From assembly GCA_015231825.1 (NCBI GenBank), contig JADGAV010000001.1, forward strand, positions 378,248 to 442,247: a stretch of DNA of 64,000 nucleotides. Direction: 5' to 3'. The position numbers and the translations under genes were made by a program. Under the pieces are notes generated by a model. The model ran no database searches. It worked only from the letters and a program-made list of their open reading frames with translations, and was not told the origin of the DNA. Of the stretch, positions 1-64,000 are shown piece after piece (position 1 is the stretch's first letter; each line of letters begins with the position of its first letter). This DNA is from SAR324 cluster bacterium (GTDB taxonomy: Bacteria > SAR324 > NAC60-12).

Positions 1-339
1 GAGATGCTTTAAGATCTCAACTTCTTTTGTTTGACGGGAAAGAACGTTCTCTGTATGTTTTTGCTGTCGGGTCGTTTGAACAATTTTTAGCTGCAGTGTC
101 TCGATGTCTGAAGACAACTCATTGACTCTTTTTCGGGCATCCTGTTCTGCAAGAAAACTTTCCTTTAAATACAACTGAATTTCTTTTTTCCGAGTCTCCA
201 TTTGTTTGAGTTCATTTTGTTTTTTCTGTATGGCAGACACTCCTTCTTGCGCAGCATTGACGATTCCTCTTCTCAAGCCAATTTCCAAGAAAATTGTTAT
301 AATTATGAAGAGTTTGAAAGAAAATTTGGATCGTTTCAT
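1..339 (-). CDS. EnvC-like coiled-coil protein, N-terminal part (partial)
   Basis: The frame is open from an ATG at 339 to the window edge (113 codons), so only the N-terminus is present. It starts with a basic, then hydrophobic segment (KRSKFSFKLFIIITIFLEIG) that looks like a signal anchor, followed by a long charged heptad-rich coiled coil (AIQKKQNELKQMETRKKEI). This layout is typical of murein hydrolase activators of the EnvC/NlpD group, whose LytM (M23) domain would lie beyond the edge. In that family the protein acts in the periplasm and activates amidases during septum splitting. The LytM domain is not visible, so another periplasmic coiled-coil protein is possible. It diverges from dnaG with only 15 bp between the two start codons. 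Confidence 0.6.
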   Translation of the reverse strand, partial: MKRSKFSFKLFIIITIFLEIGLRRGIVNAAQEGVSAIQKKQNELKQMETRKKEIQLYLKESFLAEQDARKRVNELSSDIETLQLKIVQTTRQQKHTENVLSRQTKEVEILKHL

Positions 340-354
340 AGCGGGTTATAAATT

Positions 355-2112
355 ATGATGTATAGCCGAGAATTTATTCAACAAGTCGAACAGGCTGCAG
401 ATATCGTATCCGTGGTCAGTGAGCGCGGGGTAGCTTTGCGAAAAACAGGATCCACTTACAAGGCACTCTGTCCTTTTCACTCTGAAAAAACAGCATCTTT
501 TAATGTCAACCCGCAACGAGGTTTTTTCCATTGTTTTGGTTGCGGGATTGGCGGAAGCGCGATCAAATTTGTAATGGAGTATGACAAACTGCCTTTTGTT
601 GAGGCATTGGAGGAACTCGCGGATCGCTTTAGTATCCCGCTTGAAAAAACTACGTCATCTTCTGCCAAAGAACAGTCCGAGGATCGCCTCCTGACGGCAT
701 TAGAGCATGCTACTGAATTTTATCATTTGTTTCTCACCCAGCAATCTGCGGGAGAGACAGGACGCCAATATTTACAAAACCGTTCGATCCCTCTGCCCAC
801 CTGGGAAATTTTCAAGATTGGTTTCGTTCCTGAACAATGGCAATTGCTGGTTGAGAATCTGACATCCCGGGGTTTCAGCAATAGTGAATTAATTCAGGCT
901 GGCTTGGCAAAAAGTTCACCGAAGTCGGGCCGTCCCTACGATACCTTTCGCAATCGTATCATATTTCCAATTCGAGATATCCGTGGACGATGCATAGCGT
1001 TTGGCGGACGAACGATCGATGCCGATCAGCAGCCAAAGTATCTCAATAGCCCCGAAACAAAATATTATCATAAAAGTCAAATATTGTATGGCTTTTTCGA
1101 AGGACGAGAGGCCATCAAAAAAAAACGCAAATTGATCCTCGTGGAAGGATACCTGGATGTGACCCGACTCCATCAATTCGGCTTTCCTGAAGCAGTCGCT
1201 ACCTGCGGGACCTCGCTTACTGCAGACCATGTCCGTTTTGCCCAGAGGTATGTTGATCGAGTCATCCTTTTGCTCGATGGCGATCAGGCAGGCCAGGCGG
1301 CAGCCTGGAGAAGCTGTCCCCTCTTCCTTTCTGGCCGTCTGGAAGCTTCTGTGGCTACCCTCCCTGTTGGTGAAGACCCGGATTCCTTTTTGCTGACTCA
1401 TGGAGGAGAAAAATTTTCTGAATTATTACAGCGAGATACCCCGGTCTTTGAATATTTAGTACAGCAATGCCTTGCCAAACATAGTTCAAATGTGCAAGGT
1501 CGTATGAAGGCAATTGAAGAATTGCTTCCCATGATTGGTGAAATTTTTGATGAGACGATAAAAAACATGGCCATTACTCATTTGGCGGAGCTGATTCATT
1601 TACCGGAAGCAACAATTCTAGAAAAAGCAGCAAAATATTTGCGTAAACCGCATAAGCATGATACTCTGGAAAATTTCCATTCTACTGATTCAGTATCTAT
1701 TGAAATTCAAGAGGAAAAGAGACTTTTGCAAGTCCTCTTGCACTTCAGGCGTTTTATAACGCTTGCACGAGAGTTCCTAGACGTAAATGAATTTCAAACA
1801 CCTCATTTTCGGCAGTTATACAAACAATTTCTACAGTTTTCTGATCAAGAATTTCACACCAAAGCGATAGAAGAGCTAGAACATCAGATTCCAGATCTTT
1901 ATTCCGAGATCATGAAGCTTTATATGGAAGGTATGCCTCCGGAATACAGCGAGGCCGATTTCAAACGATTGATCCGTCAAATCAAAGAGCGAATTTTGAA
2001 ATGGCAGCGTGATGAAAAATTGGCCAGTCTTTCGGATGAAGAAAAACTACATGCGAATATAGAATTTCGTAAAAAAAAACAAGCCCTGGACAAGATTTAT
2101 CCACACCGTTAA
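355..2112 (+). CDS. dnaG: DNA primase DnaG
   Basis: This 585-residue protein has the normal DnaG length and order. An N-terminal CHC2 zinc finger (CPFH at about 38, FHCFGC at about 58) binds template DNA. The primase core and Toprim domain follow, with the acidic motifs VEGYLD (about 263) and LLLDGDQAG (about 310) that hold catalytic metals. The C-terminal helical region after about 430 should be the DnaB-binding part. It makes RNA primers for replication in the cytoplasm. ATGATG allows a start at 355 or 358, and no strong ribosome binding site is seen. rpoD follows 27 bp downstream, the common dnaG-rpoD arrangement, so the two are probably co-transcribed. Confidence 0.97.
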   Translation: MMYSREFIQQVEQAADIVSVVSERGVALRKTGSTYKALCPFHSEKTASFNVNPQRGFFHCFGCGIGGSAIKFVMEYDKLPFVEALEELADRFSIPLEKTTSSSAKEQSEDRLLTALEHATEFYHLFLTQQSAGETGRQYLQNRSIPLPTWEIFKIGFVPEQWQLLVENLTSRGFSNSELIQAGLAKSSPKSGRPYDTFRNRIIFPIRDIRGRCIAFGGRTIDADQQPKYLNSPETKYYHKSQILYGFFEGREAIKKKRKLILVEGYLDVTRLHQFGFPEAVATCGTSLTADHVRFAQRYVDRVILLLDGDQAGQAAAWRSCPLFLSGRLEASVATLPVGEDPDSFLLTHGGEKFSELLQRDTPVFEYLVQQCLAKHSSNVQGRMKAIEELLPMIGEIFDETIKNMAITHLAELIHLPEATILEKAAKYLRKPHKHDTLENFHSTDSVSIEIQEEKRLLQVLLHFRRFITLAREFLDVNEFQTPHFRQLYKQFLQFSDQEFHTKAIEELEHQIPDLYSEIMKLYMEGMPPEYSEADFKRLIRQIKERILKWQRDEKLASLSDEEKLHANIEFRKKKQALDKIYPHR

Positions 2113-2139
2113 CCTCAATTCCTAAAGGGGGAGACTTAT

Positions 2140-3942
2140 ATGAGCAAACAGAGTGCAGAACCGATTGCTAGTGAAATAGAGATCGCTCAAAAAAATCAGG
2201 CAAAAATTATTAAAGAACTTATTGCGGAAGGAAAAGAAAAAGGATTCATCACCTTAGACGAAATCAACACTCATCTTGGTACAGAGACACCGACGACAGA
2301 GCAGCTTGAACGTATTTTTGACATTCTGTCCGAAATTGATATTGAAGTGGTCGACTCGACTAAAAAAATCAGTTTAACCAAACAGAAAAAGGACTTTGAC
2401 ACCGAGACTGAGGTGGAACTGGATCTTGAACCCGGGGTTGACACATCGACCGATGATCCGGTTCGCATGTATTTGAGAGAAATGGGTGGAATCGAACTTC
2501 TGAGCAGGGATGGTGAAGTGGATGTTGCCAAACGGATTGAGGAAGGTCAATTTGAACTGATTGAAATTTTTTCCCAGTCGAATTTGATTATAAACTACCT
2601 TTTTGAGTTGGCGAAGAAACTGAGGCAAAATACGTTGCGGGCACGTCATGTCGTTTCCGGTTTGGATGAAGACGATAATGTTATTGAAGACGAAGCTGCG
2701 GCGGGAGAGCAAGTTGTTGCTGTCTTGACGGAAGCACAAAATCAGTACGAGCAAATTGTTGAGATTAAAAATGAATCGGAAAAGCCTCTCACGTTAGCTC
2801 AAAAAAGGAAGATTACGAAACTCAAAAATCAGGTTCGGGATTTGATTAAAAGTGTCAATTTTAATTCTCGGCAGGTTGAGACCATGTGCAGCGTCATGCT
2901 GCAGCACAAGGAAAAAATTGATCTCACTTACAAACAGTTGGGGCAATATTCCAAGAAATTTCAGATTGAAACAAGTGAAGGGGTTGCACTTTTTAAAAAC
3001 TGGCAAAATTGCAGTGATGATGTGCAGAAAATCGAAATAGAAAAGTTGATTTCAAATAAAACGGGATATAGCTTCAACATTGCAAGGCGGATTTTTGAAA
3101 AAATAGAAGCTTGCCAGAATCGAATTGATACGATGATCCTTTCCACCTCTCTATCCTGGTCTGAATTTCAAAAAGAAGTCAGGCGTTTGCGGATTGCAGA
3201 GCGGAAAGTCAAACTGGCTAAAAGCCAGCTGGTGGAAGCCAATCTCCGTCTGGTGATCAGTATTGCAAAAAAATATACCAACCGCGGTTTGCAGTTTTTG
3301 GATTTGATACAGGAAGGCAATATCGGATTGATGAAGGCGGTTGATAAATTTGAATACCGGAGGGGGTACAAGTTTTCAACTTATGCGACCTGGTGGATTC
3401 GACAGTCAATCACACGTGCTATTGCCGATCAGGCAAGAACCATTAGAATCCCTGTGCACATGATCGAGACCATCAACAAACTGTCCCGGACATCCCGGGC
3501 TCTCGTCCAGGAATATGGGCGTGAACCGACGCCGGAGGAATTGGCGAAGCACATGGATATGCCACTCAACAAGGTTCGCAAAGTATTGAAGATTGCTAAA
3601 GAACCGATTTCTTTGGATACTCCGATTGGGGATGATGAGGATTCGCAATTGAAGGATTTCATTGCTGATGAAAAAGCAAGTAATCCTGGAGACGCCACCT
3701 CCTATTCCAATTTAAGCGAATTGACCCGCTTTGCTTTGAGCACCTTGACACCGCGGGAAGAAAAAGTCCTGCGCATGCGTTTTGGTATCGATGAGAAAAA
3801 AGATCACACCCTTGAAGAAGTTGGACAAGATTTTGACGTTACACGAGAACGGATTCGTCAAATTGAGGCCAAAGCACTTCGCAAATTGAGACATCCTACC
3901 CGCAGTCGGCTGCTGCGATCCTTCTACGAAGGCGGTGGTTGA
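2140..3942 (+). CDS. rpoD: Primary sigma factor RpoD (sigma-70)
   Basis: A 600-residue group 1 sigma factor with the full set of regions. An N-terminal acidic region 1.1 comes first. Region 1.2 ([12 protein letters not shown], about 107) is followed by a long non-conserved insert. Region 2 includes [20 protein letters not shown] and the -10 recognition helix [20 protein letters not shown]. Region 3 follows, then region 4 with the -35 helix-turn-helix ([20 protein letters not shown]) near the C-terminus. It directs RNA polymerase to housekeeping promoters. The start is supported by AAAGGGGGAG a few bases upstream of the ATG. It follows dnaG and ends just before a strong hairpin terminator. Confidence 0.97.
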
Positions 3943-3954
3943 TTTGAGTCCGAA

Positions 3955-3986
3955 GCCGGGAAATCGAGCGATTTCTCGGCTTTATT
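3955..3986 (+). terminator. Intrinsic terminator after rpoD
   Basis: GCCGGGAAATCG and CGATTTCTCGGC form a 12-bp stem (one G-T wobble) around a 2-base AG turn at 3955-3980, followed by TTTATT. It lies 12 bp after the rpoD stop and should end the dnaG-rpoD transcript. Confidence 0.75.
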
Positions 3987-4080
3987 CCGTACTTCCCTTC
4001 CCGGATTTATTTTCAGTTAAAAATCGAGCTCATATTGCCCGCAGGACGCTGGGAAAAACTAGTTAGATCGAATTTGAGGA

Positions 4081-6597
4081 TTAGTTTTGTTTTTTTCCTG
4101 TTTCTCTTTTCTGACAGCGTTCCAGGTAGATCTGTGAAGCATGATCTTCAGGATATTTTTCTAGGCATTGCTCAAACAGAATTTTGGCCTCTTGGTAGGA
4201 TTCCGAATGAAACAATTGAAATGCTTTCTCAAAATCTGCAGAGATTTCAAGCTTCTTTGCTCTTGTTTCAGGAGCCAGGGCATCTAAAACCTCATAGACC
4301 ATGACCTTCTCATTTTTTCCCTTAACTTGAACCCGATCCATAAATCGCATAGAGTACCGGGAAGGATTCTCAAGATGCTGCAGTGTGTGCTGAGTGATGA
4401 TTATGGGGGCGTGGTACATTTTGGTTAAGTTTTCAGTACGGGCAGCCAGATTGACGGTGTCTCCAATCACCGTCGTTTGAATGCGGTCCTGTTGCCCCAC
4501 AGTACCTAAAATCAACATTCCAGTATTGATTCCAATGCCAATCTCGACGGAGTCATAATCGCCGCGCTTTCTTCCCAAATTGTAGATTTCGAGACTCCGC
4601 ATCATATCTATTGCTGCAGCAATCGCATTGTCTGCCGTATCAAACAGGGCCATGATTGCGTCACCAATGTATTTGTCGACGACTCCCTGATTCTCCTGAA
4701 TGACAGGCACCATCCAGCTCAAATAGGAATTGAGGAATTTGAATATCTCTTCCTGGTTCATTTGTTCAGAGAGGGTGGTAAATCCTCGAATATCAGTGAA
4801 CAAAACACTCATATTCATTTCTCGCTGATCTCCCAACTCAACTTCATTAAAACTTTCTTTTCCTAAAAGTTTCAAAAATTTATGAGGGGTAAATCGGTAA
4901 TTGGCCTCATTCGTTCGTTTTAAAGTTTCCTCAACTTGCTTTAATGTTGTGATGTCAACAGAAACTCCCAAAACCGCGGTATCCGACCATGCGGAATGTT
5001 TAAACGGAATTTTAGTGCTTTGCAATCTGCGAACATTTCCTTCAATATCAGTGAATAATTCCTCAGGAATAAAGATCGGTTGACCTCTTTCGATGACCTT
5101 TTGATCTTCTGAGAGATATCGGTTCAGTTCTTCGGGATCATGATTCAGGTCGCTTTCTTTGCTTCCTGTCAGTTCTTCGACAGTCATACCGTATGCCTCT
5201 GCCAAAGCTTGATTGGCAAAAATAAAATGTCCCTGTTTGTCTTTTGCAAAGAGAAAATGCGGTACTAAATCAATGACTTGTCGTAAACGGGATTCACTGT
5301 CTCCCAGTTCTTTTTCGGTGATTTCATGACGGCAAATTTCTTCCTGCAAAAGAACATTTTGCCGTTCCAGTTTAACGGCTGTTTCGTGTTGGAGATTCAA
5401 TGCATCCAGTTGTGCCTGTTCCTTTTCCTTTCTGAAAAGATCAATTCTGTAGGCAAGTGCCAGGGAGAATAAAACGACTTCTAAAAGTACTCCCAATTGG
5501 AGGGAATGATTGGTGACAATGTTGTTTGGGAGAATTCCAAAACTCGTTAAAATATAAATGGGAGCACCCAATCCAATCGATCCCCATGCGATGACATAGA
5601 TTTTGGCTGGCTGACTTCCTTTTCGCCAGCATTGAATTCCGATAAAAACAAAAAGAATAGCAGAAAGGCCGGCTAACCCGGTTGCCAATTGGACGGCAAG
5701 TGAATAGTTCAGCGTAAATGAGAGGATGACTCCAAATCCAGAAACAAGCATCAGCGTGATCAAAACAGGGCTGCTCCCGGGAACTATAGAGTTGGTGTTT
5801 AAAAATTCTTTTGAGAACAGGCTGATAAAAAAAATTGAGGCAAAAGTGGATAGTAAAAGTCCGGTATTCGAAAAATAAGCTGCAGATATCCACAGGTATT
5901 CTGAAGCAAATCCGTTGAGGTGGAGCTGGACGAGAATGAGACAGATCAGAGAAGCGATATATGGAATATAGACTCTGTCCCTGATCACGAAAAAAAGGAG
6001 AATATTGTAAAACACCATGATGATCAGGATTCCATAGTAGATACCAAATAAAATTTGGTTGCTCCGCGTTTTTTCCATGAAGGCGTTTGAATTCCATAAA
6101 ACCAATGGAAATTGCAAACTTCCTTCTGTTCGAACCCGAAAATAAAGAACCTGACTCTCTTCGGCCTGCAATTCAATAGTGAAGCTGAAATGCCGATGCG
6201 GGATCGGTCTATTCCGGAAAGGGATCAAATCTCCTACTCGTTTGACTGAATAGTTGTCTCCACCTTGAGGCAAGTATACTTCAATATCATCAAGCAGTGG
6301 ATAGCCGATTTCCAGTATCCAGTCATTCTTTTTGATGTGGGGGTTTTTAATTTTTACTCGAATCCAGTAGGCTGAATCAGTAAAGCCAAAATTGAGTGTT
6401 TCCTGCTGGCTTGGAACAAACTTTTGTGACAGTTCTGAAGAGCGAACTTCTTCCAATATCAAGAGTCCTGCTCTGTCTTCCAGGTACTCGGCCTTGAATC
6501 CCAGCGAATGAGAGATAAAGTTATTGTTCAGGATGACAGGATCGGCTGCAAAGAGTATTTGAGAAGAAAAGAGGCATAAAATAAAGAGAAGAAGCAT
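4081..6597 (-). CDS. 7TM-DISM / PAS / class III nucleotide cyclase
   Basis: This 838-residue sensor cyclase starts with a cleavable signal peptide (LLLFILCLFSSQILFA). An extracytoplasmic 7TMR-DISM sensor domain (about 40-170) and seven hydrophobic helices (about 185-385) follow, then a short coiled coil, a PAS domain (about 435-555) and a class III adenylate/guanylate cyclase domain (about 590-780). Metal-binding aspartates are visible in LFTDIRGF and VDKYIGDAIMALF. TTVIGDTVNLAARTE carries the usual transition-state asparagine and arginine. A TPR-like tail closes it. It probably makes cAMP in response to an external ligand, although cGMP cannot be excluded. It is the last gene of a minus-strand operon, 9 bp after the MBL gene. 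Confidence 0.9.
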   Translation of the reverse strand: MLLLFILCLFSSQILFAADPVILNNNFISHSLGFKAEYLEDRAGLLILEEVRSSELSQKFVPSQQETLNFGFTDSAYWIRVKIKNPHIKKNDWILEIGYPLLDDIEVYLPQGGDNYSVKRVGDLIPFRNRPIPHRHFSFTIELQAEESQVLYFRVRTEGSLQFPLVLWNSNAFMEKTRSNQILFGIYYGILIIMVFYNILLFFVIRDRVYIPYIASLICLILVQLHLNGFASEYLWISAAYFSNTGLLLSTFASIFFISLFSKEFLNTNSIVPGSSPVLITLMLVSGFGVILSFTLNYSLAVQLATGLAGLSAILFVFIGIQCWRKGSQPAKIYVIAWGSIGLGAPIYILTSFGILPNNIVTNHSLQLGVLLEVVLFSLALAYRIDLFRKEKEQAQLDALNLQHETAVKLERQNVLLQEEICRHEITEKELGDSESRLRQVIDLVPHFLFAKDKQGHFIFANQALAEAYGMTVEELTGSKESDLNHDPEELNRYLSEDQKVIERGQPIFIPEELFTDIEGNVRRLQSTKIPFKHSAWSDTAVLGVSVDITTLKQVEETLKRTNEANYRFTPHKFLKLLGKESFNEVELGDQREMNMSVLFTDIRGFTTLSEQMNQEEIFKFLNSYLSWMVPVIQENQGVVDKYIGDAIMALFDTADNAIAAAIDMMRSLEIYNLGRKRGDYDSVEIGIGINTGMLILGTVGQQDRIQTTVIGDTVNLAARTENLTKMYHAPIIITQHTLQHLENPSRYSMRFMDRVQVKGKNEKVMVYEVLDALAPETRAKKLEISADFEKAFQLFHSESYQEAKILFEQCLEKYPEDHASQIYLERCQKRETGKKQN

Positions 6598-6606
6598 TCG
6601 TTATTC

Positions 6607-7461
6607 TCATGTTTTGAGGCGATATCCCTCTTTGTCACGCCGGAGATAACCGCTGGCAGGCGTTGCGAAATGGGTCCCTATGATCAAAACAGAAGTATCG
6701 GTATAGCGTTCAAGCATACTGCTGCGTGTTCGACGCGCTTCAGCTCTGTCATGGTCTGCGGAGCTGCCCCATTCAGGATTGGCGATCTGGCAGGGATGGT
6801 GAATACAATCTCCGGTAATGAGTGCATCCTCTCCACCGGATGAAATCCTGACGCTGACATGCCCGGGTGTGTGCCCTGGTGTTGGCTCAAGCCATACCTC
6901 ATGACAGATTTTATAATCCGGTTCTACCAGTTTCACCATTTTTGAATCAAAAATAGGGCGAATTGAATCTGCCATAACTTTTTGATATTCCGTGTCACGC
7001 TTTCCCGCAAATTTCCAGTACTCCCATTCTTTTTTTCCAAAAAGGTATTGAGCATTAGAGAATGTTGGTTTCCATTGTCCGGCAATCAGCATCGTGTTCC
7101 AACCGACATGATCCACATGGAGGTGAGTGCATAGAACGGTGTCAAAAGATTCTCTTGGATATCCTGCAGCGGCGATGTCTTGTAAAAAACTGCCCTGCCG
7201 CATATTCCATCCAGGAATGAGACGCTCTTTATCGTTGCCCAAACAGGTGTCAACCATGATCAATTGCTCTGGAGTTTCAACAATCAGAGCATGGATGCTC
7301 ATGATCAGTTTTCCCGCTTCATTCATGAAATGAGGAAAGAGCCAACGGATCCGCTGGACCCTTTCAGGAGTTGCATCCGGAAGAATGAAGCGACTTCCTC
7401 CAGTGACTTCCAATTCAATCACCCTCGTGACTTTCACGTCACCAATTTGCCATGTATTCAT
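6607..7461 (-). CDS. MBL-fold metallo-hydrolase
   Basis: A 284-residue single-domain metallo-beta-lactamase-fold hydrolase. The zinc signature THLHVDH (HxHxDH) is at about 113, followed by a second ligand in TPGHTPGH (about 197) and an Asp in ITGDCIHH. There is no signal peptide, so it is cytoplasmic. The family includes lactonases, thioesterases and glyoxalase II-like enzymes, and the sequence alone does not fix the substrate. It lies 5 bp after the FAD-linked dehydrogenase and 9 bp before the cyclase. Co-transcription with an acyl-CoA synthetase and a hydroxyacid dehydrogenase suggests hydrolysis of an ester, lactone or thioester intermediate. That is inference. Confidence 0.85.
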   Translation of the reverse strand: MNTWQIGDVKVTRVIELEVTGGSRFILPDATPERVQRIRWLFPHFMNEAGKLIMSIHALIVETPEQLIMVDTCLGNDKERLIPGWNMRQGSFLQDIAAAGYPRESFDTVLCTHLHVDHVGWNTMLIAGQWKPTFSNAQYLFGKKEWEYWKFAGKRDTEYQKVMADSIRPIFDSKMVKLVEPDYKICHEVWLEPTPGHTPGHVSVRISSGGEDALITGDCIHHPCQIANPEWGSSADHDRAEARRTRSSMLERYTDTSVLIIGTHFATPASGYLRRDKEGYRLKT

Positions 7462-7466
7462 TCTTA

Positions 7467-8852
7467 TTAAATTTCCACCACACGTCCCGGGCTAAGGATA
7501 CCCTTCGGGTCAATGGTTTGTTTCAGCATTTTCATCAGTGCAATTTCTTCAGATGATCGACTGTAGTGCAAAAAATCACGTTTCATGATTCCGATTCCGT
7601 GTTCAGCAGAGATGGAACCGTGAAGCTCCCGAGTGAGTTCATAAACAATTTGGTCGATTTCCTGATGCAAAGCAACCGTGTCCGGTCCCACATGGATGAT
7701 GATATGAAGATTGCCATCACCGATGTGACCAAAAAGTGCAAGGATACAATTGGACCACCTTTTTCTAAGGCGCGCAGTCACCTCATTGCCGAAATATCCC
7801 ATATCTCCCACAGCAAGGCTTATGTCGTATGAGTGCATTGCTCCGACTTTTGAAGGAACTTCAGGGAGTCCATCCCGAATCAGCCAAAGATCTTTCACTT
7901 CTGCGGAAGAATGAGAGACAACGGCATCTTCCAGAAGGTTGGCAGCAAATGCTGATTCCAGAGCATTGTCAAATTGAGTTTTATCTTCTTTGGCACTGCT
8001 TCCCATACTTTCAACAAGGACATAGAATCCGTGCTCGTCAGGAAGTGGTTTTTTGACGGATTCGATGAGATCCAGCAATTGATAGGCTTCCTGCCAAATC
8101 ACTTCAAAGGCACAGAGATTTCCTCCGAGATTGGATTTCATGTGAACAAGCAATTGTGCCACTGCATCAAAATTTTTCAATCCGCAAAACGCGAGCAATT
8201 GGCTGCGAGGCTGGCTGCTGAGTTTCAAAACAGCTCTGGTGATGATTCCTAAAGTCCCTTCAGTTCCGATAAAAAGATGCTTGAGATCGTATCCGGTGTT
8301 GTTTTTAGTCAGTTTGTGAAGCCCGTTGATGATGGTGCCATCTGCCAGCACGGCTTCCACGCCTAGAACAAGGTCACGCATCATCCCGTACCGAATCACT
8401 CGATTTCCGCCGGCGTTGGTTGATAAATTTCCGCCGATGGTACAGCTGCCCCGGGCTCCCAGATCAAGCGGGAATAGAAATCCGTTTTTTGCCGCGTGCT
8501 CCTGGACGGCCTGCAGAGGAGCACCAGCTTCAACGGTGATGGTTGCTGTGAGAGGATCGAGTTCAATGATCTGATTCATGCGGTCAAAGCTTAGTGCAAT
8601 TTCTCCTTCCATTGGAGCCGCTGCTGAAACCAGACCTGTCATGCCTCCTTGCGGAGCTATGGCCTGGCCTGCCTGATGACAAAATTTCATGATTTTTGAA
8701 ACCTCTTCCGTACTCTCTGGTCTCAGCAAAATGCGGGGTCTTATTTGACGATCTCCCTGGTAATCACGATAATTTTTTATGTCAATTCCGTCCTCTTCCC
8801 GGTACCCGCGGGAACCAACAACTGCTTTTAATTGATCCCAGAGTTCATTCAT
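7467..8852 (-). CDS. FAD-linked D-2-hydroxyacid dehydrogenase (GlcD/D2HGDH-like)
   Basis: About 461 residues of the vanillyl-alcohol oxidase/GlcD fold. The N-terminal FAD-binding domain shows the pyrophosphate segment RGSCTIGGNLSTNAGG. The C-terminal cap carries FGHIGDGNLH and SAEHGIGIMK, the metal- and substrate-binding histidines of D-lactate, glycolate and D-2-hydroxyglutarate dehydrogenases. The enzyme should oxidise a D-2-hydroxyacid to the 2-oxoacid and pass electrons on to the respiratory chain or ETF. The frame extends upstream to 8921, but the ATG at 8852 has GGAG 8 bases upstream and gives the family's usual length. It follows the acyl-CoA synthetase in the same operon. Confidence 0.88.
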   Translation of the reverse strand: MNELWDQLKAVVGSRGYREEDGIDIKNYRDYQGDRQIRPRILLRPESTEEVSKIMKFCHQAGQAIAPQGGMTGLVSAAAPMEGEIALSFDRMNQIIELDPLTATITVEAGAPLQAVQEHAAKNGFLFPLDLGARGSCTIGGNLSTNAGGNRVIRYGMMRDLVLGVEAVLADGTIINGLHKLTKNNTGYDLKHLFIGTEGTLGIITRAVLKLSSQPRSQLLAFCGLKNFDAVAQLLVHMKSNLGGNLCAFEVIWQEAYQLLDLIESVKKPLPDEHGFYVLVESMGSSAKEDKTQFDNALESAFAANLLEDAVVSHSSAEVKDLWLIRDGLPEVPSKVGAMHSYDISLAVGDMGYFGNEVTARLRKRWSNCILALFGHIGDGNLHIIIHVGPDTVALHQEIDQIVYELTRELHGSISAEHGIGIMKRDFLHYSRSSEEIALMKMLKQTIDPKGILSPGRVVEI

Positions 8853-8923
8853 TTGGCTTCTCCAAAATGCTGGTGTTAGGTTATTAAAATTGATGCCGCC
8901 CGATGCTGAATTTAGACGCAATG

Positions 8924-10453
8924 TTATTCCGATTCTATTTTTATTCGCAGTTCGGTCTTGAGCACCTTACCATAGTTATTTTTGGGGAGGCTTTCCAGAA
9001 AATAGTAATGTTTCGGCCGTTTGAATCGTGCGATATTGTTCAGGCATAACTGGTCCAGATCTGAATCCGATGGAATTTGATCATTTTTTGGAACAACAAA
9101 AGCTACAACTTCTTCTCCCCATTCAGGATGAGGTTTACCGATCACAGATACTTCCAGAACATCAGGATGATTCAAGAGCACTTCTTCGACTTCACGAGGA
9201 TAAATATTAGCACCACCCGAAATAATCAGATCCTTTGAACGGTCTTTTAACGTGATAAATCCTTCACCGTCCATTACCCCCAAATCCCCGGTATGAAGCC
9301 ATCCGTCCTTCAACGCTTTTTGGGTGGCTTCCAGATTTTGCCAATAGCCTTTCATCACAACATCCCCGCGTACAACAATTTCTCCAATTTCCCCTGTTGG
9401 GATTGGGTTTCCCTCTTGGTCAACGATCTGTACTTCTACATCAGTTCGTGCAATTCCAACAGACCCCAATCGCTCTTTAAAACGAGGATGGTTATTCTCT
9501 CCATGCATTGCACGTGAAAGGTAGGTGATCGTCATGGGAACTTCTCCCTGCCCATAAATCTGAACAAATTTTGGACCCATTTTATCCAATCCCTGCAATA
9601 AATCGGATACATACATCGGTCCTCCTCCATAGATGATGGTTCTCAGATTTGTGAGATCGGCTTTTTCCAATGCAGTGCTGTTCAGGAGGCGGACAATCAT
9701 GGTGGGAGCAAAAAAGAAAGAAGAACCCTGATAGTTTTGAATCAAATCAAATACTTCGAGGGGGTCAAAATGACCGCTCTGAGGGACGACCTGGTTGGCA
9801 CCGCGGGCAACATAGGGTATCCCGTATATTCCAGAGCCATGGGACATGGGAGCTGCATGGATAATGCACTCATGCTCGCTGATCGAATCTATGTCTGCCA
9901 AAAAACTCATCGTCATTGCAACCAAGTTTCGATGAGTGAGAGTTGCTCCTTTCGGTTGTCCCGTCGTGCCGCTGGTGTAAAACAGCCAGGCTGGATCATC
10001 CGGGTCTGATTCGATCATCGGAAGTGCTTCATTTTCATATAAATCCTGATACTTGTCTTCTGTAATTGAAACAATTCCCTCCAGGGTGGATATTTCTTGA
10101 GGAAGTCCCTCGAAGACCGATTTCATCGGATCATTGATGAAACATTGCCGGGTTCCTGAGTTTTCAAGAATATAAGCAAATTCTTTGCGGTGCAGCTTGG
10201 CATTCATCGGCACTGCAATGAGATTTGCATGCCAGCAAGCAAACAAAACGATCATAAATTCAGGAGTGTTGGTCATACCGATCGCACAGCGGTCTCCCGG
10301 GTTCAGACCGAGTGTGTGTCTTAGTCCTGCTGCAAGCCGAGATACCTGATCAGCAAAAAAACGATAATCTGCAATTTGCTTCGTTCCCATGGAAAGAGCA
10401 GGTCGAGTCCCAAATGTTGTTGCTGATTTTTTAAGAAAACTGGCAATATTCAT
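8924..10453 (-). CDS. Acyl-CoA synthetase (AMP-forming)
   Basis: A 509-residue ANL-superfamily ligase. It has the P-loop FYTSGTTGQPKGATLTHRN (about 160), the aromatic/adenine motif IYGQGE, the hinge region GWLHTGDLG and RSKDLIISGGANIYPREVEE. The catalytic C-terminal lysine lies in KNNYGKVLKTELR. It activates a carboxylic acid through an acyl-adenylate to the CoA thioester in the cytoplasm. The chain length or aromatic nature of the substrate is not evident. A frame extension to 10528 exists, but the ATG at 10453 gives the normal N-terminus (NIASFLKKSA). It is the first gene of the operon ending with the cyclase, and a plausible promoter lies at 10550-10578. Confidence 0.9.
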   Translation of the reverse strand: MNIASFLKKSATTFGTRPALSMGTKQIADYRFFADQVSRLAAGLRHTLGLNPGDRCAIGMTNTPEFMIVLFACWHANLIAVPMNAKLHRKEFAYILENSGTRQCFINDPMKSVFEGLPQEISTLEGIVSITEDKYQDLYENEALPMIESDPDDPAWLFYTSGTTGQPKGATLTHRNLVAMTMSFLADIDSISEHECIIHAAPMSHGSGIYGIPYVARGANQVVPQSGHFDPLEVFDLIQNYQGSSFFFAPTMIVRLLNSTALEKADLTNLRTIIYGGGPMYVSDLLQGLDKMGPKFVQIYGQGEVPMTITYLSRAMHGENNHPRFKERLGSVGIARTDVEVQIVDQEGNPIPTGEIGEIVVRGDVVMKGYWQNLEATQKALKDGWLHTGDLGVMDGEGFITLKDRSKDLIISGGANIYPREVEEVLLNHPDVLEVSVIGKPHPEWGEEVVAFVVPKNDQIPSDSDLDQLCLNNIARFKRPKHYYFLESLPKNNYGKVLKTELRIKIESE

Positions 10454-10549
10454 AAATAAAATCTTGACGGTGAGCGGAATGCCGAACCATGTTAATGAAG
10501 ATTGTTGGAAGGAGCAGAATAACCTCAAAATCAGCTTTTTTTCAAATTA

Positions 10550-10578
10550 ATTATAAGAGCGTCTCTGAATCTTGACGC
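10550..10578 (-). promoter_or_regulatory. Predicted sigma-70 promoter of the acyl-CoA synthetase operon
   Basis: On the minus strand a perfect -10 TATAAT (10550-10555) is preceded by GCGTCA (10573-10578) at a 17-base spacing. Only the -10 is a good match. It lies about 100 bp upstream of the preferred ATG at 10453. Confidence 0.45.
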
Positions 10579-10745
10579 ATCAATAAATCAAATTTTTTTG
10601 CAAGTGCTCCCGAACCAAAAAAGATTTGTTTTTTCTTCCGTGCATTCAATCTTGCTCAATGCCCATTTTCATTTCTCACTGTGAACTGCGTGTATGAGTA
10701 GAGAAACTTTGAAAATCAGGGAAAAGTTGTGCGAAGATGTGAATG

Positions 10746-10773
10746 TTGACATATTCTTTTTTTAACCTAATAT
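10746..10773 (+). promoter_or_regulatory. Predicted sigma-70 promoter of the M24 gene
   Basis: TTGACA at 10746-10751 and TAATAT at 10768-10773 are separated by 16 bases. They lie about 140 bp upstream of the M24-family gene at 10911. Confidence 0.5.
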
Positions 10774-10910
10774 AGCGGGTCAAAACGTTGATTGAACACA
10801 TTGGTTCAATTGTTTTTTGAATCAAATTCTTAATCCGCCATTTATTAAGGTTTTTTTCCCCGAAGTCTTTATTGGGAATCGGAAGTTCTATTGATCAGGG
10901 AGAAGCAGAG

Positions 10911-12062
10911 ATGGGCCTACACTTTACCAGGGAAGAATTGCATGAAAGAAAAAACAGGACACTGGCTTTAATGGTGGAACGCCAATTGGATGGCTTATTG
11001 ATGTTTCGTCAAGAGAGTATGTACTATCTCACTGGCTATGATACCTTTGGGTATGTATTTTTTCAGTGCCTTTTCCTCAATCATGACGGACGGATGACCT
11101 TACTGACACGGGCACCCGACTTGAGGCAGGCGCGACATACGTCGATTATCGAAGATATCCGCATTTGGGTGGACGCTCCAGAAGCCAATCCCGCCAAGGA
11201 ATTGAAAGCAATCTTGAATGAATTCAGCGCACTGGGAAAGAGACTTGGTGTTGAATTCGATGCCTATGGACTAACTGGGGCCAATTCAAGAAAATTATCA
11301 GAGGCATTAGAAGATAGTTGCAGATTGACGGATGCCTCCGATTTAGTCAGCCACCTCAGGGTCGTCAAGAGTGAAGCAGAATTGAACTATGTGCGCCAGG
11401 CGGCGGAACTGGCAGACCTGGCACTCGAAGAAGCTCATCAAAGCACGTTTCCTGGTGCTTTCGAAGGAGATATTCTGGCGGCGATGCACAATGCAATTTT
11501 TAAAGGTGGGGGAGATTATTCCAGCAATGAATTTATAATCGGTTCCGGCCGCGATGCCCTATTGTGCCGATATTTTTCAGGACGCCGTCACCTGGATCTT
11601 CAGGATCAATTGACGATCGAATTTGCAGGAACATATCGACATTATCATGCCGCGCTGATGCGAACCATTCCCGTTGGAAAAGCTTCTTCTCGTCATCTGG
11701 AAATGCATAAAGTTTGTCTGGAAGCAATGGATGCCTGTTTGTCGGCTCTGAAGCCGGGACGCCCTGTTGGCGAAGTGTTTGATGCCTATGCCCGAGTCTG
11801 TGATGCGGCAGGAATGAATGCTCATCGTCTCAATGCCTGTGGATACAGCCTTGGCTCGACTTTTTCTCCCAACTGGATGGACTGGCCGATGTTCTATCAT
11901 GGAAATCCTGTAATTGCTGCACCCCGGATGGTTTTTTTCCTCCACATGATTTTGATGGATAGCGAAAATGAACATGCAATGTGCTTTGGCCAAACCGTTG
12001 TCCTTACAGAAAATGGAAGCGAGCTTCTTTCCCGTATGCCTCTAGATCTTGTGGTCAAATAA
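10911..12062 (+). CDS. M24-family (creatinase / DoeA-like) hydrolase
   Basis: A 383-residue protein with the two-domain creatinase layout: an N-terminal domain to about 145, then the pita-bread C-terminal domain. The canonical M24 metal ligands are not kept. The first Asp is Glu (LTIEFAGTYRHYH), the second Asp is Ala, and the His and Glu positions fall in CGYSLGS and FFLHMILMDSE. This matches the metal-free creatinase and DoeA (ectoine hydrolase) branch rather than aminopeptidase P. A role in hydrolysing a small amidino or cyclic compound such as ectoine or creatine is therefore possible but unproven. The start at 10911 has AGGGAG upstream, while the longer frame from 10872 lacks support. It is monocistronic. 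Confidence 0.8.
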   Translation: MGLHFTREELHERKNRTLALMVERQLDGLLMFRQESMYYLTGYDTFGYVFFQCLFLNHDGRMTLLTRAPDLRQARHTSIIEDIRIWVDAPEANPAKELKAILNEFSALGKRLGVEFDAYGLTGANSRKLSEALEDSCRLTDASDLVSHLRVVKSEAELNYVRQAAELADLALEEAHQSTFPGAFEGDILAAMHNAIFKGGGDYSSNEFIIGSGRDALLCRYFSGRRHLDLQDQLTIEFAGTYRHYHAALMRTIPVGKASSRHLEMHKVCLEAMDACLSALKPGRPVGEVFDAYARVCDAAGMNAHRLNACGYSLGSTFSPNWMDWPMFYHGNPVIAAPRMVFFLHMILMDSENEHAMCFGQTVVLTENGSELLSRMPLDLVVK

Positions 12063-12168
12063 CTTTAAGCCATAGAACTTGCCGATTTTTGGCCCGTTCA
12101 ATCCTCGCGAAATGATGGAACTTTTCTAATGTTTAAAAAATAAAGGAGCACTTTCCTGGGCAGTATTC

Positions 12169-12197
12169 TTGACAACAGGGACCGCATATTCTACATA
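12169..12197 (+). promoter_or_regulatory. Predicted sigma-70 promoter of the MBL-cNMP gene
   Basis: TTGACA at 12169-12174 and TACATA at 12192-12197 with a 17-base spacer, about 155 bp upstream of the start at 12354. The rest of the 290-bp gap shows nothing recognisable. Confidence 0.4.
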
Positions 12198-12353
12198 AAT
12201 AAAACGACATCTGCAATTTCAGTTTGTTGAAACCTGCGACACGCAGCAGGAGTACTTTTCCACTTTTCCAATATATTAAAAATCTGATGATGATATTGAG
12301 CGTGTTTTATTTAAGAACGCAAGGGCCAATTGCTGTCTGCGAAAGAGAGGAAC

Positions 12354-14624
12354 ATGCCTGAAAAAAAGAGAAGCGCGGCTTCTTCAAAAATAAACAAACT
12401 CGAAATCATGCCGGGTGTGTATTGGGTGGAGATAAAAGAGGCAGAGGTGCGAATTCTTTGTGCTTGCCCTGAAGACAGCGTCAAACACTTGATGAGACGA
12501 GGCATAATTGCACCGACTGAAGAAAATGGAGTCCTCTTTGAGACGGGTCCTAATGTTATTTTACTCTCGGATATACTTGTACAGAATGGAAAATTTTCCA
12601 ATCTGGCCGAGTTTCCTGTTTTGCAAATGCTGTATCGACAAGGGATGATCTTACCCAATCATCCCAACAATACAGGAATAAAGCCCACTTTAATTGGTTC
12701 CCGTCAACAAGTTGATGCTCAAATGCGATATATTTACCAGGGAAATTACGGGTTAACCTGCGAAGAGGATATAATAAAAACAGGGATTTCTCCTGAACTC
12801 GCAAAAGTGATGATGCAACTCAAACTGAAATTTGCTTTTGGGGCTATTCGTCCATTTGAAGAGTTGCTGGATGTATGTATTGTTGAACAGGAAAAGGAAG
12901 AGATCCGGAATAAAGTTTTCATAAAACGGAAACAACTGAACGTCTACGAAATTCAATATGGAGATGAGTCGGTCAGCGTCGACCTCAACTTACCTGCCAA
13001 TACAACTTATAACCCCCCCTACCGCTTAGGATTTCACAATATTCGTCGAGAGTATTTTTTTGCGGTCCTGCATGCGGGAGAAGGTGATGGTTGGGATATA
13101 CACCGTCCCTGTATGTCCAGTATTTTGATGTTTCAAGGGAAAATATTTTTAATTGATGCAGGCCCAAATATTCTGCACAGTCTGACTGCACTGGGAATCA
13201 GCGTCAATGAAATAGAGGGAATTTTCCACACCCATGCCCATGATGATCATTTTGCCGGACTGCCGACTTTGGTACAAAGCGACTACAAGTTGAAATACTA
13301 TGCAACTCCTCTGGTAAGAAAGGCGGTGTTTAGAAAATTTTCTGCGTTGACATCAATAGATGAAGACCAGTTGTATCAGTATTTCGAAATACACGATTTG
13401 GAATTTGATGTCTGGAATGACATCGACGGGCTTGAGGTTCAGCCGATTTTTTCTCCCCACCCTGTTGAAACCAGTATTTTTATTTTTCGGACGCTTTGGG
13501 AAACCGGGTACCAGTCCTATGCTCATTTTGCTGATATCATTGCTCTTGACGTGCTCAGGAAAATGGTGACCGACGATCCTGAACAGCCAGGAATTTCTCT
13601 CCAGTTTTTTGAAAAGGTTCGCGAAAAATATCTCACCCCGGCAAGCATCAAGAAAATTGATATCGGCGGCGGACTGATTCATGGAAAAACACAGGATTTT
13701 CACGAAGATAGTTCTGAAAAAATTATGCTCTCCCACACCTCTCTCGATTTGACAGAGGAACAGAAAATGGTTGGTTCAGGGGCTCCCTTTGGAATGATTG
13801 ATGTCTTTATTCATTCCCAGCAAAACTATGCCATGCGTCAGGCATCCCAGTATATCAGAGCCTATTTTCCAAATGCACCTGCACATTTGATCAGTATTTT
13901 GTTGAACAATTCAGTAAAGACCTTCAATCCAGAAACAATTCTTCTTAAAACAGGGGAAATTCATGATGATATTTTTCTTCTTTTAACCGGGACAGTTGAA
14001 CAAATTCAACCGATGTTGGGAGTCTATAACATCTTAACAGCCGGATCGCTTGTCGGAGATATTTCCGGGCTGCACGAAATGCCCTCCATAGAAACCTATC
14101 GGGCACTCAGTTTTGTTCAGACCCTGAGAATTCCAAAAAACCTATTTTCAGATTTTGCCAAAAAGTCTGACGTTTATTCTCAGATTGATGATTTTCAGGA
14201 TACCCGGGAATATCTGCTGGCCTCACCTGTTTTTGGGAGTTTGTCCTATCCAGTGCTCAATCGAATCGTCAAGTCCATGAAAAAGGTTCATTATGATACT
14301 GATTATGAATTGCCAGATCAGGTGCGCGCCGACATTTCGCTTGTAACAGGGGGTGAGATTGAATTGTTTATTGAAAATACGGTTATTGATACCTTGACAG
14401 TCGGACATTGCTTTGGTCAGGAAGGAGTCCTTTATCAAAAACCAAACTCAATTAAAATGCGCACTAAACATGAAACTGACGTATTTCAAATTCCCGGAGA
14501 TGTGATTCAGGAAATTCCGGGCGTTTTATGGAAGCTTTCTGAACTGTATGAAAAACACGATCGAATGTTAGGGAATTTCCTGCCCAAAGGCAGTTCAAAG
14601 CCACCCAACTCAGAAAATAAATAA
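12354..14624 (+). CDS. MBL-fold protein with two C-terminal cyclic-nucleotide-binding domains
   Basis: This protein has about 756 residues. An unassigned N-terminal region (about 1-210) precedes an MBL hydrolase domain with the complete zinc signature THAHDDH (about 294) and further histidines in FSPHPVE, YAHFAD and GGGLIHGKT. The C-terminus carries a cNMP-binding/CRP-type roll (LLKTGEIHDDIFLLLTGTVE to AGSLVGDISGL, about 530-620) and a second, weaker one (DISLVTGGEIELFIENTVID to VGHCFGQEGV, about 630-720). There is no DNA-binding domain and no signal peptide. It is probably a cytosolic hydrolase gated by cAMP or cGMP, and a cyclase is encoded nearby. AGAGGA just upstream supports the ATG at 12354 over 12330. 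Confidence 0.8.
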   Translation: MPEKKRSAASSKINKLEIMPGVYWVEIKEAEVRILCACPEDSVKHLMRRGIIAPTEENGVLFETGPNVILLSDILVQNGKFSNLAEFPVLQMLYRQGMILPNHPNNTGIKPTLIGSRQQVDAQMRYIYQGNYGLTCEEDIIKTGISPELAKVMMQLKLKFAFGAIRPFEELLDVCIVEQEKEEIRNKVFIKRKQLNVYEIQYGDESVSVDLNLPANTTYNPPYRLGFHNIRREYFFAVLHAGEGDGWDIHRPCMSSILMFQGKIFLIDAGPNILHSLTALGISVNEIEGIFHTHAHDDHFAGLPTLVQSDYKLKYYATPLVRKAVFRKFSALTSIDEDQLYQYFEIHDLEFDVWNDIDGLEVQPIFSPHPVETSIFIFRTLWETGYQSYAHFADIIALDVLRKMVTDDPEQPGISLQFFEKVREKYLTPASIKKIDIGGGLIHGKTQDFHEDSSEKIMLSHTSLDLTEEQKMVGSGAPFGMIDVFIHSQQNYAMRQASQYIRAYFPNAPAHLISILLNNSVKTFNPETILLKTGEIHDDIFLLLTGTVEQIQPMLGVYNILTAGSLVGDISGLHEMPSIETYRALSFVQTLRIPKNLFSDFAKKSDVYSQIDDFQDTREYLLASPVFGSLSYPVLNRIVKSMKKVHYDTDYELPDQVRADISLVTGGEIELFIENTVIDTLTVGHCFGQEGVLYQKPNSIKMRTKHETDVFQIPGDVIQEIPGVLWKLSELYEKHDRMLGNFLPKGSSKPPNSENK

Positions 14625-14782
14625 TAAAGAAAGCAAGAAAGTGAGTTGAGAAAAAAAGGGGTTCAGTCGAAGATTTGACCTATCCGAGAAATACGTCGCT
14701 ATTATAGAACTGAATGACACCAAACAATCGTATTAAAACTCGATTTCGCAACGGTCCTGAACATTTTTTTTAGAGATATCAT

Positions 14783-15166
14783 TTGCAGAACAAACTGGAT
14801 TCTCAAATCACTTTTCTTGGATGCAGCAATCTGTCGGAAAATCACGAATTTTATACCAAAATTATGGGTTTTCCCCTCATACTGGATCAAGGAAAATGCA
14901 GGATCTATCGGAGCGTTGGACAGTCTTACCTCGGGTTTTGTCAACGAGAAGGCGAAGTGCTGGCACAAGGGGTCATTCTGACACTGCTCACTCAAGATGT
15001 GGATGGGTACTACCAGTTGATCCAGGAGCGAGGTGGAAGCTTTGAAAAATCCCCATCTTTCAACCCTGCCTTTCAGATTTATCACTGTTTTCTGAGGGAT
15101 CCCAATAATTACCTGATTGAAATTCAACGTTTTGAGGACCCACGATGGCAACAGTATTCAAGTTAA
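14783..15166 (+). CDS. VOC (glyoxalase/bleomycin-resistance fold) protein
   Basis: A 127-residue single VOC domain. The first beta-alpha-beta module ITFLGCSNLSENHEFYTKIM continues into GFPLILDQG, and the second module ends in FLRDPNNYLIEIQRFEDP, where Glu is the usual metal ligand. Members bind a divalent metal and catalyse isomerisation, epoxide opening or extradiol chemistry, or only bind ligands, and the substrate cannot be read here. The frame is closed by a TAG at 14771. The only start giving the first strand is TTG at 14783, with GAGAT upstream, so an unusual TTG initiation is proposed. It has no tight operon partner. Confidence 0.8.
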   Translation: MQNKLDSQITFLGCSNLSENHEFYTKIMGFPLILDQGKCRIYRSVGQSYLGFCQREGEVLAQGVILTLLTQDVDGYYQLIQERGGSFEKSPSFNPAFQIYHCFLRDPNNYLIEIQRFEDPRWQQYSS

Positions 15167-15438
15167 ATTTAAACTGTTAGGCCTCATCCAGTTCGGAGAT
15201 GAAGTGGAGGAAAAAGTTTAAAAAGTCTCTTTCAGGAAAAAAGAAGAAATACCACAGATTGAATCGGCTAATGTGTGAGGATGGCATTCCCATGCAGAAA
15301 AATATGATTTGTGCCTGTCTTTCTTTACTGCTAAGTCATGGTATCCTAAACTCCTTGTAAAATTTTAAACAACAACATTGACCTTGTTTATTTCAATGGA
15401 CCTTTTCAGCTAAAATGAATCTAAATTTTTCTTGATAT
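15167..15438. other. Intergenic region with a truncated signal-peptide-like ORF
   Basis: About 270 bp. A 22-codon ORF starting with ATG at 15294 reads MQKNMICACLSLLLSHGILN and soon ends in TAA. It resembles a lipoprotein signal peptide cut short by a stop and may be a remnant. Nothing else is recognised. Confidence 0.3.
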
Positions 15439-16569
15439 ATGTCTCAAACTGCACTTTGGCGAATCTCGATCCTTGTCTCTCTATTTTGGGTAGGCGTTAT
15501 TGGAGTGAGTTGGTACTGGAAGCACAATTCCTATAACCCCAATCCAGGAGGGTTCGACTCCTCAGGATCAGTAAAAAAATTTCTAAGTGAACATCGTGAA
15601 TCTTTTAAGGAACGTAATAGTGAGGAACCGATTTATGTTCCCACTGGATTTTTTATCCAATCGCTACGTTTTATGACAAAAACCGATATTCAGCTCAAAG
15701 GATATATTTGGCAGAAGTATCCGCTTGAGGTTCCAGACTCGATCTCACGGGATTTTATTTTACCGGAGTTGGTGGATGCCGCAGATACGTTTACCAAAGA
15801 AGAAATGTACCGTGAAAAGCATGAAGACTACGAGGTGATTGGCTGGTATTTCGAAGCAATTATGCGCCATCATTTCAATTATCATGAATACCCTCTGGAT
15901 CACAAAACAGTCACGCTTCGCTTGTGGCCGAAAAATTTTACCCGAAATGTTATTTTCACTCCTGATTTTGAAGCGTATCCCAAGAATTTGAAAGATATTC
16001 TGGGAATTGAAGAGGACATTGTTCTTCGCGGATGGACACTTGATGAAACTTTTTTCAAATACCATATGATCCACTACCAAACAGATTTTGGAATCGGACA
16101 TATGGTTGATTTGAGAGAACGTCCGGAACTGAGCTTTAATATCGTGATTGTGCGTGACTTTCATAACGCCTTCATAGTTCATCTGATGCCCTTGATGGTC
16201 GTTCTAATACTTTTGTTTGCCGTGGTTATCAGTATTTCCAAACATCCCGAAAAAAAAGAAATGTTTGGTGCCAACATGCATGGAATCATTGGCAGCTGCT
16301 CTTCACTGTTTTTTGTGATCATGCTCTCCCACATTCACTTGAGGCAAGAATTTCTGGGAGCAGAAGTTGTCTATGTCGAGTATTTCTACTTTCTTTCCTA
16401 TGCCGTTTTGTTGGTAGTAGCACTGGATAGTTATATTTACTTAAGCGACAAATTTCCAAATTGGAGTCTCGTTCATTCAAAAGACAATGTGATGGTTAAG
16501 GTGCTATACTGGCCTCTAGTTACTGGAATTTCAGCTTTATTCACTGTCCTCGCTTTTTTCTCTGTTTAA
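15439..16569 (+). CDS. Pentameric ligand-gated ion channel-like membrane protein
   Basis: This 376-residue protein has an N-terminal hydrophobic segment (about 8-25), a roughly 210-residue polar domain and four C-terminal hydrophobic helices. These sit at about 247-268 (FIVHLMPLMVVLILLFAVVI), 284-303, 312-334 and 352-374. The polar domain shows spaced features of the Cys-loop receptor ligand-binding fold. These include HHFNYHEYPLDHKTVTLRLW, like the bacterial FxxxxFPFDxQxL signature, and a strand entering M1 after the last sheet. The loop lacks the paired cysteines, as in other prokaryotic members. It would sit in the inner membrane with the sensing domain in the periplasm and pass ions on ligand binding. 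The assignment rests on topology and short motifs. Confidence 0.6.
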   Translation: MSQTALWRISILVSLFWVGVIGVSWYWKHNSYNPNPGGFDSSGSVKKFLSEHRESFKERNSEEPIYVPTGFFIQSLRFMTKTDIQLKGYIWQKYPLEVPDSISRDFILPELVDAADTFTKEEMYREKHEDYEVIGWYFEAIMRHHFNYHEYPLDHKTVTLRLWPKNFTRNVIFTPDFEAYPKNLKDILGIEEDIVLRGWTLDETFFKYHMIHYQTDFGIGHMVDLRERPELSFNIVIVRDFHNAFIVHLMPLMVVLILLFAVVISISKHPEKKEMFGANMHGIIGSCSSLFFVIMLSHIHLRQEFLGAEVVYVEYFYFLSYAVLLVVALDSYIYLSDKFPNWSLVHSKDNVMVKVLYWPLVTGISALFTVLAFFSV

Positions 16570-16933
16570 CTTAAGTCTGCGAAGTCAAGAACTCCCATTT
16601 CGAAGAATATTGGCTTCCGTTTCTCCCTTTCCCTCCCACTTCGCAGCGAATTTATCCGGTTTCCAAAAGAAGACCTGTCTTGTCCCGCAAGAAAGATTTT
16701 GTGAAAATGAAATTGAAGGCTCCGCATTTTATTAATCGCAAATTCCAATAGACTGGATTTCTGTTCTTTGAAAAGTCTAATTTTTCCCGATAACAGCGGG
16801 TTTTTTCCTCCTTTTTTTAATTCTATTGCTGAATCTGTTTAGCATTTTCGGTCATTAGTTTCTGAATATAGAGACTGGCATACTTTACGCAGCAAAAGGA
16901 AGAAAGAAGATATATTCACAAGAAGGAGATCAA
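16570..16933. other. Intergenic region
   Basis: About 360 bp between the channel-like gene and the next gene. Apart from the hairpin terminator at 16786-16806 and a strong ribosome binding site just before 16934, nothing recognisable was found. Confidence 0.5.
16786..16806 (+). terminator. Intrinsic terminator
   Basis: CCCG (16786-16789) and CGGG (16797-16800) enclose a 7-base loop and are followed directly by TTTTTT. It probably ends transcription from the channel-like gene 220 bp upstream. The stem is short. Confidence 0.5.
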
Positions 16934-17593
16934 ATGTTTGGATTTATTAAAAATACTTTGTTTCATAATTATGAGCATTCAACGAAACGTACCGACTGGG
17001 AGTCCGTTCTTGATGAACTTTTCCTCCAAGTGATTCATGCCTCTAAAATGGGCCTTGCTGTGATTTCAAACACTTCTAGAGCCGATGAGAAGGACAGCAG
17101 CGGAATTGCATCGTCTCAATTGACTTACCGAATTGATAAAGAGCAGAAAAAGGAATTAAAAGAAGCAGCACGAATGTTAGAAAAAGAGCATTTTGAACGA
17201 TTGTTTTCAACGAGAGATAAAATGAAACCGGTAGTTTTTGATTGCTATCGAGTAAAAAATCCAGCGTTTTTGAGAAGCACTCTTATTTATTTTATTGAGA
17301 AGGATTCCAAAAAAGCGATCCTTCTCTTTGCACTCCCATTGGTTCAAACCCACTTGTACCGATTTGTTAAAATCATAAGCAGCATCCTCTCCCGCCCAGA
17401 AAAACGAGTAAAAAAAGTCAAAGGAAAGGCACCTCAATCGTTTTCAGTCCATCAGTTTTCAACAATCAAGTTTGAATTGCTCAAAGAACGATTGAATTAC
17501 CTCGATGGTCTCGATCATCTCAGCAACAAGGAAATCAAAGAAATGGAAGCTTTGGAAGACTTCGTGAAGAAAGAAATGAGCGAAATGTTTTAA
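16934..17593 (+). CDS. Hypothetical cytoplasmic protein
   Basis: A 219-residue protein of no recognised family. No signal peptide is seen. The weakly hydrophobic stretch KKAILLFALPLVQTHLYRFV (about 128-150) is followed by a very basic segment (EKRVKKVKGK) and a charged helical C-terminus ending in KKEMSEMF. The start is well supported by AAGGAG followed by ATCAA before the ATG. The predicted gamma-carbonic anhydrase gene follows within 100 bp on the same strand, so the two may share a transcript. No functional clue is available. Confidence 0.75.
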   Translation: MFGFIKNTLFHNYEHSTKRTDWESVLDELFLQVIHASKMGLAVISNTSRADEKDSSGIASSQLTYRIDKEQKKELKEAARMLEKEHFERLFSTRDKMKPVVFDCYRVKNPAFLRSTLIYFIEKDSKKAILLFALPLVQTHLYRFVKIISSILSRPEKRVKKVKGKAPQSFSVHQFSTIKFELLKERLNYLDGLDHLSNKEIKEMEALEDFVKKEMSEMF

Positions 17594-17684
17594 CATGATT
17601 TTTGTTGAAAAATGTCCTCAAAGCAAATATCTTTCTACAAAAAATTTCTCCCAAATTCAGATCTTCACGCTTATTCATGAAATT

Positions 17685-18245
17685 ATGACACATCTTACGC
17701 CCGCGATCGTCCTTCCTTACAAAGACACGGTTCCTTCGATTTCATCAGACGCGTTTATTGCTCAAAATGCAGTTCTCATTGGTGATGTAGAAATCGGATT
17801 TCAGTCCAGCATCTGGTATGGATGCGTACTGCGAGGTGATGTGAACAATATTCGTATTGGAGAGAAGACAAATATTCAGGATGGTACGGTCATTCATGTC
17901 TCGAGTCAAGGTCAGGGCGCGTACCTGGGAGACTGCATTACTGTTGGACACATGGCACTGGTTCATGCCTGTACCGTTGAAGATCATGCATTTATTGGAA
18001 TGAAAGCCTGTGTGATGGATGATTGCTATATTGAAAGTGCCGCCATGGTCGCCGCAGGTTCTTTGGTAACCCCCGGGAAACGGATTAAAGCCGGAGAACT
18101 TTGGGCGGGGAATCCAGCCCGCTTCAAAAGGCATCTAAGTGAAGAAGATCAAATAAGAATGAACTATGTTTCCACACATTATGCCGAGTTGGGACAAGAG
18201 TATTTAACTCGTTTTAGAGATACTTCTTCCAAAAAACCTCGATAA
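17685..18245 (+). CDS. Gamma-carbonic anhydrase family protein
   Basis: About 186 residues forming a left-handed beta-helix of hexapeptide repeats (IGDVEIGFQSSIWYGCVLRG). The three zinc histidines of gamma-class carbonic anhydrases are present: one in GTVIHVSS and two in VGHMALVHAC. The arginine and glutamine in LRGDVNNIRIG and NIQDGT are also kept, and the family hallmark AGNPAR follows. It probably hydrates CO2 reversibly in the cytoplasm, although many such proteins (YrdA/PaaY group) have other or thioesterase activities. The ATG at 17685 gives the family N-terminus, and an upstream ATG at 17595 would add 30 unrelated residues. A terminator-like structure overlaps its stop. Confidence 0.88.
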   Translation: MTHLTPAIVLPYKDTVPSISSDAFIAQNAVLIGDVEIGFQSSIWYGCVLRGDVNNIRIGEKTNIQDGTVIHVSSQGQGAYLGDCITVGHMALVHACTVEDHAFIGMKACVMDDCYIESAAMVAAGSLVTPGKRIKAGELWAGNPARFKRHLSEEDQIRMNYVSTHYAELGQEYLTRFRDTSSKKPR

Positions 18246-18267
18246 GCACTCCTGAGTCGGTTTTTTT
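18231..18267 (+). terminator. Possible intrinsic terminator overlapping the gamma-CA stop
   Basis: AAAAAACC at 18231-18238 can pair with GGTTTTTT at 18259-18266, with an inner GA/TC pair after a 2-base bulge and a 14-base loop. A T-run follows. The stem is mostly A-T, so strength is uncertain. Confidence 0.4.
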
Positions 18268-18487
18268 CATTGCTGCAAAGGCATATCTATCCTTAAAGAA
18301 GCACCTGAAATTTGCCGAATCTAACTAAAAACCGCAACAAATCCCCGGTAATTGGGAGTAAATTCAAAAAAAATGATAAATTCACGGATTTATCATTCCC
18401 CACACTTGCGTCTCGATTCAGATCCTGATAATAACAATTCGGTTTCAACACGAATCATTGATTAATCTATCAGGTTAAAGGAGCACT

Positions 18488-18775
18488 ATGACCAAAGCAG
18501 AACTGATTGCGGCGATCGCGAAAGATCTCAATGTGACAAAGGCCAGTGCCGAAAGGCATTTGAATTCGACTTTGGGTGTGATAACAAAAACATTAAAGAA
18601 AGGAGAGTCTATTCCATTGGTCGGATTTGGAACATTTTCTGTCGCAAAACGGAAAGCAAGAAAGGGACGCCATCCGCAAACTGGAGAAGTATTAAAAATT
18701 CCAGCAAGTAAGGTGGTAAAGTTTTCAACAGGAAAAAATCTAAAAGAGGCAGTTGATAAAAAAAGAAAAAAATAG
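18488..18775 (+). CDS. HU-family histone-like DNA-binding protein
   Basis: A 95-residue HU/IHF-fold protein. The N-terminal helices (TKAELIAAIAKDLNVTKASA) form the dimer body. GFGTFSVAKRKARKG and the arm with HPQTGEVLKIPASKVVKFS match the DNA-bending beta arms, including the conserved proline in KIPAS. It should bind DNA as a dimer with little sequence preference and help compact the nucleoid. An AAAGGAG site lies 6 bases upstream of the ATG. The gene stands alone and is followed by a hairpin terminator. Confidence 0.95.
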   Translation: MTKAELIAAIAKDLNVTKASAERHLNSTLGVITKTLKKGESIPLVGFGTFSVAKRKARKGRHPQTGEVLKIPASKVVKFSTGKNLKEAVDKKRKK

Positions 18776-18786
18776 TCCGCACAATT

Positions 18787-18820
18787 GTTTTCCTCGAAGT
18801 AGAGGAAAACTGCACTTTTT
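18787..18820 (+). terminator. Intrinsic terminator after the HU gene
   Basis: GTTTTCCTC (18787-18795) and GAGGAAAAC (18802-18810) form a perfect 9-bp stem with a 6-base loop, followed by TGCACTTTTT. It lies between two convergent genes and may serve both. Confidence 0.7.
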
Positions 18821-18825
18821 GAGTC

Positions 18826-21660
18826 TCATGAAGACCTGTTCGTGCGCCAGAGTTGAATCTTTTCAGAACTCGTTAAATTATCCTGATCGCGTGCAAAAAC
18901 CAATATTTGATTGTGTCCTTCCTTGAGATGGAGGATGGTTTCAAAAGGAAGGGTAAGAGAGGGCTTTTTCCCCATATTGGTTTTGAAAAAAATTTTTTTG
19001 TCATTCAAAAAAACAAATACATCCTTCAATTGACGATCATCTCTGGCAATTCCTTTCAGTTGAATCTCCTTTTTACCCGTCACTCTGTTGATAACCTGGC
19101 CCACCTGGTCACCGACCTCAATTTCTATTTGGGGTGCCTGAAAAATAACGTTGCTCAATTGGGCATTGCTTCGTGAATCAAACATATACAGCAAATCTTT
19201 TTCTCTTTGTGCTTCATTTTGTATTTCAATAAGAAGTTTGAAATCTGCGAGATGAATATCCGTAATGGGTCTGTTCGGGCCATCTTTTTTGTCCACTTTA
19301 AAGAGGAAAACTGCTGATTTTTCCTTTTGGGGTGGCAACATGCCCAGGTCCTCTCTACTTCGAGAAAGCAATATCTCAGGTCTGATACGATCTTTTTTTA
19401 ACAAAACAATCGTTTTCTCTGAAATACCGTTCCCGATATTCTTGACTTTGAGCCGCAGGGCGATTTTTTCATCGTTCTGGATGATCTGGTCTCCATTTCC
19501 ACTTGAACCCAAGCGGCCGTCATCAATCACTTCAAAGGTGAATTCAAATCTGGGAAAAGGAAGCGCCTTTGTAGTGAGAAAAACCTGCTGAGAAGCCCAG
19601 GTATTTTTCTGATGATCCATAAAATTAAAATCAATGGCATGAATGCTGTTGACCATACTTACAGGGATTTTAAATTCAATAGTGCGGGTTTGAGATGCTC
19701 CAGGACGCAGTAAACCCAATGGGAGCTCTCTTCGGTCAAAAAGTTCGTGTTCGCTGTTGGTCAGAACCGTCAGTCTATTCGCCGTACTTTGTCCGATGTT
19801 TTTTACCCTGATCTGGAAGCGGACTTTTGAATCAACAGGAATAATTGAAGGAGCAGGTAACCAGCGTTTATCTGTTGCTGAAAGAATTTCAGTCTGAATA
19901 TTAACATCCAGGCGAACTGGTAATGCAGGTGCAGTGAGCTGCCAGTCAATATCGTATTTCTTCAGTTCCTGGACGATGAGCTCGTCCTGTGATTTTTCCA
20001 GTTCCTGCTGCACTTCCAACCCAGCCGAAAGAAGTGATGACTGATTTTTATTTTTGTTGTAGTGGATGAGGATTTTCTGAGCCAGCTGGACGAAGAAATC
20101 ATTTTCCAAAGACTCTTTTGTATCCATTTGAGCAGAATCAGATTCTGCTTTTTTTTCGCCTAAAGCCAGATAAGGAAGAAAAGCCTCCGGTTTTTCAGGC
20201 TGATCCTCCCCTTTAAAATGACGGACGAGGTCCTTTTCTTTGTTTTCTTCACTTCTGATCAGTTTCATCTGATCTTTGGTGATGATGACTGGATAAAGCT
20301 CGATATCAGGTGAAACTCCTACCGATTGAATTGATTTGTTTCCAGGGGTTAAATATTTCGCTACTGTTAGTTTTAAGGCTGAATTGTCCTGAAGCTGCCA
20401 TATAGTCTGGACCGACCCTTTCCCGAAAGTTTGTTCTCCCAACAAAACCGCACGTTTGTTGTTTTTTAAAGCGGCTGCTAAAATTTCTGATGCGGAAGCA
20501 CTCCCGTTGTTGATCAGTATAATGGTAGGCAGACTGAGCAGTTTTTCATCACTTAAACCCCAGTGTGAGTGATAGGAATTGGAATTGTTTTGATTGCCGA
20601 CAGTTGAAACAATGTTCTTTTTTTCTGGAAGAAACTGATCTGAGACTTTAACTGCCTGATCAAGCAGCCCTCCCGGGTTGTTTCTGAGATCGAGAATCAA
20701 TCCCTGAAGATTGTCCAGTTCAGTCAGTTTTGAGGCGAGGTCTTTATCCGTACTTTCTTGAAAATTCTTTATTTTTATATATCGTAATTTATGATTTTCT
20801 CTCACTAAATCAGTGGATTCCACACTGCCTATATGAATTGTTTCACGGACCAGTTCAAATTTTTCAGGTTCTGAAAACCCGTCGCGCATGATGAACAGTA
20901 CAAGAGTCGTCCCGATCTCGCCTCTTAACTTTTCGACGGTATCTGTCAAATTCATATTTTCTGTACTTTCATCTCCAATACGAACAATTCGATCCATGGC
21001 ACGAATTCCAGCTTTCGACGCAGGGGTATCTTCAATAGGCGCTATCACAGTAATTTTGTTTTTACGAATTCCTACCATCAGTCCGACACCGCCAAAATTA
21101 CCTCGTGTGTTAATCTGAAATTCGCTGTAAATTTCTTTAGGCAATAGGACTGAGTGGGGATCAAGTTCAGATAACAGTCCTTGAATCAATGCATATTCGA
21201 CACGTTGTAAATCCCAAGGAGTGCTCCATTGTTTTTGAATATAAGAAAGCATCTGCTGAAGTAAATTATTCAAATCATTGAGCTGACGCATGGATTGAAA
21301 CGGAATTCTTTGCTTTTGCGCTTCAACATTTACATTGAGCGCAGAATTTTCTTGTTTGAAGTCCGTTTCTGTTTGAATTTCAGCAACTTCTCGTGACAAT
21401 TCATCAAGCGCACCCTCAAGCATGCGTTTAGGTTCTATGCGATGAGGGTCGACATAATCCAACTGAATTCTCATCAAAACTTCTGACAAGAGTTTTGATG
21501 TTTGTGGAATTGCAGAAACAGGAAGAGGCGGAGAAAGCTTGTCAGCATTTTGTGAAAAGGTCGATTTTGCGGAACAGGATAGTGCAAAAAGGAGGGGAAG
21601 CAGGCTCCATATTACTCTGCTGAACGCTATTCGGGTTTGTTTGTTCATTTGAGACATCAT
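18826..21660 (-). CDS. Large S41 (C-terminal processing) protease, probably periplasmic
   Basis: This 944-residue protein starts with a hydrophobic export signal ending near Cys29 (LLFALSC), possibly a lipoprotein. A PDZ domain lies at about 185-265 (GGVGLMVGIRKNKITVIAPI). The S41 core follows with the catalytic serine in NNGSASASEI and lysine in TFGKGSVQ, a Ser-Lys dyad typical of CtpA/Prc. The C-terminal half (about 600-940) is beta-rich with two CARDB/NEW3-like segments (RLTVLTNSEHELFDRREL). Ordinary CtpA proteins have 400-480 residues, so the C-terminal extension is unusual and may recruit envelope substrates. The role is inferred as trimming or degrading periplasmic proteins. The stop lies 16 bp after the HU terminator stem. 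Confidence 0.88.
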   Translation of the reverse strand: MMSQMNKQTRIAFSRVIWSLLPLLFALSCSAKSTFSQNADKLSPPLPVSAIPQTSKLLSEVLMRIQLDYVDPHRIEPKRMLEGALDELSREVAEIQTETDFKQENSALNVNVEAQKQRIPFQSMRQLNDLNNLLQQMLSYIQKQWSTPWDLQRVEYALIQGLLSELDPHSVLLPKEIYSEFQINTRGNFGGVGLMVGIRKNKITVIAPIEDTPASKAGIRAMDRIVRIGDESTENMNLTDTVEKLRGEIGTTLVLFIMRDGFSEPEKFELVRETIHIGSVESTDLVRENHKLRYIKIKNFQESTDKDLASKLTELDNLQGLILDLRNNPGGLLDQAVKVSDQFLPEKKNIVSTVGNQNNSNSYHSHWGLSDEKLLSLPTIILINNGSASASEILAAALKNNKRAVLLGEQTFGKGSVQTIWQLQDNSALKLTVAKYLTPGNKSIQSVGVSPDIELYPVIITKDQMKLIRSEENKEKDLVRHFKGEDQPEKPEAFLPYLALGEKKAESDSAQMDTKESLENDFFVQLAQKILIHYNKNKNQSSLLSAGLEVQQELEKSQDELIVQELKKYDIDWQLTAPALPVRLDVNIQTEILSATDKRWLPAPSIIPVDSKVRFQIRVKNIGQSTANRLTVLTNSEHELFDRRELPLGLLRPGASQTRTIEFKIPVSMVNSIHAIDFNFMDHQKNTWASQQVFLTTKALPFPRFEFTFEVIDDGRLGSSGNGDQIIQNDEKIALRLKVKNIGNGISEKTIVLLKKDRIRPEILLSRSREDLGMLPPQKEKSAVFLFKVDKKDGPNRPITDIHLADFKLLIEIQNEAQREKDLLYMFDSRSNAQLSNVIFQAPQIEIEVGDQVGQVINRVTGKKEIQLKGIARDDRQLKDVFVFLNDKKIFFKTNMGKKPSLTLPFETILHLKEGHNQILVFARDQDNLTSSEKIQLWRTNRSS

Positions 21661-21973
21661 AGAGGAATCGGTACTAAAGTGAGGTCTTTTGAATGAAAAT
21701 TGAAATGAAGTATTTGGTTTTGGTTTTCCTTTGTAATTAGCAGGTCTTTCTTCCTTAATCAGTCAATGGATGCTTGCGGAGTACTTTCTTCTTTCTCACA
21801 AAAGGTCGGATGGAAAAAATATTCTCTTTTTCAATGGCGGTGGTATTTGCTGATCCCTTTTATCTAGCTTGCGATTTGTTCTTCTTCAAATTAAACTTTA
21901 CAGTTTTTTGAACTCTTTTGTACCATAACCTACCTTTTCAAGAGGTGCAACCTTAGATGTATTGAGTTTTTGA
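21661..21973. other. Divergent intergenic region
   Basis: About 310 bp between the minus-strand protease and thrH. It must hold promoters for both, but no convincing -35/-10 pair, repeat or small gene was seen. Confidence 0.4.
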
Positions 21974-22597
21974 ATGAATGAGCAGATGACAATGGCCTGT
22001 TTGGATCTCGAAGGAATTTTGATTCCTGAAATTTGGATCGGCCTGGCAGAGATAACTGGTATTTCCGAGTTGCGATTGACCACACGTGATATTGCCGACT
22101 ATGATGAACTGATGACCATGCGTTTGAATATTTTAAGAAAGCACCAATTGACTTTTAAAGACATTGAAGAAGTCACAAACAATATGCAACCTTTGGAAGG
22201 CGCCCTTGATTTTCTGGTCTGGTTAAAACAACGCACTGAAGTGATTATCCTGTCGGATACCTTCCGTGAGTTCGCCAAACCTCTGATGGCCAAACTTCAA
22301 TTTCCAACCTTACTCTGCCACTCCTTGATAATCAACAAAGAGCATCAAATCGAAAATTATTGTCTCCGTCAACAGGATCAAAAAAGAAATGCGATAAAAG
22401 CCTTTAAAAATCTAAATTTCCGTGTCATTGCAATTGGAGATTCGTACAATGATCTCAGCATGTTACTGGAGGCAAATGAGGCCTTTTTTTTTCGTCCAAC
22501 ACAAAAAATTACAGAAGAATATCCGGATATTCCGGTATGCAAAAACTATGACGAACTAAAATTGATCTTGTGTCAAAATACTGGATTCACCCAATAA
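21974..22597 (+). CDS. thrH: ThrH, phosphoserine phosphatase / homoserine phosphotransferase
   Basis: This 207-residue HAD-superfamily protein closely follows the Pseudomonas ThrH pattern. CLDLEGILIPEIWI is motif I with the catalytic Asp and a Glu in DxEG. Then come TTRDIADYDELM, the motif II segment VIILSDTFREFA, LRQQDQKR, and motif III/IV IAIGDSYNDLSML. ThrH dephosphorylates phosphoserine and can move the phosphate to homoserine, linking serine and threonine synthesis. ATG at 21974 is used, although later in-frame ATGs at codons 5 and 7 fit the usual N-terminus nearly as well. It lies 35 bp before a bactofilin gene. Confidence 0.92.
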   Translation: MNEQMTMACLDLEGILIPEIWIGLAEITGISELRLTTRDIADYDELMTMRLNILRKHQLTFKDIEEVTNNMQPLEGALDFLVWLKQRTEVIILSDTFREFAKPLMAKLQFPTLLCHSLIINKEHQIENYCLRQQDQKRNAIKAFKNLNFRVIAIGDSYNDLSMLLEANEAFFFRPTQKITEEYPDIPVCKNYDELKLILCQNTGFTQ

Positions 22598-22632
22598 ACT
22601 ATCATTTTCTACCATTTCACAATACAGGCAAC

Positions 22633-23037
22633 ATGAGTGACCATACAAAAACAAATAAACACTATTTGGCCGAAGGGTCTGTCATTGAAGGAAAATTGAC
22701 TGTTGACACTACGGTTACAATAGACGGTACGATTATTGGTTCGGTAGAAAGCAGTCATGAAGTGGTGTTTGAAAAAAAAGGAGTGATGGAAGGTCCGATT
22801 CGGGCTCATATTGTGAAAGTGAAAGGCAGCATAAAGGGAGATATTTTTTCCAATGGTAAGGTTGAAGTTTTGCCGGGTGGGTTCATTGAAGGCAATGTGA
22901 CCACACCTCCAGGGGGAATACTTGTTCGCGCAGGAGGGGTGCTTAACAGTCAATTGGCAACTTTTAAATCAGGGACCGAAAAGAGTGACTTGATTGTCCA
23001 TGATACTAAAAACGAGGTACAGTCGAAATCAAGATAA
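22633..23037 (+). CDS. Bactofilin-family cytoskeletal protein
   Basis: About 134 residues with a central bactofilin (DUF583) beta-helix: short valine/isoleucine repeats with regular glycines (GKLTVDTTVTIDGTIIGS, KVKGSIKGDIFSNGKVEVLP), flanked by disordered charged ends. Bactofilins polymerise without nucleotides into membrane-associated scaffolds that position wall enzymes or stalk proteins. The ATG at 22633, with AGGCA upstream, is preferred to the overlapping upstream frame that begins inside thrH. A second, less related bactofilin is encoded at 57999-58514. Confidence 0.88.
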   Translation: MSDHTKTNKHYLAEGSVIEGKLTVDTTVTIDGTIIGSVESSHEVVFEKKGVMEGPIRAHIVKVKGSIKGDIFSNGKVEVLPGGFIEGNVTTPPGGILVRAGGVLNSQLATFKSGTEKSDLIVHDTKNEVQSKSR

Positions 23038-24040
23038 CTCTTTAAAGTACCGGCGTATTTGTGAGTTTTATGAAAAACTATATATATTTTTAACTCGACA
23101 TTCATTTCCTCATTGGGCGCATTTTTTTTCGAGTTTTTCGAACCGGGTTCATCGGATTTGAAATTGCAGGCTTTGATCCTACCCCCAAAAGTAATTTCTG
23201 CATCAAACTTTATAACTGAACCGCCATCCACTATTTTAGACCCTTTCTTGGATTCGGTCAGCGAAGGCCGTCCTCACTGAGAAGATAATCGATTGCATCT
23301 CATTCAATCCGACCCCATTGCTGGCAAGTTGCTTCTTTCTGTTTCTGATCCAGTGCTTCAGCAAAACGTTCGTACGACTCCAATCCCGGTCCTGTAAAAA
23401 ACTGCCATTGCTTCCAGTCTTTGTGATCATCGCTAAAATGCATGTGCAATGCTAAATCTTCAGGTTCTCCAATTTTCTGGGAGCAAACCTTACTGAATAT
23501 TCTTTGGAAAGCTAATTTATTTCTGTTCTGGGATGTTTGATGGGAATTGAAGAGTGTTACAAGTTGGTATTTGAAAAGAAATTGATTGTTATTCTTTGAT
23601 TCGTTTCAGGTGGGCAGCATAAGCAATCAAAATATATGATAAAAGTGCAGGGACAGGTCATTTTTAAAAAATTTTAAATATTGTGCAAAGCCCTTTTGGT
23701 GAGACTCATTGATGTCCAGCAGACAGGAGATTCAATATAAATATTTGAGAGAATTTCCTTTTTGACAATTCCAATTCTTTAAAATAAACATCCGCACAAT
23801 TTTCAGAAAATATTCTTTCGATTTTCTCGAGTCAAACACAATCATGGAAAATAAAAAATCATTTAAAAATAAATAATTAGTTGATTTTTCAAATGGATTG
23901 AAATCCTTCCTTAAATGATTTAATCTGAAGAAATTTTTCCAAGAAACAAAATTTTCATCAATTTTAAGCGTCAGATTTTCAAAAGGAAAACAGGGTTGGA
24001 GTCCTTTGGAAGTCCATTTCTGTTATTCAGGAGGAAAACA
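23038..24040. other. 1-kb AT-rich gap
   Basis: A long gene-poor stretch. It holds a coding-like minus-strand frame (23300-23605, listed separately) and a strongly AT-rich part from about 23640 to 24000. TTGACA at 23762-23767 is a possible -35 for the next gene, but a convincing -10 is lacking. No RNA gene or repeat was recognised. Confidence 0.4.
23300..23605 (-). pseudogene. Coding-like frame without a good start, possible gene remnant
   Basis: On the minus strand 101 codons are open between a TGA at 23606-23608 and the stop at 23300-23302. The C-terminal half reads like real protein (DDHKDWKQWQFFTGPGLESY, then ERFAEALDQKQKEATC). The first ATG is at 23443, leaving only 47 codons. It may be the tail of a decayed gene or a small gene with a non-standard start. 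The family is not recognised. Confidence 0.3.
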
Positions 24041-24316
24041 ATGATTACAGCCGTTATTCTATTGAATGTTGATCGAGGACAAGTCAATCATGTTGCCCAG
24101 CGCATTGTGAATATGGAGAATGTAACCGAGGTATTTTCAGTGAGTGGAAGATATGATTTGGTAGCAATTGTAAGGACAAAAGACAATGAAGGCATCGCAG
24201 ACTTTGTAACAAACGATTTAGTCAGTCTCAGTGGAATTCAAAGCACGGAGACCCTGCTGGCCTTCAAGGCTTTTTCAAATTTTGATCTGGAGCATATGTT
24301 TTCCATTGGTTCCTGA
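24041..24316 (+). CDS. Stand-alone Lrp/AsnC ligand-binding (RAM) domain protein
   Basis: A 91-residue protein equal to the RAM (regulation of amino acid metabolism) domain of Lrp/AsnC regulators without their helix-turn-helix. TAVILLNVDRGQVNHVAQRI, VTEVFSVSGRYDLVAIVRTK and IQSTETLLAFKAF follow the beta-alpha-beta-beta-alpha-beta order. Such proteins form oligomers that bind amino acids or related effectors and may tune other regulators. AGGAGG 6 bases before the ATG at 24041 fixes the start. It is the first gene upstream of the aminobenzoyl-CoA-type oxygenase and ligase, suggesting an effector-sensing role for that pathway. Confidence 0.88.
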   Translation: MITAVILLNVDRGQVNHVAQRIVNMENVTEVFSVSGRYDLVAIVRTKDNEGIADFVTNDLVSLSGIQSTETLLAFKAFSNFDLEHMFSIGS

Positions 24317-24390
24317 CCATGTGGAAAATAAATTGAGACAAAGGCAAATTAAACAATTTTCCCCAACAAGAAGACAGGAGACGGTTCAGC

Positions 24391-26673
24391 ATGAAAGTCT
24401 TGTGTGTCGGAGGAGGTCCAGGAGGGTTGTATTTCGCGATTTCCATGAAATTGCGAAATCCTGCTCATCATATTACGGTGGTCGAACAGAATCGTCCTCA
24501 TGACACTTTTGGCTGGGGAGTTGTATTTTCAGACCAGACACTTGAAAACCTGGAAGTCAATGACCCAGTCAGTGCAGGTACCATCAAAAAGAGCTTTGCC
24601 TACTGGGACAACATCGATGTTTTCTTTCATGAAAAAGTGATCCGTTCCGAAGGTCATGGGTTCATTGGAATTGGTCGTCTTCGCCTGCTAAATATTTTGC
24701 AGGAACGTGCCTCAGAATTAGGAATTGAGCTGGTTTTTGAAACTTTGATTGAAGACTTTAAAAGTTTTGAAGACTATGACCTGGTGGTGGCAGCTGATGG
24801 ATTAAACAGTAAAATCCGTACTCACTATCAGGATTTTTTTCTTCCGGACATTGATCTGCGGAAAAACAAATTTATCTGGCTGGGAACTCATCGACTTTTC
24901 GAAGCGTTCAGTTTTATTTTTAAAAATACAGAGCATGGTTGGTTTTGGGCTCATGCATACCGTTTTGAGAAGGATTTCAGTACATTCATTATAGAATGCG
25001 AACCCGGTACCTGGCTTTCCGCGGGAATTGATAAAATGAGCAAGGAAGAAGGGATTGCTTATTGTGAAGAAATTTTTTCAGAGTACCTTGAAGGTCATTC
25101 CCTGATTGAAAATGCAGAGCATCTGCGCGGTTCTTCCGTATGGATCAATTTTCCCCGTGTTGTTTGCCAAAAGTGGTATCACAAAAATATTGTGCTTTTG
25201 GGAGATGCAGTTCATACGGCTCATTTTTCCATCGGTTCAGGAACAAAGCTGGCCCTGGAAGATGCTATTTCATTGGCTGATGCGTTGCATCTTCATGAGG
25301 AATTCGAAGCGTCATTTCAGCAATACCAGGAGGCCAGAGAAGTAGAAGTTTTGCGATTGCAGAATGCCGCACGGAACAGTACTGAATGGTTTGAGAATTT
25401 GAGTCGTTACACCCATTTTGACCCGACTCAATTCGCTTACAGCCTACTGACGCGGAGCCAGAGAATCAGCCATGAAAATCTGAGGATGCGCGATAAAAGG
25501 TGGCTCGAAAGTGTGGAATGCTGGTTTGCAGAAAAAGCAACGGGAAAGCCAGTCACCAGTCCCGTTCCGCCGATGTTCACTCCCTATGTTTTAAGGGAGA
25601 TGAAGGTTAACAACCGAGTTGCTGTTTCACCGATGGCAATGTACAGCGCACAAGACGGTGAGGTCAATGATTTCCATTTGGTACACTTGGGCTCCCGGGC
25701 AATGGGAGGAGCTGGCTTAATTTTCACGGAAATGACAGCGGTCTCCCGTGAGGCGCGGATTACTCCGGGGTGTACGGGGATGTATGAAGCAGAGCACGTC
25801 AGAGGATGGAAGCGGATCGTTGATTTTGTCCACAATCATAGCCAGGCAAAAATCGTTCTGCAGCTGGGGCATGCGGGGCCGAAAGGTTCTACAAAGGTCC
25901 TTTGGGAAGGACAGGATATGGCATTGGAGGAAGGCGGATGGCCTTTGCTTGGCCCGTCGCCAATCCCTTACAAAGATCAAATTCCTGAAGAATTGACAAC
26001 AGCGAAAATGCAGAAGATTTGTAATCAGTTTGTTGAATCAGTTAAAATGGCGGAGGAGTGTGATTTTGATATGATTGAACTTCACTGTGCTCACGGCTAT
26101 CTTCTTTCTTCTTTTATCACACCCCTATCGAACCACCGCAAGGATGAGTATGGGGGGAGCTTGCCGAACCGGCTCCGTTTTCCTGTTGCCGTCTTTAAAG
26201 CCATGCGAGCCGTTTGGCCGGCCCAAAAACCGATGTCTGTCAGGATTTCCGCTCATGATTGGGTTTCAGGTGGAATAGATGACCAGGAAGCCGTTAAAAT
26301 TGCTCAAGCTTTTTATCAGGCCGGAGCTGATATTATTCATGTCTCATCAGGCCAAACCCATATTGACGAAAAGCCTGTTTATGGCAGGATGTTTCAAACT
26401 CCATTTGCTGATCGTATTCGGAATGACGCCCGTATTCCAACCATAGCGGTCGGCGCCATTTTTGAACCGGACCATATCAATTCGATCATTGCTGCAGGCC
26501 GAGCGGATCTTTGCTGTCTCGCCCGCCCTCATCTCAGTAACCCTTATTGGACACTCCATGCGGCTGCTCAGCAGGATTTTCAGGAGCAGTTCTGGCCAGT
26601 TCAGTATTCTTCCGGGAAAAAACAAATGGAACTCAATCTGCAACGTGAGAAGCAATTTGAGATTTTGAAATGA
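24391..26673 (+). CDS. Aminobenzoyl-CoA monooxygenase/reductase-type fusion flavoprotein
   Basis: A 760-residue fusion. The N-terminal half (1-370) is a class A flavin monooxygenase with the Rossmann motif VGGGPGGLYF and the FAD-binding segment VLLGDAVHTAHFSIGSG. The C-terminal half (about 390-740) is an old-yellow-enzyme-type FMN reductase (NRVAVSPMAMYS, VLQLGHAGPKG, DMIELHCAHGYLLSSFITPL, CLARPHL). This arrangement is that of 2-aminobenzoyl-CoA monooxygenase/reductase and of proteins annotated as bifunctional salicylyl-CoA 5-hydroxylases. It would hydroxylate and partly reduce an aryl-CoA thioester in aerobic CoA-dependent catabolism. The adjacent ligase favours 2-aminobenzoate as substrate. 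AGGAG lies about 11 bases upstream of the ATG. Confidence 0.87.
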   Translation: MKVLCVGGGPGGLYFAISMKLRNPAHHITVVEQNRPHDTFGWGVVFSDQTLENLEVNDPVSAGTIKKSFAYWDNIDVFFHEKVIRSEGHGFIGIGRLRLLNILQERASELGIELVFETLIEDFKSFEDYDLVVAADGLNSKIRTHYQDFFLPDIDLRKNKFIWLGTHRLFEAFSFIFKNTEHGWFWAHAYRFEKDFSTFIIECEPGTWLSAGIDKMSKEEGIAYCEEIFSEYLEGHSLIENAEHLRGSSVWINFPRVVCQKWYHKNIVLLGDAVHTAHFSIGSGTKLALEDAISLADALHLHEEFEASFQQYQEAREVEVLRLQNAARNSTEWFENLSRYTHFDPTQFAYSLLTRSQRISHENLRMRDKRWLESVECWFAEKATGKPVTSPVPPMFTPYVLREMKVNNRVAVSPMAMYSAQDGEVNDFHLVHLGSRAMGGAGLIFTEMTAVSREARITPGCTGMYEAEHVRGWKRIVDFVHNHSQAKIVLQLGHAGPKGSTKVLWEGQDMALEEGGWPLLGPSPIPYKDQIPEELTTAKMQKICNQFVESVKMAEECDFDMIELHCAHGYLLSSFITPLSNHRKDEYGGSLPNRLRFPVAVFKAMRAVWPAQKPMSVRISAHDWVSGGIDDQEAVKIAQAFYQAGADIIHVSSGQTHIDEKPVYGRMFQTPFADRIRNDARIPTIAVGAIFEPDHINSIIAAGRADLCCLARPHLSNPYWTLHAAAQQDFQEQFWPVQYSSGKKQMELNLQREKQFEILK

Positions 26674-26769
26674 AGCAGCAAATTTACTAAAAGGAGCATG
26701 AATAGGCATACTTAAGTTTTTGGTCAAGCGTTAACCCGCATTCATCAAAGATTGAATCAGGACAATACA

Positions 26770-28377
26770 ATGACTCAGGATTTGTTCGCAAAAAATAACC
26801 TCCCGCCTAAAGAACAATGGCCAGAACTGATCAATTTGGAAAAATTCGACTATCCCCAGAATTTGAACTGCATTACCAAACTTCTGGACGATGCGGTTGA
26901 TGAAGGATTTGGAGAAAGTCCTTGTCTCAGAACTGCAGGGCAAATTTGGACCTATCGACAGTTGCTGGAAAAGTCCAACCAGATCGCTCATGTTCTTCAA
27001 GAAGACTTGGGGATGATTCCAGGAAATCGAATCCTGCTTCGTTCTGCGAACAATCCCATGATGGTTGCCTGCTGGTGCGCTGTTTTGAAAGCAGGAGGGA
27101 TTGTGGTCTCGACGATGCCATTGCTTCGGGCCAAGGAACTGACGCAAGTTGTTGAAAAAGCAGAAATTACAATCGCCCTGAGTGATCATCGGCTTTCGGA
27201 AGAAATGGAGGAAGCCGGCAGCAAATGCTCAATGCTTGAAAAAGTTGTATATTTTCAAGGGCCAGTCGGTGATCCTTCTGGAGAATTAGAAGCACTGATG
27301 GCCGGAAAACCATTCGTTTTTGAAAATGTTGATACGGCGGCAGATGATATTTGTTTGATTGCCTTCACCTCGGGAACAACAGGAAAACCGAAGGGAACGC
27401 TGCACTTTCACAGGGATATCATGATCATCTGCGACGGTTATTGCAAAGAAGTGGTAAGGCCCCGCCAGAGTGACATCGTTATTGGCAGTCCCCCGCTGGC
27501 ATTCACCTTCGGCCTGGGCGGGATCCTGCTTTCTGCTCTTTGGGCACGCGCCAGCTCCGTGCTTCTGGAAGCAGCTTCACCTGCGGAGCTCCTCAAGGCA
27601 ATTGATCAGTTCAGGGCCACCATCGTCTTCACGGCCCCCACCGCCTATCGCTTCATGCTCAATTGGGTTGAAGACTACGATCTATCTCATCTTCGAGTCT
27701 GTGTTTCTGCAGGAGAAGCTCTCCCTTTAGCAACCTGGCAGGCCTGGCAGCAGAAAACCGGGATTGAGATTCTTGACGGCTTAGGGTCGACAGAAATGCT
27801 CCATGTTTTTATTTCTTCTCCTCCGGGAAATATTCGACCCGGAGCGACTGGAAAGCCTATCCTTAATTACGAAGCGCGTATTGTTGATGACGAAGGAAGT
27901 CCTGTTCCCACGGGAACCGTGGGGCTTCTGGCTGTCAGGGGGCCTACCGGATGCCGTTACCTGGCGGATGAACGCCAGAAAAATTATGTCCGGCAAGGAT
28001 GGAATTTGACAGGTGACGCCTATAAAGTGGACGAAGACGGATATTTTTGGTATCAGGCCCGTTCCGATGATATGATTATTTCTGCCGGATACAACATTGC
28101 TCCTCCTGAAGTGGAAAATGCTTTGCTGCAGCATGAAGCGGTTCTGGAATGTGCCGTTGTTGCAGAACCGGATGAGGAAAGGGGTAATATTGTTAAAGCC
28201 TTTGTAGTACTGAGGGATCCGGATGCAAAAAATAAGGAGGAATTGATCGGAGACTTCCAAAAATTTGTAAAAAACAGCATTGCCCCTTACAAATATCCGC
28301 GTAAGATTGAGTTTATTGAGAGCATTCCCAAAACAGAAACTGGAAAGACACAACGTTTCAAGCTGAGAAATAAGTAA
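26770..28377 (+). CDS. 2-aminobenzoate (aryl)-CoA ligase
   Basis: This 535-residue AMP-forming ligase carries the N-terminal pattern of the 2-aminobenzoate-CoA ligase group (NNLPPKEQWPELINLEKFDY, ANQIAHVL-like segment, MVACWCAVLKAGGIVVSTMP). It also has the P-loop FTSGTTGKPKGTLHFHRD, the adenylate motif DGLGSTEM, SDDMIISAGYNIAPPEVE and the C-terminal lysine in PKTETGKTQRFKLR. It would convert an aromatic acid, probably anthranilate or a benzoate, to its CoA ester for the preceding flavoprotein. The ATG at 26770 follows AGGACA, while the TTG at 26752 is less likely. Later ring-opening and beta-oxidation genes are not in the window. Confidence 0.88.
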   Translation: MTQDLFAKNNLPPKEQWPELINLEKFDYPQNLNCITKLLDDAVDEGFGESPCLRTAGQIWTYRQLLEKSNQIAHVLQEDLGMIPGNRILLRSANNPMMVACWCAVLKAGGIVVSTMPLLRAKELTQVVEKAEITIALSDHRLSEEMEEAGSKCSMLEKVVYFQGPVGDPSGELEALMAGKPFVFENVDTAADDICLIAFTSGTTGKPKGTLHFHRDIMIICDGYCKEVVRPRQSDIVIGSPPLAFTFGLGGILLSALWARASSVLLEAASPAELLKAIDQFRATIVFTAPTAYRFMLNWVEDYDLSHLRVCVSAGEALPLATWQAWQQKTGIEILDGLGSTEMLHVFISSPPGNIRPGATGKPILNYEARIVDDEGSPVPTGTVGLLAVRGPTGCRYLADERQKNYVRQGWNLTGDAYKVDEDGYFWYQARSDDMIISAGYNIAPPEVENALLQHEAVLECAVVAEPDEERGNIVKAFVVLRDPDAKNKEELIGDFQKFVKNSIAPYKYPRKIEFIESIPKTETGKTQRFKLRNK

Positions 28378-28529
28378 ACTATGAGAAGGCTGTCCAGTGA
28401 AAATACCAGTTGCTTGGTTTGGAATATATCGTCCGAGTTAAGCCTGAATTAGCTTCGACTGCTGATCATTTGACACTGGCGTGATTCGAGATCGATTCTT
28501 AACACAAGAAAACTCCAATAAAAATAGTC

Positions 28530-29960
28530 GTGAAGCACCCCTACTCCGCCTCCGAATTGTGTGAAATTTTTTCCGGAGAATTCCATCATTTGCCCGAGGA
28601 TCAGAAATTTACCGAATTCTCCATTGATTCAAGAAGCATAAAAACCGGCGATCTATTCTTTTGTATTAGAGGTGAATCAACAGATGGGCATCTTTATGTC
28701 AATCAGGCCCTGGAAAATGGTGCTCATGGAATAATTGCCGAGATTGGAAAATTGAAGCCGGAATTTTTAGCATCCAGGCCCCCTTTGATCCTGGTGCAGG
28801 ATCCCAATCAAGCACTGCTTGATTTAAGTGCAGACTACCGAAACCGATTTACGAAAGGTCGGGTTTTGGGAATTACGGGAAGTAACGGAAAAACTTCTTC
28901 CAAAGAAATTGCTGCAGGCCTCTGTCGCTTTTTTGCTCCTGAAACTCATGCAACGGCTGGAAATTTCAATAATTACTTTGGAGTGCCGCTCACGATTTTA
29001 GCTGCCACTCTCGAAGAAGCATGGTGGGTGATCGAAATGGGAACCAACCAGTTTGGAGAACTTGAAACACTTTCCAAAGTGGTTAGACCTCACATGGGAA
29101 TGATCACAAATATTGGGGAAAGCCATCTGGAGTTTTTGAAAAATACAGAGGGCGTTGCCCGGGAAAAATCGGGTTTGTTTGCCGGAATGACGCCTGGTTC
29201 TATTGCCTTGATTCCTGCAACATTGCTGCATCATGATATTGTTGCAGAATACGCTGCCCGTTATCAAATTCGTTTGTTGAGTTACGGGTTCAGCCATTGG
29301 GAAATGAGTATGACTCCGGATTACAAAGCGGAACTCCTTTCTGTTTCTCCTTCTCAATCTGAATTCGATTTTCTGGGGCAAACCTTCACTGCCTTCCAGG
29401 GAAATCCTCTTTTGCTGGGAAATTTACTGGGGGTTTTGACGCTCCTCTACCTCAATAATGTAGCTTTGGAAATGCTCTCAGAAGCGACTCGTTCCCTTTC
29501 CTGGAGTATCAAAGGACGGATGCATTTTCAGGAGATCCATTCTTTTCTTCTGGTCGATGACACATATAATGCCAATCCGACCTCTTTTGAAAGTGTGCTG
29601 AGGAGTCTAAAACAAATCTATCCTTCACGCCGTCTGATTCTAGTAGTCGGGGCAATGGCGGAACTGGGACCTCGAAGTCCTGATTTTCACTTTCAGCTCG
29701 GGAGGCAAATGCGAACGGAGCAAGTTTCCCATCTCCTTGCTTTTGGAGACAACGATTCCCGTTATTATGTTGAAGGCTGGCATGAAATGAAAGGCTCCTC
29801 CGAGGGGGCCTTTCATACAGCCGATTTAGAAACTTTGGTGAGCAGATTTCACGATGTGGTAATGCCAAATGATGTGGTACTCGTAAAAGGCTCCCGGTCG
29901 GCAAAAATGGAGCGTTTTGTCACGGCGTTGCAGGAGGCAGGAGTTCAAGAAAATAGTTGA
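28530..29960 (+). CDS. murF: UDP-N-acetylmuramoyl-tripeptide--D-Ala-D-Ala ligase MurF
   Basis: This 476-residue Mur ligase has an N-terminal UDP-substrate domain (FSIDSRSIKTGDLFFCIRGE), the ATP-binding P-loop VLGITGSNGKTSSKE and the central motif EMGTNQFGELETLS. TNIGESHLEFL and DDTYNANPTSFESVLRSL follow, with a C-terminal domain ending in VLVKGSRSAKMER. It adds D-Ala-D-Ala to the peptidoglycan precursor in the cytoplasm. Here it stands alone rather than in a mraY-mur cluster. The start is GTG with no clear ribosome binding site. Its last 41 bases overlap the end of the convergent gene at 29920. Confidence 0.95.
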   Translation: MKHPYSASELCEIFSGEFHHLPEDQKFTEFSIDSRSIKTGDLFFCIRGESTDGHLYVNQALENGAHGIIAEIGKLKPEFLASRPPLILVQDPNQALLDLSADYRNRFTKGRVLGITGSNGKTSSKEIAAGLCRFFAPETHATAGNFNNYFGVPLTILAATLEEAWWVIEMGTNQFGELETLSKVVRPHMGMITNIGESHLEFLKNTEGVAREKSGLFAGMTPGSIALIPATLLHHDIVAEYAARYQIRLLSYGFSHWEMSMTPDYKAELLSVSPSQSEFDFLGQTFTAFQGNPLLLGNLLGVLTLLYLNNVALEMLSEATRSLSWSIKGRMHFQEIHSFLLVDDTYNANPTSFESVLRSLKQIYPSRRLILVVGAMAELGPRSPDFHFQLGRQMRTEQVSHLLAFGDNDSRYYVEGWHEMKGSSEGAFHTADLETLVSRFHDVVMPNDVVLVKGSRSAKMERFVTALQEAGVQENS

Positions 29961-30939
29961 CTTTATCCAGGTGGCCGGGAGGATCCATCTCAAACAAGTT
30001 GCAGCCTGAAACAAAGTTTCCTTTGTCTCTGACCCAATCTTCCAATTCAAGGTCTTTCTTATCAAAAAAATTCCCCGGCAGCAGTTCAATTATAGAATCA
30101 CATTGTAATCTTTCGCGTATAAATTGCGCTGTATGATGAGCATCCAAAATTTCCAATTCGTCAATAGGTGCCAGTTTTTGAAGATATTCCGATGTCGCAT
30201 TGTTGAGCGGCGAACAAAGATGGATTCGATACCGTCTTGTTCTGGAACTCAATAAATAGCTTTTAAGTTCCTGATCCAATTCAAACATAGTTTGGCGGGG
30301 TTGATTGCTAACTGTCATGGGCAGAAAGCACATTGGAACATGAAAGAGGCGGTCATCATGCGGATTCCTGTACCAGTCTTTGCTTTTTTCAAACAGGCAA
30401 ATCACCATGTCCAATGAAAATTTCAAAAGGTCCAAGGTTTCTTGTTCTTCCTCAAGCAGTTCTCCAAAAAAACAATCCCCCCGAAAGTACCAGGCGACTT
30501 CAGCAATGCTGGGAACATTAAAACGACCCCACGGACGGAGATTGTTTTCTTGCAAAGATGACAGTTTGGCAATATGCCTTTCCATCATTTCATTTTGTAG
30601 CATTTCGGCAGCATTCAGCGATTTTATTTCCTTATAGTCGAGGTTCAAAGAAGGCCAGAAGGGATCACCATTTTCAAACACTTGTCCAGTCTGACCCAGG
30701 GCCAGCTGCCAAGGGAAGGGCTGCAGTAAGCAGTCTGTCTCAGGATTGAACAAATTTTCCTGATAAAAAAGATCATTGCAAAGAATTGGATTGACGGATC
30801 TGGGATGGACTTGTGCTTCTCCTGCCGGGACAGACTGTGCAAGCAGCTTGCGTTTGTCGTTTAGGTCAACGTGCTGCCCCTGGCTTTTCCACCAGGAATC
30901 GGGGAGGTGGATCTGATAAATGAATGAAGAATCCGTCAT
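29920..30939 (-). CDS. Hypothetical cytoplasmic protein (339 aa)
   Basis: A 339-residue soluble protein without signal peptide or membrane helices. It is rich in tryptophan and proline near the N-terminus (HLPDSWWKSQ, LLQPFPWQLALGQTG, GDPFWPSLNLDYKEI), with RPWGRFNVPSIAEVAWYFRG in the middle. No family could be assigned with confidence; a weak resemblance in layout to DUF3445-type oxidoreductases was considered. The coding potential is good over the whole length. The 3' end overlaps murF tail-to-tail by 41 bp. Confidence 0.7.
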   Translation of the reverse strand: MTDSSFIYQIHLPDSWWKSQGQHVDLNDKRKLLAQSVPAGEAQVHPRSVNPILCNDLFYQENLFNPETDCLLQPFPWQLALGQTGQVFENGDPFWPSLNLDYKEIKSLNAAEMLQNEMMERHIAKLSSLQENNLRPWGRFNVPSIAEVAWYFRGDCFFGELLEEEQETLDLLKFSLDMVICLFEKSKDWYRNPHDDRLFHVPMCFLPMTVSNQPRQTMFELDQELKSYLLSSRTRRYRIHLCSPLNNATSEYLQKLAPIDELEILDAHHTAQFIRERLQCDSIIELLPGNFFDKKDLELEDWVRDKGNFVSGCNLFEMDPPGHLDKVNYFLELLPPATP

Positions 30940-31021
30940 TGGTTTTTCTCTTGATTGTCAAGCAAATCCACCACAGGCAATAATTCCTGTATTGCACAAT
31001 CGACTTGGGTCAATCTTCCTG

Positions 31022-31639
31022 CTAATCGTCTTCAAAACGGTTGGGACCCTCCGTTCCAGGGAAAAAAAATAGAAAAATAAATACAAAAACATTAACAATG
31101 GGAATTAAAGTTAAAAAGGTGTGCAGTCCTGATTTGTCCAAATCGTGGAAACGTTTGATCACAAGCATCAGTTGAGAATAAAATCCTGCTAAAGCCAGCA
31201 CACCCAATGGAGCGAGTCCCCTCGACGCCAGAGAGGAAAAAAATCCCTGGAAAACAACTGTTGCGAAGATGGAGATCCAGAAAGTGCTTCTGCCGATTCT
31301 GCCTCTGGATGAAAAAAATAATTTTTTCAGCTTTTCGAGGGGCTGGAGTTCACGAACATCTGATTGAGCTGGAATTTGAGATTCCTGGTCGTCTTGCTCC
31401 ACCTCATGGATAATGGCCCTTATTTCTTCATCAGAGAGACCGTATGTTTCTTGAATTGCCTGGATATTGTCGCTCCATTCCCGACTTTGCTGTTTCTCCT
31501 TTTCAAGGGCTTCCGCCTTTTTAAGAATGCGTGTTAATCGATCTTGATCTTCGTGGTTCTCAAGCTTTGTTGATTCACTCCGTTTGATTTCCAATTTTTC
31601 TGCTTTTTGACGGATTTGCTCGAAGCGTGATGATTTCAT
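31022..31639 (-). CDS. DUF805 membrane protein with N-terminal coiled coil
   Basis: About 205 residues. The first 110 are strongly charged and helical (RLTRILKKAEALEKEKQQSR), followed by a DUF805 membrane domain. Its hallmarks are SSRGRIGRSTFWISIF, LMLVIKRFHDLDKSGLHTFL and the C-terminal FFPGTEGPNRF. Three to four membrane helices are expected. The function of DUF805 proteins is unknown, and the soluble N-terminal extension is an addition to the usual 100-150 residue family. The ATG at 31639 is preferred over a GTG at 31699, and neither has a clear ribosome binding site. Confidence 0.75.
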   Translation of the reverse strand: MKSSRFEQIRQKAEKLEIKRSESTKLENHEDQDRLTRILKKAEALEKEKQQSREWSDNIQAIQETYGLSDEEIRAIIHEVEQDDQESQIPAQSDVRELQPLEKLKKLFFSSRGRIGRSTFWISIFATVVFQGFFSSLASRGLAPLGVLALAGFYSQLMLVIKRFHDLDKSGLHTFLTLIPIVNVFVFIFLFFFPGTEGPNRFEDD

Positions 31640-31730
31640 GGTTGGGATTGAATTGATGAGGCAGGTTGAAATCGATCGGGCATGCCCTTGTTCTATCACG
31701 TTGCTGATTGATCAATTGAATTAGTATAGA

Positions 31731-31940
31731 TCAATTCAATGGATTGGACCAGGAACTGAAATCGAGTGTTTCTAAAAACTTTTCAAGATTCTTGTTTCCG
31801 GGAATTTCTTCACTCAATGATTTCGTGAGGTCTTTCTTCGAAAAATTAAAATAAACAAACAATATGAGGGTTAGAATTATAATAATATTGACAGTGATTC
31901 TGCCCCACCCCGATTCTTTCCAAATTTTATTGAAGTTCAT
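31731..31940 (-). CDS. Small single-pass membrane protein
   Basis: A 69-residue ORF with one strong hydrophobic helix (ITVNIIIILTLILFVYFNFS, about 15-34) after a short N-terminus, then a charged tail. No homologous family is recognised. It lies 91 bp upstream of the DUF805 gene on the same strand and may share its transcript. Confidence 0.5.
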   Translation of the reverse strand: MNFNKIWKESGWGRITVNIIIILTLILFVYFNFSKKDLTKSLSEEIPGNKNLEKFLETLDFSSWSNPLN

Positions 31941-32116
31941 CTAATTCTCCGGATTGGGCAGATGTTTTTCCTGGAGTGTTTTTTAAAAACCACATTTCCT
32001 GGGGTGTCTTTCTCAATCATTTCAACACGACTTCGTCGACCAAGTAAAATTTTTCAGGATCTTGTATTGCTCAATCATAATACTTGTCAGAAAAGAAAGC
32101 AACAAAGTCAGCTTCT

Positions 32117-33442
32117 TCAGAGCAATCGGTAGCCGGGTTGAGTCGTCAATCGTTGGATATAAAATTGGAGGCTTGCGCCGCGGGTCACATACAAGATCAG
32201 AGTAGCGGCCAACATGCCGTGATTGCCAAAAAAGTGAGCGAGCAGGTAAAACAGAGGGAGGTAAACGACGAACACCGAAAAAAGCATTGTGTTGCGCATG
32301 GTTTTTGTTCCAGTGGCACCAATAAAGATTCCATCCAAAATGAACGGGATATTGCTGACCAATGGTTCCAGAACAATCCATATCATATAAACCGCAGCCA
32401 ATTCCAAAACATTCTGATGGTGAGTGAGCAGAGAAGGCAGGAAAGAAAACCCTGCCAGATAGAAAAGGCTGAAACCAGCACCGACGATCATTCCCCAACG
32501 CTGAACCAGTTTGATAGTCTGCAAGAAGTCCTTCTGTTTACCTGCACCGAGAGCTGATCCCACGGCCACTTCAGCTGCAGTTGCAAAACCATCAAGAGCA
32601 TAAGACGTGATATGACGAAACTGAATCAGAATCGTGTTGACTGCCAGAATTGCATCACCCAAAGCTGCTGATTTTGCCATAAAAATCGCATGGGCGAACA
32701 ATAGAGACAGGGTCCTCACCATGATGTCGAAGTTGGTCTTCATGAAAGACAGCAATTGTGACTGGTCCAATACGCCTTCCCATCTCATCATTTTCCAGTA
32801 GGATCGATATTTTGCGAAAAACAACAGAATCATCAGGCCGGCCCCCAGATAGTGGGCGATCAATGAAGCCCATGCCACCCCTTCCGATTTGAAACTCAAT
32901 CCCCAGACAAACCAAAGATCAAGTACGACGTTGATAGCGTTGTTGAAGACGGTCAGAATAACAGGAAAGATGATGTTTTTCAGGCCATAGAACCAACCGG
33001 TAAAAACCATCGTGATGAAAACTGCTGGGGCTCCATAAACCCGAATCAGGAAATACTCACGTGCATGAATTTCCACCTGAGGAGTGGCATCCATCAAATA
33101 AAAAGCAATTTCATTGATGATTGGGGCAAGAAAAATGAGGAAGATACCAAAAATCAACCCCAAGATAAGTCCCCTCGCCAAGACCTCAGCACATTCTTCT
33201 GCATTGTCTCTGCCGTGTGCTTGAGCAGCCAAGCCAACTGTTGTCATCCGAAAAAAGCCGAATGCCCAAAAGAGAATTGTAAATATTAAACTGCCCAGGC
33301 TGACCGCACCGACTTGAAAAACTTCCTCCAGGTGTCCAACGACCGCCGTGTCTACTGCCCCGATAAAAGGAAGAGAAATATTCATCAGGATCGTCGGAAT
33401 CGCCAGTTTGACGATGGTACGGTTTTGCGGAGAGAGATTCAC
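32117..33442 (-). CDS. MATE-family efflux transporter (DinF-like)
   Basis: A 441-residue inner-membrane protein with twelve predicted helices in two homologous halves. The N-terminal LAIPTILMNISLPFIGAVDT and TAVVGHL match the MATE signature of the DinF branch, and the second half repeats this around AVNTILIQFRHITSYALDGF. Such carriers export drugs, toxic metabolites or oxidants in exchange for Na+ or H+. It starts with GTG 9 bp after the thioesterase stop, with GAGG upstream, so the two genes form an operon and may handle a common toxic compound. Confidence 0.9.
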   Translation of the reverse strand: MNLSPQNRTIVKLAIPTILMNISLPFIGAVDTAVVGHLEEVFQVGAVSLGSLIFTILFWAFGFFRMTTVGLAAQAHGRDNAEECAEVLARGLILGLIFGIFLIFLAPIINEIAFYLMDATPQVEIHAREYFLIRVYGAPAVFITMVFTGWFYGLKNIIFPVILTVFNNAINVVLDLWFVWGLSFKSEGVAWASLIAHYLGAGLMILLFFAKYRSYWKMMRWEGVLDQSQLLSFMKTNFDIMVRTLSLLFAHAIFMAKSAALGDAILAVNTILIQFRHITSYALDGFATAAEVAVGSALGAGKQKDFLQTIKLVQRWGMIVGAGFSLFYLAGFSFLPSLLTHHQNVLELAAVYMIWIVLEPLVSNIPFILDGIFIGATGTKTMRNTMLFSVFVVYLPLFYLLAHFFGNHGMLAATLILYVTRGASLQFYIQRLTTQPGYRLL

Positions 33443-33451
33443 TGACCGGCC

Positions 33452-33856
33452 TCAGTTTTTTGCAAGTTTGGCAAGGAATCCTTTTTTAAATCGACTGAGT
33501 TCCACGGGAGCCCGGACGTGGGTACCGGCTCCTACTTTTTCAATACCGTCATGAGCTTCTATTTCGAAGCTGACCGTGCGATCACTGACTTCTACTACTT
33601 TAGCAGTAGCGGTTACTGTGAAACCGATTGGAGTCGCTGCCAAGTGTTTGATGTTGACGGAAGTCCCGACTGCGACCCAACCGTCTGCCAAATACTCATC
33701 AATGGCGACCTGAGCAGCACTTTCCATCAATGCGATCATGTTGGGTGTGCTGTAAACTTCCGGCAGATGGGGAAGGATATGGGCTACAGTCAGCTCTCTG
33801 CTCACTTCTACTGATAAAGTTCCGGTAGCACCCACCGGAATGTTATTTAAGTTCAT
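33452..33856 (-). CDS. FlK-like hotdog-fold thioesterase
   Basis: A 134-residue hotdog-fold protein. Thr37 and Glu45 in STPNMIALMESAAQ and His71 in NIKHL have the same spacing (8 and 26) as the catalytic triad Thr42/Glu50/His76 of fluoroacetyl-CoA thioesterase FlK. ATPIG and the FEIEAHDG strand also fit. It should hydrolyse a small acyl-CoA in the cytoplasm, perhaps as detoxification, and the true substrate is unknown. AGGAGG lies 5 bases before the ATG. It is the first gene of an operon with the MATE transporter. Confidence 0.85.
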   Translation of the reverse strand: MNLNNIPVGATGTLSVEVSRELTVAHILPHLPEVYSTPNMIALMESAAQVAIDEYLADGWVAVGTSVNIKHLAATPIGFTVTATAKVVEVSDRTVSFEIEAHDGIEKVGAGTHVRAPVELSRFKKGFLAKLAKN

Positions 33857-34697
33857 GGATCCTCCTGCAATAGAAAGGTTCGTATCAGATTTTCACATTC
33901 ATATGGTATCGGTTGCTTTATTGGGCTTTGATTGGTTTTTTTTGCGTCATCACCAAACAGATCTGTTTCGGGGAAATTTCAGTTCCTGCAAAGATCGTTG
34001 CTCAATTCATCAGGGAGTCTAAAAATTCCGTTGAGGCTTTTGAAAAACTTATAGTGTTTGATTTTCCTCATTGGGGTTATTGATTAAATTTTTTGGAGAG
34101 TAAAGACTTTTCTATTTGAAAAGCCGGTGAATGAGGTTCAGAAAATATTGAATGTCAGTCCTTTTAAAAATGCGAAACGGATGGTGAGGGACTAAAGGGA
34201 AACGGGTATTGCCCCTCTGCCTGCCTTTTCTGGTGCAGATCGATAAAGTTCATGTGTTATAAAGACTGAACTAACGATTCGTATTGCCTTGTTGCCTACC
34301 GGCAAATCGCTGGAACGGCAGGCCCCGGCATTATATTCTGGACTAAAAGCAATTGGTGATCGGCTCGGCTGACTGAGGCGGACCAGCAAACCCTGAATGG
34401 ACGCTATGGGTTCATGATTCGTCCTTGGTTGAACAACAATATTCTTGGAACATAGAATGGATTGTGGTACCAGTTGACTCAGGAAATTTGAAAGTGCAGA
34501 AAGCAGTGATTTCATGAAATCGGTTAGAATAGTGAGTTCAAATTACGTTTCCCTTCACTTTCCGCACAAAAAAAGACAGGTGCGGAGCAATTGCTTTCTC
34601 CAAAAATTTCTAAAAGAACTAATTTTGACGCTTTAAACTCTTTTTTCTCTTGGGGTAAAATTCCAACAGTCCCATCAATTTGCTTAAAAAAGGAAAT
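33857..34697. other. 840-bp gap with a gene remnant
   Basis: No intact gene is convincing here. A plus-strand coding-like stretch interrupted by a frameshift lies at 34256-34455 (listed separately), and the remainder is AT-rich. A 107-codon minus-strand ORF over the same place (34192-34515) is judged to be its shadow. Confidence 0.45.
34256..34455 (+). pseudogene. Frameshifted gene remnant with a CGGCT duplication
   Basis: Two plus-strand frames read like one protein: TIRIALLPTGKSLERQAPAL then YSGLKAIGDRL in the first frame (34256-34372), and LTEADQQTLNGRYGFMIRPW then LNNNILG in the second (34366-34455). The join falls on a direct duplication of CGGCT (34361-34365 and 34366-34370). Removing one copy restores a continuous GDRLTEADQQ. 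No start is present and a TAG ends it. The family is not recognised. Confidence 0.4.
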
Positions 34698-36032
34698 ATG
34701 AAATTACCAAAATCGGCAAAATACATCATCGTCGGGGGAGGAGTCCATGGATTGAGTACTGCATGGCATTTGGCTATGGAACTGGAAGCGACCGGAAAGG
34801 GAACGGGCCGAGATATTATTTTACTGGAAAAAAGCCTTCCCGGCCATGGAGCATCAGGAGTCGCTTGCGGCTGCGTCCGCAATCTTTATATGACCGAACC
34901 GATGCATGCTTTGATTCGGCATTCTGTTGATGTCTGGAATTATGATCCTGTAGCTCTTGGTTTTCAACAGGTGGGATATGTCTCTTGTGGAGAAGCCAAC
35001 CAAATGGAAGAGTATGAAAAAATTCATAAAAATCAGAATGCGGTTGGATATCCGTCAGATCTATACCAGGGAAAGGATGCACACCGGTTTTTGACTTCGA
35101 TCTGGCCGGATTTTAAATACCATTCGGTGGATGTGGTTCTTCATGAAAAACTCAGCGGATATGCTGGCACTGCACAGGCGATCAACGGGTTGAAATCCAT
35201 GTGCGAACGTCACCTCGTGCGAATCTATTCAGGCGTTGAAGTTCTGGATTATGATACTGTAAATGGACAGCTTTCGGCTGTGCAGACCAGTCAAGGCTTG
35301 ATTCAATGTGAAGTGCTTGTTTTAGGTTTGGGAGCCTGGACACCCAAGCACTGGGAATTACTGCACCAGCCCTCGCATTTGGATGTCGGCTATTTGAATG
35401 GGGAGAAGATCAAGAACAAAGACATGTGGACCTATTGGAGGCTTGAAGAAGGAGAACTCTACTTTGACGGTCCGTATTACACGGCAGAAAATTTAAACCC
35501 CCCGGTGATTCACATCGAGTTGATGAATACTCCTGTGGTGGACGCGCTTGGGAAGAAACTGAAGGACTACGTTTATGTTTATTGGAAGAATGGAACCGAG
35601 CGCATGGAAAGGCCCGGAATTCAGGGGGGAGGTATGCCGGTAAATCTGGGCAATGAAGCAACAGTAGATCCCTATGGCAATGCGAATCAGCAATATCAGG
35701 CTGACCATCCTGAGTTTGCAGATTATATCTCCGCCTGTATGGGAATGTTTATGAAGCGCTTCGAAGGGATTCGCGCCCACTTCAAAGAAAGGCCCAACGG
35801 AGGAATCGGAGCCTTCACTCCAGACAATATTCCGATTCTTGACTGGGTTCTGCCAAATGTGTATATGATTGCTGATTCTAATCACGGCTTTAAAGCCCTG
35901 GGCATCGGCAAACTGGTATCCAGGCACATTGTTTCAGGACTTCCAATAGAGGAATTGAAACCGTTTTCTTTTTCCCGCTATGCAGAAGGGAAAGCTTTTG
36001 GTTCCGGTGTTACAAATTCTCCATGGGTATAA
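34698..36032 (+). CDS. FAD-dependent oxidoreductase (DAO family)
   Basis: A 444-residue flavoprotein of the D-amino-acid oxidase/sarcosine oxidase fold. The N-terminal dinucleotide motif YIIVGGGVHGLSTAWHLAM precedes an inserted ligand-binding domain. The C-terminal FAD-binding part contains FTPDNIPILDWVLPNVYMIA and DSNHGFKALGIGKLVS, like the final FAD motif of sarcosine oxidase beta subunits. It probably oxidises an N-methylated or secondary amine or an amino acid in the cytoplasm. The substrate is not evident. AAAGGAAAT lies directly before the ATG at 34698. No operon partner is present. Confidence 0.85.
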   Translation: MKLPKSAKYIIVGGGVHGLSTAWHLAMELEATGKGTGRDIILLEKSLPGHGASGVACGCVRNLYMTEPMHALIRHSVDVWNYDPVALGFQQVGYVSCGEANQMEEYEKIHKNQNAVGYPSDLYQGKDAHRFLTSIWPDFKYHSVDVVLHEKLSGYAGTAQAINGLKSMCERHLVRIYSGVEVLDYDTVNGQLSAVQTSQGLIQCEVLVLGLGAWTPKHWELLHQPSHLDVGYLNGEKIKNKDMWTYWRLEEGELYFDGPYYTAENLNPPVIHIELMNTPVVDALGKKLKDYVYVYWKNGTERMERPGIQGGGMPVNLGNEATVDPYGNANQQYQADHPEFADYISACMGMFMKRFEGIRAHFKERPNGGIGAFTPDNIPILDWVLPNVYMIADSNHGFKALGIGKLVSRHIVSGLPIEELKPFSFSRYAEGKAFGSGVTNSPWV

Positions 36033-36170
36033 AAATGCGTTCTGTCTGGACTTTGCGGAATTCAAGAAAGGTGAGGAGTTAAAATGTTGTTGCTTTCTCT
36101 AGTGGCTTCCAGTCTGAACCGAAAATTGATCTTCCTGTCATATTTGCTTTCCCTGAAAAGAAAGGCGTCA

Positions 36171-36989
36171 ATGCCAAATCGAATGTTTGTTTCAAGAATG
36201 CTGTTGTTTTCATTAGGAACATTGATTTTTCTATGTGGATGTGGAGGAAGTAGCGGAAGCAGTGCATCCGAATCAAAAGACTCTGGAATCGTGCCTGCAT
36301 CCGTGGGAATGTTTTTAATCAAATCAGCCGCCTTCCCGATGGGGGATATTGCAGGAGACAGCGGAAATGAAGATGAAAGCCCAAGTCATTTAGTCAGCGT
36401 CAGTGATTTTTATATATCAACCCATGAAGTGACCTTGGGGGAGTTTCGGAACTATGTCCCGGATTACCACAATCATTTGAGTACCGGCTGCAATTTGGAA
36501 AATTGTCCGGTAACCAATGTTTCGTGGGATGAAGCGCAGGGTTATATCAGTTGGCTGAACAGCAGCGCCCCATTAAGCAGCGGTATCACTTATCGTATGT
36601 GTACAGAAGCAGAATGGGAGTACGCAGCCCGAGCGGGAACATCGAGCAAATGGTCATGTGGAGCGGATGCTTCATGTCTGGAGAATGTTTCCTGGTTCCT
36701 TGAAAATTCTGCTGGAAGGGCACATCAAGTCAAACAAAAAAATGCCAATGCGCTCGGCCTTTACGACATGCATGGAAATTTACAGGAGTGGGTTGAGGAC
36801 TGGTACGATCCGGACTACTATGCGACAAGCCCAATAGACAACCCAACGGGGCCGGAATCTGGAACGCTTCGCTCTGTACGTGGTGGATATTTTGGCAATG
36901 ATGCCAGTCAGGTTCGTTCGTCAGAAAGGCAGGGAGTCGCTCAAAACCTTCACTCTTTCTTTATCGGAATCCGGCTCTGTGCACAATGA
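36171..36989 (+). CDS. SUMF1/FGE-fold lipoprotein
   Basis: About 272 residues with a lipoprotein signal (MLLFSLGTLIFLCGCGG; Cys within the lipobox) and a formylglycine-generating-enzyme (SUMF1) domain. Landmarks are FYISTHEVTLGEF, VTNVSWDEAQGYISWLN, YRMCTEAEWEYAARAGT and LQEWVEDWYDPDYYA. The C-terminal RSVRGGYFGNDASQVRSSER lacks the catalytic cysteine pair of true FGE, so sulfatase activation is unlikely. It probably has a structural or binding role in the envelope. The frame is open from 36084, but the ATG at 36171 begins the signal peptide. Confidence 0.82.
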   Translation: MPNRMFVSRMLLFSLGTLIFLCGCGGSSGSSASESKDSGIVPASVGMFLIKSAAFPMGDIAGDSGNEDESPSHLVSVSDFYISTHEVTLGEFRNYVPDYHNHLSTGCNLENCPVTNVSWDEAQGYISWLNSSAPLSSGITYRMCTEAEWEYAARAGTSSKWSCGADASCLENVSWFLENSAGRAHQVKQKNANALGLYDMHGNLQEWVEDWYDPDYYATSPIDNPTGPESGTLRSVRGGYFGNDASQVRSSERQGVAQNLHSFFIGIRLCAQ

Positions 36990-37301
36990 TTTGTGAGTAT
37001 GATGACTCGCAGGAGAAGGGGGCAGCATTAGACACTCATTGATGCAATTTAAATAGATTGACAATTATTCATTTAACTTTTATACTTATGTGTTTTTGTG
37101 TATAACGTGTTTATATCCTAGCCCACCATGGCCTCTACCTGTGCTTGGCGATATCGGGCTTCGATCCCCGATGAATTCATCGCTCCTCACCCAGCCTGCT
37201 GGTCAGGTTCGGTATTTGACTGATCTCTTCGAAAAAACACTTCAAAATCGTCAATTATAAGTCTCTTTTTGACGATTTCCCTCTATTTTCAAGGCTTTAT
37301 A
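36990..37301. other. Leader and promoter region of the DEAD-box helicase gene
   Basis: About 310 bp. It contains a strong promoter (37058-37086) followed by an untranslated leader of about 210 bases. A 6-bp hairpin ATCGGG/CCCGAT (37153-37158 with 37167-37172) lies in the leader. No riboswitch of known type was recognised. Confidence 0.5.
37058..37086 (+). promoter_or_regulatory. Predicted sigma-70 promoter of the DEAD-box helicase gene
   Basis: TTGACA (37058-37063) and TATACT (37081-37086) are separated by exactly 17 bases, the best promoter match seen in the window. Transcription would start near 37093, leaving a long leader before the ATG at 37302. Confidence 0.6.
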
Positions 37302-38963
37302 ATGTCTGATTCAATTGTTTTTTCTGACCTGTCTCTGCCTCCATCCATTTTGAAAACCTTAAAAAATCTCGGTTATGAAATTCCAACTCCCATTCAAAAG
37401 GAATCCATTCCATTGCTTATGAATGGTCGGGATTTAATCGGTCAGGCCCAGACTGGAACTGGAAAGACCGCAGCATTTGCGCTTCCTATTTTAAGTCGAC
37501 TGGATGTCAGTCAAAAATCACCACAGATTTTGGTACTGACTCCAACGAGAGAATTGGCAATTCAGGTTTCTGAAGCATTTCAGGCATACGCAAGGCATTT
37601 GAAAGGATTCCATGTGCTTCCTGTTTACGGCGGACAGTCTTATACAATCCAGCTCAATGGACTGAAACGAGGAGTGCATGTGGTTGTAGGCACACCGGGC
37701 CGTATCCTTGACCATCTCAGAAGAGAGACATTAAAAATTGATGAACTGCGCACAGTGGTATTAGATGAGGCCGATGAAATGTTGAATATGGGTTTCATTG
37801 AAGACGTTGAAAAAATCATCAGTGGTGCTCCTAAAACGTGCCAGATAGCGATGTTCTCTGCCACGATGCCGGGTCCTGTTCGACGGATAGCCAAACTTTA
37901 TCTAAAATCTCCTTCAGAAATCAAAATTGAATCAAAAACCACAACGGTGGAAAGTGTGGAGCAGCGTTATCTGCTTCTCAACAACAATCAGAAACTGGAA
38001 GCGCTCACACGCCTGCTGGAAGTGGAGAACTATGACGGCGTTCTTGTGTTTGTGAGAACTAAATCTGCAACTGCAGAAATTTCTGAAAAACTGGAAGCTC
38101 GAGGATTTGCGGCTGCTGCTTTGAATGGTGACATGAGCCAAATGCTCAGAGAAAGGACAGTCAATCATCTCAAAAAACGAAAATTAGACATTGTCGTTGC
38201 CACAGATGTTGCTGCCAGAGGGCTTGATGTGGATCGTCTCAGTCTGGTGATCAATTACGATATTCCCCATGACGTGGAACCATACATCCATCGGATTGGT
38301 CGGACCGGACGCGCGGGCCGGGAAGGAAAAGCGATCCTTTTGGTGACTCCTCGAGAAAAACGCTTGCTGAGGGATATTGAGCGTGCAACCAAACAAAAAA
38401 TTGAACCGACCCAACTCCCGTCCAGTCAGGAAATCGGGAGAAAACGTGCGGAGCTTTTTAAAGAAAGGGTATTGCAAACCTTTGCAAACCAACCGCTGCA
38501 TTTTTTTACTGAGCATCTGAAAGAACTGAAAAAGGATTTGAACATGTCCCTGGAAGAGCTGGCACCAGCATTGCTATTTCTCGCCCAAAAAGATCAATCA
38601 CTTCAGGTAGAAAAATCAATTTCTGAATTGAAATATGCGCAGAAAGAAGAAAGTCAGGAAAGTCGGGAAAAATTATCGGGGAAAGCAAAGAGCCTGAGAA
38701 AAAGAAAACTCCCTGGAAATGTGAAATTTGATTGTTATCGGGTGGAGGTTGGCAAACGGCACAAAGCCCGGGTTGGAGACATCGTTGGAGCCATCGCCAA
38801 CGAAGCCGATATTGAAAGTCAGTTCATCGGCAATATCAGGCTCTATGATGATTACAGCACTGTTGAACTCCCTGAAGGGATGCCTAAAGAGATCTTTCAT
38901 CTTTTGAAAAAAACCCATATTCGCCAAAGAAAACTCAATCTCCGCTTGTTGGCTGAAGCCTGA
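37302..38963 (+). CDS. deaD: DEAD-box RNA helicase (DeaD/CsdA-like)
   Basis: A 553-residue helicase with all core motifs: the Q motif (PTPIQKESIP), motif I AQTGTGKTAAF, Ia PTRELAIQ, motif II VLDEADEM, III FSATMP, and V/VI with ATDVAARGLDVDRL and HRIGRTGRAGR. After a linker the C-terminus carries a DbpA-type RNA-binding domain (FDCYRVEVGKRHKARVGDIV). It unwinds structured RNA in the cytoplasm and is usually involved in ribosome assembly, mRNA decay and cold adaptation. The ATG at 37302 follows AAGG. The long leader is reminiscent of cold-induced csdA/deaD transcripts. Confidence 0.93.
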   Translation: MSDSIVFSDLSLPPSILKTLKNLGYEIPTPIQKESIPLLMNGRDLIGQAQTGTGKTAAFALPILSRLDVSQKSPQILVLTPTRELAIQVSEAFQAYARHLKGFHVLPVYGGQSYTIQLNGLKRGVHVVVGTPGRILDHLRRETLKIDELRTVVLDEADEMLNMGFIEDVEKIISGAPKTCQIAMFSATMPGPVRRIAKLYLKSPSEIKIESKTTTVESVEQRYLLLNNNQKLEALTRLLEVENYDGVLVFVRTKSATAEISEKLEARGFAAAALNGDMSQMLRERTVNHLKKRKLDIVVATDVAARGLDVDRLSLVINYDIPHDVEPYIHRIGRTGRAGREGKAILLVTPREKRLLRDIERATKQKIEPTQLPSSQEIGRKRAELFKERVLQTFANQPLHFFTEHLKELKKDLNMSLEELAPALLFLAQKDQSLQVEKSISELKYAQKEESQESREKLSGKAKSLRKRKLPGNVKFDCYRVEVGKRHKARVGDIVGAIANEADIESQFIGNIRLYDDYSTVELPEGMPKEIFHLLKKTHIRQRKLNLRLLAEA

Positions 38964-39476
38964 TCTAAATTCTCCTCTCTGATATCGGAAAAACTCAGGG
39001 ACGGGTGAAGAAAAGCTGAAATTTCTCTGTATAAACTCATGGGTTCGGATCTCTATCTCTAATGAAGGGATAGAGAAAAGAATCAAACCTACCAAAACCG
39101 ACCCCCTCGTCGCCTATCAAAATTGTTTTACAGCATGTTTTTCAATTAATGCCCTGCAATTGAGAAGTCTGTAAGAGGCCATCCTTGGAATCTGAAAAGA
39201 CCTTTTAGATTTTAAATCGATCATGGCAATCATGAGTATTCAAGTTGCTTGCGAGCATGTCTAATCAAACCATTTGTTGAGGAAATGCTTATTGTAAAAC
39301 TGAATCAACTCAGAATTACCCCCCCTACCGACGACTACTGACCCGCTGGTCCCTGGTCACGAAGTCCTTAAAGAATTGCTCCTAATTTCTGCATAAAATT
39401 GTTTGAAAACGTTGCAGTGAGAGACCATAGAGACAGGATTTGATTTCAAGACAGGAGAGCTTGTAAAAAATAATTG
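38964..39476. other. Convergent intergenic region
   Basis: About 510 bp between the helicase gene and the minus-strand barrel gene. One 8-bp inverted repeat (TCTCTATC/GATAGAGA, 39050-39057 and 39069-39076) is present without a T-run. Nothing coding was recognised. Confidence 0.4.
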
Positions 39477-40547
39477 TTACCAATTGTATTGAACTCCTGC
39501 TTTCCAGTGGATTTCAGTTTCGTCACGCGATCCTTCCTCCAACTGACTGCTTTTCCCAGATTCGAATGAGAACCAGTACTTTTGTTTTTCAGTGGGCTCA
39601 TAGGTGGCTTCGCCGAGAATCGTCATTGCAGTGGAGTCCGAGAGCAAAAGGACTTGGTAGGTTAAATCAAAACTTGTGGAAAAACCGGAAAAGAATTCAT
39701 GTTCTACACTTCCGTGAAGCGCATGATTGAGAAGGTCAGGAACGATAATCGGAGCCTGGGGATGTTCGACAACAGCTCGTTCGATACTATAACCAAGCCC
39801 ATATCGGGTTCCGATGAACCAGCTTCGAGTCAAAACGAGTTCCTGGGTCTGTTCCAGGGTGTAAAAAGAAGGGATCAAAGCGAGTTGGTATCGGGAGGCA
39901 GCGGTTTCCGAATGGAGACGCCAACGACCTTCTCTCCATATTCGAGTGAGTGACAAAATGCCGCGCTGAATAGATCCCTCCAGAACTCGGCTGGTGATGG
40001 TTGCTTTCCAGGGGATTTGATAGGCTCCCTGAATATCCCAGTGCCAAGGTTCCCAAAAACTGGAAAAGCGAACTTCTGCGCCGGTTATCGGTTGATGTTG
40101 GACCAACCAGAATTCCATTTCAGAGGCATTTTCTGTTTCCTTCTTCACTCCGACCCGTACAGTATTTTTATTTCCGTCAGGATTGACCACGGTTTGAGCC
40201 TGTTCTTCAGCGGTAAGTTGGTTTTGATTTGAAAGGAGTCCGGTGACCAGTGCTTTTTTCTGATAAGACCAATGTTCGGCCTCTGCAAAATAAAAAAGCT
40301 GTGAGGAGTTCAAGAACAGCATTCTGGCATGCACAAGTCTCTCACTGTCCTCGTTGGAACGCTCGCGGTAATCATGAAAAACTTCAATATAAGGAGTCCG
40401 CTCCCGCATGAATCGGATGTAATCTTTAAGTACTTCGGGGCGATCGTTCCAGATTCCATGATCTCTTGAATTCACAAAGCTGGATTCTTGAGCACATGTC
40501 CAGATCGGAATGAATAGCAACAGAATCATGAAGTAGAAGTGTTTCAT
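39477..40547 (-). CDS. Predicted outer-membrane beta-barrel protein paired with the TPR protein
   Basis: About 356 residues with a clear signal peptide (MKHFYFMILLLFIPIWTCAQ). The rest is rich in alternating aromatic and polar residues in short strands (ISLTRIWREGRWRLHSETAA is similar in style), and the chain ends in GVQYNW, a terminal aromatic typical of barrel proteins. Its ATG overlaps the stop of the TPR gene (ATGA), so translation is coupled and an equimolar complex is likely. PelB of Pseudomonas joins TPR repeats and a barrel in one chain, and here the two parts seem to be separate genes. It would form an export pore for a polysaccharide. This is inference from architecture. Confidence 0.7.
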   Translation of the reverse strand: MKHFYFMILLLFIPIWTCAQESSFVNSRDHGIWNDRPEVLKDYIRFMRERTPYIEVFHDYRERSNEDSERLVHARMLFLNSSQLFYFAEAEHWSYQKKALVTGLLSNQNQLTAEEQAQTVVNPDGNKNTVRVGVKKETENASEMEFWLVQHQPITGAEVRFSSFWEPWHWDIQGAYQIPWKATITSRVLEGSIQRGILSLTRIWREGRWRLHSETAASRYQLALIPSFYTLEQTQELVLTRSWFIGTRYGLGYSIERAVVEHPQAPIIVPDLLNHALHGSVEHEFFSGFSTSFDLTYQVLLLSDSTAMTILGEATYEPTEKQKYWFSFESGKSSQLEEGSRDETEIHWKAGVQYNW

Positions 40548-43500
40548 TGCCGTATTTTCTCCTCGGCAATTCCCCGAGCCTGTTGAAAGGCCTTTTCTGC
40601 CAAATTGTAGTTGCGGATTGCCAAATACGAATATGCGAGATCGATCCATGCTTGTTCGTTTCGGGGGGAACTCTGCACCCAGTTTTTAAGGGTTTGGATG
40701 GCCTCGGTTTTTCGATCCAGCGCTTTTTGTGCGGAAGATTTAAAAAGGAAGAATTGCTCCTTGTCCAGAGTTTCTGAAAGAGGATTTTTTAGTTCTGTTA
40801 AAAGGGTTTCGTATTCTTTAATTTGAAACAAGAGTCCTGTAAATTGCTCAAATACTTGAATGTCACCGGAGGTTTCTTTTAAAATTTGGCGATAGATTTT
40901 GACTGCTTTCTTAGGGTTCCCGGTATAGGCCAGTCCAGAAGCAAAGAGTTGTTTTTCTATGAGTTGCAGATCCTTTTTGCTTTGGAAGCGATTGACCAGT
41001 TTTTCGAAAAACAGGCTTTGCTTTTCTATCAAACCGCTGACAGGATAGAGAAGTGCTATGCGGTGAAGCACCTCTAAATCTTCTGGTTCCAGCCTAAGAT
41101 AACGTTCCATAACCGCAATGGCCTCCGGGTATTTTTCATGATCTGCCAAAAATCGTCCGAAATTTTTCAAAATCTCCTGAGCATCGGGTTCCCATTCGAG
41201 CAGACGGTGGTAAGAATTGAGAGCAAGAGTCGGATCTTTCCTGTTTTCTGCAAGTTCAGCAATAATTTTGATTTCTTCGAAACTTCTTGCCTTTTTTGCC
41301 AGTTTCGTCAGTTCTCGGTTTGCCAATTTTGTTTTTCTGGCTCGGAAAAGGACATCAATATAGTGAGAATGATTGTCAAAATCGGGTCGGACACGAAACA
41401 ACTCTTCCGAATATCGAAGTTCCAGTGACAGCTCTTTCATGACTCCAAACAAAGCCACCAGGGCTGTCAGATCTTCTAAATCATGCTGGCGCTGATAACG
41501 TTTCTGAAGATTTTCGGCCACCAGGGGTAAGTCTTCGAGTGCATATCCGATATCCAATGCCAGCTGCTCAAATTCATTGTCCCATTCGTCTTTGGGCGTT
41601 TCCAGCAATAGGCGCTTGGCTTCTATTTCTGATCGATTGGCCAGCAGTGCCCAGATCAGAGGTTTACGAATAGCGGGAAGCGGATTCCTTTCAAAAAGTT
41701 GAGTGAGAAAGGAAGAAGCGCGGTCGTATTTCTGATGAAAACGATAGTAATTGATAGCCCGATTCAACCAGTCAGGATTGTCCGGAACTCTTTGAAGGAT
41801 TTTTTCTATGGTGCTGATTTGTCCTTGCTGGTTTTGATCTGATGCAAATATTTGATAGAGCTGCTCCAGCAAATCGATGGTCTCTCCCTGTTCTTTTATT
41901 TCCTGGGAGACAATGGTCAGCGCTTCGTCTGTTTGTCCTCTCATGATCGCAAAGGCCAAGCGTTTTTTCTTGAACGGAGGAAATGGGTTTTGGGACCAAC
42001 GAGTCAAAATATCTTCAGCCCTTTCTAAATCTCCTCCAAAAACGGCAAGATCGAAATAAGTGTTCAAATTCTCCTGAGGGAGTTCTTGAAGTGGAACCTT
42101 GGGAAGTGTTGCAACTGCCGGGTCCAGCTGGGTGGTCCAGAGGTAGAGGCTCAATGCCTGCATTTGTTCTGTTGACGTCAGGTCATAACTTTTTTGAAGA
42201 TTCTGCATGATTGGGACTGCCTGCAGCAGTTTCCCCGCTCTCAGGTAAAACTGAACAAGTTCCCATTTTCCGGCTTTAAGGTCGGGATTCAAAGAAGCTG
42301 CCAATTGAAAATATTCTTCGGCTTTTTCATTTTGATTTTGGCTTTCGTAAGATTGTGCAAGCTCTCGAGTCCATTCTAAATTCTTGGCAGTTCTCACAAA
42401 AATACGAAGCCCTTTTTCCTGTTCTTCATCGAGAGGCGATAGCCGTGAAAATAAAAGTACTTTCTCCCAGTAGACTTGCGATGGAGTTTTTCCCCATTCT
42501 TTGAGGATTTTTTTTGACAATGGAATGTTTTTTCCAAAAAAGGCAATATCGAAGCAAACAGGAAGCTTTTCCTGGGAGATTCTTTCTGGAGGAATTGCAG
42601 AAAGTGTTTTTAAAGCCTCCTCACTTCGGCTGGTCCAGATGAAGAGGTCCAGTGCTTCCAGTTGTTCTTGAAATGTCAGTTTGAACTGGCTTTGAACGGT
42701 TATCATTACCGGAACCGCTTTGTTCAGTTGACTGTTCCGAATGTAGAATTTTGCCAAGGCCAGCAAACTTTCTTTTTTATTTTGGCTATCGGCAGTCATC
42801 TGGTAAAAATATTCTGCATCGGTCAGTTGATTGGCCTTTTCATAGTATTGTGCCAACTGCCGATACCATAGCGAGTTTCCAGATTTCTCCACTTTTCTAC
42901 GTAAAAGTTTTTCAAATTCTGGCTCCAGAGGGGTCTGCAACGCGAGATCCAGCATTTTCTGCCAATATTGCTGAGAAGGAGATTTACTCCATTCCTTCAG
43001 CAAGCTATGAGCCATTGGGTAGTCCCTCGCAAAGAAGGCTAGATCGAAGTAATTGGGGATTTTAGATTGAGGAAGGTTTTCCAGAGGAATTTGGGAGAGA
43101 GTTTTAAGTGCCAGTTTGTTTTGATTTGTCCAGAGGAATAAATCCAGACTGTCCAGTTTTTCCTGCAGAGAAAATGTGTACTGCTGTTGAGCGCGGATCA
43201 CTGCCGGTACTGCTTTATCCAGCAAGCTATTGCGAATATAGAAATTCGCCAAAGCCAGTTGATTCGCCTTGCCATCGTTAAACGCAAGCGCCATTTTGTA
43301 AAAATGCTCTGCATCGGAAAGGCGTTTGTTGTTTTCATAGTATCCCGCCAGTTCTTGTATCCATTGAAGATTTTTTGATTCCTCAACGACCGTCCTCAGA
43401 GCATTTTCAAGCGACGGGTCTAAATTTGACTGTGAAGAAAATGCGAGTACTTTCTGCCAATAGTGAGTTGATGGGTTCTTTCCCCATTCGTTGAGGATTG

Positions 43501-45868
43501 TTTCGGCCAGTGGATAATTTCCCCCGAAAAAGGCCAGATCGAAATAAATTGGCAATTTGGAGAGGGGAAGTTCTGAAGTTGGAATAGTTTTGAGAGTCGA
43601 CAAAGCATGCGAGGTCTGACTGGTCCAACTGTATAAATCCAACGCATTCAGCTTCTCTTGAACGGATAACTGATTTTGCTGCTGTACGGACCGCATCACG
43701 GGGACGGCTTTTTCTAAAAAATTGTTGCGGATATAAAACCCGGCTAGATCCAGTTGTGAAGTTTTAAGATTCTTGCTGAGAATAATGGCCTGTTTGTAAA
43801 GTTGCTCCGCTTCTGACATACGTTTTGTGTTTTCAAAATATTGAGCCAGCTGCTGAACAGATTTCAGATTTTTTGAATTTTCGACAAACTCGAGAAGTCC
43901 TGTCTCGAGATCGGGGGAGAGAGGAACCTGCGAGGCAAATTCCAACACTTTTTCCCAATAAGGAGAGTGCGGTTTTTTTCCCCACTCGATCAATATCACT
44001 CGTGCCAGAGAAAACTTTTTTTCATAGAATGCCAAATTAAAAAAATCAGGAAGACTCGATTTTGGCAATTCCTCAGGAGGAAGCTCGGAGAGTGTTTCCA
44101 ATGCCCATTCGCTTTGCCTGGAAAAACGAAAAATCTGAATGGCTTCTAATTTTTCTTCGATGCTCAATGGATGACCTTGTAGCGCAGCATCACTTTGAAT
44201 TTTTCTCATGATCGGTGATGCTTTGGGGGCCATGTTGTTGCGGATGTAGAACCGGACTAAGTTGAAATTTCCCTCTTTTTGATTCGTATGTTGGGAAATT
44301 GCCTTTTGATACCACTCTTCTGCGCTGCTTAAATTTTGTCTGTTTTCAAAATGTTGTGCCAGCAGAATCATCCATTCCAATTGGGGACTCATCTGGATGG
44401 CTCGTTTTAATGCGTTTTCTCCTTCCGGAAAATTCTGTTTCCAAAAATAAAGCTCTGCCAGCTCCTTCCAGAGAGGGCCTTGATTGTAGCGTTCAGCAAT
44501 TTCCCGACGAAAAAGATTCAGGGCTTCCTGATCTCTATTTTTAAAAAAATGCAGGTTGATGAGCTCTCTCCAGGTTTCTATGGTATTGGCTTTTCTTGCA
44601 TAAAGGATATGTGCTTCCAACCCCTTTTCCGTCTGCTCATGCTCAAAATAATGGTTGCCCAACTCTTTCCAGAAGAAAACAGGCAAGCGCCCATTTTGTA
44701 GAATTGTCCTGACAATTTGGGGTTGCCTCGTTTCAAAAGCAAGGGCGGCAAGTTGCTCCCAATCAGCTTGTTTCGATTTCCCTGCCTCAGCTAATTTTTC
44801 CAGGATCCCTTGTAATTTCTGAGGATTTCGGCTGAAAAGAGCGTAGTCCAAATCAATCCGGGCAAAATTTTCGGGCGGATTCTTTGACAAGCGATCAAAT
44901 AATGCATTGACCGTTTCCGGGACTTCGGCGCGGATTGCGAGGTAAAAGTAAAAAGTCAGCCTATCTTCCGGAATGGAGGAAAGAGGCAGCGAAGGCAAGA
45001 GAGCCGCTGATTTATCATTCAATTTCAGGAAATCATAACTTTGCAATGCCAGCAGTTTTTCGCTGTCTGACCATTCAGATTTTTGTTCAAAAAACCTGAC
45101 TGCACGAAGATATGTCGATACGGCAATTTTATTTCTGTTTTGAGAAAGATAAAATTGGCCCAATCGAACCAGATTCTTCAAAGAAAGCTCCAGTGCCACT
45201 GCCTGGAGCAGCGCTTCTTCTGCGAGTTTTGCATTCTTTTTCCACAGGTACGCGTCGGATAATTCTTCCCAGAGTTCTGCCCGATTAAACTGCTGTGCAC
45301 GTTGTTGATAAACAGCAAAAGCCTGATCTTCTTGATTCAAACGAAAATAAATTTGGGCCAGGGGTTCATATAGTTCGTATTGTTCAGGAAACTGCTGAAT
45401 TCCTTTCTGCAATTGCTGGATGGCTGCCTCATCATTTTTGAGCCATTGGTGAAGTTGAGCGATTTCTTCCCGCAGTTTGGGATTCTCGGGAGTTCGTTTC
45501 TGCTGGATCAACAGCATTCGGAGGAGATTGGGTTGGTCACGCTTTTCGCGGTAACTTTCTATGATTTTTCTGAAATAACTGTCGGGTAGATTATGATTGT
45601 TGTAGAGTGCTTCAACTTTTTCAGTTTCTCCTGCAGAAAGATAAGTCTGAGCCAGCTGCTCAATTCGTTCGGGCGACGAGGCGAGCATTCCCTCATCAAG
45701 CATTTTTACGAGGAGTGATGAGGCTTCAGCATAGTTTTTTTCTTTTTCTTGAATGAATAACTGATCTTTGATTTGAGGATAGGACCAATAGGTCGCCAAC
45801 CCCCCCCAGACCCCAGTTATAATAACTGCAGTCATCACATCCCACCTTTTAAAATCAATTTTTTTCAT
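40544..45868 (-). CDS. Giant membrane-anchored TPR protein (PelB-like scaffold)
   Basis: A 1774-residue protein with one N-terminal membrane helix (VMTAVIITGVWGGLATYW, about 11-28); the rest is almost entirely TPR-type helical repeats. The N-terminal third has ordinary TPRs (WEELSDAYLWKKNAKLAEEA). The middle holds about five tandem copies of a 166-residue module with recurring FYIRN, YFDLAFF and KVL landmarks, and the C-terminus returns to standard TPRs. It should span the periplasm from the inner membrane, as the TPR part of PelB does, recruiting a deacetylase or hydrolase and guiding polymer to the outer membrane. It is followed by the barrel gene with a 4-bp overlap. The length is exceptional. 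Confidence 0.8.
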   Translation of the reverse strand: MKKIDFKRWDVMTAVIITGVWGGLATYWSYPQIKDQLFIQEKEKNYAEASSLLVKMLDEGMLASSPERIEQLAQTYLSAGETEKVEALYNNHNLPDSYFRKIIESYREKRDQPNLLRMLLIQQKRTPENPKLREEIAQLHQWLKNDEAAIQQLQKGIQQFPEQYELYEPLAQIYFRLNQEDQAFAVYQQRAQQFNRAELWEELSDAYLWKKNAKLAEEALLQAVALELSLKNLVRLGQFYLSQNRNKIAVSTYLRAVRFFEQKSEWSDSEKLLALQSYDFLKLNDKSAALLPSLPLSSIPEDRLTFYFYLAIRAEVPETVNALFDRLSKNPPENFARIDLDYALFSRNPQKLQGILEKLAEAGKSKQADWEQLAALAFETRQPQIVRTILQNGRLPVFFWKELGNHYFEHEQTEKGLEAHILYARKANTIETWRELINLHFFKNRDQEALNLFRREIAERYNQGPLWKELAELYFWKQNFPEGENALKRAIQMSPQLEWMILLAQHFENRQNLSSAEEWYQKAISQHTNQKEGNFNLVRFYIRNNMAPKASPIMRKIQSDAALQGHPLSIEEKLEAIQIFRFSRQSEWALETLSELPPEELPKSSLPDFFNLAFYEKKFSLARVILIEWGKKPHSPYWEKVLEFASQVPLSPDLETGLLEFVENSKNLKSVQQLAQYFENTKRMSEAEQLYKQAIILSKNLKTSQLDLAGFYIRNNFLEKAVPVMRSVQQQNQLSVQEKLNALDLYSWTSQTSHALSTLKTIPTSELPLSKLPIYFDLAFFGGNYPLAETILNEWGKNPSTHYWQKVLAFSSQSNLDPSLENALRTVVEESKNLQWIQELAGYYENNKRLSDAEHFYKMALAFNDGKANQLALANFYIRNSLLDKAVPAVIRAQQQYTFSLQEKLDSLDLFLWTNQNKLALKTLSQIPLENLPQSKIPNYFDLAFFARDYPMAHSLLKEWSKSPSQQYWQKMLDLALQTPLEPEFEKLLRRKVEKSGNSLWYRQLAQYYEKANQLTDAEYFYQMTADSQNKKESLLALAKFYIRNSQLNKAVPVMITVQSQFKLTFQEQLEALDLFIWTSRSEEALKTLSAIPPERISQEKLPVCFDIAFFGKNIPLSKKILKEWGKTPSQVYWEKVLLFSRLSPLDEEQEKGLRIFVRTAKNLEWTRELAQSYESQNQNEKAEEYFQLAASLNPDLKAGKWELVQFYLRAGKLLQAVPIMQNLQKSYDLTSTEQMQALSLYLWTTQLDPAVATLPKVPLQELPQENLNTYFDLAVFGGDLERAEDILTRWSQNPFPPFKKKRLAFAIMRGQTDEALTIVSQEIKEQGETIDLLEQLYQIFASDQNQQGQISTIEKILQRVPDNPDWLNRAINYYRFHQKYDRASSFLTQLFERNPLPAIRKPLIWALLANRSEIEAKRLLLETPKDEWDNEFEQLALDIGYALEDLPLVAENLQKRYQRQHDLEDLTALVALFGVMKELSLELRYSEELFRVRPDFDNHSHYIDVLFRARKTKLANRELTKLAKKARSFEEIKIIAELAENRKDPTLALNSYHRLLEWEPDAQEILKNFGRFLADHEKYPEAIAVMERYLRLEPEDLEVLHRIALLYPVSGLIEKQSLFFEKLVNRFQSKKDLQLIEKQLFASGLAYTGNPKKAVKIYRQILKETSGDIQVFEQFTGLLFQIKEYETLLTELKNPLSETLDKEQFFLFKSSAQKALDRKTEAIQTLKNWVQSSPRNEQAWIDLAYSYLAIRNYNLAEKAFQQARGIAEEKIRQ
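41970..44200 (-). repeat. Five tandem ~498-bp coding repeats inside the TPR gene
   Basis: The segment encoding LPDFFNLAF/LPIYFDLAF-type landmarks recurs at about 44065, 43572, 43068, 42570 and 42075, a spacing of roughly 498 bp (166 residues). Each unit runs through an EWGK-YW motif, FYIRN and KAVPV motifs. The copies have diverged but are still recognisable in DNA, which suggests growth by unequal recombination. Confidence 0.7.
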
Positions 45869-45925
45869 CGGTTTGGAAATTCGGTTTTGCCGGCTGAAGG
45901 TCTTGGCGGGTAATTTTTTTCTTTT

Positions 45926-46651
45926 CTACAGTGAGCGAGTTTTTGTTTTTTTCAGAAGCTGTCCGAAACCCTGAAGGACGTCCTGAATACCATGCTGGCG
46001 AAGGGAGTACCAATAGGTTGCGGCATTGACCGAAACAACAGGCCTCCCCAGTTTTGCTTCCAATTCATCAATCATACCAACAATCCCCAATGCTCCTCCA
46101 AGATGTAGAAAGGTGTCGACATCATCGTGGTCGATTTCCTGAAAAGCCGCAAGGATCTGTTCAACAGTAATATGGATGATTTCTTCAGATTTTTTGACTT
46201 TGAGCCAGGTGGTATAGGGAACCTCGAAACCAAGACTTTCATAATATGCTTGAGCACTTTTGGACTGGACTTCCGACATTGGAGAAAGAATCGCAATTCG
46301 TTTTGCGTTGATGCTGTGCAGTGCAGCAGGGCAGGCATCAGTTGCTGTGATGATTGGGGTCCCCTGAGCTTTTTCCTCCAATTGTCCTCGATAGATCTGC
46401 TGTCTTTCAAGGGACCAATTCTGCATTTCAATAGAGTTTCCGCAAATGATCAAATCGGGCCAGCAAAGCAAGGACCCGGGTACAGATTGGAGAACGGCTT
46501 CCGCGACTCTGCTGTGATCTGAGAGGTCAAAGCGATAGATTTGATTGCTGATCCCCGGAGGGCGCATGAGTTCATATTCAGGCTGCATGTTTGCATTTTG
46601 CAGAGGGATTAAAATACTAAATACGCCCCGAGGGCCAAAGCGGTCGCTCAT
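45926..46651 (-). CDS. Maleate isomerase / arylmalonate decarboxylase-fold protein
   Basis: About 241 residues of the Asp/Glu racemase superfamily in its maleate isomerase-AMDase branch. The N-terminal FGPRGVFSILIPLQNANMQP is the family opening. WPDLIICGNS holds one catalytic-type cysteine, and TDACPAAL with KRIAILSPMSEVQ follows. At the second catalytic site the sequence is FLHLGGALGIVG, so the usual cysteine is missing. Single-cysteine members such as AMDase decarboxylate rather than racemise, but there the other cysteine is the one kept. The substrate is unknown. The start at 46651 has GGAG 8 bases upstream. It sits in the operon 57 bp before the TPR gene. Confidence 0.78.
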   Translation of the reverse strand: MSDRFGPRGVFSILIPLQNANMQPEYELMRPPGISNQIYRFDLSDHSRVAEAVLQSVPGSLLCWPDLIICGNSIEMQNWSLERQQIYRGQLEEKAQGTPIITATDACPAALHSINAKRIAILSPMSEVQSKSAQAYYESLGFEVPYTTWLKVKKSEEIIHITVEQILAAFQEIDHDDVDTFLHLGGALGIVGMIDELEAKLGRPVVSVNAATYWYSLRQHGIQDVLQGFGQLLKKTKTRSL

Positions 46652-46756
46652 TGTTGTCTCCAAAAGTGAATGAATTCGAGGACATGTAAGAAAGTAAAAA
46701 CTTAATTGGGTGATTTGCCACTATAATAGTGCCGGAATTTTGCCAGAGTTTTGCTT

Positions 46757-47611
46757 CTATTGCGGCTTGGAAGAACGGGCGCATCGGAAGCCGATATCCT
46801 GAACAGCATAATGGGGCTTGGCATAATCTCGAGACGTAGCCTGCAAACGTTCTATTCCATCATTCCAGCCTCCTCCCCGAATCACTTTACCGATTCCGGA
46901 CCGGGGTCCTGACGGGTTTTGATAGGGAGCTATTGAATAGTATTTCGCATGGTACCAATCCTGAACCCATTCCCAAACGTTGCCCTGCAGATGGAAGATT
47001 CCCCTGGTATTTGGAGTTTTACTCTGTACCGGATGAGTTGTTTGCAAAGAGTTGAAATAAAACCAGGATTTTGATTTCATGGACTTGACAGAAATTTTGG
47101 AATTTGCAGAAGCAGAAACATGGACTGACCGTTCCCATTCCGCTTCCGTGGGAAGCCTTTTTCCGTGTGCACGGCAATAGGCATCAGCGGCAAACCAGGA
47201 GACATATACTACCGGGAAAGACTCTCCTGAAGAGGCCTGAGGAATTATTGAATCCCAGTGTCGGAGGTAGTTCCGGTCAGCCTTTCCTTGTTTTCCACGG
47301 GCATAAATGATATTCCATTCTGGATTTTTATTTACAAATGCATGAAATTCTTGGTTGCTGACTTCATGAGAATCCATGTAATATGCAGGCAGGGAAACAT
47401 CATGAATTGGAGTTTCGGGAATCGGTTTGAACAGTTTTTTTGTATAGGAATCCCCTTCTTCTTGCGGAGCAACTTTTGCTGATTCGACCTCCGTTCGCCC
47501 CATTCGGAAATCACCTGGGGGAATCAAAATCATTTTATCCGGAAAGTCACTGCCTTCGCTAGAGAGTGTCAAACAGATCCAGATAAAAGCTGTCAAAAGA
47601 TAAGGTTTCAT
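46757..47611 (-). CDS. Exported SUMF1/FGE-fold protein
   Basis: About 284 residues with a signal peptide (MKPYLLTAFIWICLTLSSEG) and a SUMF1 domain. The order is MILIPPGDFRMGRTEVES, YYMDSHEVSNQEF, PVVYVSWFAADAYC, RLPTEAEWERS, GNVWEWVQDWYHAKYYS and VIRGGGWNDGIERLQATSRD, ending in GFRCARS. The catalytic cysteines of formylglycine-generating enzyme are not in place, so a binding or structural role is more likely. It is the first gene of the minus-strand operon that goes on to the racemase-fold, TPR and barrel genes, and it diverges from the PelA-like deacetylase. Related non-catalytic FGE-fold proteins occur in exopolysaccharide loci, which fits this setting. Confidence 0.82.
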   Translation of the reverse strand: MKPYLLTAFIWICLTLSSEGSDFPDKMILIPPGDFRMGRTEVESAKVAPQEEGDSYTKKLFKPIPETPIHDVSLPAYYMDSHEVSNQEFHAFVNKNPEWNIIYARGKQGKADRNYLRHWDSIIPQASSGESFPVVYVSWFAADAYCRAHGKRLPTEAEWERSVHVSASANSKISVKSMKSKSWFYFNSLQTTHPVQSKTPNTRGIFHLQGNVWEWVQDWYHAKYYSIAPYQNPSGPRSGIGKVIRGGGWNDGIERLQATSRDYAKPHYAVQDIGFRCARSSKPQ

Positions 47612-47832
47612 GGAACACAATTGATGGTTTTGGTGACATGAGCATATCTTTAGAAATGTGCCTCGCTTTGATGGATGAGTCAAGACCTATGAGGGCGCGT
47701 GGCGTTTCTTTTGAGCAGGGTGCCTTCTCTCTGGTCCGGTTGACAGCATTGGGAAGTAAAACCTGGTATGCTTTCAAAGAAAAACATCGTACTTTGGAAA
47801 TATTTCTATTCCTATTATTGCAGCTGCTTTTT

Positions 47833-49719
47833 ATGAAAATTAAAATTGTGTGCGGAATTGGTCAGAAAAAAGTAGGGACAAAGAAGGGCACGGTGGGAGG
47901 AGTTTTAATACTTGTCAGCTTTTTACTGATGCCGTTTTCAGATCTCTCGGCCGACTCCTCAATCCCCCGCTATGTTTTGGGGATTTACGACAGTCAGCAG
48001 CAAAAGCCTCGTCTGCTTTCTGACAATGAAGGAGTTGAGGAATTTGATTCTCATGATGGAGAGGTAAATCCGATCCAGCAAAATCTGGCGGTAGTGCTCA
48101 ATCATATGGGCTATCTTGTAGAACAGCTGGATATACGCAATCATCCTCTACCGGATGCTGAAACTATGAAACGCTATGCCATGGTGATCAGCTGGTTTAG
48201 ATTCGATATAACCGTACCAAATCCGGAAAAATACGTCCCCTGGGTAGAATTGCAAGTCAAAGAGGGTCGCAAATTTCTCGTTTTGGAATATCCCGGAATC
48301 GAAGACAATCTCCGAAATTTGTTATCGCTCAAAAAAAGACTTTATCGAGCAATTGGTCTCGAATTTGGAAATAGCTTTCGCTCAAAAACCAATCGGATTC
48401 AGTTGGTGAACAAAATCTCTGAAATGGTCGAATTTGAACATTTGCTGAGACCTCCGTTTCCCTGGTATGACTTGTTTCGCCCCTTAAATGTGAACATTAA
48501 GTCATATTTAACAGTAAAGTACTGGCTCGATAAAAAAAGCGAGAGCATCATGGTGATGACCAGTCCCCAGGGAGGGATGGTTGCTCCTGGTTATTTACTT
48601 TTCAGTGAAGCAGCACCGCCTTTCAGAAAAAAATGGAAAATCAATCCTTTTCTTTTGATGAAGTCCCTTCTCAAATCCAAATTTCCAATACCCGACGTGA
48701 CCACTATCAAGGGAAAACGTATTTTCTATTCGCATATCGACGGTGACGGCTTTCGAAGTATTTCATCGGTTCAATATAAAAAGATCGCTGCTGAAGTGAT
48801 TTTAGAGAAAATCATTCAGAAATTCCCCGGGATTCCTATTGGTGTTTCAGTGGTTGTGGGTGATATTGATCCTGACTGGTGGGGAAATCCGAAATTCATT
48901 GAAATTGCCCGCGAGATTTTTTCTCAACCCAATGTGGAAGCGGCAACCCATACCTATACACATCCCTATCAATGGCAGCGCTGGAACCGCAGTTCTGCAT
49001 ACGCCCCACTGGGCGCATTTCGATATGAACGGGAAATTGATGAATCGATTGAATGGATTGAAGAGCATTTGCTTCCTTCAGATAAACAGGTTAAATTGGT
49101 CTATTGGTCCGGAGACACCACTCCTCCGGAAGAAGCACTGGTTCGCGTTGAGAATTTCGGAAAGGATCATTTGAATGGCGGCGATTCGAGGAAAGACAAT
49201 GACTATCCCTCCTACACCACTGTGGCCCCCCTGATGCGACCGGCTGGAAAAAGGTGGCAGATATTTACCAGTGCCTCCAATGAAAATCTCTACACGGCTT
49301 TGTGGACTGCAAAATTTCACGGCTTCCGCAACGTGATTCAAACTTTTGAAAACACAAACTCGCCGATTCGTCTTGCTCCCGTCAATGTCTATTACCACTT
49401 CTATATAGCGGAAAAAGTCGCATCAATGCAGTCATTGGAACAAGTTTTGGACTGGGTTCAGCAGCAGGATCTATACATGATATATCCTTCAGAATATGTA
49501 CAACTTGTTCGAGGTTTTATCTCAACAGAACTATATGAACTCGAGCCCGCTCTTTTTGAAATTAGAAACCGGGGGACACTCCAGACTTTTCGCCTGGATT
49601 TGGGCAAAGTCGATCTTGAACGCTCACAGGGAGTTCGGGCTATTCATCAGGTCAATGGAAATGAATATATCGATTTAGATCCGGAAGTGGAAAAACCTCG
49701 GATTGCGATAATGCGGTAG
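47833..49719 (+). CDS. PelA-like exported polysaccharide deacetylase
   Basis: About 628 residues. An export signal (GGVLILVSFLLMPFSDLSA) is followed by a flavodoxin/Rossmann-like domain (about 40-270; RYVLGIYDSQQQ, YAMVISWFRFDI) and then a deacetylase core. The core has FYSHIDGDGFRS (about 297; metal and catalytic Asp) and an HxxxH metal motif in ATHTYTHPYQ (about 371). These match the CE18-type deacetylase of PelA, which acts on the Pel polymer in the periplasm. The PelA glycoside-hydrolase domain is missing. The frame is open from 47638, but the ATG at 47833 begins the signal sequence. It diverges from the operon with the PelB-like TPR and barrel genes, which supports a joint export role. 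Confidence 0.75.
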   Translation: MKIKIVCGIGQKKVGTKKGTVGGVLILVSFLLMPFSDLSADSSIPRYVLGIYDSQQQKPRLLSDNEGVEEFDSHDGEVNPIQQNLAVVLNHMGYLVEQLDIRNHPLPDAETMKRYAMVISWFRFDITVPNPEKYVPWVELQVKEGRKFLVLEYPGIEDNLRNLLSLKKRLYRAIGLEFGNSFRSKTNRIQLVNKISEMVEFEHLLRPPFPWYDLFRPLNVNIKSYLTVKYWLDKKSESIMVMTSPQGGMVAPGYLLFSEAAPPFRKKWKINPFLLMKSLLKSKFPIPDVTTIKGKRIFYSHIDGDGFRSISSVQYKKIAAEVILEKIIQKFPGIPIGVSVVVGDIDPDWWGNPKFIEIAREIFSQPNVEAATHTYTHPYQWQRWNRSSAYAPLGAFRYEREIDESIEWIEEHLLPSDKQVKLVYWSGDTTPPEEALVRVENFGKDHLNGGDSRKDNDYPSYTTVAPLMRPAGKRWQIFTSASNENLYTALWTAKFHGFRNVIQTFENTNSPIRLAPVNVYYHFYIAEKVASMQSLEQVLDWVQQQDLYMIYPSEYVQLVRGFISTELYELEPALFEIRNRGTLQTFRLDLGKVDLERSQGVRAIHQVNGNEYIDLDPEVEKPRIAIMR

Positions 49720-50168
49720 AAGGAGAAACCCCGTACTTTCAGTACATGGCTTGGGTGTTTAAAACTGGAGAAAAAAGTCTTCCACAAATTGTTAGAATAA
49801 GTATATTTAAATTCTATATTTAACAGATTATCTTTTTTTATTCATAGTTACAGCCCTTGAGATTTTTCCGCTAAACGAAGGAATGAGCACTCATTTAACT
49901 CTGTTCCATTCCAGCTTTTCCAGTGTTTTTTCAATGCCAGAATGTTCTAATTGCTGCACGATCTCTTTACGGAATCGTCTTTCTATAAAGAGCGAGGTGA
50001 AACACGGTTTTGGAAAATTGTATTCCGGCGATGGTGATTGTGCAATGCGCTTTGCCTGAATTGCTTAAAACAGACAGGCGATTCATCGTTAATAAGATGG
50101 AGGAAATCTTTTGAGTCCTTTCGCGACGAATTTTTGAAGAAATACAAAAACTTAATGTTAGAAAAAGA
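49720..50168. other. Intergenic region with a gene remnant
   Basis: About 450 bp before the gamma-glutamyltransferase gene. It contains the minus-strand remnant at 49891-50064, and no terminator or promoter stands out. Confidence 0.4.
49891..50064 (-). pseudogene. Possible 3' remnant of a frameshifted gene
   Basis: A minus-strand frame without a start codon reads EYNFPKPCFTSLFIERRFRK, then EIVQQLEHSGIEKTLEKLEW, and ends in a stop. It has the look of a real C-terminus. Just upstream another frame reads SKDFLHLINDESPVCFKQF up to about 50055, so a one-base frameshift near there would join them. The family is unknown and sequencing error is possible. Confidence 0.35.
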
Positions 50169-51686
50169 ATGGGTAAAACAAAAGGGTTGATAGCCACTGG
50201 ACATCCAGCTACGGCTGAAGCAGCGGCGATTGCACTGCGGGCTGGAGGCAATGCATTTGACGCCGCCATCTCCGCTTTTATGGCCAGTTTTATTGCAGAA
50301 CCCGGTATGAGTTCCGTCGGTGGTGGTGCCTTCCTGGCAGCATGCAAAAATGACGGGACTGCGCTCATCTATGATTTTTTTGTGCAGACTCCGCAGCACA
50401 AACGTCCTATTGAAGAAATCGAATTCCTTCCTGTTGAACTGGACTTCGGAACGGCCAAAGAGACCTTTCATGTAGGGATGGGTTCTGTTGGAGTTCCAGG
50501 CAGTGTGGCTGGAATATTCAAAATGCATTCGGATCTCGCCAGTCTCCCGATGGGAATCCTTGCTGAACCTGCGATCGAACTTGCTCGCAAGGGGGTTGTG
50601 GTTGACCATTCTCAAGATCACGATTTTCATTTGCTTGAACCAATACTTGCATTGAGCAAATCTTCTCCTGTCTTTTGGCGGAATGGCCAGCTTCTTGGTG
50701 AAGGTGACATGATGTATATGCCGGAGTTGGCAGAGTGTCTCGAAATGCTGATCCGTGAAGGAGCTGATGCTTTCTATCAAGGAGAAGTCGGAAAACACCT
50801 TTTAGCGATCAATAAAGAAAAGGGAGGTCATCTCACCCAAAAGGATTTGTCGGAATATCGAGTCTCTATTCACAAACCGCTGGAATTTTTTTTTCGTGAT
50901 CGTCGGATAGTGACCAATCCGCTTCCCAGTCTCGGCGGCAGTCTGATTGCAATCGCCTTGAAGCTGCTGGAAACTAAAGGATCTGTGAATTATGCTCCCT
51001 CAGGCAGAGAACACGTAGAACGATTGATGGAAGTTTGTTCCGTTCTCGATACGATTCCTCGAACGCCCGGCGGCCTGGCCAAGGAGCTGGCCAGATGGTT
51101 TCCCGATTCAGATTCCCCTGTGAAGACGCACAGCACCAAAATTGGAGGAACGAGCCACATCAGCATCATGGACGGAGATGGTAATGCAGCGGCGATTTCC
51201 ACATCCAATGGCGAAGGATGCGGTCATTTTATTCCAAATACAGGGATTTTCCTCAACAATATGCTGGGGGAATCCGCGTTGCTGCCCGGGGGAATTCATT
51301 CCTGGGAAGAAAATGTCCGCCTCGGGTCTATGATGTCTCCGACTGTGGTATTTGATCACAAAGGACGAACGGAAATGGTTCTGGGAAGCGGAGGGGCAGG
51401 ACGGATTCCATCAATGATTGCCCAGGTGATTCATTATGTGGTCGATCATGGACTTGAGATTACTGAAGCAGTCAGTGCTCCCCGTCTTCACTGGATAGAT
51501 GGTGTATGTAATCTGGAGCCTGGATTGTGCAAAGAAGTCCGGGCTCCCCGCTCTTTGATTAAAATGCTGCCCTGGGAAAAACAATCCCTTTATTTTGGCG
51601 GAGTTCATGCGATACTTCGTCGAGGAGAAACAATGGATGGGGAAGGCGACCGGCGTCGCGGGGGGGTTATCCTTCGTGTCGATTGA
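50169..51686 (+). CDS. Gamma-glutamyltransferase family protein, no signal peptide
   Basis: A 505-residue Ntn-hydrolase of the GGT family. The N-terminal GLIATGHPATAEAAAIALRA, SSVGGGAFLA and VGVPGSVAG belong to the large subunit. The autocleavage threonine lies in IGGTSHISIMD (about 328), followed by AISTSNGEGCG, MMSPTVVF and the glycine-rich GSGGAGRIPS of the small subunit. The family transfers gamma-glutamyl groups from glutathione or acts as a cephalosporin acylase or related amidase. Classical GGTs are exported, but no signal peptide is present here, so this one is probably cytosolic, perhaps acting on glutathione conjugates. The start at 50169 has only a weak upstream GAAAAAGA. Confidence 0.88.
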   Translation: MGKTKGLIATGHPATAEAAAIALRAGGNAFDAAISAFMASFIAEPGMSSVGGGAFLAACKNDGTALIYDFFVQTPQHKRPIEEIEFLPVELDFGTAKETFHVGMGSVGVPGSVAGIFKMHSDLASLPMGILAEPAIELARKGVVVDHSQDHDFHLLEPILALSKSSPVFWRNGQLLGEGDMMYMPELAECLEMLIREGADAFYQGEVGKHLLAINKEKGGHLTQKDLSEYRVSIHKPLEFFFRDRRIVTNPLPSLGGSLIAIALKLLETKGSVNYAPSGREHVERLMEVCSVLDTIPRTPGGLAKELARWFPDSDSPVKTHSTKIGGTSHISIMDGDGNAAAISTSNGEGCGHFIPNTGIFLNNMLGESALLPGGIHSWEENVRLGSMMSPTVVFDHKGRTEMVLGSGGAGRIPSMIAQVIHYVVDHGLEITEAVSAPRLHWIDGVCNLEPGLCKEVRAPRSLIKMLPWEKQSLYFGGVHAILRRGETMDGEGDRRRGGVILRVD

Positions 51687-51742
51687 AATTCACTCCCTGA
51701 GCTTTTGCCGATACCCATTTCTGCATCTCGTGAGAATTCTTC

Positions 51743-51772
51743 TTGACAAATGTAATCCTGACAATGGATAAT
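51743..51772 (+). promoter_or_regulatory. Possible sigma-70 promoter
   Basis: TTGACA (51743-51748) and GATAAT (51767-51772) are 18 bases apart. It lies about 380 bp upstream of the first MFS gene, so its link to that gene is uncertain. Confidence 0.3.
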
Positions 51773-51852
51773 GCCAAGTTATCGAAAAATCAGTTTTTTA
51801 TGTTTGCATGAATCTAATGTTTTGAATCTTCTGTCACCTCATTGAATAAGAA

Positions 51853-52101
51853 TCAATAAATACCTACAGCGGAAAATCCGCTTTTGATGAAGTCCCTGGC
51901 TAAGTCTTGCTCCCTCTTATATTCTCCTCCAGGTACCCAGACCTTGTTAGTCTGAATAAATCGATTAAGATTTAACAAGATAAGATTCACTGGGAAAAAT
52001 AGACAGAACAACGAGCTCCATGCTTTAAAAAATATTCTTCGGTCCGGTAGAATTTTATCGTTGATTTCGAAACATTTCACGGCTCTCGGCTGGATAACCA
52101 C
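51853..52101 (-). CDS. Doubtful small ORF (82 aa)
   Basis: An 82-codon minus-strand ORF with one hydrophobic stretch (AWSSLFCLFFPVNLILLNLN) and a polar C-terminus ending in FIKSGFSAVGIY. It fills an otherwise empty gap, but it has no recognised family and no clear ribosome binding site. Confidence 0.25.
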   Translation of the reverse strand: MVIQPRAVKCFEINDKILPDRRIFFKAWSSLFCLFFPVNLILLNLNRFIQTNKVWVPGGEYKREQDLARDFIKSGFSAVGIY

Positions 52102-52152
52102 CAGTCAATTGTAAGCAATTCCAATTACTCATAACTTCAATAAACAACGAAA

Positions 52153-53472
52153 ATGTTTCATTTCCTCGGGCACCATTTAAACCAACGGTTTCGTCCTCAG
52201 GGAAAAATTTTTTACGGTTGGTGGATTGTCGCTTCTGCCTTCGGCATTCAATGGTTGGGGGGGGTGCTTTGGGTACAATCCTACGGTGCCTACACGGTAC
52301 TGCTGCATCAAGATTTCGGTTGGAGCATGACGATTCTTTCAGGTGCTTTTGCCTTAACCCGTGTTGAATCAGGTATTCTTGGTCCTCTTCAGGGTTGGAT
52401 GGTGGATCGCTTTGGACCGAGGATTATACTGACTATCGGACTTGCATTCTTTGGTCTGGGCTTCATCATGTTCAGCCAGATCGATTCAATTCTGACGTTT
52501 TACATTTCCTTCTTCATGATCGCTTTGGGTGCCAGTCTGGGCGGTTTTTTTACGCTGATGGTAGCTATTGTCAACTGGTTTGACCGCTACCGTGCTTCTG
52601 CAATCTCATTTGCACAGATGGGATTCTCCGTCGGTGGACTCAGTGTCCCCTTGCTGGTATTCGGTCTTGAACGATACGGATGGCGGACAATGGCGATTTT
52701 TTCCGGAATCATAATTTTGCTGCTCGGAATTCCCCTCGCACAAATGATTCATCATCGTCCATCACATATTGGTGAGAATCCAGATGGATTGGACCCTGAC
52801 AAAGAGGAAAACAAAGAAGGCAGGGATAAAAAGAACGGGCAGACTGTGCAACTCTCCTGGAAGCAGGCACTGAAAACTCATTCGTTTTGGCTCATCTCTG
52901 CGGGGCATGGTTTGGCATTGCTCACTGTTGGCGCAATCCTTGTCCATTGCATCCCGCATCTGACAAAAGGCCTCGGCTATTCGCTCACTATCGCCGGTGT
53001 TATATTTGGAACGATGACGGGTTTTCAATTTTTAGGCCAATTTGTCGGTGGTATACTGGGTGATCGTTTCAATAAGCGCTATATCTGTATGGCATGCATG
53101 GTTTCCCATGCCTTCGGCCTGACGGTTTTGGCATTTGCAAACAATCTGTTTATGGTCGGTCTGTTTGTCGTGTTTCACGGAATGGCATGGGGAGTCAGGG
53201 GGCCTCTGATGGTTGCAATCCGTGCAGAATATTTTGGACCGGCATCTTTTGGAAAAATCATTGGGATCTCTTCTCTTGTAGTAATGTTGGGGATGATGGG
53301 AGGACCTATACTTTCGGGTTATTTCGTCGATAAGTTCGGAAATTACGAAATCGCATTCAGCATCATCGCCTGTGCCGCCCTGCTCGGCTGCCTTTGTTTT
53401 TTCGCGGCCACGCCTCCAAAAAAAGAATCAGCTCCAGCACCTTCGTTAACGACAGAACCTCAGGGAATTTGA
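52153..53472 (+). CDS. MFS transporter (first of a tandem pair)
   Basis: A 439-residue major facilitator with twelve predicted helices and a central hydrophilic loop (DPDKEENKEGRDKKNG). FYGWWIVASAFGIQWLGG in helix 1 and GWMVDRFGPRIIL (the MFS loop 2-3 motif) place it near the monocarboxylate/oxalate-formate type of MFS proteins. GGILGDRFNKRYI repeats the motif in the second half. The substrate is probably an organic acid, which is inferred. Its stop codon overlaps the start of the next MFS gene (TGATG), so the two are translationally coupled. Confidence 0.9.
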   Translation: MFHFLGHHLNQRFRPQGKIFYGWWIVASAFGIQWLGGVLWVQSYGAYTVLLHQDFGWSMTILSGAFALTRVESGILGPLQGWMVDRFGPRIILTIGLAFFGLGFIMFSQIDSILTFYISFFMIALGASLGGFFTLMVAIVNWFDRYRASAISFAQMGFSVGGLSVPLLVFGLERYGWRTMAIFSGIIILLLGIPLAQMIHHRPSHIGENPDGLDPDKEENKEGRDKKNGQTVQLSWKQALKTHSFWLISAGHGLALLTVGAILVHCIPHLTKGLGYSLTIAGVIFGTMTGFQFLGQFVGGILGDRFNKRYICMACMVSHAFGLTVLAFANNLFMVGLFVVFHGMAWGVRGPLMVAIRAEYFGPASFGKIIGISSLVVMLGMMGGPILSGYFVDKFGNYEIAFSIIACAALLGCLCFFAATPPKKESAPAPSLTTEPQGI

Positions 53473-54716
53473 TGCTGCTTGCTTCATACCTCCGTTTTGT
53501 TAATGCCCATCGCAGGTTTGTAACTTTTGGTTTTCTGACTGCCCTCACCTCCAGTTTTGGACAGACCTATTTCATCGGGATTTTTGGACCAGGCATACAG
53601 GTAGAATTCGACTTGAGTCATACCACCTGGGGAACGATCTACATGGTCGGAACGCTTGCAAGTGCCGCGCTGCTGCCCTGGACAGGAAAACAGATCGATC
53701 GTTTGGATTTGAGACACTATACGGTTATGGTCTGTCTTTTGATGATCTGCGCATGCATATCCATGGCATTTGCTAACGGGATCTTCATGTTGACAATTGC
53801 AATTTTTCTATTGAGACAGTCAGGGCAGGGGCTGCTGAGTCATATTGCAATCACCAGTATGGCCCGCTATTTTGATGCCAGTCGAGGTCGTGCAATTGCT
53901 TTGGTTTCCCTTGGTTTTTCAGCAGGTGAGGCCACGCTTCCTTTTTTGGCAGTTCTGTCGATATCTTTCATAGGTTGGCGTTGGTCTTATGGAGGAATTG
54001 CAATCTTCCTGTTTGTTGTCCTCATCCCGGTTGCACTGTGGCTGCTCAAAGGTCAGACGGAACGGCACCATCAACATTTGGAAGAGCAGGCAAATGCTGC
54101 TGCAAAGGAAAATTCCATTAGCCGAACCCGTTCTGAAGTTTTGCACGATCCCCGTTTCTACCTTTTACTTCCAGGTGTGGTCGCACCCGCCCTTGTTTTG
54201 ACCGGGCTGTTTTTTCACAATTTGAATTTGGCTGATGCCAAAGGATGGAGTCACTCGTGGATTACGGGCAGCTACGTGGTTTTTGCCTTGGCGAGCGTCT
54301 CTCTTTCTCTCCTTTCAGGAATGCTTGTTGATCGATTCGGAGCTTTTCGACTCGTTCCGTTTATGTTGATTCCGTTGACATTAGGATTGCTTGTTGTTGC
54401 AAGTTTTGACAACCGATGGATTGCTTGGGTTTATTTGACCCTGATTGGATTTTCTATCGGGATTGCCCACACTGCCGTCTCGGCTTTATGGGCGGAAATT
54501 TATGGAATTGATCATTTGGGAGCAATAAAGAGTCTGGTTTCTGCCTTTGGAGTGTTCGCTTCTGCGTTGGGTCCTGTTATCATGGGTGCTTTGATGGACT
54601 GGGGAATGTCCATCGAATCCACAGTGCTTGGGATGGCAGTCTACACATTCTGCGGAACGGTTTTGATGATGGTCGCAATTGCTGACCGCTCTATATTGAA
54701 TCCCAGAGTTCCATAA
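53472..54716 (+). CDS. MFS transporter (second of a tandem pair)
   Basis: A 414-residue major facilitator with twelve predicted helices. FGPGIQVEFDLSHTTWGTIY (helix 1 to 2) and WTGKQIDRLDLR (loop 2-3) in the first half, and GMLVDRFGAFRLVPFML in the second, are MFS landmarks. AGEATLPFLAV resembles helix 5. It is more distant from its neighbour than a recent duplicate would be. The ATG at 53472 shares bases with the preceding stop (TGATG), with AGGGA upstream. The two may form a heteromeric or paired system, or simply share regulation. Confidence 0.88.
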   Translation: MLLASYLRFVNAHRRFVTFGFLTALTSSFGQTYFIGIFGPGIQVEFDLSHTTWGTIYMVGTLASAALLPWTGKQIDRLDLRHYTVMVCLLMICACISMAFANGIFMLTIAIFLLRQSGQGLLSHIAITSMARYFDASRGRAIALVSLGFSAGEATLPFLAVLSISFIGWRWSYGGIAIFLFVVLIPVALWLLKGQTERHHQHLEEQANAAAKENSISRTRSEVLHDPRFYLLLPGVVAPALVLTGLFFHNLNLADAKGWSHSWITGSYVVFALASVSLSLLSGMLVDRFGAFRLVPFMLIPLTLGLLVVASFDNRWIAWVYLTLIGFSIGIAHTAVSALWAEIYGIDHLGAIKSLVSAFGVFASALGPVIMGALMDWGMSIESTVLGMAVYTFCGTVLMMVAIADRSILNPRVP

Positions 54717-54805
54717 TACAACATCCAATTCAAAGCCTTGTTTATAAAATCCTGATCAAAAGGGGGACCCTGGGAGTTATAAGCTTGCTGCCTTTCAATT
54801 ATTAC

Positions 54806-54821
54806 TTGAACGATCATTCAA
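54806..54821. promoter_or_regulatory. Candidate TetR operator upstream of the tetR gene
   Basis: TTGAACGATCATTCAA is a 16-bp palindrome centred on GATC with a single mismatched pair. It lies 70-90 bp upstream of the TetR start, a normal place for autoregulation. The core AACGATCATT recurs upstream of the selenoprotein gene. Confidence 0.5.
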
Positions 54822-54893
54822 AATAGAGTACTTGATTGAGGTGTTTTTAAGTTCTGCAGGAATCAGAATTGGGAAATTTGCCGGGAGAAAAGA

Positions 54894-55463
54894 GTGGCGC
54901 GTCAAAAAGAATTTGATGAAGAGGAAGTTCTTGAAAAAGCTATCGCAGTCTTTTGGAAACGAGGCTATGCGGGAGCATCAATTCAAAACTTAATCGATGG
55001 AATGAAAATTCACCGGGGCAGCCTTTATTCAACATTCAAAGATAAAAAAACGCTTTTTTTTCGTTGTCTGGAACTCTATGAAAGCAGACGGTTGGAACAA
55101 ATGAGAAACGATTTGCCTCCCATTGAAGCGATTCAGGCATGGTTTCAATCTTTGGTAGAAAAAAGCGTTTCAGGAGCAACTCCCAGCGGATGTTTTATCA
55201 TAAACACGCTAAAAGATGTTGAAAACCATCACTCTGAAATTAGGAAAGCAGTGGCGCAAAGCCTTTTGAAAACAGAAAATTTGCTCTTCACTCAAATTTG
55301 TCGGGGACAGGCGGATGGGTCTATCTCCCCCAATCTTGATCCTCGCAGGACAGCCCAGGCGATGCTTGGAATGACAGTGGGAATGCGATCATTGTCCCAT
55401 CTGAAACCCAATCGCGTATTTTTACAAAATATTGCTGATAGCGCCCTTTCCCTGCTGTACTAG
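54894..55463 (+). CDS. TetR-family transcriptional regulator
   Basis: A 189-residue regulator. The N-terminal TetR helix-turn-helix reads EEEVLEKAIAVFWKRGYAGA, SIQNLIDGMKIHRGSLYSTF and KDKKTLF. The helical effector-binding domain includes PSGCFIINTLKDVENHH, close to the AcrR/NemR-like group with a conserved cysteine that could sense electrophiles or oxidants. The start is GTG with GGGAG 5-9 bases upstream. It lies 81 bp before the selenoprotein gene in the same direction. Similar palindromic sites sit before both genes, so it probably represses itself and that gene. Confidence 0.9.
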   Translation: MARQKEFDEEEVLEKAIAVFWKRGYAGASIQNLIDGMKIHRGSLYSTFKDKKTLFFRCLELYESRRLEQMRNDLPPIEAIQAWFQSLVEKSVSGATPSGCFIINTLKDVENHHSEIRKAVAQSLLKTENLLFTQICRGQADGSISPNLDPRRTAQAMLGMTVGMRSLSHLKPNRVFLQNIADSALSLLY

Positions 55464-55478
55464 CATTTTGGATTTTTT

Positions 55479-55494
55479 TTAAACGATCATTTTG
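55479..55494. promoter_or_regulatory. Second candidate TetR operator, upstream of the selenoprotein gene
   Basis: TTAAACGATCATTTTG shares the 10-base core AACGATCATT and 12 of 16 positions with the site at 54806. AAACGATCATTT itself is nearly palindromic. It lies 50-66 bp before the selenoprotein start. Confidence 0.45.
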
Positions 55495-55544
55495 GAAAGA
55501 TTAGGAATGGTCTATCTGTGTTAACCTCAAATGAAGAATAGAAA

Positions 55545-56189
55545 ATGAGCCTACAAGAAAAATTGGATGCGATCAAAGAACGTTCCAAAAGCAAACATCC
55601 TCCAGAAAGAAGAGCCTTAATGGGGAGGTCCATCGAAGAACTTCAAAACTCAGGGATTATGGACAAAATACTGAACGTTGGAACGAAAGCTCCGGACTTT
55701 ACCCTGAAAAACCAAAATGGAGAAGATGTCAACCTTTCAGCTTTGTTGTCTAAAGGAAAGGTGGTGTTGACAATTTACCGGGGAAAGTGGTGACCATACT
55801 GCAACGCAGAGCTGGTAGCTTTGCAGGAAATTCAGGACGATCTTAAAAGCCTGGGAGTAACAATGGTGGCCATTTCACCGCAGTCAGAAGAAACCAATAA
55901 GCGAATGATCGAAGCACATGGGTTGACGTTCGATATATTGTGGGATCAAAACAACAATGTGACAAGGAAATTTGGAATCACGTTCAGTTTTCCCGATTAT
56001 TTGGTGGAAGTCTATAAAGAAATGGGAAACAATTTTCCTGAAACCAATCAGCATGATGCCTGGGAACTTCCCATGCCCGCTCGATACATTATCGATCAGG
56101 AAGGGATTATTCGCTATGCTGAAGTCAATCCAGACTATAAGGACCGCCCTGAACCCGGTCACACGGTGGCCGCTTTGAAAGCAATTTGA
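55545..56189 (+). CDS. Selenocysteine-containing AhpC/TSA peroxiredoxin-like protein
   Basis: Read through an in-frame TGA (55791-55793) this is a 214-residue thioredoxin-fold protein. The N-terminal helix is followed by VGTKAPDFTLKNQNGEDVNL, VVLTIYRGKW, then the UGA codon, PYCNAELVALQEIQ and LGVTMVAISPQ. A later part has WDQNNNVTRKFGI and the ARYIIDQEGIIRYAEVNPDY strand pair. In close relatives this place reads RGxWCPYCNxEL, so selenocysteine replaces the first cysteine, giving a UxxC redox site (U83, C86). Downstream reading is intact and a SECIS-like hairpin follows the UGA directly. It probably reduces peroxides or other oxidants in the cytoplasm. Without selenium an 82-residue fragment would form. 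Confidence 0.85.
55791..55826 (+). promoter_or_regulatory. UGA codon and bacterial SECIS-like hairpin
   Basis: After the UGA, CTGCAA (55799-55804) pairs with TTGCAG (55821-55826). AGCT (55810-55813) pairs with AGCT (55817-55820) around a GGT loop, leaving a 5-base bulge on the left. The loop begins 20 bases after the UGA. This spacing and the GG-U apical loop fit the SelB-binding hairpins known from E. coli fdhF-type genes. The hairpin is also translated. Confidence 0.7.
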
Positions 56190-56231
56190 TTTAGACATTG
56201 TTGGAGAAGCAAGCGAAACACTATGCCTCTG

Positions 56232-56253
56232 GGGGTTCGCCCTGTATTTTTTT
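56232..56253 (+). terminator. Possible intrinsic terminator after the selenoprotein gene
   Basis: GGGG-TTCG-CCCT (56232-56243; last pair a wobble) with a stable tetraloop, followed three bases later by a run of seven T at 56247-56253. The stem is only 4 bp. Confidence 0.4.
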
Positions 56254-56326
56254 CCTCCGGGTGAAAGTCTGGTAGACGGAGAGCAGTGAAGCCATTGCCA
56301 ATGGATTCTAGTTTCTGCAAGCAGTA

Positions 56327-57763
56327 TCAATAGGCAATGGCAAAAATAACTTCCTGTGCGGAAGCTTCTCCTGTGACGATGCAGGAACCGGGTTTTGGAT
56401 CATCTTCAAGAGGAATGCAGCGAATGGTTGCTTTGGTCTCTTCTTTGATTTTGCTTTCCACTTCGGCAGAACCATTCCAGTGAGCACGAATGAATCCGCC
56501 TTTTTCCTGGATTATCTGTTTGAATTCTTCATAGTCAGTCACAGTTCTTGTATTTTCTTCTCGAAAAGCGAGGGCCTTTCTGTAGAGACTAGTCTGAATG
56601 TCATCCAGAATTGTGATGACGGATTGAGCGATGGATTCGATGGGAACGGATTGCTTTTCGCGATTGTCACGTCTTACGAGCATTCCTGCTTGTTTTTCTA
56701 CATCCCGGGGGCCGATTTCGATCCGGAGGGGGACTCCCTGCTGAATCCAGTGATAAAATTTGTCCGCAGGACGCATTTCTCGAGAATCTATTTTCACGCG
56801 GAGAGGATCCAGGTGTTCAGAAAGTTTTTTCGCAATTGAATCTGCAAATTCCAGGGTGGCTGTTTTCTCCTCTTCTTTTTTAAAAATCGGTACGATGACC
56901 ACAGCAATTGGAGCAATACGTGGAGGAAGAACCAGCCCGTCATCATCACTGTGTGTCATAATCAATCCGCCAATCATCCGGGTTGAACTTCCCCAGCTTG
57001 TCGTATGTGCAAATTGATGTTCGTTGTTGCGATCAAGGTATTGAATATCAAAGGCTTTTGCAAAGTTTTGTTTCATGTTGTGGGAAGTTGATGCCTGGAG
57101 AGCTTTACCATCCTGCATCATGGCTTCTATGGTGTAGGTTGCATCGGCTCCCGGGAATTTTTCGGATTCTGTTTTTTTTCCTTTGATCATAGGAATCGCC
57201 AGGTATTCTTCCTGAAACCGATGATAAATATTTAGCATCTTCAGGGTTTCTTCCTGGGCCTCTTCATAAGTTTCATGAGCAGTGTGACCTTCCTGCCATA
57301 AAAATTCTGAAGTTCTTAAAAATAAACGAGTTCTCATTTCCCAGCGCATAACATTGCACCATTGGTTTATCAAAATCGGCAGGTCCCGATAGCTGTTGAT
57401 CCATTGAGAATACATGTGACCGATCATCGTCTCGGAAGTCGGACGAACCACAAGTGCTTCCTCCAGTTCCTTTCCTCCGCCATGTGTGACGACCGCACAT
57501 TCAGGACTGAACCCTTCCACGTGCTCCGCTTCTTTTTCTAGAAAGTGTTGTGGAATCAGCAGAGGAAAGTAGGCATTGACGTGCCCGGTTTCCTTGAACA
57601 TTCGGTCCAACTGGGCTTGCATTGCTTCCCAGATTGCAAATCCTGTCGGACGAATCACCATGCAGCCCTTTACTGGAGCATAATCGGCCAGTTGCCCTGC
57701 TTTGATCACATCGAGATACCATTCTGAGTAATTTTCGCTCCGCGGCGTAATATTTTTTGCCAT
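56327..57763 (-). CDS. proS: Prolyl-tRNA synthetase, archaeal/eukaryal type
   Basis: About 478 residues, the short ProS form without the editing insertion of the usual bacterial enzyme. The N-terminal SEWYLDVIKAGQLADYAPVK and VKGCMVIRPTGFAIWE, motif 2 INQWCNVMRWEMRTRLFLRT, SEFLWQEGHTAHET and the motif 3 HTTSWGSSTRMIGGLIMTHS are typical. A C-terminal anticodon-binding domain and the extra zinc-type domain ending in IAY follow. It charges tRNA-Pro in the cytoplasm. The ATG at 57763 gives the family start, while the frame from 57856 adds 31 atypical residues. Confidence 0.95.
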   Translation of the reverse strand: MAKNITPRSENYSEWYLDVIKAGQLADYAPVKGCMVIRPTGFAIWEAMQAQLDRMFKETGHVNAYFPLLIPQHFLEKEAEHVEGFSPECAVVTHGGGKELEEALVVRPTSETMIGHMYSQWINSYRDLPILINQWCNVMRWEMRTRLFLRTSEFLWQEGHTAHETYEEAQEETLKMLNIYHRFQEEYLAIPMIKGKKTESEKFPGADATYTIEAMMQDGKALQASTSHNMKQNFAKAFDIQYLDRNNEHQFAHTTSWGSSTRMIGGLIMTHSDDDGLVLPPRIAPIAVVIVPIFKKEEEKTATLEFADSIAKKLSEHLDPLRVKIDSREMRPADKFYHWIQQGVPLRIEIGPRDVEKQAGMLVRRDNREKQSVPIESIAQSVITILDDIQTSLYRKALAFREENTRTVTDYEEFKQIIQEKGGFIRAHWNGSAEVESKIKEETKATIRCIPLEDDPKPGSCIVTGEASAQEVIFAIAY

Positions 57764-57998
57764 AGTAAGATGAACTCCATAGATTTTTAGTGCTGGTCTC
57801 GTGATTGTTTTTCCTGAGAAATACCATGCTTTCAATGCATGCTCAAGGTCTCTCATAAAATAATAATCCTATTGATTTAAAAACCTGTTTTTTTACGTAA
57901 AAGAAGTTGCATCTTCCTCATTCTTTCATGTATAGATATCTTTGTTGGAATTGATATCTTTCGTATAAAATATGATTCCTCCGTCGTTTTTTTGAACG

Positions 57999-58514
57999 GT
58001 GAAAGCACCTAATAACAAAAATCGCACCTTGAAGCAGGAGAAGAACTTGTTTGGCAAAAAAGGGACGTCCACCGTGAAAGGAGACGCTACGACCTATATT
58101 GGAACCGGAATGAAAATTGAAGGTAAACTTCGCTGCACAGGGTCGATTCGGATTGATGGAGAAATTCATGGAGATATTGATTGTCAAAGCGAAGTTTCAA
58201 TCGGACCCTCAGCTACCATTGTTGCCACGATTCACGCGGCAAACGTCACGGTCAATGGGAGAATAGAAGGGAATTTATTCACTTCAGATCAATTGGAAGT
58301 ACTTTCAGAAGGTCATATTGTTGGAAATGTTTCCAATCCCCCTGGAAAACTGATCATCCATGAGGGAGCTGTCATTGAAGGTCAGTGTTTTACCTACGAT
58401 ACGCCAAAAAAACTCACTCAAGTCACAGATAAATCCAACAAGGGTTCCAAAATCCTCACAACCCAGGATAAAAAACTACTAGATCCTCCTGCGCAGGGAA
58501 AAGCTGTCGGTTGA
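57999..58514 (+). CDS. Bactofilin-family cytoskeletal protein (second copy)
   Basis: A 171-residue bactofilin. A basic N-terminus (NNKNRTLKQEKNLFGKKG) is followed by the DUF583 beta-helix with regular valine/isoleucine-glycine rungs (GTGMKIEGKLRCTGSIRIDG, EIHGDIDCQSEVSIGPSATI, VNGRIEGNLFTSDQLEVLSE), then a long polar tail. It should polymerise without nucleotide as a scaffold at the membrane. The start is GTG with no strong ribosome binding site. It diverges from proS and is not next to a peptidase gene, the usual partner in other bacteria. It differs enough from the copy at 22633-23037 to be an old duplicate. Confidence 0.88.
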   Translation: MKAPNNKNRTLKQEKNLFGKKGTSTVKGDATTYIGTGMKIEGKLRCTGSIRIDGEIHGDIDCQSEVSIGPSATIVATIHAANVTVNGRIEGNLFTSDQLEVLSEGHIVGNVSNPPGKLIIHEGAVIEGQCFTYDTPKKLTQVTDKSNKGSKILTTQDKKLLDPPAQGKAVG

Positions 58515-58732
58515 ATGAACCTCTACGTTTTGAAAACACTCATTATTAGCAGCTTATCTTTGGACTCGTAAACATTGTTTTGAACATCCTGCCTCTCTTC
58601 TCTAAATGAGATTGAATCGGTGAGGTATCTTTCTTGAATTGAGTTGCGGGGAACTGAATGCCGGCAAAATCAGAAGGATTCGGGAAGCATTCCAGTCAAC
58701 TCCGGAAAAAACTCCAAAAGAGACTAATTAAA

Positions 58733-59221
58733 ATGAAGTATCGGATATTTTTCGTCAGTCTTTTGATATGGGGAATTCAGGCATCGCTGCTGATGGCTGA
58801 GCCTATCGTCTGCAGCTCACTCGAAATGGCAAAATTTCTTCGAGGCGGCTTCACAGATCAGGAAATCGGCAAATTTTGTATTTTGAAATCAGAGCCAGTC
58901 GAGTCGGATCTTCGAAAAAAATATGCGAAACTCGAAGGTTTCAATTGGCAAACCCAGTACTATCTGACAGCGGACAGGAAACAGAAAGAAGAAGTTTTTT
59001 TTACGATTGGCAAAGATAAAGTGACCTTGACTTCCAGCAACCCGAAGGTCCAGTACTATGATGTATCGGATCTCGGTGACACGCTGCGTTTCAAGCGAAG
59101 ACAGCTTCCTTATCGCGCGATTTACACAATCACGCTGAAAATGGATCAGATGACAGAGTCTGAACTGCCTGTTGAACAGCAATACAAAGTCACAAGAACT
59201 TACATCTGGACGGCTAAGTGA
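58733..59221 (+). CDS. Hypothetical exported protein
   Basis: About 162 residues with a typical signal peptide (MKYRIFFVSLLIWGIQASLL then MAEP). The mature part starts with PIVCSSLEMAKFLRGGFTDQ, which reads like a short helical segment. It goes on to beta-rich sequence (YYLTADRKQKEEVFFTIG, RAIYTITLKMDQMTE). No family is recognised. The frame is open from 58658, but the ATG at 58733 begins the signal peptide. It ends 14 bp from the convergent lipid-kinase-like gene. Confidence 0.7.
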   Translation: MKYRIFFVSLLIWGIQASLLMAEPIVCSSLEMAKFLRGGFTDQEIGKFCILKSEPVESDLRKKYAKLEGFNWQTQYYLTADRKQKEEVFFTIGKDKVTLTSSNPKVQYYDVSDLGDTLRFKRRQLPYRAIYTITLKMDQMTESELPVEQQYKVTRTYIWTAK

Positions 59222-59235
59222 CCCTCCTGCTTTGT

Positions 59236-60246
59236 TCAGGATTTCACGTTGTTGTACGGTTTTCGATTGGCAATTACACCACTTGACTTGGCAGGGTTCA
59301 GAATGGATTTAGCCGGCATTTTGGAATGTGCCGGGATCATTTTTACAATTATTGGCAGGGCTTCCCGAACGATTTCAAAATAGGCGTTGGTGCAGCGGTG
59401 GCGCTGACCATCGAGTCGTAACGACAGGGGCTCGTTGTCGCTTTGAATTTTGACGAGAAGACAGTTCTTTTGCTCTGTTTTTCCAAATCCACTTCTTTTT
59501 TTTTCAAGTGTAATCCACGGGAAACGAATCCACTCCCCCTTAGAATAAATCCCCCTTTGCCATAGCAAGTCAAATTTTGGAGTTGATTTTAAAGTTTCAG
59601 GAAGCACATTGAGCGAATGTGGCCTTTCCGGGTGAAGAAGAATACGGAGATTGAGTCCTCCTTCCGCGTGAAAACTTTGATGTTCAATCTGCAAACGAGC
59701 TTTGGTGGAAATCCGAAAAGGAATCAGTTGTGTCAAAAATGGGGGAACCGGAATGACAATGCTGTTTTTCAGGGAAGAGCCCTCAATATAAGAAAAATCG
59801 CAGCGCCTCCAGAAGTGCAGAATTTTCGGTTTTTGATCTCCGCGAGTCAGAGATACTTTGCCTAAGTCCACAGGGCAGGTGTGTGCAGCCTTTAAGATGT
59901 TGATTAGGCAGTCGAGCTTTCCTGAAAATCTCGTGGAATACAAAAGCATTTCCCAATCATTCAAGAGCCACAAGCCAATGGCCAACTGTTTGCGCAAATC
60001 CTGCGGGAACTGCATCAAAGCATTAATTCCTGCAAACATCGTAGATTGATCCCCGACCAAGATCAGTTTTTTGTATCCATTTTTAATCGCTTCTTCAAGC
60101 AAAGGGGAAATCGAATTTTCTGCATGAGTTTGAGAGACTTGAACGGGGGAAAGTTGTTTTAAAACAATGGGGGAAACTTTTCTCCAAAAGGGCCCGACTC
60201 TTCCTTTTACTGCAAATTCATCGATAATCAGAGCGGTAGCCAACAT
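59236..60246 (-). CDS. Degenerate diacylglycerol-kinase-like protein
   Basis: A 336-residue protein with the layout of bacterial lipid kinases (DAGK_cat/YegS). It shows ATALIIDEFAVKGR at the N-terminus, a central NGYKKLILVGDQSTMFAGIN, QLAIGLWLLNDWEML and later CPVDLGKVSL. In active enzymes the nucleotide loop reads GGDGT and the next motif GTxNDFA. Here they read VGDQST and LLNDWE, so ATP binding is probably lost or changed. It is the second gene after coaE (gap 21 bp), so it is expressed with a CoA-synthesis gene. It could be a non-catalytic regulator or lipid-binding protein. The family link is by pattern and not certain. Confidence 0.55.
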   Translation of the reverse strand: MLATALIIDEFAVKGRVGPFWRKVSPIVLKQLSPVQVSQTHAENSISPLLEEAIKNGYKKLILVGDQSTMFAGINALMQFPQDLRKQLAIGLWLLNDWEMLLYSTRFSGKLDCLINILKAAHTCPVDLGKVSLTRGDQKPKILHFWRRCDFSYIEGSSLKNSIVIPVPPFLTQLIPFRISTKARLQIEHQSFHAEGGLNLRILLHPERPHSLNVLPETLKSTPKFDLLWQRGIYSKGEWIRFPWITLEKKRSGFGKTEQKNCLLVKIQSDNEPLSLRLDGQRHRCTNAYFEIVREALPIIVKMIPAHSKMPAKSILNPAKSSGVIANRKPYNNVKS

Positions 60247-60267
60247 AGGAAAAGTATATGTTTTGTA

Positions 60268-60879
60268 CTAAAGTTTCATTCTATCCAATGCAGCATCTAC
60301 CTGTAGAATAAGTTCTCTATGGCTGCCATTGTTTTCAATCAAAACATCCGCAAATTTTCTGCGGGTTTCGTTGTTTATCTGGGACTTTAACCGTGCTTCA
60401 GCCTCTTTTTTTGAAAACTGATTGCGATTTTGTAAACGTGTGATGGCATGATCGGCTTTTGTCTCTACCACCCATATCTGTTGACAGGCAGGCAGATTTT
60501 TTCCTTCGAGCAGAATGGCCGCTTCTAAAAATACCAAACCTCCTCGAGAATGCGAAGCAAATTTTTCAATTTCCTGTAAAATCATTGACCGAATCAGGGG
60601 GTGGGAGATCCTGTTCAGTATTTGCAGTTGTGCAGGATCATTGAAGACGATATTTCCCAAAGCACGGCGGTTGATTGTCGAGTCAGAATTCAAAATTTTT
60701 TTTCCAAAATATTCAATGATCTGTTCATATGAAGCTTGACCGGGTTCCAGGACGCGATGACCCAGTTTATCGGCATCAATCACATGAAATCCTTGTTGAC
60801 GCAGGTATTTGGAAACGGTACTCTTGCCAGAGGCAATTCCTCCGGTCAATCCAATCAAAGGAAGTCTGTTCTCATCCAT
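60268..60879 (-). CDS. coaE: Dephospho-CoA kinase CoaE
   Basis: A 203-residue P-loop kinase of normal family length. LIGLTGGIASGKSTVSKYLR is the Walker A region. HVIDADKLGHRVLEPGQ holds the catalytic and substrate residues, followed by RRALGNIVFND, ISHPLIRSMI and VVETKADHAITRLQNRN in the lid. It adds the 3' phosphate to dephospho-CoA, the last step of CoA synthesis. It diverges from lysC across about 130 bp and is followed by the lipid-kinase-like gene in the same direction. Confidence 0.95.
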   Translation of the reverse strand: MDENRLPLIGLTGGIASGKSTVSKYLRQQGFHVIDADKLGHRVLEPGQASYEQIIEYFGKKILNSDSTINRRALGNIVFNDPAQLQILNRISHPLIRSMILQEIEKFASHSRGGLVFLEAAILLEGKNLPACQQIWVVETKADHAITRLQNRNQFSKKEAEARLKSQINNETRRKFADVLIENNGSHRELILQVDAALDRMKL

Positions 60880-61008
60880 TTTTTTCTTCTGTTCTGTTGG
60901 TGATGCACCAGGTTGAACAAACTCAGGAAAGTTTATTTTAAAGGTTCTAAGGCAAAAGAATCTGTATAAACTGTCGTTTTGTACATAAAATATAATATTG
61001 AAAGGGTT

Positions 61009-62406
61009 ATGTCACTCATTGTTCAAAAGTTTGGTGGTACCAGTTTGGGTACCCCGGAACGCCTCTTAGGTGTTTCAGAAATTATCCAAAATTCCGCGAA
61101 ACAGCATTCAGTTGTCTCGGTCGTTTCTGCCATGAGCAGCGTCAAGAAATCCGAAGGGACAACCAGCCGTCTGATTCAGGCAGGGGCACAAGCGCTCACT
61201 GGTGAAGATTATTCTGTAATTCTGGACCAAATTGAAAGTTCTCATGTGGATGTATTGGAAAAAGTTATTAATAATAAAGGTCTACGCACATTTCTTGAAA
61301 CGGAAATACATTCAGAACTACAAAACCTAAAATCTTTTCTTGAAGCGATCTGTGTTATTCAAGAAATTTCGCCCAGATCTCAGGATTTGATTGTCGGCAC
61401 TGGAGAACGATTGTCAGCTCAGGTCCTTGCCGGAATTCTGAGAGACAGGGGCGTGGACGCGGTTTACACAAATTTATCAGAAATAGGACCACAGGGGATT
61501 GATAGTCTCAATCCAAGATTCAATCAGGTTCTGCAGAAACTGATGTCAGATCAACTCCCTGAAAATTCAAAGGCTATTCCTGTTGTGACAGGGTTTTTCG
61601 GATTTGTCAAAGGAGGCATCATTAAGACGGTTGGACGCGGCTACACAGATTTTACTGCAGCTTTGCTGGCAGGAAAACTGGGGGCAGAGGAACTTCAGGT
61701 TTGGAAAGAAGTGGACGGTATTTTTTCAGCAGATCCCAACAAAGTTCCCAAGGCAAAAGTGCTGGACCACATATTTCCGAATGAAGCGGCGGAATTGACT
61801 TATTTTGGCTCGGAAGTACTGCACCCCTTCACGATGGAATGTGCCATCGCTAATTCGGTTCCGGTGCGCATTAAAAATACCTTTCATCCCGAAAGGCCAG
61901 GGACTGTGATCCTCCCTGAAATCCCAACTGCAGAAACCGTAGCGCAGTACCGTCCTTCCGGAAAATCTGCGATTGCTGTAACGACAAAAGGTAATATTAC
62001 GGTCATCAACATTTATTCTAATCGAATGCTTCACTCTTCCGGATTTATGGCGAAAGTTTATGAAACCTTCAGTAAACACAATGTTGTGATTGACCTTGTT
62101 TCAACATCGGAAGTGAACATCTCCTGCACGGTAGACCGAAGCAGTGATCTTGGAGATCTGATAGAAGATCTTAAAAGACTAGGGAGTGTTACCGTTTTTC
62201 AGGATCGAGCAATTCTCAGTCTGGTGGGAAACAACATGAAGCACGTCCCGGGAGTGGCAGGAAAAATGTTCACAGCTCTGGCAGACCAGGGGATCAATAT
62301 TGAAATGATCACCCAGGGTGCATCTGAGATTAATATTTCCTGTGTCATCACAGAAGTTGATTCAATCAGAGCTCTCAATGCAATCCATCACACTTTTCTG
62401 GAATAA
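61009..62406 (+). CDS. lysC: Aspartate kinase
   Basis: A 465-residue monofunctional aspartate kinase. The N-terminal kinase domain shows IVQKFGGTSLGTPERL, VVSAMSSVKKSEGTTSRL, GRGYTDFTAALLAGKLGAEE and VWKEVDGIFSADPNKVP. Two ACT domains follow (about 320-460), with LVGNNMKHVPGVAGKMFTAL and EMITQGASEINISCVI. It phosphorylates aspartate, opening lysine, threonine and methionine synthesis, with feedback control through the ACT domains. The long EGTTSRL segment is closer to yeast HOM3-type kinases than to E. coli LysC. The ATG at 61009 has AAAGGG just upstream. nth follows after 6 bp. Confidence 0.95.
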   Translation: MSLIVQKFGGTSLGTPERLLGVSEIIQNSAKQHSVVSVVSAMSSVKKSEGTTSRLIQAGAQALTGEDYSVILDQIESSHVDVLEKVINNKGLRTFLETEIHSELQNLKSFLEAICVIQEISPRSQDLIVGTGERLSAQVLAGILRDRGVDAVYTNLSEIGPQGIDSLNPRFNQVLQKLMSDQLPENSKAIPVVTGFFGFVKGGIIKTVGRGYTDFTAALLAGKLGAEELQVWKEVDGIFSADPNKVPKAKVLDHIFPNEAAELTYFGSEVLHPFTMECAIANSVPVRIKNTFHPERPGTVILPEIPTAETVAQYRPSGKSAIAVTTKGNITVINIYSNRMLHSSGFMAKVYETFSKHNVVIDLVSTSEVNISCTVDRSSDLGDLIEDLKRLGSVTVFQDRAILSLVGNNMKHVPGVAGKMFTALADQGINIEMITQGASEINISCVITEVDSIRALNAIHHTFLE

Positions 62407-62412
62407 TTTTTC

Positions 62413-63057
62413 ATGAACCATCGAAAAACTCTTCGCCTATTCAGAAATCTGAATGAAGCCATTCCAGAACCTGTGACCGAGCTGCTTCACCGTAACCACT
62501 TTGAACTCCTGATTGCAGTGATTCTCAGTGCGCAGGCAACAGACAAATCGGTCAACAAAGTCACGGAAAATTTGTTTGAACATTACCCGAACCCTGCTGC
62601 TGTGCTGGAGGCCGGAGAAGCAGGCATTCTGACGGAGATCAAAACGATTGGCCTGGCGAATACGAAAGCGAAGAACATTGTCAAAACCTGCAGAATGCTG
62701 ATTGAGCATCACCGAGGAGAAGTTCCCAAGACTCGAGAGGCATTGGAAAGTCTGGCCGGAGTAGGAAGAAAAACAGCCAATGTCATCCTCAATACGGCTT
62801 TTGGCCACCCTGTAATCGCAGTAGATACCCATGTTTTTAGAGTTTCGAACAGAACAGGGCTCACTTCAGGTAAAACACCGGAGCAGGTAGAAAAACAGTT
62901 GATGGAAGTGGTTCCTAAAAAATGGAAAAAAGATGCTCATCATTTTCTGGTGCTTCACGGACGTTATGTCTGCAAGGCTCAAAGACCGAATTGCCCTGAA
63001 TGTCCCATTCTCAAGGAATGTGAATTTTCTGAAAAGATAAGCAACAAAAAGAATTGA
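62413..63057 (+). CDS. nth: Endonuclease III
   Basis: A 214-residue HhH-GPD DNA glycosylase/AP lyase. LLIAVILSAQATDKSVNKVT begins the helical domain. The helix-hairpin-helix SLAGVGRKTANVILNTAFG contains the catalytic lysine, and AVDTHVFRVSNR contains the catalytic aspartate. A 4Fe-4S cluster is bound by cysteines in CKAQRPNCPECPILKEC near the end. It removes oxidised pyrimidines in base-excision repair. It lies 6 bp after lysC and is probably co-transcribed, though the functions are unrelated. Confidence 0.96.
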   Translation: MNHRKTLRLFRNLNEAIPEPVTELLHRNHFELLIAVILSAQATDKSVNKVTENLFEHYPNPAAVLEAGEAGILTEIKTIGLANTKAKNIVKTCRMLIEHHRGEVPKTREALESLAGVGRKTANVILNTAFGHPVIAVDTHVFRVSNRTGLTSGKTPEQVEKQLMEVVPKKWKKDAHHFLVLHGRYVCKAQRPNCPECPILKECEFSEKISNKKN

Positions 63058-63104
63058 TGAAAAGCATGTTGGAAGGGGTTGAGGAAGGGAAAACGGGAGA
63101 TTCT

Positions 63105-63569
63105 TTAATTGCTGTCTGTAAAGCAGGCCTCCACGTAAAACAGTCCTCCTTCCGTTTTGAAGGGAATGACTACGACAGCCCCTTGCACTGAGTGGTCAAT
63201 CGTGTGTCCTTCCCCGGTGACCGTATGCGGAATTCCAGCTGTAAATCTGAAACCGTTTGCTTCTAATCTTTTGCGAGCGGCTCCGGAAATCATGTTGACC
63301 AATTCCCCAACTGCATCTTGAATTTGATCATTCATTTCGGTGTAGGATTCACCAAGCATATTGTTTACTACCTGGACGATACAACTTTCGGAAAACGTGA
63401 TGCTGATACTTCCATTGGTTCCTCCGGTCATATCAATGATCGCAGAAATTACACCATCGGCAGGTTTAGGGTCTCTTTTGAGCGGGTTCCCGGGGCGGGC
63501 AGGAGTGTTCGCCATGGTGGAAAGCACCTCCAGTGTCGCAGCCAAAAAAGGAGAAATATATTTCTTCAT
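63105..63569 (-). CDS. cheX: CheX-like chemotaxis phosphatase family protein
   Basis: A 154-residue protein of the CheX/CheC type. SPFLAATLEVLSTMAN opens the fold. SISITFSESCIVQVVNNMLG and IQDAVGELVNMISGAARKRL include the ExxN acid-amide pair (Glu and Asn in ELVN) that dephosphorylates CheY-P, followed by GIPHTVTGEGHTIDH. The C-terminus is a beta strand pair (VVVIPFKTEGGLFYVEACF). It probably removes phosphate from CheY-like response regulators. No flagellar or che operon is visible beside it, so it may serve another two-component system. Confidence 0.85.
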   Translation of the reverse strand: MKKYISPFLAATLEVLSTMANTPARPGNPLKRDPKPADGVISAIIDMTGGTNGSISITFSESCIVQVVNNMLGESYTEMNDQIQDAVGELVNMISGAARKRLEANGFRFTAGIPHTVTGEGHTIDHSVQGAVVVIPFKTEGGLFYVEACFTDSN

Positions 63570-63978
63570 AAGACGCCCTGTTCGATGAAAATATTGGAAT
63601 CGGCAAAAACTGCTTTAAACGATGATTCCCTCATTTTTCATCCAGTATTTACTAAAATGTTATGCTCGGGATAGCTTTTCTTGTAGGGTGCCATTCTATC
63701 GCGGGAAACGATACAGTCAATCTTTTTCAAATCGAATTTAAAAAACACGTGAATCCTAATATTATTTTTGACGTTCGGTTAAGTAAACGAATCAATAGAA
63801 GTGTCATTTTTTTATTTTTTTGATAAAGTTCAAACACGGGTCAGTGGCCTTAAAATATTTCTCAGGATTTTGTCAGTTTGAGATTCTGAACGAAAATTTT
63901 TGATCATGATTTTAGGTAATTCCGAGAAGAATCAGGGATATGATAATAAAGTTTTAAACTACGAAATAGGAAATTTTT
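63570..63978. other. Intergenic region before the last gene
   Basis: About 410 bp, AT-rich, between the minus-strand cheX and the start of an SDR gene. No terminator, repeat or small gene stands out. Confidence 0.4.
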
Positions 63979-64000
63979 ATGAGACTCAAGGATAAAGTAG
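63979..64000 (+). CDS. Start of a short-chain dehydrogenase/reductase gene (partial)
   Basis: Only seven codons are present: MRLKDKV. This is a common start of SDR-family genes (usually followed by the glycine-rich NAD(P)-binding motif), and AGGA lies about 8 bases upstream. The rest is beyond the window, so the family call is tentative. Confidence 0.35.

Follow-up and report, generated by a model that had tools for sequence, protein, structure and literature searches.

The window analysed here, a stretch of 64,000 nucleotides from a SAR324 cluster bacterium, contains at positions 15439-16569 of the plus strand a complete open reading frame that starts with ATG and encodes a protein of 376 residues, an earlier start being blocked by an in-frame TGA at 15433-15435. 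The gene is present in one copy in its own 5.8 Mb assembly. A VOC-family gene lies 272 bases upstream and an ORF of 219 residues (16934-17593) lies 364 bases downstream, the latter with no family above cut-off in Pfam or NCBIfam, and neither an operon nor an adjoining sensor gene was evident in this neighbourhood. A conserved VOC-channel gene pair was considered and rejected: VOC genes occur upstream both in the window and on the Acaryochloris plasmid that carries a relative of the protein, but the two VOC proteins share no significant similarity. Elsewhere in the window, positions 12330-14624 encode a protein of 764 residues in which two cyclic-nucleotide-binding stretches are combined with a metallo-beta-lactamase domain close to RNase Z. 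The features of the gene, with the evidence for each, are as follows:

15439-16569, plus strand: coding sequence of a stand-alone subunit of the pentameric ligand-gated ion channel (pLGIC) family, 376 residues (ORF and translation)
15445-15531, plus strand: M0, extra N-terminal membrane helix, residues 3-31 (AF2 model and hydropathy; found in relatives too)
15562-15618, plus strand: linker helices ahead of the beta domain, residues 42-60 (AF2 model)
15619-16155, plus strand: extracellular beta-sandwich ligand-binding domain, by homology, residues 61-239 (AF2 model, structure alignment and profiles)
15889-15900, plus strand: Pro-loop signature YPLD, residues 151-154 (translation and counts in profile A4; motif as given in PMC4795631)
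16153-16155, plus strand: R239, the arginine ahead of M1, expected to form a salt bridge with D154 (counts in A4; PMC4795631)
16159-16233, plus strand: M1, residues 241-265, with kink proline P251 (AF2 model and counts in A4)
16276-16350, plus strand: M2, residues 280-304, putatively pore-lining, with G285 at 2', S289 at 6', F292 at 9', L296 at 13' and R302 at 19' (AF2 model and alignment)
16372-16446, plus strand: M3, residues 312-336 (AF2 model)
16480-16560, plus strand: M4, residues 348-374 (AF2 model)

Hydropathy analysis of the translated protein gave five peaks (residues 5-23, 246-264, 283-301, 310-328 and 355-373), and the AF2 model, computed with an alignment of 30 sequences (pLDDT 86.9, pTM 0.81), places a helix at 3-31, eight strands within 65-239 and four further helices at 241-265, 280-304, 312-336 and 348-374. 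Both approaches thereby recover the N-terminal hydrophobic helix and the four C-terminal helices noticed in a preliminary description of the sequence; the beta-rich domain proposed there appears in the model as well, although closer to 180 residues than to the roughly 210 estimated. The segment YHEYPLDHKTV, likened in that description to the FPFDxQ signature, is present and holds YPLD at residues 151-154. As had also been remarked, cysteines are lacking in the loop: the sole cysteine of the protein is C287, within M2, and the pair closing the loop, a trait of metazoan Cys-loop receptors, is absent.

Taken alone, the window protein matched no family in Pfam or NCBIfam at E<=1, hence neither a Neur_chan nor a Cache family, and a phmmer search of the PDB returned just two chance-level matches; likewise, a PF02931 search of its own genome did not include this gene among its matches. 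In contrast, the profile A4, built from 32 family sequences, reached GLIC as the best PDB match (E 3.8e-9), the best 60 of 113 matches being all GLIC-type, so that the profile search advised beforehand succeeded with the family and failed as a direct Pfam Neur_chan match. Because membrane helices may mislead, the extracellular domain was tested separately. The profile of this domain alone again placed GLIC at the top of the PDB matches, with a modest E of 0.0012, and its alignment by hhalign with the corresponding domain of five further bacterial pLGICs gave a probability of 99.2% (E 1.1e-19, 163 columns), versus 0.3% for a Cache-domain control. Pfam Neur_chan families match four of these five references at E<=0.01, in two cases above a curated cut-off, and the fifth is a fusion with a PBP-I sensor (L041; PF02932 at E 2.7e-5, GABA-A receptor chains by phmmer at 5.6e-10).

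The predicted structure leads in the same direction. A Foldseek comparison of the AF2 model with the PDB gave a best E of 2.7e-13 and 1086 matches at E<=0.001, the best 50 being all pLGICs, with DeCLIC at rank 42, while a second structure aligner superposed model residues 60-375 on GLIC (5heh_A; Z 20.5, rmsd 3.5, 283 residues) and also matched ELIC. The helix 3-31 falls outside the ranges aligned to the GLIC and ELIC rows. No rival fold appeared among the fold matches listed for this model or for that of a sensor-fused relative, both lists being full of pLGICs. Comparison with GLIC, ELIC and DeCLIC had been recommended for the preliminary assignment to the Cys-loop receptor superfamily, and the outcome named there as its refutation, another fold or strong matches elsewhere, did not come about; family profile, fold and conserved hallmark residues all agree with the assignment. 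The window protein is homologous to pLGICs over both domains, with the pLGIC fold and conserved gating residues, and since related proteins in many genomes keep the same residues, its ORF does not occur by chance.

Hallmark residues of the Pro-loop superfamily are tabulated in Table 1 of PMC4795631. The (F/Y)PxD motif at the tip of the beta6-beta7 loop is found in the window protein as YPLD, and in A4 its first position is Y or F in 31 of 32 sequences, its proline is invariant (32/32) and its aspartate occurs in 31/32. The pre-M1 arginine corresponds to R239 (31/32 in A4), the beta9 aromatic residue to W199 (W, F or Y in 31/32) and the M1 kink proline to P251 (25/32). Two hallmarks are missing from the window protein, namely the proline of the M2-M3 loop, replaced by L306 (P in 16 of the 32 sequences at that column), and the basic residue at M2 0', replaced by I283 (mostly V or I across the family in the A4 alignment); in the frequencies given in PMC4795631, these residues reach 88% and 79%, respectively, which makes them frequent but not universal in the superfamily.

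With prime numbers taken from a single alignment in which the M1-M2 linker varies in length, the M2 helices of A4 carry a small residue at 6' (32/32), phenylalanine at 9' (28/32), His or Gln at 15' (32/32) and Arg or Lys at 19' (31/32), and no acidic residue is conserved near -2', where the cation filter would be expected. The chosen register keeps the half-conserved M2-M3 proline aligned; a GLIC-like register, laying the GAN of the window protein on the EAN of GLIC, was set aside for this proline-keeping alignment but may yet be the right one. Arginine occupies 19' in glycine and GABA-A receptors, and by analogy Arg or Lys at this position may be a hint, and only a hint, of anion selectivity in the family. 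GLIC itself, the proton-gated channel of Gloeobacter (5heh, 3eam), shares with the window protein the fold of residues 60-375, the YPxD loop, the beta9 aromatic, the pre-M1 arginine and, in the GLIC numbering of Table 1 of PMC4795631, an M1 proline at the same +12 spacing from that arginine. Identity is nevertheless 12-14%, the window protein has M0 in addition, and its family is set apart by phenylalanine at 9', Arg or Lys at 19' and the want of a conserved -2' acid.

The preliminary description regarded the extra N-terminal helix as the mark of a divergent member. The helix is real, but its being a family-wide trait, common to sensor-fused relatives, had been missed. Proteins from Thiotrichaceae, Vibrio and genome G053 consist of an N-terminal region followed by the same channel module as in the window protein, this region being Cache-like by Pfam in the Thiotrichaceae and Vibrio proteins and without a match in that of G053. 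Across the family, dCache_1 was detected in 22 of the 30 members scanned (Pfam, E<=0.5), and in most of the relatives examined one or two Cache sensors anchored in the membrane stand before M0; within the 376-residue chain of the window protein, Pfam found no Cache domain. By hydropathy, the order in most fusions is a membrane helix, the sensor, two membrane helices, the beta domain and four membrane helices, with one or two peaks below threshold in some of them. In the AF2 model of a Thiotrichaceae fusion (pLDDT 77.6), helices 264-288 and 295-323 lie between sensor and beta domain, the latter being the one with which M0 of the window protein aligns. The fold search of this fusion model covered its channel half (residues 354-648), the Cache half being assigned from Pfam.

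The arrangement of the sensors varies widely. The longest forms, with frames of 909-1061 residues, have space for two sensor regions, and Pfam recognised two dCache_1 stretches in the form from G195 and gave no match at E<=0.01 in that from G152. A binding-protein-like gene lies directly upstream, on the same strand, in all seven long-frame genomes examined (G195, G147, G152, G134, G196, G139 and G177; phmmer, E<=1e-5), and the four of these seven genes scanned with Pfam were all Peripla_BP_5; one other form near 900 residues, that of G191 (893 residues), has no adjoining binding-protein gene. At two split loci (G189 and G190), a short channel gene beginning with M0 is preceded by a separate gene of 450-458 residues, which matches dCache_1 at 8.9e-7 at one locus (L076) and no Pfam family at the other (L077). 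M0 therefore remains with the channel when the sensor is separated. On the Vibrio plasmid (L008, 1445-5696), three genes with overlaps of a few bases form an apparent operon: an SBP_bac_3 gene, an unassigned gene whose product looks like a membrane protein, and the Cache-channel gene. Inspection by eye of five other loci (L071, L073, L078, L079 and L082) showed that the neighbouring gene is often cysteine-synthase-like or glycosyltransferase-like, and several stand-alone relatives (L007, L084, L085 and L087-L089) carry C-terminal tails past M4 that the window protein does not have.

In a tree of 32 rows with arbitrary rooting, 28 family members are split from four canonical pLGICs by a branch with 100/100 support, both trees that were built containing long branches. 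M0 belongs to the whole of this separate bacterial pLGIC branch. The window protein groups at 100/98 with six stand-alone proteins, that of Acaryochloris and five from the class of G198, and this group is nested within the sensor fusions at weaker support (94/87, 87/52), a position that makes loss of the sensor likely, though not proven, in the stand-alone group.

Direct searches retrieved the protein of an Acaryochloris marina plasmid (38% over 97% of the query), one Vibrio plasmid locus represented by three records and two Thiotrichaceae loci. Profiles then placed the family in 30 of the 101 genomes searched from the G053 class, where genomes here are of about 1 Mb. Of 52 genomes from the phylum of the window, two gave matches, the second match being not a family member but a PBP-I fusion. 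Among 383 relatives searched, 12 genomes had a match, seven with family members and five with other pLGICs as judged by E-value and tree, and in the class of G198 62 of 338 genomes gave a match, seven of them scoring family-like (best E 1e-108 to 8e-74). Few genomes of the window's phylum thus carry the family gene, and the closest relatives of the window gene are found elsewhere, which suggests that the window gene was acquired by lateral transfer. A search with PF02931 in the order of G053 gave no match in 49 genomes, yet it was equally silent in 14/14 control genomes, so that this result is no proof of absence; a further comparison with the same model likewise gave 0/14 in control genomes. 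Two candidates were dropped, L003 (E 5.1e-4), whose locus lists three ORFs without pLGIC features by eye, and L004 (E 0.0046), which contains internal stops. Two broken family members were also seen, one interrupted by about 1.3 kb beside an ORF that looks transposase-like by eye (L059, G198) and one by an in-frame stop (L057, G209), both with intact relatives.

Fusions of Cache sensors to channels of this kind have been known since 2004, when Tasneem et al. (PMC549065) described Cache/MCP-N fusions to ART-LGIC in Methanosarcina, Cytophaga and Microbulbifer, together with binding-protein operons and a chemoreceptor role. By description, those proteins resemble the present ones in having a Cache sensor before the pLGIC module and binding-protein genes close by, and differ in that the extra domains are placed between signal peptide and LBD, the passages of PMC549065 on these fusions mentioning no membrane helices between Cache domain and LBD. 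Methanosarcina acetivorans, for which the same paper reports a homologue, was among the control genomes silent to PF02931; hence the 2004 fusions may belong to the branch of the window protein, or they may not. DeCLIC is another bacterial pLGIC with an N-terminal accessory region, but its NTD1 and NTD2 lobes are periplasmic in the account of PMC12664993, whereas the accessory part of the window protein is a membrane helix.

PBP-I-pLGIC fusions (L041, L092) are also related, L041 being matched by the family profile at 4e-11 and by Neur_chan_memb at 2.7e-5, just under the cut-off; they differ in their sensor domain, and L041 (as L048) falls outside the branch of the window protein in the trees. 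This other kind of pLGIC is present in the window's phylum as a 778-residue fusion in G004 (L041/L061), a genome of the same family as that of the window. A frame of 1185 residues (L090; G788:C91, 199-3753, minus strand) combines Peripla_BP_6 at residues 51-401, a pLGIC-like region at 420-751 by profile and a C-terminal SBP_bac_1 at 801-1091, a channel flanked by binding proteins at both ends, and L091 has a frame of similar length (1264 residues). In the literature search, no paper was recognised as describing a pLGIC whose ligand-binding domain is preceded by an additional membrane helix, and none was found on a branch in which such a helix is obligatory, on double sensors that share an operon with a binding protein or on split sensor genes.

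Considering these data as a whole, the window gene probably codes for the subunit of a homopentameric ligand-gated channel in the Pro-loop (Cys-loop) superfamily, a stand-alone member of a divergent five-helix bacterial branch. Homology, fold and conserved residues form the basis of this reading, and from them we infer the pentamer, the pore and its conduction; the topology, ligand, ion and selectivity considered below are inferred likewise. The N-terminus would be cytoplasmic, M0 would cross outward and lead into the beta-sandwich, and five subunits would come together around a pore formed by their M2 helices. Binding of a small ligand would occur outside, at subunit interfaces or via a partner sensor docked on M0, and the strain would travel via the contact of D154 with R239 and via the loop that joins M2 to M3. 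At F292 (9'), a hydrophobic gate would open to let ions flow, and membrane potential or the local ion level would signal the presence of the ligand. A Cache sensor fused to the channel, as in the relatives, would push M0 through its own second membrane helix, while in the window protein that sensor would have been lost or never present. Across the branch, M0 may serve sensors as a lever or docking site, and in the window protein it may be a dock for an unlinked sensor or an anchor only.

Several alternatives bear on the role of M0 and of the beta domain. The N-terminal helix could be an ordinary cleaved signal peptide, leaving a canonical four-helix pLGIC as the mature protein, as its location at the extreme N-terminus, its length of about 18 residues after one basic residue and the signal peptides reported in bacterial homologues by Tasneem et al. 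(PMC549065) would allow. We nevertheless consider this unlikely: the same helix is internal in the sensor fusions, where an N-terminal signal role is impossible, and in four stand-alone pairs M0 keeps 42-61% identity versus 7-45% in the linker, being clearly higher in three of the four (the exception is L087/L088, 42 versus 45). Gating in trans, by a separately encoded Cache sensor that docks on M0 while the beta domain of the channel binds nothing, has a somewhat better chance of being correct, though still a minor one. The two split loci, where a separate gene stands directly before a sensor-less channel, and ten dCache_1 matches (E<=0.001) in the window genome are in keeping with it, while the want of a sensor gene adjoining the window gene argues against it.

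Other alternatives concern the channel itself. A true pLGIC fold might be retained in a non-conducting membrane receptor that relays conformational signals to partners, a possibility that gains from the missing M2-M3 proline and basic 0' residue and from the broken family members in some genomes; since the small residue at 6' and the phenylalanine at 9' give M2 the face of a gated pore, we regard it as quite improbable. That the likeness merely reflects a chance combination of a beta-rich stretch and four hydrophobic helices in some other family deserves practically no credence: the window sequence by itself is indeed unmatched in Pfam, NCBIfam and the PDB, but profile, AF2 fold, Foldseek matches, hallmark residues and the extracellular-domain matches with their Cache negative control refute this explanation computationally.

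At the level of the family, and only tentatively, these proteins could represent a deep pLGIC branch invisible to Pfam, in which an obligatory M0 would link the channel with interchangeable sensors in the membrane (a single Cache domain, a pair of sensors together with a binding protein from the same operon, a sensor encoded by a split gene, or none, as in the window protein). Such proteins would work as chemoreceptors with ion-flux output instead of kinase control, and the M2 chemistry, without a conserved acidic filter and with Arg or Lys at 19', would make them anion-permeable. Since Pfam misses the members tested, Pfam-based counts of bacterial pLGICs would be too low. The branch bears on what bacteria use channels of the neurotransmitter-receptor type for, by joining the channel module in several ways to chemosensory modules already known, providing testable ligand candidates among the ligands of Cache domains and binding proteins. 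The natural series of fused, double, split and stand-alone forms offers in turn a handle on how pLGICs are gated by a sensor and an extra membrane helix.

Follow-up and report, generated by a model that had tools for sequence, protein, structure and literature searches.

A row of genes in the genome of a SAR324 cluster bacterium (NAC60-12) very probably encodes one half of a Pel-type exopolysaccharide system, that of the periplasm and outer membrane; the synthesis genes lie elsewhere in the same genome. The window, by which we mean the whole stretch of DNA that was analysed, is 64,000 nt long (GCA_015231825.1, contig JADGAV010000001.1, 378,248-442,247 of the forward strand) and covers 378-442 kb of what we call contig C19; the genes at issue lie well inside that contig. 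A PelA-type deacetylase gene on the plus strand (47638..49719) diverges from a minus-strand row that encodes an exported SUMF1/FGE-fold protein (46757..47611, counted from the likely ATG), an AMDase/EutA-like protein (45926..46663), a tetratricopeptide repeat (TPR) protein of 1774 aa (40544..45868) and an exported protein of 356 aa (39477..40547). Each of these reading frames is intact and full length, and the stop codon of the TPR gene overlaps the ATG of the last gene by 4 nt, as ATGA. All genes that the original prediction had placed here are present where it put them. Homology, profile comparisons, the predicted fold and an exception-free co-occurrence with PelG now back its reading of them as PelA-like and split-PelB components; its view that the remaining operon genes are absent, and its placing of the deacetylase in CE18, did not survive. 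An Rfam scan of the window gave no match, a promoter scan gave no signal above chance, and a literature search on SAR324 and Pel yielded nothing on point. The module is real, conserved and probably functional, and it is not an orphan but a variant of a biofilm system already known.

When the deacetylase is compared with the sequences in the PDB, there is a single significant match, to PelA (9cgy, E 1.6e-62). By sequence the protein is a PelA homologue with the complete PelA active site, and it would be expected to be enzymatically active: residues H366, D368, D370, H438, H442, E549 and H587 (P0005 numbering) correspond to H526, D528, D530, H600, H604, E723 and H761 of PaPelA, the published active-site set (PMC12022489). 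This mapping was made through the 9cgy alignment, where shifting the numbering by 36 recovers each of the four residues that the PelA paper reports as mutated, and the seven residues are invariant across ten deacetylase sequences of the SAR324 class. PelA is the founder of family CE21 (PMC12022489), and since it is both the closest and the only significant solved relative, the CE18 label is wrong and is replaced here by CE21; the sequence search thus puts the protein inside the PelA family, as proposed, but not inside CE18. Homologues suggest a start near 47833. An N-terminal mixed alpha/beta domain is present, and the alignment to PelA ends about 90 residues short of the C-terminus of the 900-residue PelA chain. 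Pfam returned nothing significant for the deacetylase and no glycoside hydrolase match was found in the chain, in keeping with the earlier statement that such a domain is lacking; a separate hydrolase gene is found at a second locus.

That second locus bears directly on the supposed absence of the remaining operon. Inspection of the ORFs at 34-56 kb of the window revealed no gene recognisable as pelC, D, E, F or G, so that for the window the claim stands, but for the genome it does not: the proposed search outside the window for PelF, PelG and a GGDEF-type PelD found all three on contig C63 of the same genome, in a contiguous row of genes for a GH114/TM1410-type hydrolase of the PelA kind (L002:7459-8754, plus strand), a PelD-like protein, a PelE-like protein, PelF and PelG, which rules out the reading of the window genes as an orphan module. 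PelG is identified at E 7.7e-116 and PelF by an NCBIfam equivalog at 488.7 bits against a cut-off of 100, the PelD-like protein has GAF and degenerate GGDEF matches, fits the make-up of a PelD-type receptor (TM, GAF, GGDEF) and, when aligned with annotated PelD, shows the RxxD I-site conserved, and the PelE-like protein, which contains TPRs, adjoins pelF. The row lies near 45-52 kb of a 235-kb contig and therefore not at a contig edge. The hydrolase has a signal-like N-terminus, and pelD starts 4 nt past its stop codon. It is circularly permuted, with residues 134-262 corresponding to the second half and residues 303-423 to the first half of the hydrolases of sister genomes, and its TM1410 match shows the same swap in order; a hydrolase permuted in this way might be inactive.

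The location of the window genes and pelDEFG on different contigs, together with a rearranged hydrolase at the second locus, could be taken to mean that a pel operon was broken by rearrangement and that the window genes are its decaying leftovers. We consider such a relic very unlikely, as the reading frames are undamaged, the catalytic residues are conserved and the ATGA coupling is kept. Moreover, the TPR gene and its overlapping partner are unlinked from pelDEFG in the related genome G003 too, and G046, another member of the class, also has its deacetylase and pelDEFG on separate long contigs.

The two overlapping genes at the far end of the row match their earlier description as an anchored TPR protein followed by a separate exported protein with barrel features. 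TPR family matches of the 1774-aa protein reach E 2e-32 (Pfam), and its N-terminal hydrophobic segment looks like an uncleaved membrane helix. Because TPR homology is generic, its assignment as the scaffold half of PelB rests on gene pairing, membrane anchor and context. A supra-repeat of about 165 aa recurs in several copies, at about 50% identity, over TPR residues of about 562-1190 (window 42300-44190). The scaffold differs in length between genomes, the TPR proteins of relatives having 968 to 1445 aa, and its length probably changes by expansion of this supra-repeat. In three sister genomes (G003, G004 and G010) the two genes again form a pair that overlaps by 4 nt; the pair is therefore not a product of chance, and the separation of the PelB parts into two genes extends beyond the present genome. 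Translational coupling would cause the two halves to be made together, after which they would have to meet non-covalently.

The 356-aa protein has no direct sequence match in Pfam, NCBIfam or the PDB, for which reason fold and profile-profile comparison were used. AlphaFold2, run with a 15-row alignment (pLDDT 79.4, pTM 0.75), predicts 16 strands after one helix, the latter being a candidate stalk helix at residues 37-49 behind a signal peptide. Among PDB folds the best match to the model is PelB in the PelBC complex (9h80, E 6e-15, TM 0.69/0.64), followed by BcsC (E 2e-10), and PelB itself has been described as a 16-stranded barrel with a stalk helix (PMC12141448). A profile of six SAR324 barrels was compared with one of 29 barrels from pel operons (Azospirillum, Lambdaproteobacteria and others); the match, at 96.2%, spans 301 columns and extends to the C-terminus. 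The 29-sequence profile in turn matched the barrels of classical PelB at 94.6%, and neither reversed nor rotated controls reached 1%. Direct comparison of the SAR324 profile with classical PelB barrels was not significant, so the link to classical PelB runs through intermediate families and the fold; profile comparison with single fused PelB-like proteins likewise gave nothing significant. The prediction and the comparisons support the view that the 356-aa protein is the outer-membrane barrel half of a split PelB.

A different polysaccharide system, for example a PNAG- or cellulose-like exporter of the TPR-plus-barrel kind that borrowed a PelA-type deacetylase, would account for the resemblance of the barrel fold to BcsC and the PgaA-type secretin as well as to PelB, and for the weak matches of the TPR protein to PgaA and BcsC profiles. 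This is even less probable than the relic, since PelB heads the fold matches, the profile of the barrel leads to pel-operon barrels, and within the family the barrel occurs only in genomes that bear pelG.

The distribution of these genes among SAR324 cluster bacteria ties the components of the Pel-type system together. Across the 58 genomes searched (the present one plus relatives), deacetylase and PelG are confined to the same genomes. Within the family to which the window belongs, PelG, the deacetylase and the barrel are found in the same five members, exactly those that are pel-bearing, and the barrel in 0/26 of the others; random placement would produce this co-occurrence of barrel and pel with a probability of about 6e-6, a figure that ignores phylogeny and genome incompleteness. 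Synteny in related genomes, the comparison of which had been suggested at the outset, conserves the TPR-barrel pair and joins pelDEFG to the deacetylase: in both G003 and G004 a single locus comprises the deacetylase, the SUMF1-like gene, the hydrolase and pelDEFG, and in G010 these genes are split over short contigs. The position of the TPR-barrel pair relative to the deacetylase is variable, being a few kilobases off in G004 and on another contig in both G003 and G010. This last arrangement might suggest that only the deacetylase is a pel gene and that the TPR protein and barrel serve something else, but chance neighbourhood of this kind is the least probable of the readings, given that within the family barrel and pelG are always found together, the pair is near the deacetylase in G000 and G004, a barrel homologue adjoins the SUMF1-like gene in G005, and in many phyla a barrel of related profile is encoded between a TPR gene and pelD.

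Two of the relatives differ in further respects. In G046 the deacetylase is followed by a gene for a 1127-aa TPR protein (L035:12614-15997) with a strand-like end, possibly a fused PelB, the C-terminus of which matches neither barrel profile. G005 (L033, L043, L044 and L139) has two pel systems of different types and, on a third contig, an additional TPR-barrel pair; its barrel homologue beside the SUMF1-like gene has no adjoining TPR partner.

The two accessory genes were confirmed by Pfam (FGE-sulfatase, E 1.3e-46; Amdase, E 5.8e-13), and only one of them proved to belong to the system. Among the relatives searched, orthologues of the SUMF1-like protein, at 49-60% identity, are confined to the family's five pel-bearing genomes, where the gene lies beside the deacetylase in every case; the next matches are paralogues elsewhere, 30-42% identical. 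Judged by sequence and synteny, the protein is a real, family-specific partner of the pel genes. It belongs to the fold family of the formylglycine-generating enzyme (FGE; Pfam FGE-sulfatase, PDB FGE 6muj), and all five orthologues have other residues (WNDG/WYDG/WNDS) at both positions of the FGE catalytic cysteine pair. As the pair is absent, the protein is probably not a formylglycine-generating enzyme, and a role in sulfatase activation is unsupported; most likely it would be a conserved non-FGE accessory, a structural or polymer-binding partner in the periplasm. A second SUMF1-fold gene, lipoprotein-like and about 32% identical to the pel-linked one, lies at 36084-36989 on the plus strand and shows no sign of membership in the pel system. 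The AMDase-like protein has distant paralogues only, located elsewhere and many of them in genomes that lack pel, and a search for an orthologue in other pel loci found none, which rules it out as a pel component; it is probably a bystander in the gene row.

The lipoprotein PelC was sought in the genome with two profiles, of which the 4-sequence one gave a best E of 0.13 and the 14-sequence one gave nothing at E<=1. Many pel loci of other phyla are likewise without a PelC match, so the absence may be real or may reflect divergence beyond reach. In P. aeruginosa the PelC ring requires the stalk and the last TPRs of PelB (PMC12141448). The 356-aa barrel protein has the stalk helix and no TPR, which, together with the lack of a convincing PelC, fits a PelC-less exporter, short of proof.

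The system would work as follows. By homology, PelD, E, F and G would polymerise an N-acetylgalactosamine-type polymer and move the chain across the inner membrane under c-di-GMP control, and the exported deacetylase would strip acetyl groups by the metal-dependent mechanism of PelA. The product that defines a Pel system is an alpha-1,4-GalNAc polymer, partially deacetylated. The inner-membrane-anchored TPR protein would guide the chain through the periplasm, the separate barrel, with its predicted 16 strands, would let it out through the outer membrane, and the hydrolase from the second locus would trim it, with the SUMF1-fold protein in a structural or polymer-binding periplasmic role. A more specific and distinctly speculative proposal, which we hold to be improbable as a whole, is that of a PelC-less Pel exporter in which the catalytically dead SUMF1-fold protein is structural, acting in scaffold-barrel assembly or as a periplasmic collar, and scaffold length is tuned by the copy number of the 165-residue supra-repeat.

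These findings extend Pel-type matrix export to a SAR324 family and indicate that a Pel system can function, or at any rate survive, when its modules are separated. They also raise the question of how a separate trans-periplasmic scaffold finds its outer-membrane barrel without an evident PelC ring, the SUMF1-fold protein being a concrete candidate for bringing the two together. Counting pel systems needs surveys based on the deacetylase, not on full-length PelA or PelB.

The split as such is not unusual and is already known, since PelB fission in aquatic thermophiles was published in 2020 (PMC7112194) and a deacetylase-only PelA has been described in Gram-positives (PMC7112168). Indeed, loci of this deacetylase clade commonly carry PelA and PelB in split form. 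The deacetylase family was used to retrieve 80 named loci, and an automatic count over these put the hydrolase in a gene of its own in 56 and the barrel in 39, with TPR and barrel fused in 5 and PelC detected in 26; these figures are rough lower bounds, given the shortness of many contigs and a crude gene caller. In five pel loci from Acidobacteriota MAGs (L055, L066, L068, L085 and L113), hydrolase and deacetylase have a gene each and TPR and barrel are fused into one protein of 1285-1465 aa; PelA is thus split there and PelB is not, and the two splits appear to be independent traits. What is distinctive in the present system is its dispersal in the genome, the apparent absence of PelC, the SUMF1-like partner, the expandable scaffold and the circularly permuted hydrolase at the second locus.

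Compared with pelABCDEFG of P. aeruginosa, the SAR324 system shares the PelA active site, the inner-membrane-anchored TPR scaffold, the 16-stranded barrel (here predicted), a PelD with an RxxD I-site, and PelE, PelF and PelG. It differs in that PelA is split into deacetylase and hydrolase and PelB into TPR protein and barrel, the genes occupy two distant loci on separate contigs, no PelC is recognisable, and there is an extra SUMF1-fold protein, which has the fold of the FGE/SUMF1 family but not its cysteine pair; unlike the full four-domain PelA, the deacetylase chain has no N-terminal GH166-type hydrolase domain. Separate hydrolase, deacetylase, TPR and barrel genes are shared with the split pel operons of Azospirillum, Thalassospira, Magnetococcales, Nitrospinota and Lambdaproteobacteria and with the pelB fission of aquatic thermophiles (PMC7112194). 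The split systems of other taxa, however, form one operon, often with PelC, and their barrel proteins are about 500-580 aa long, with an N-terminal region and TPRs, whereas the barrel protein here has 356 aa and only a stalk helix. The Gram-positive pelDEA_DAFG cluster (PMC7112168) similarly combines a deacetylase-only PelA with a separate gene for a PelA-type hydrolase, but its core as reported contains no outer-membrane exporter genes, in contrast to the SAR324 system with its TPR protein and barrel.
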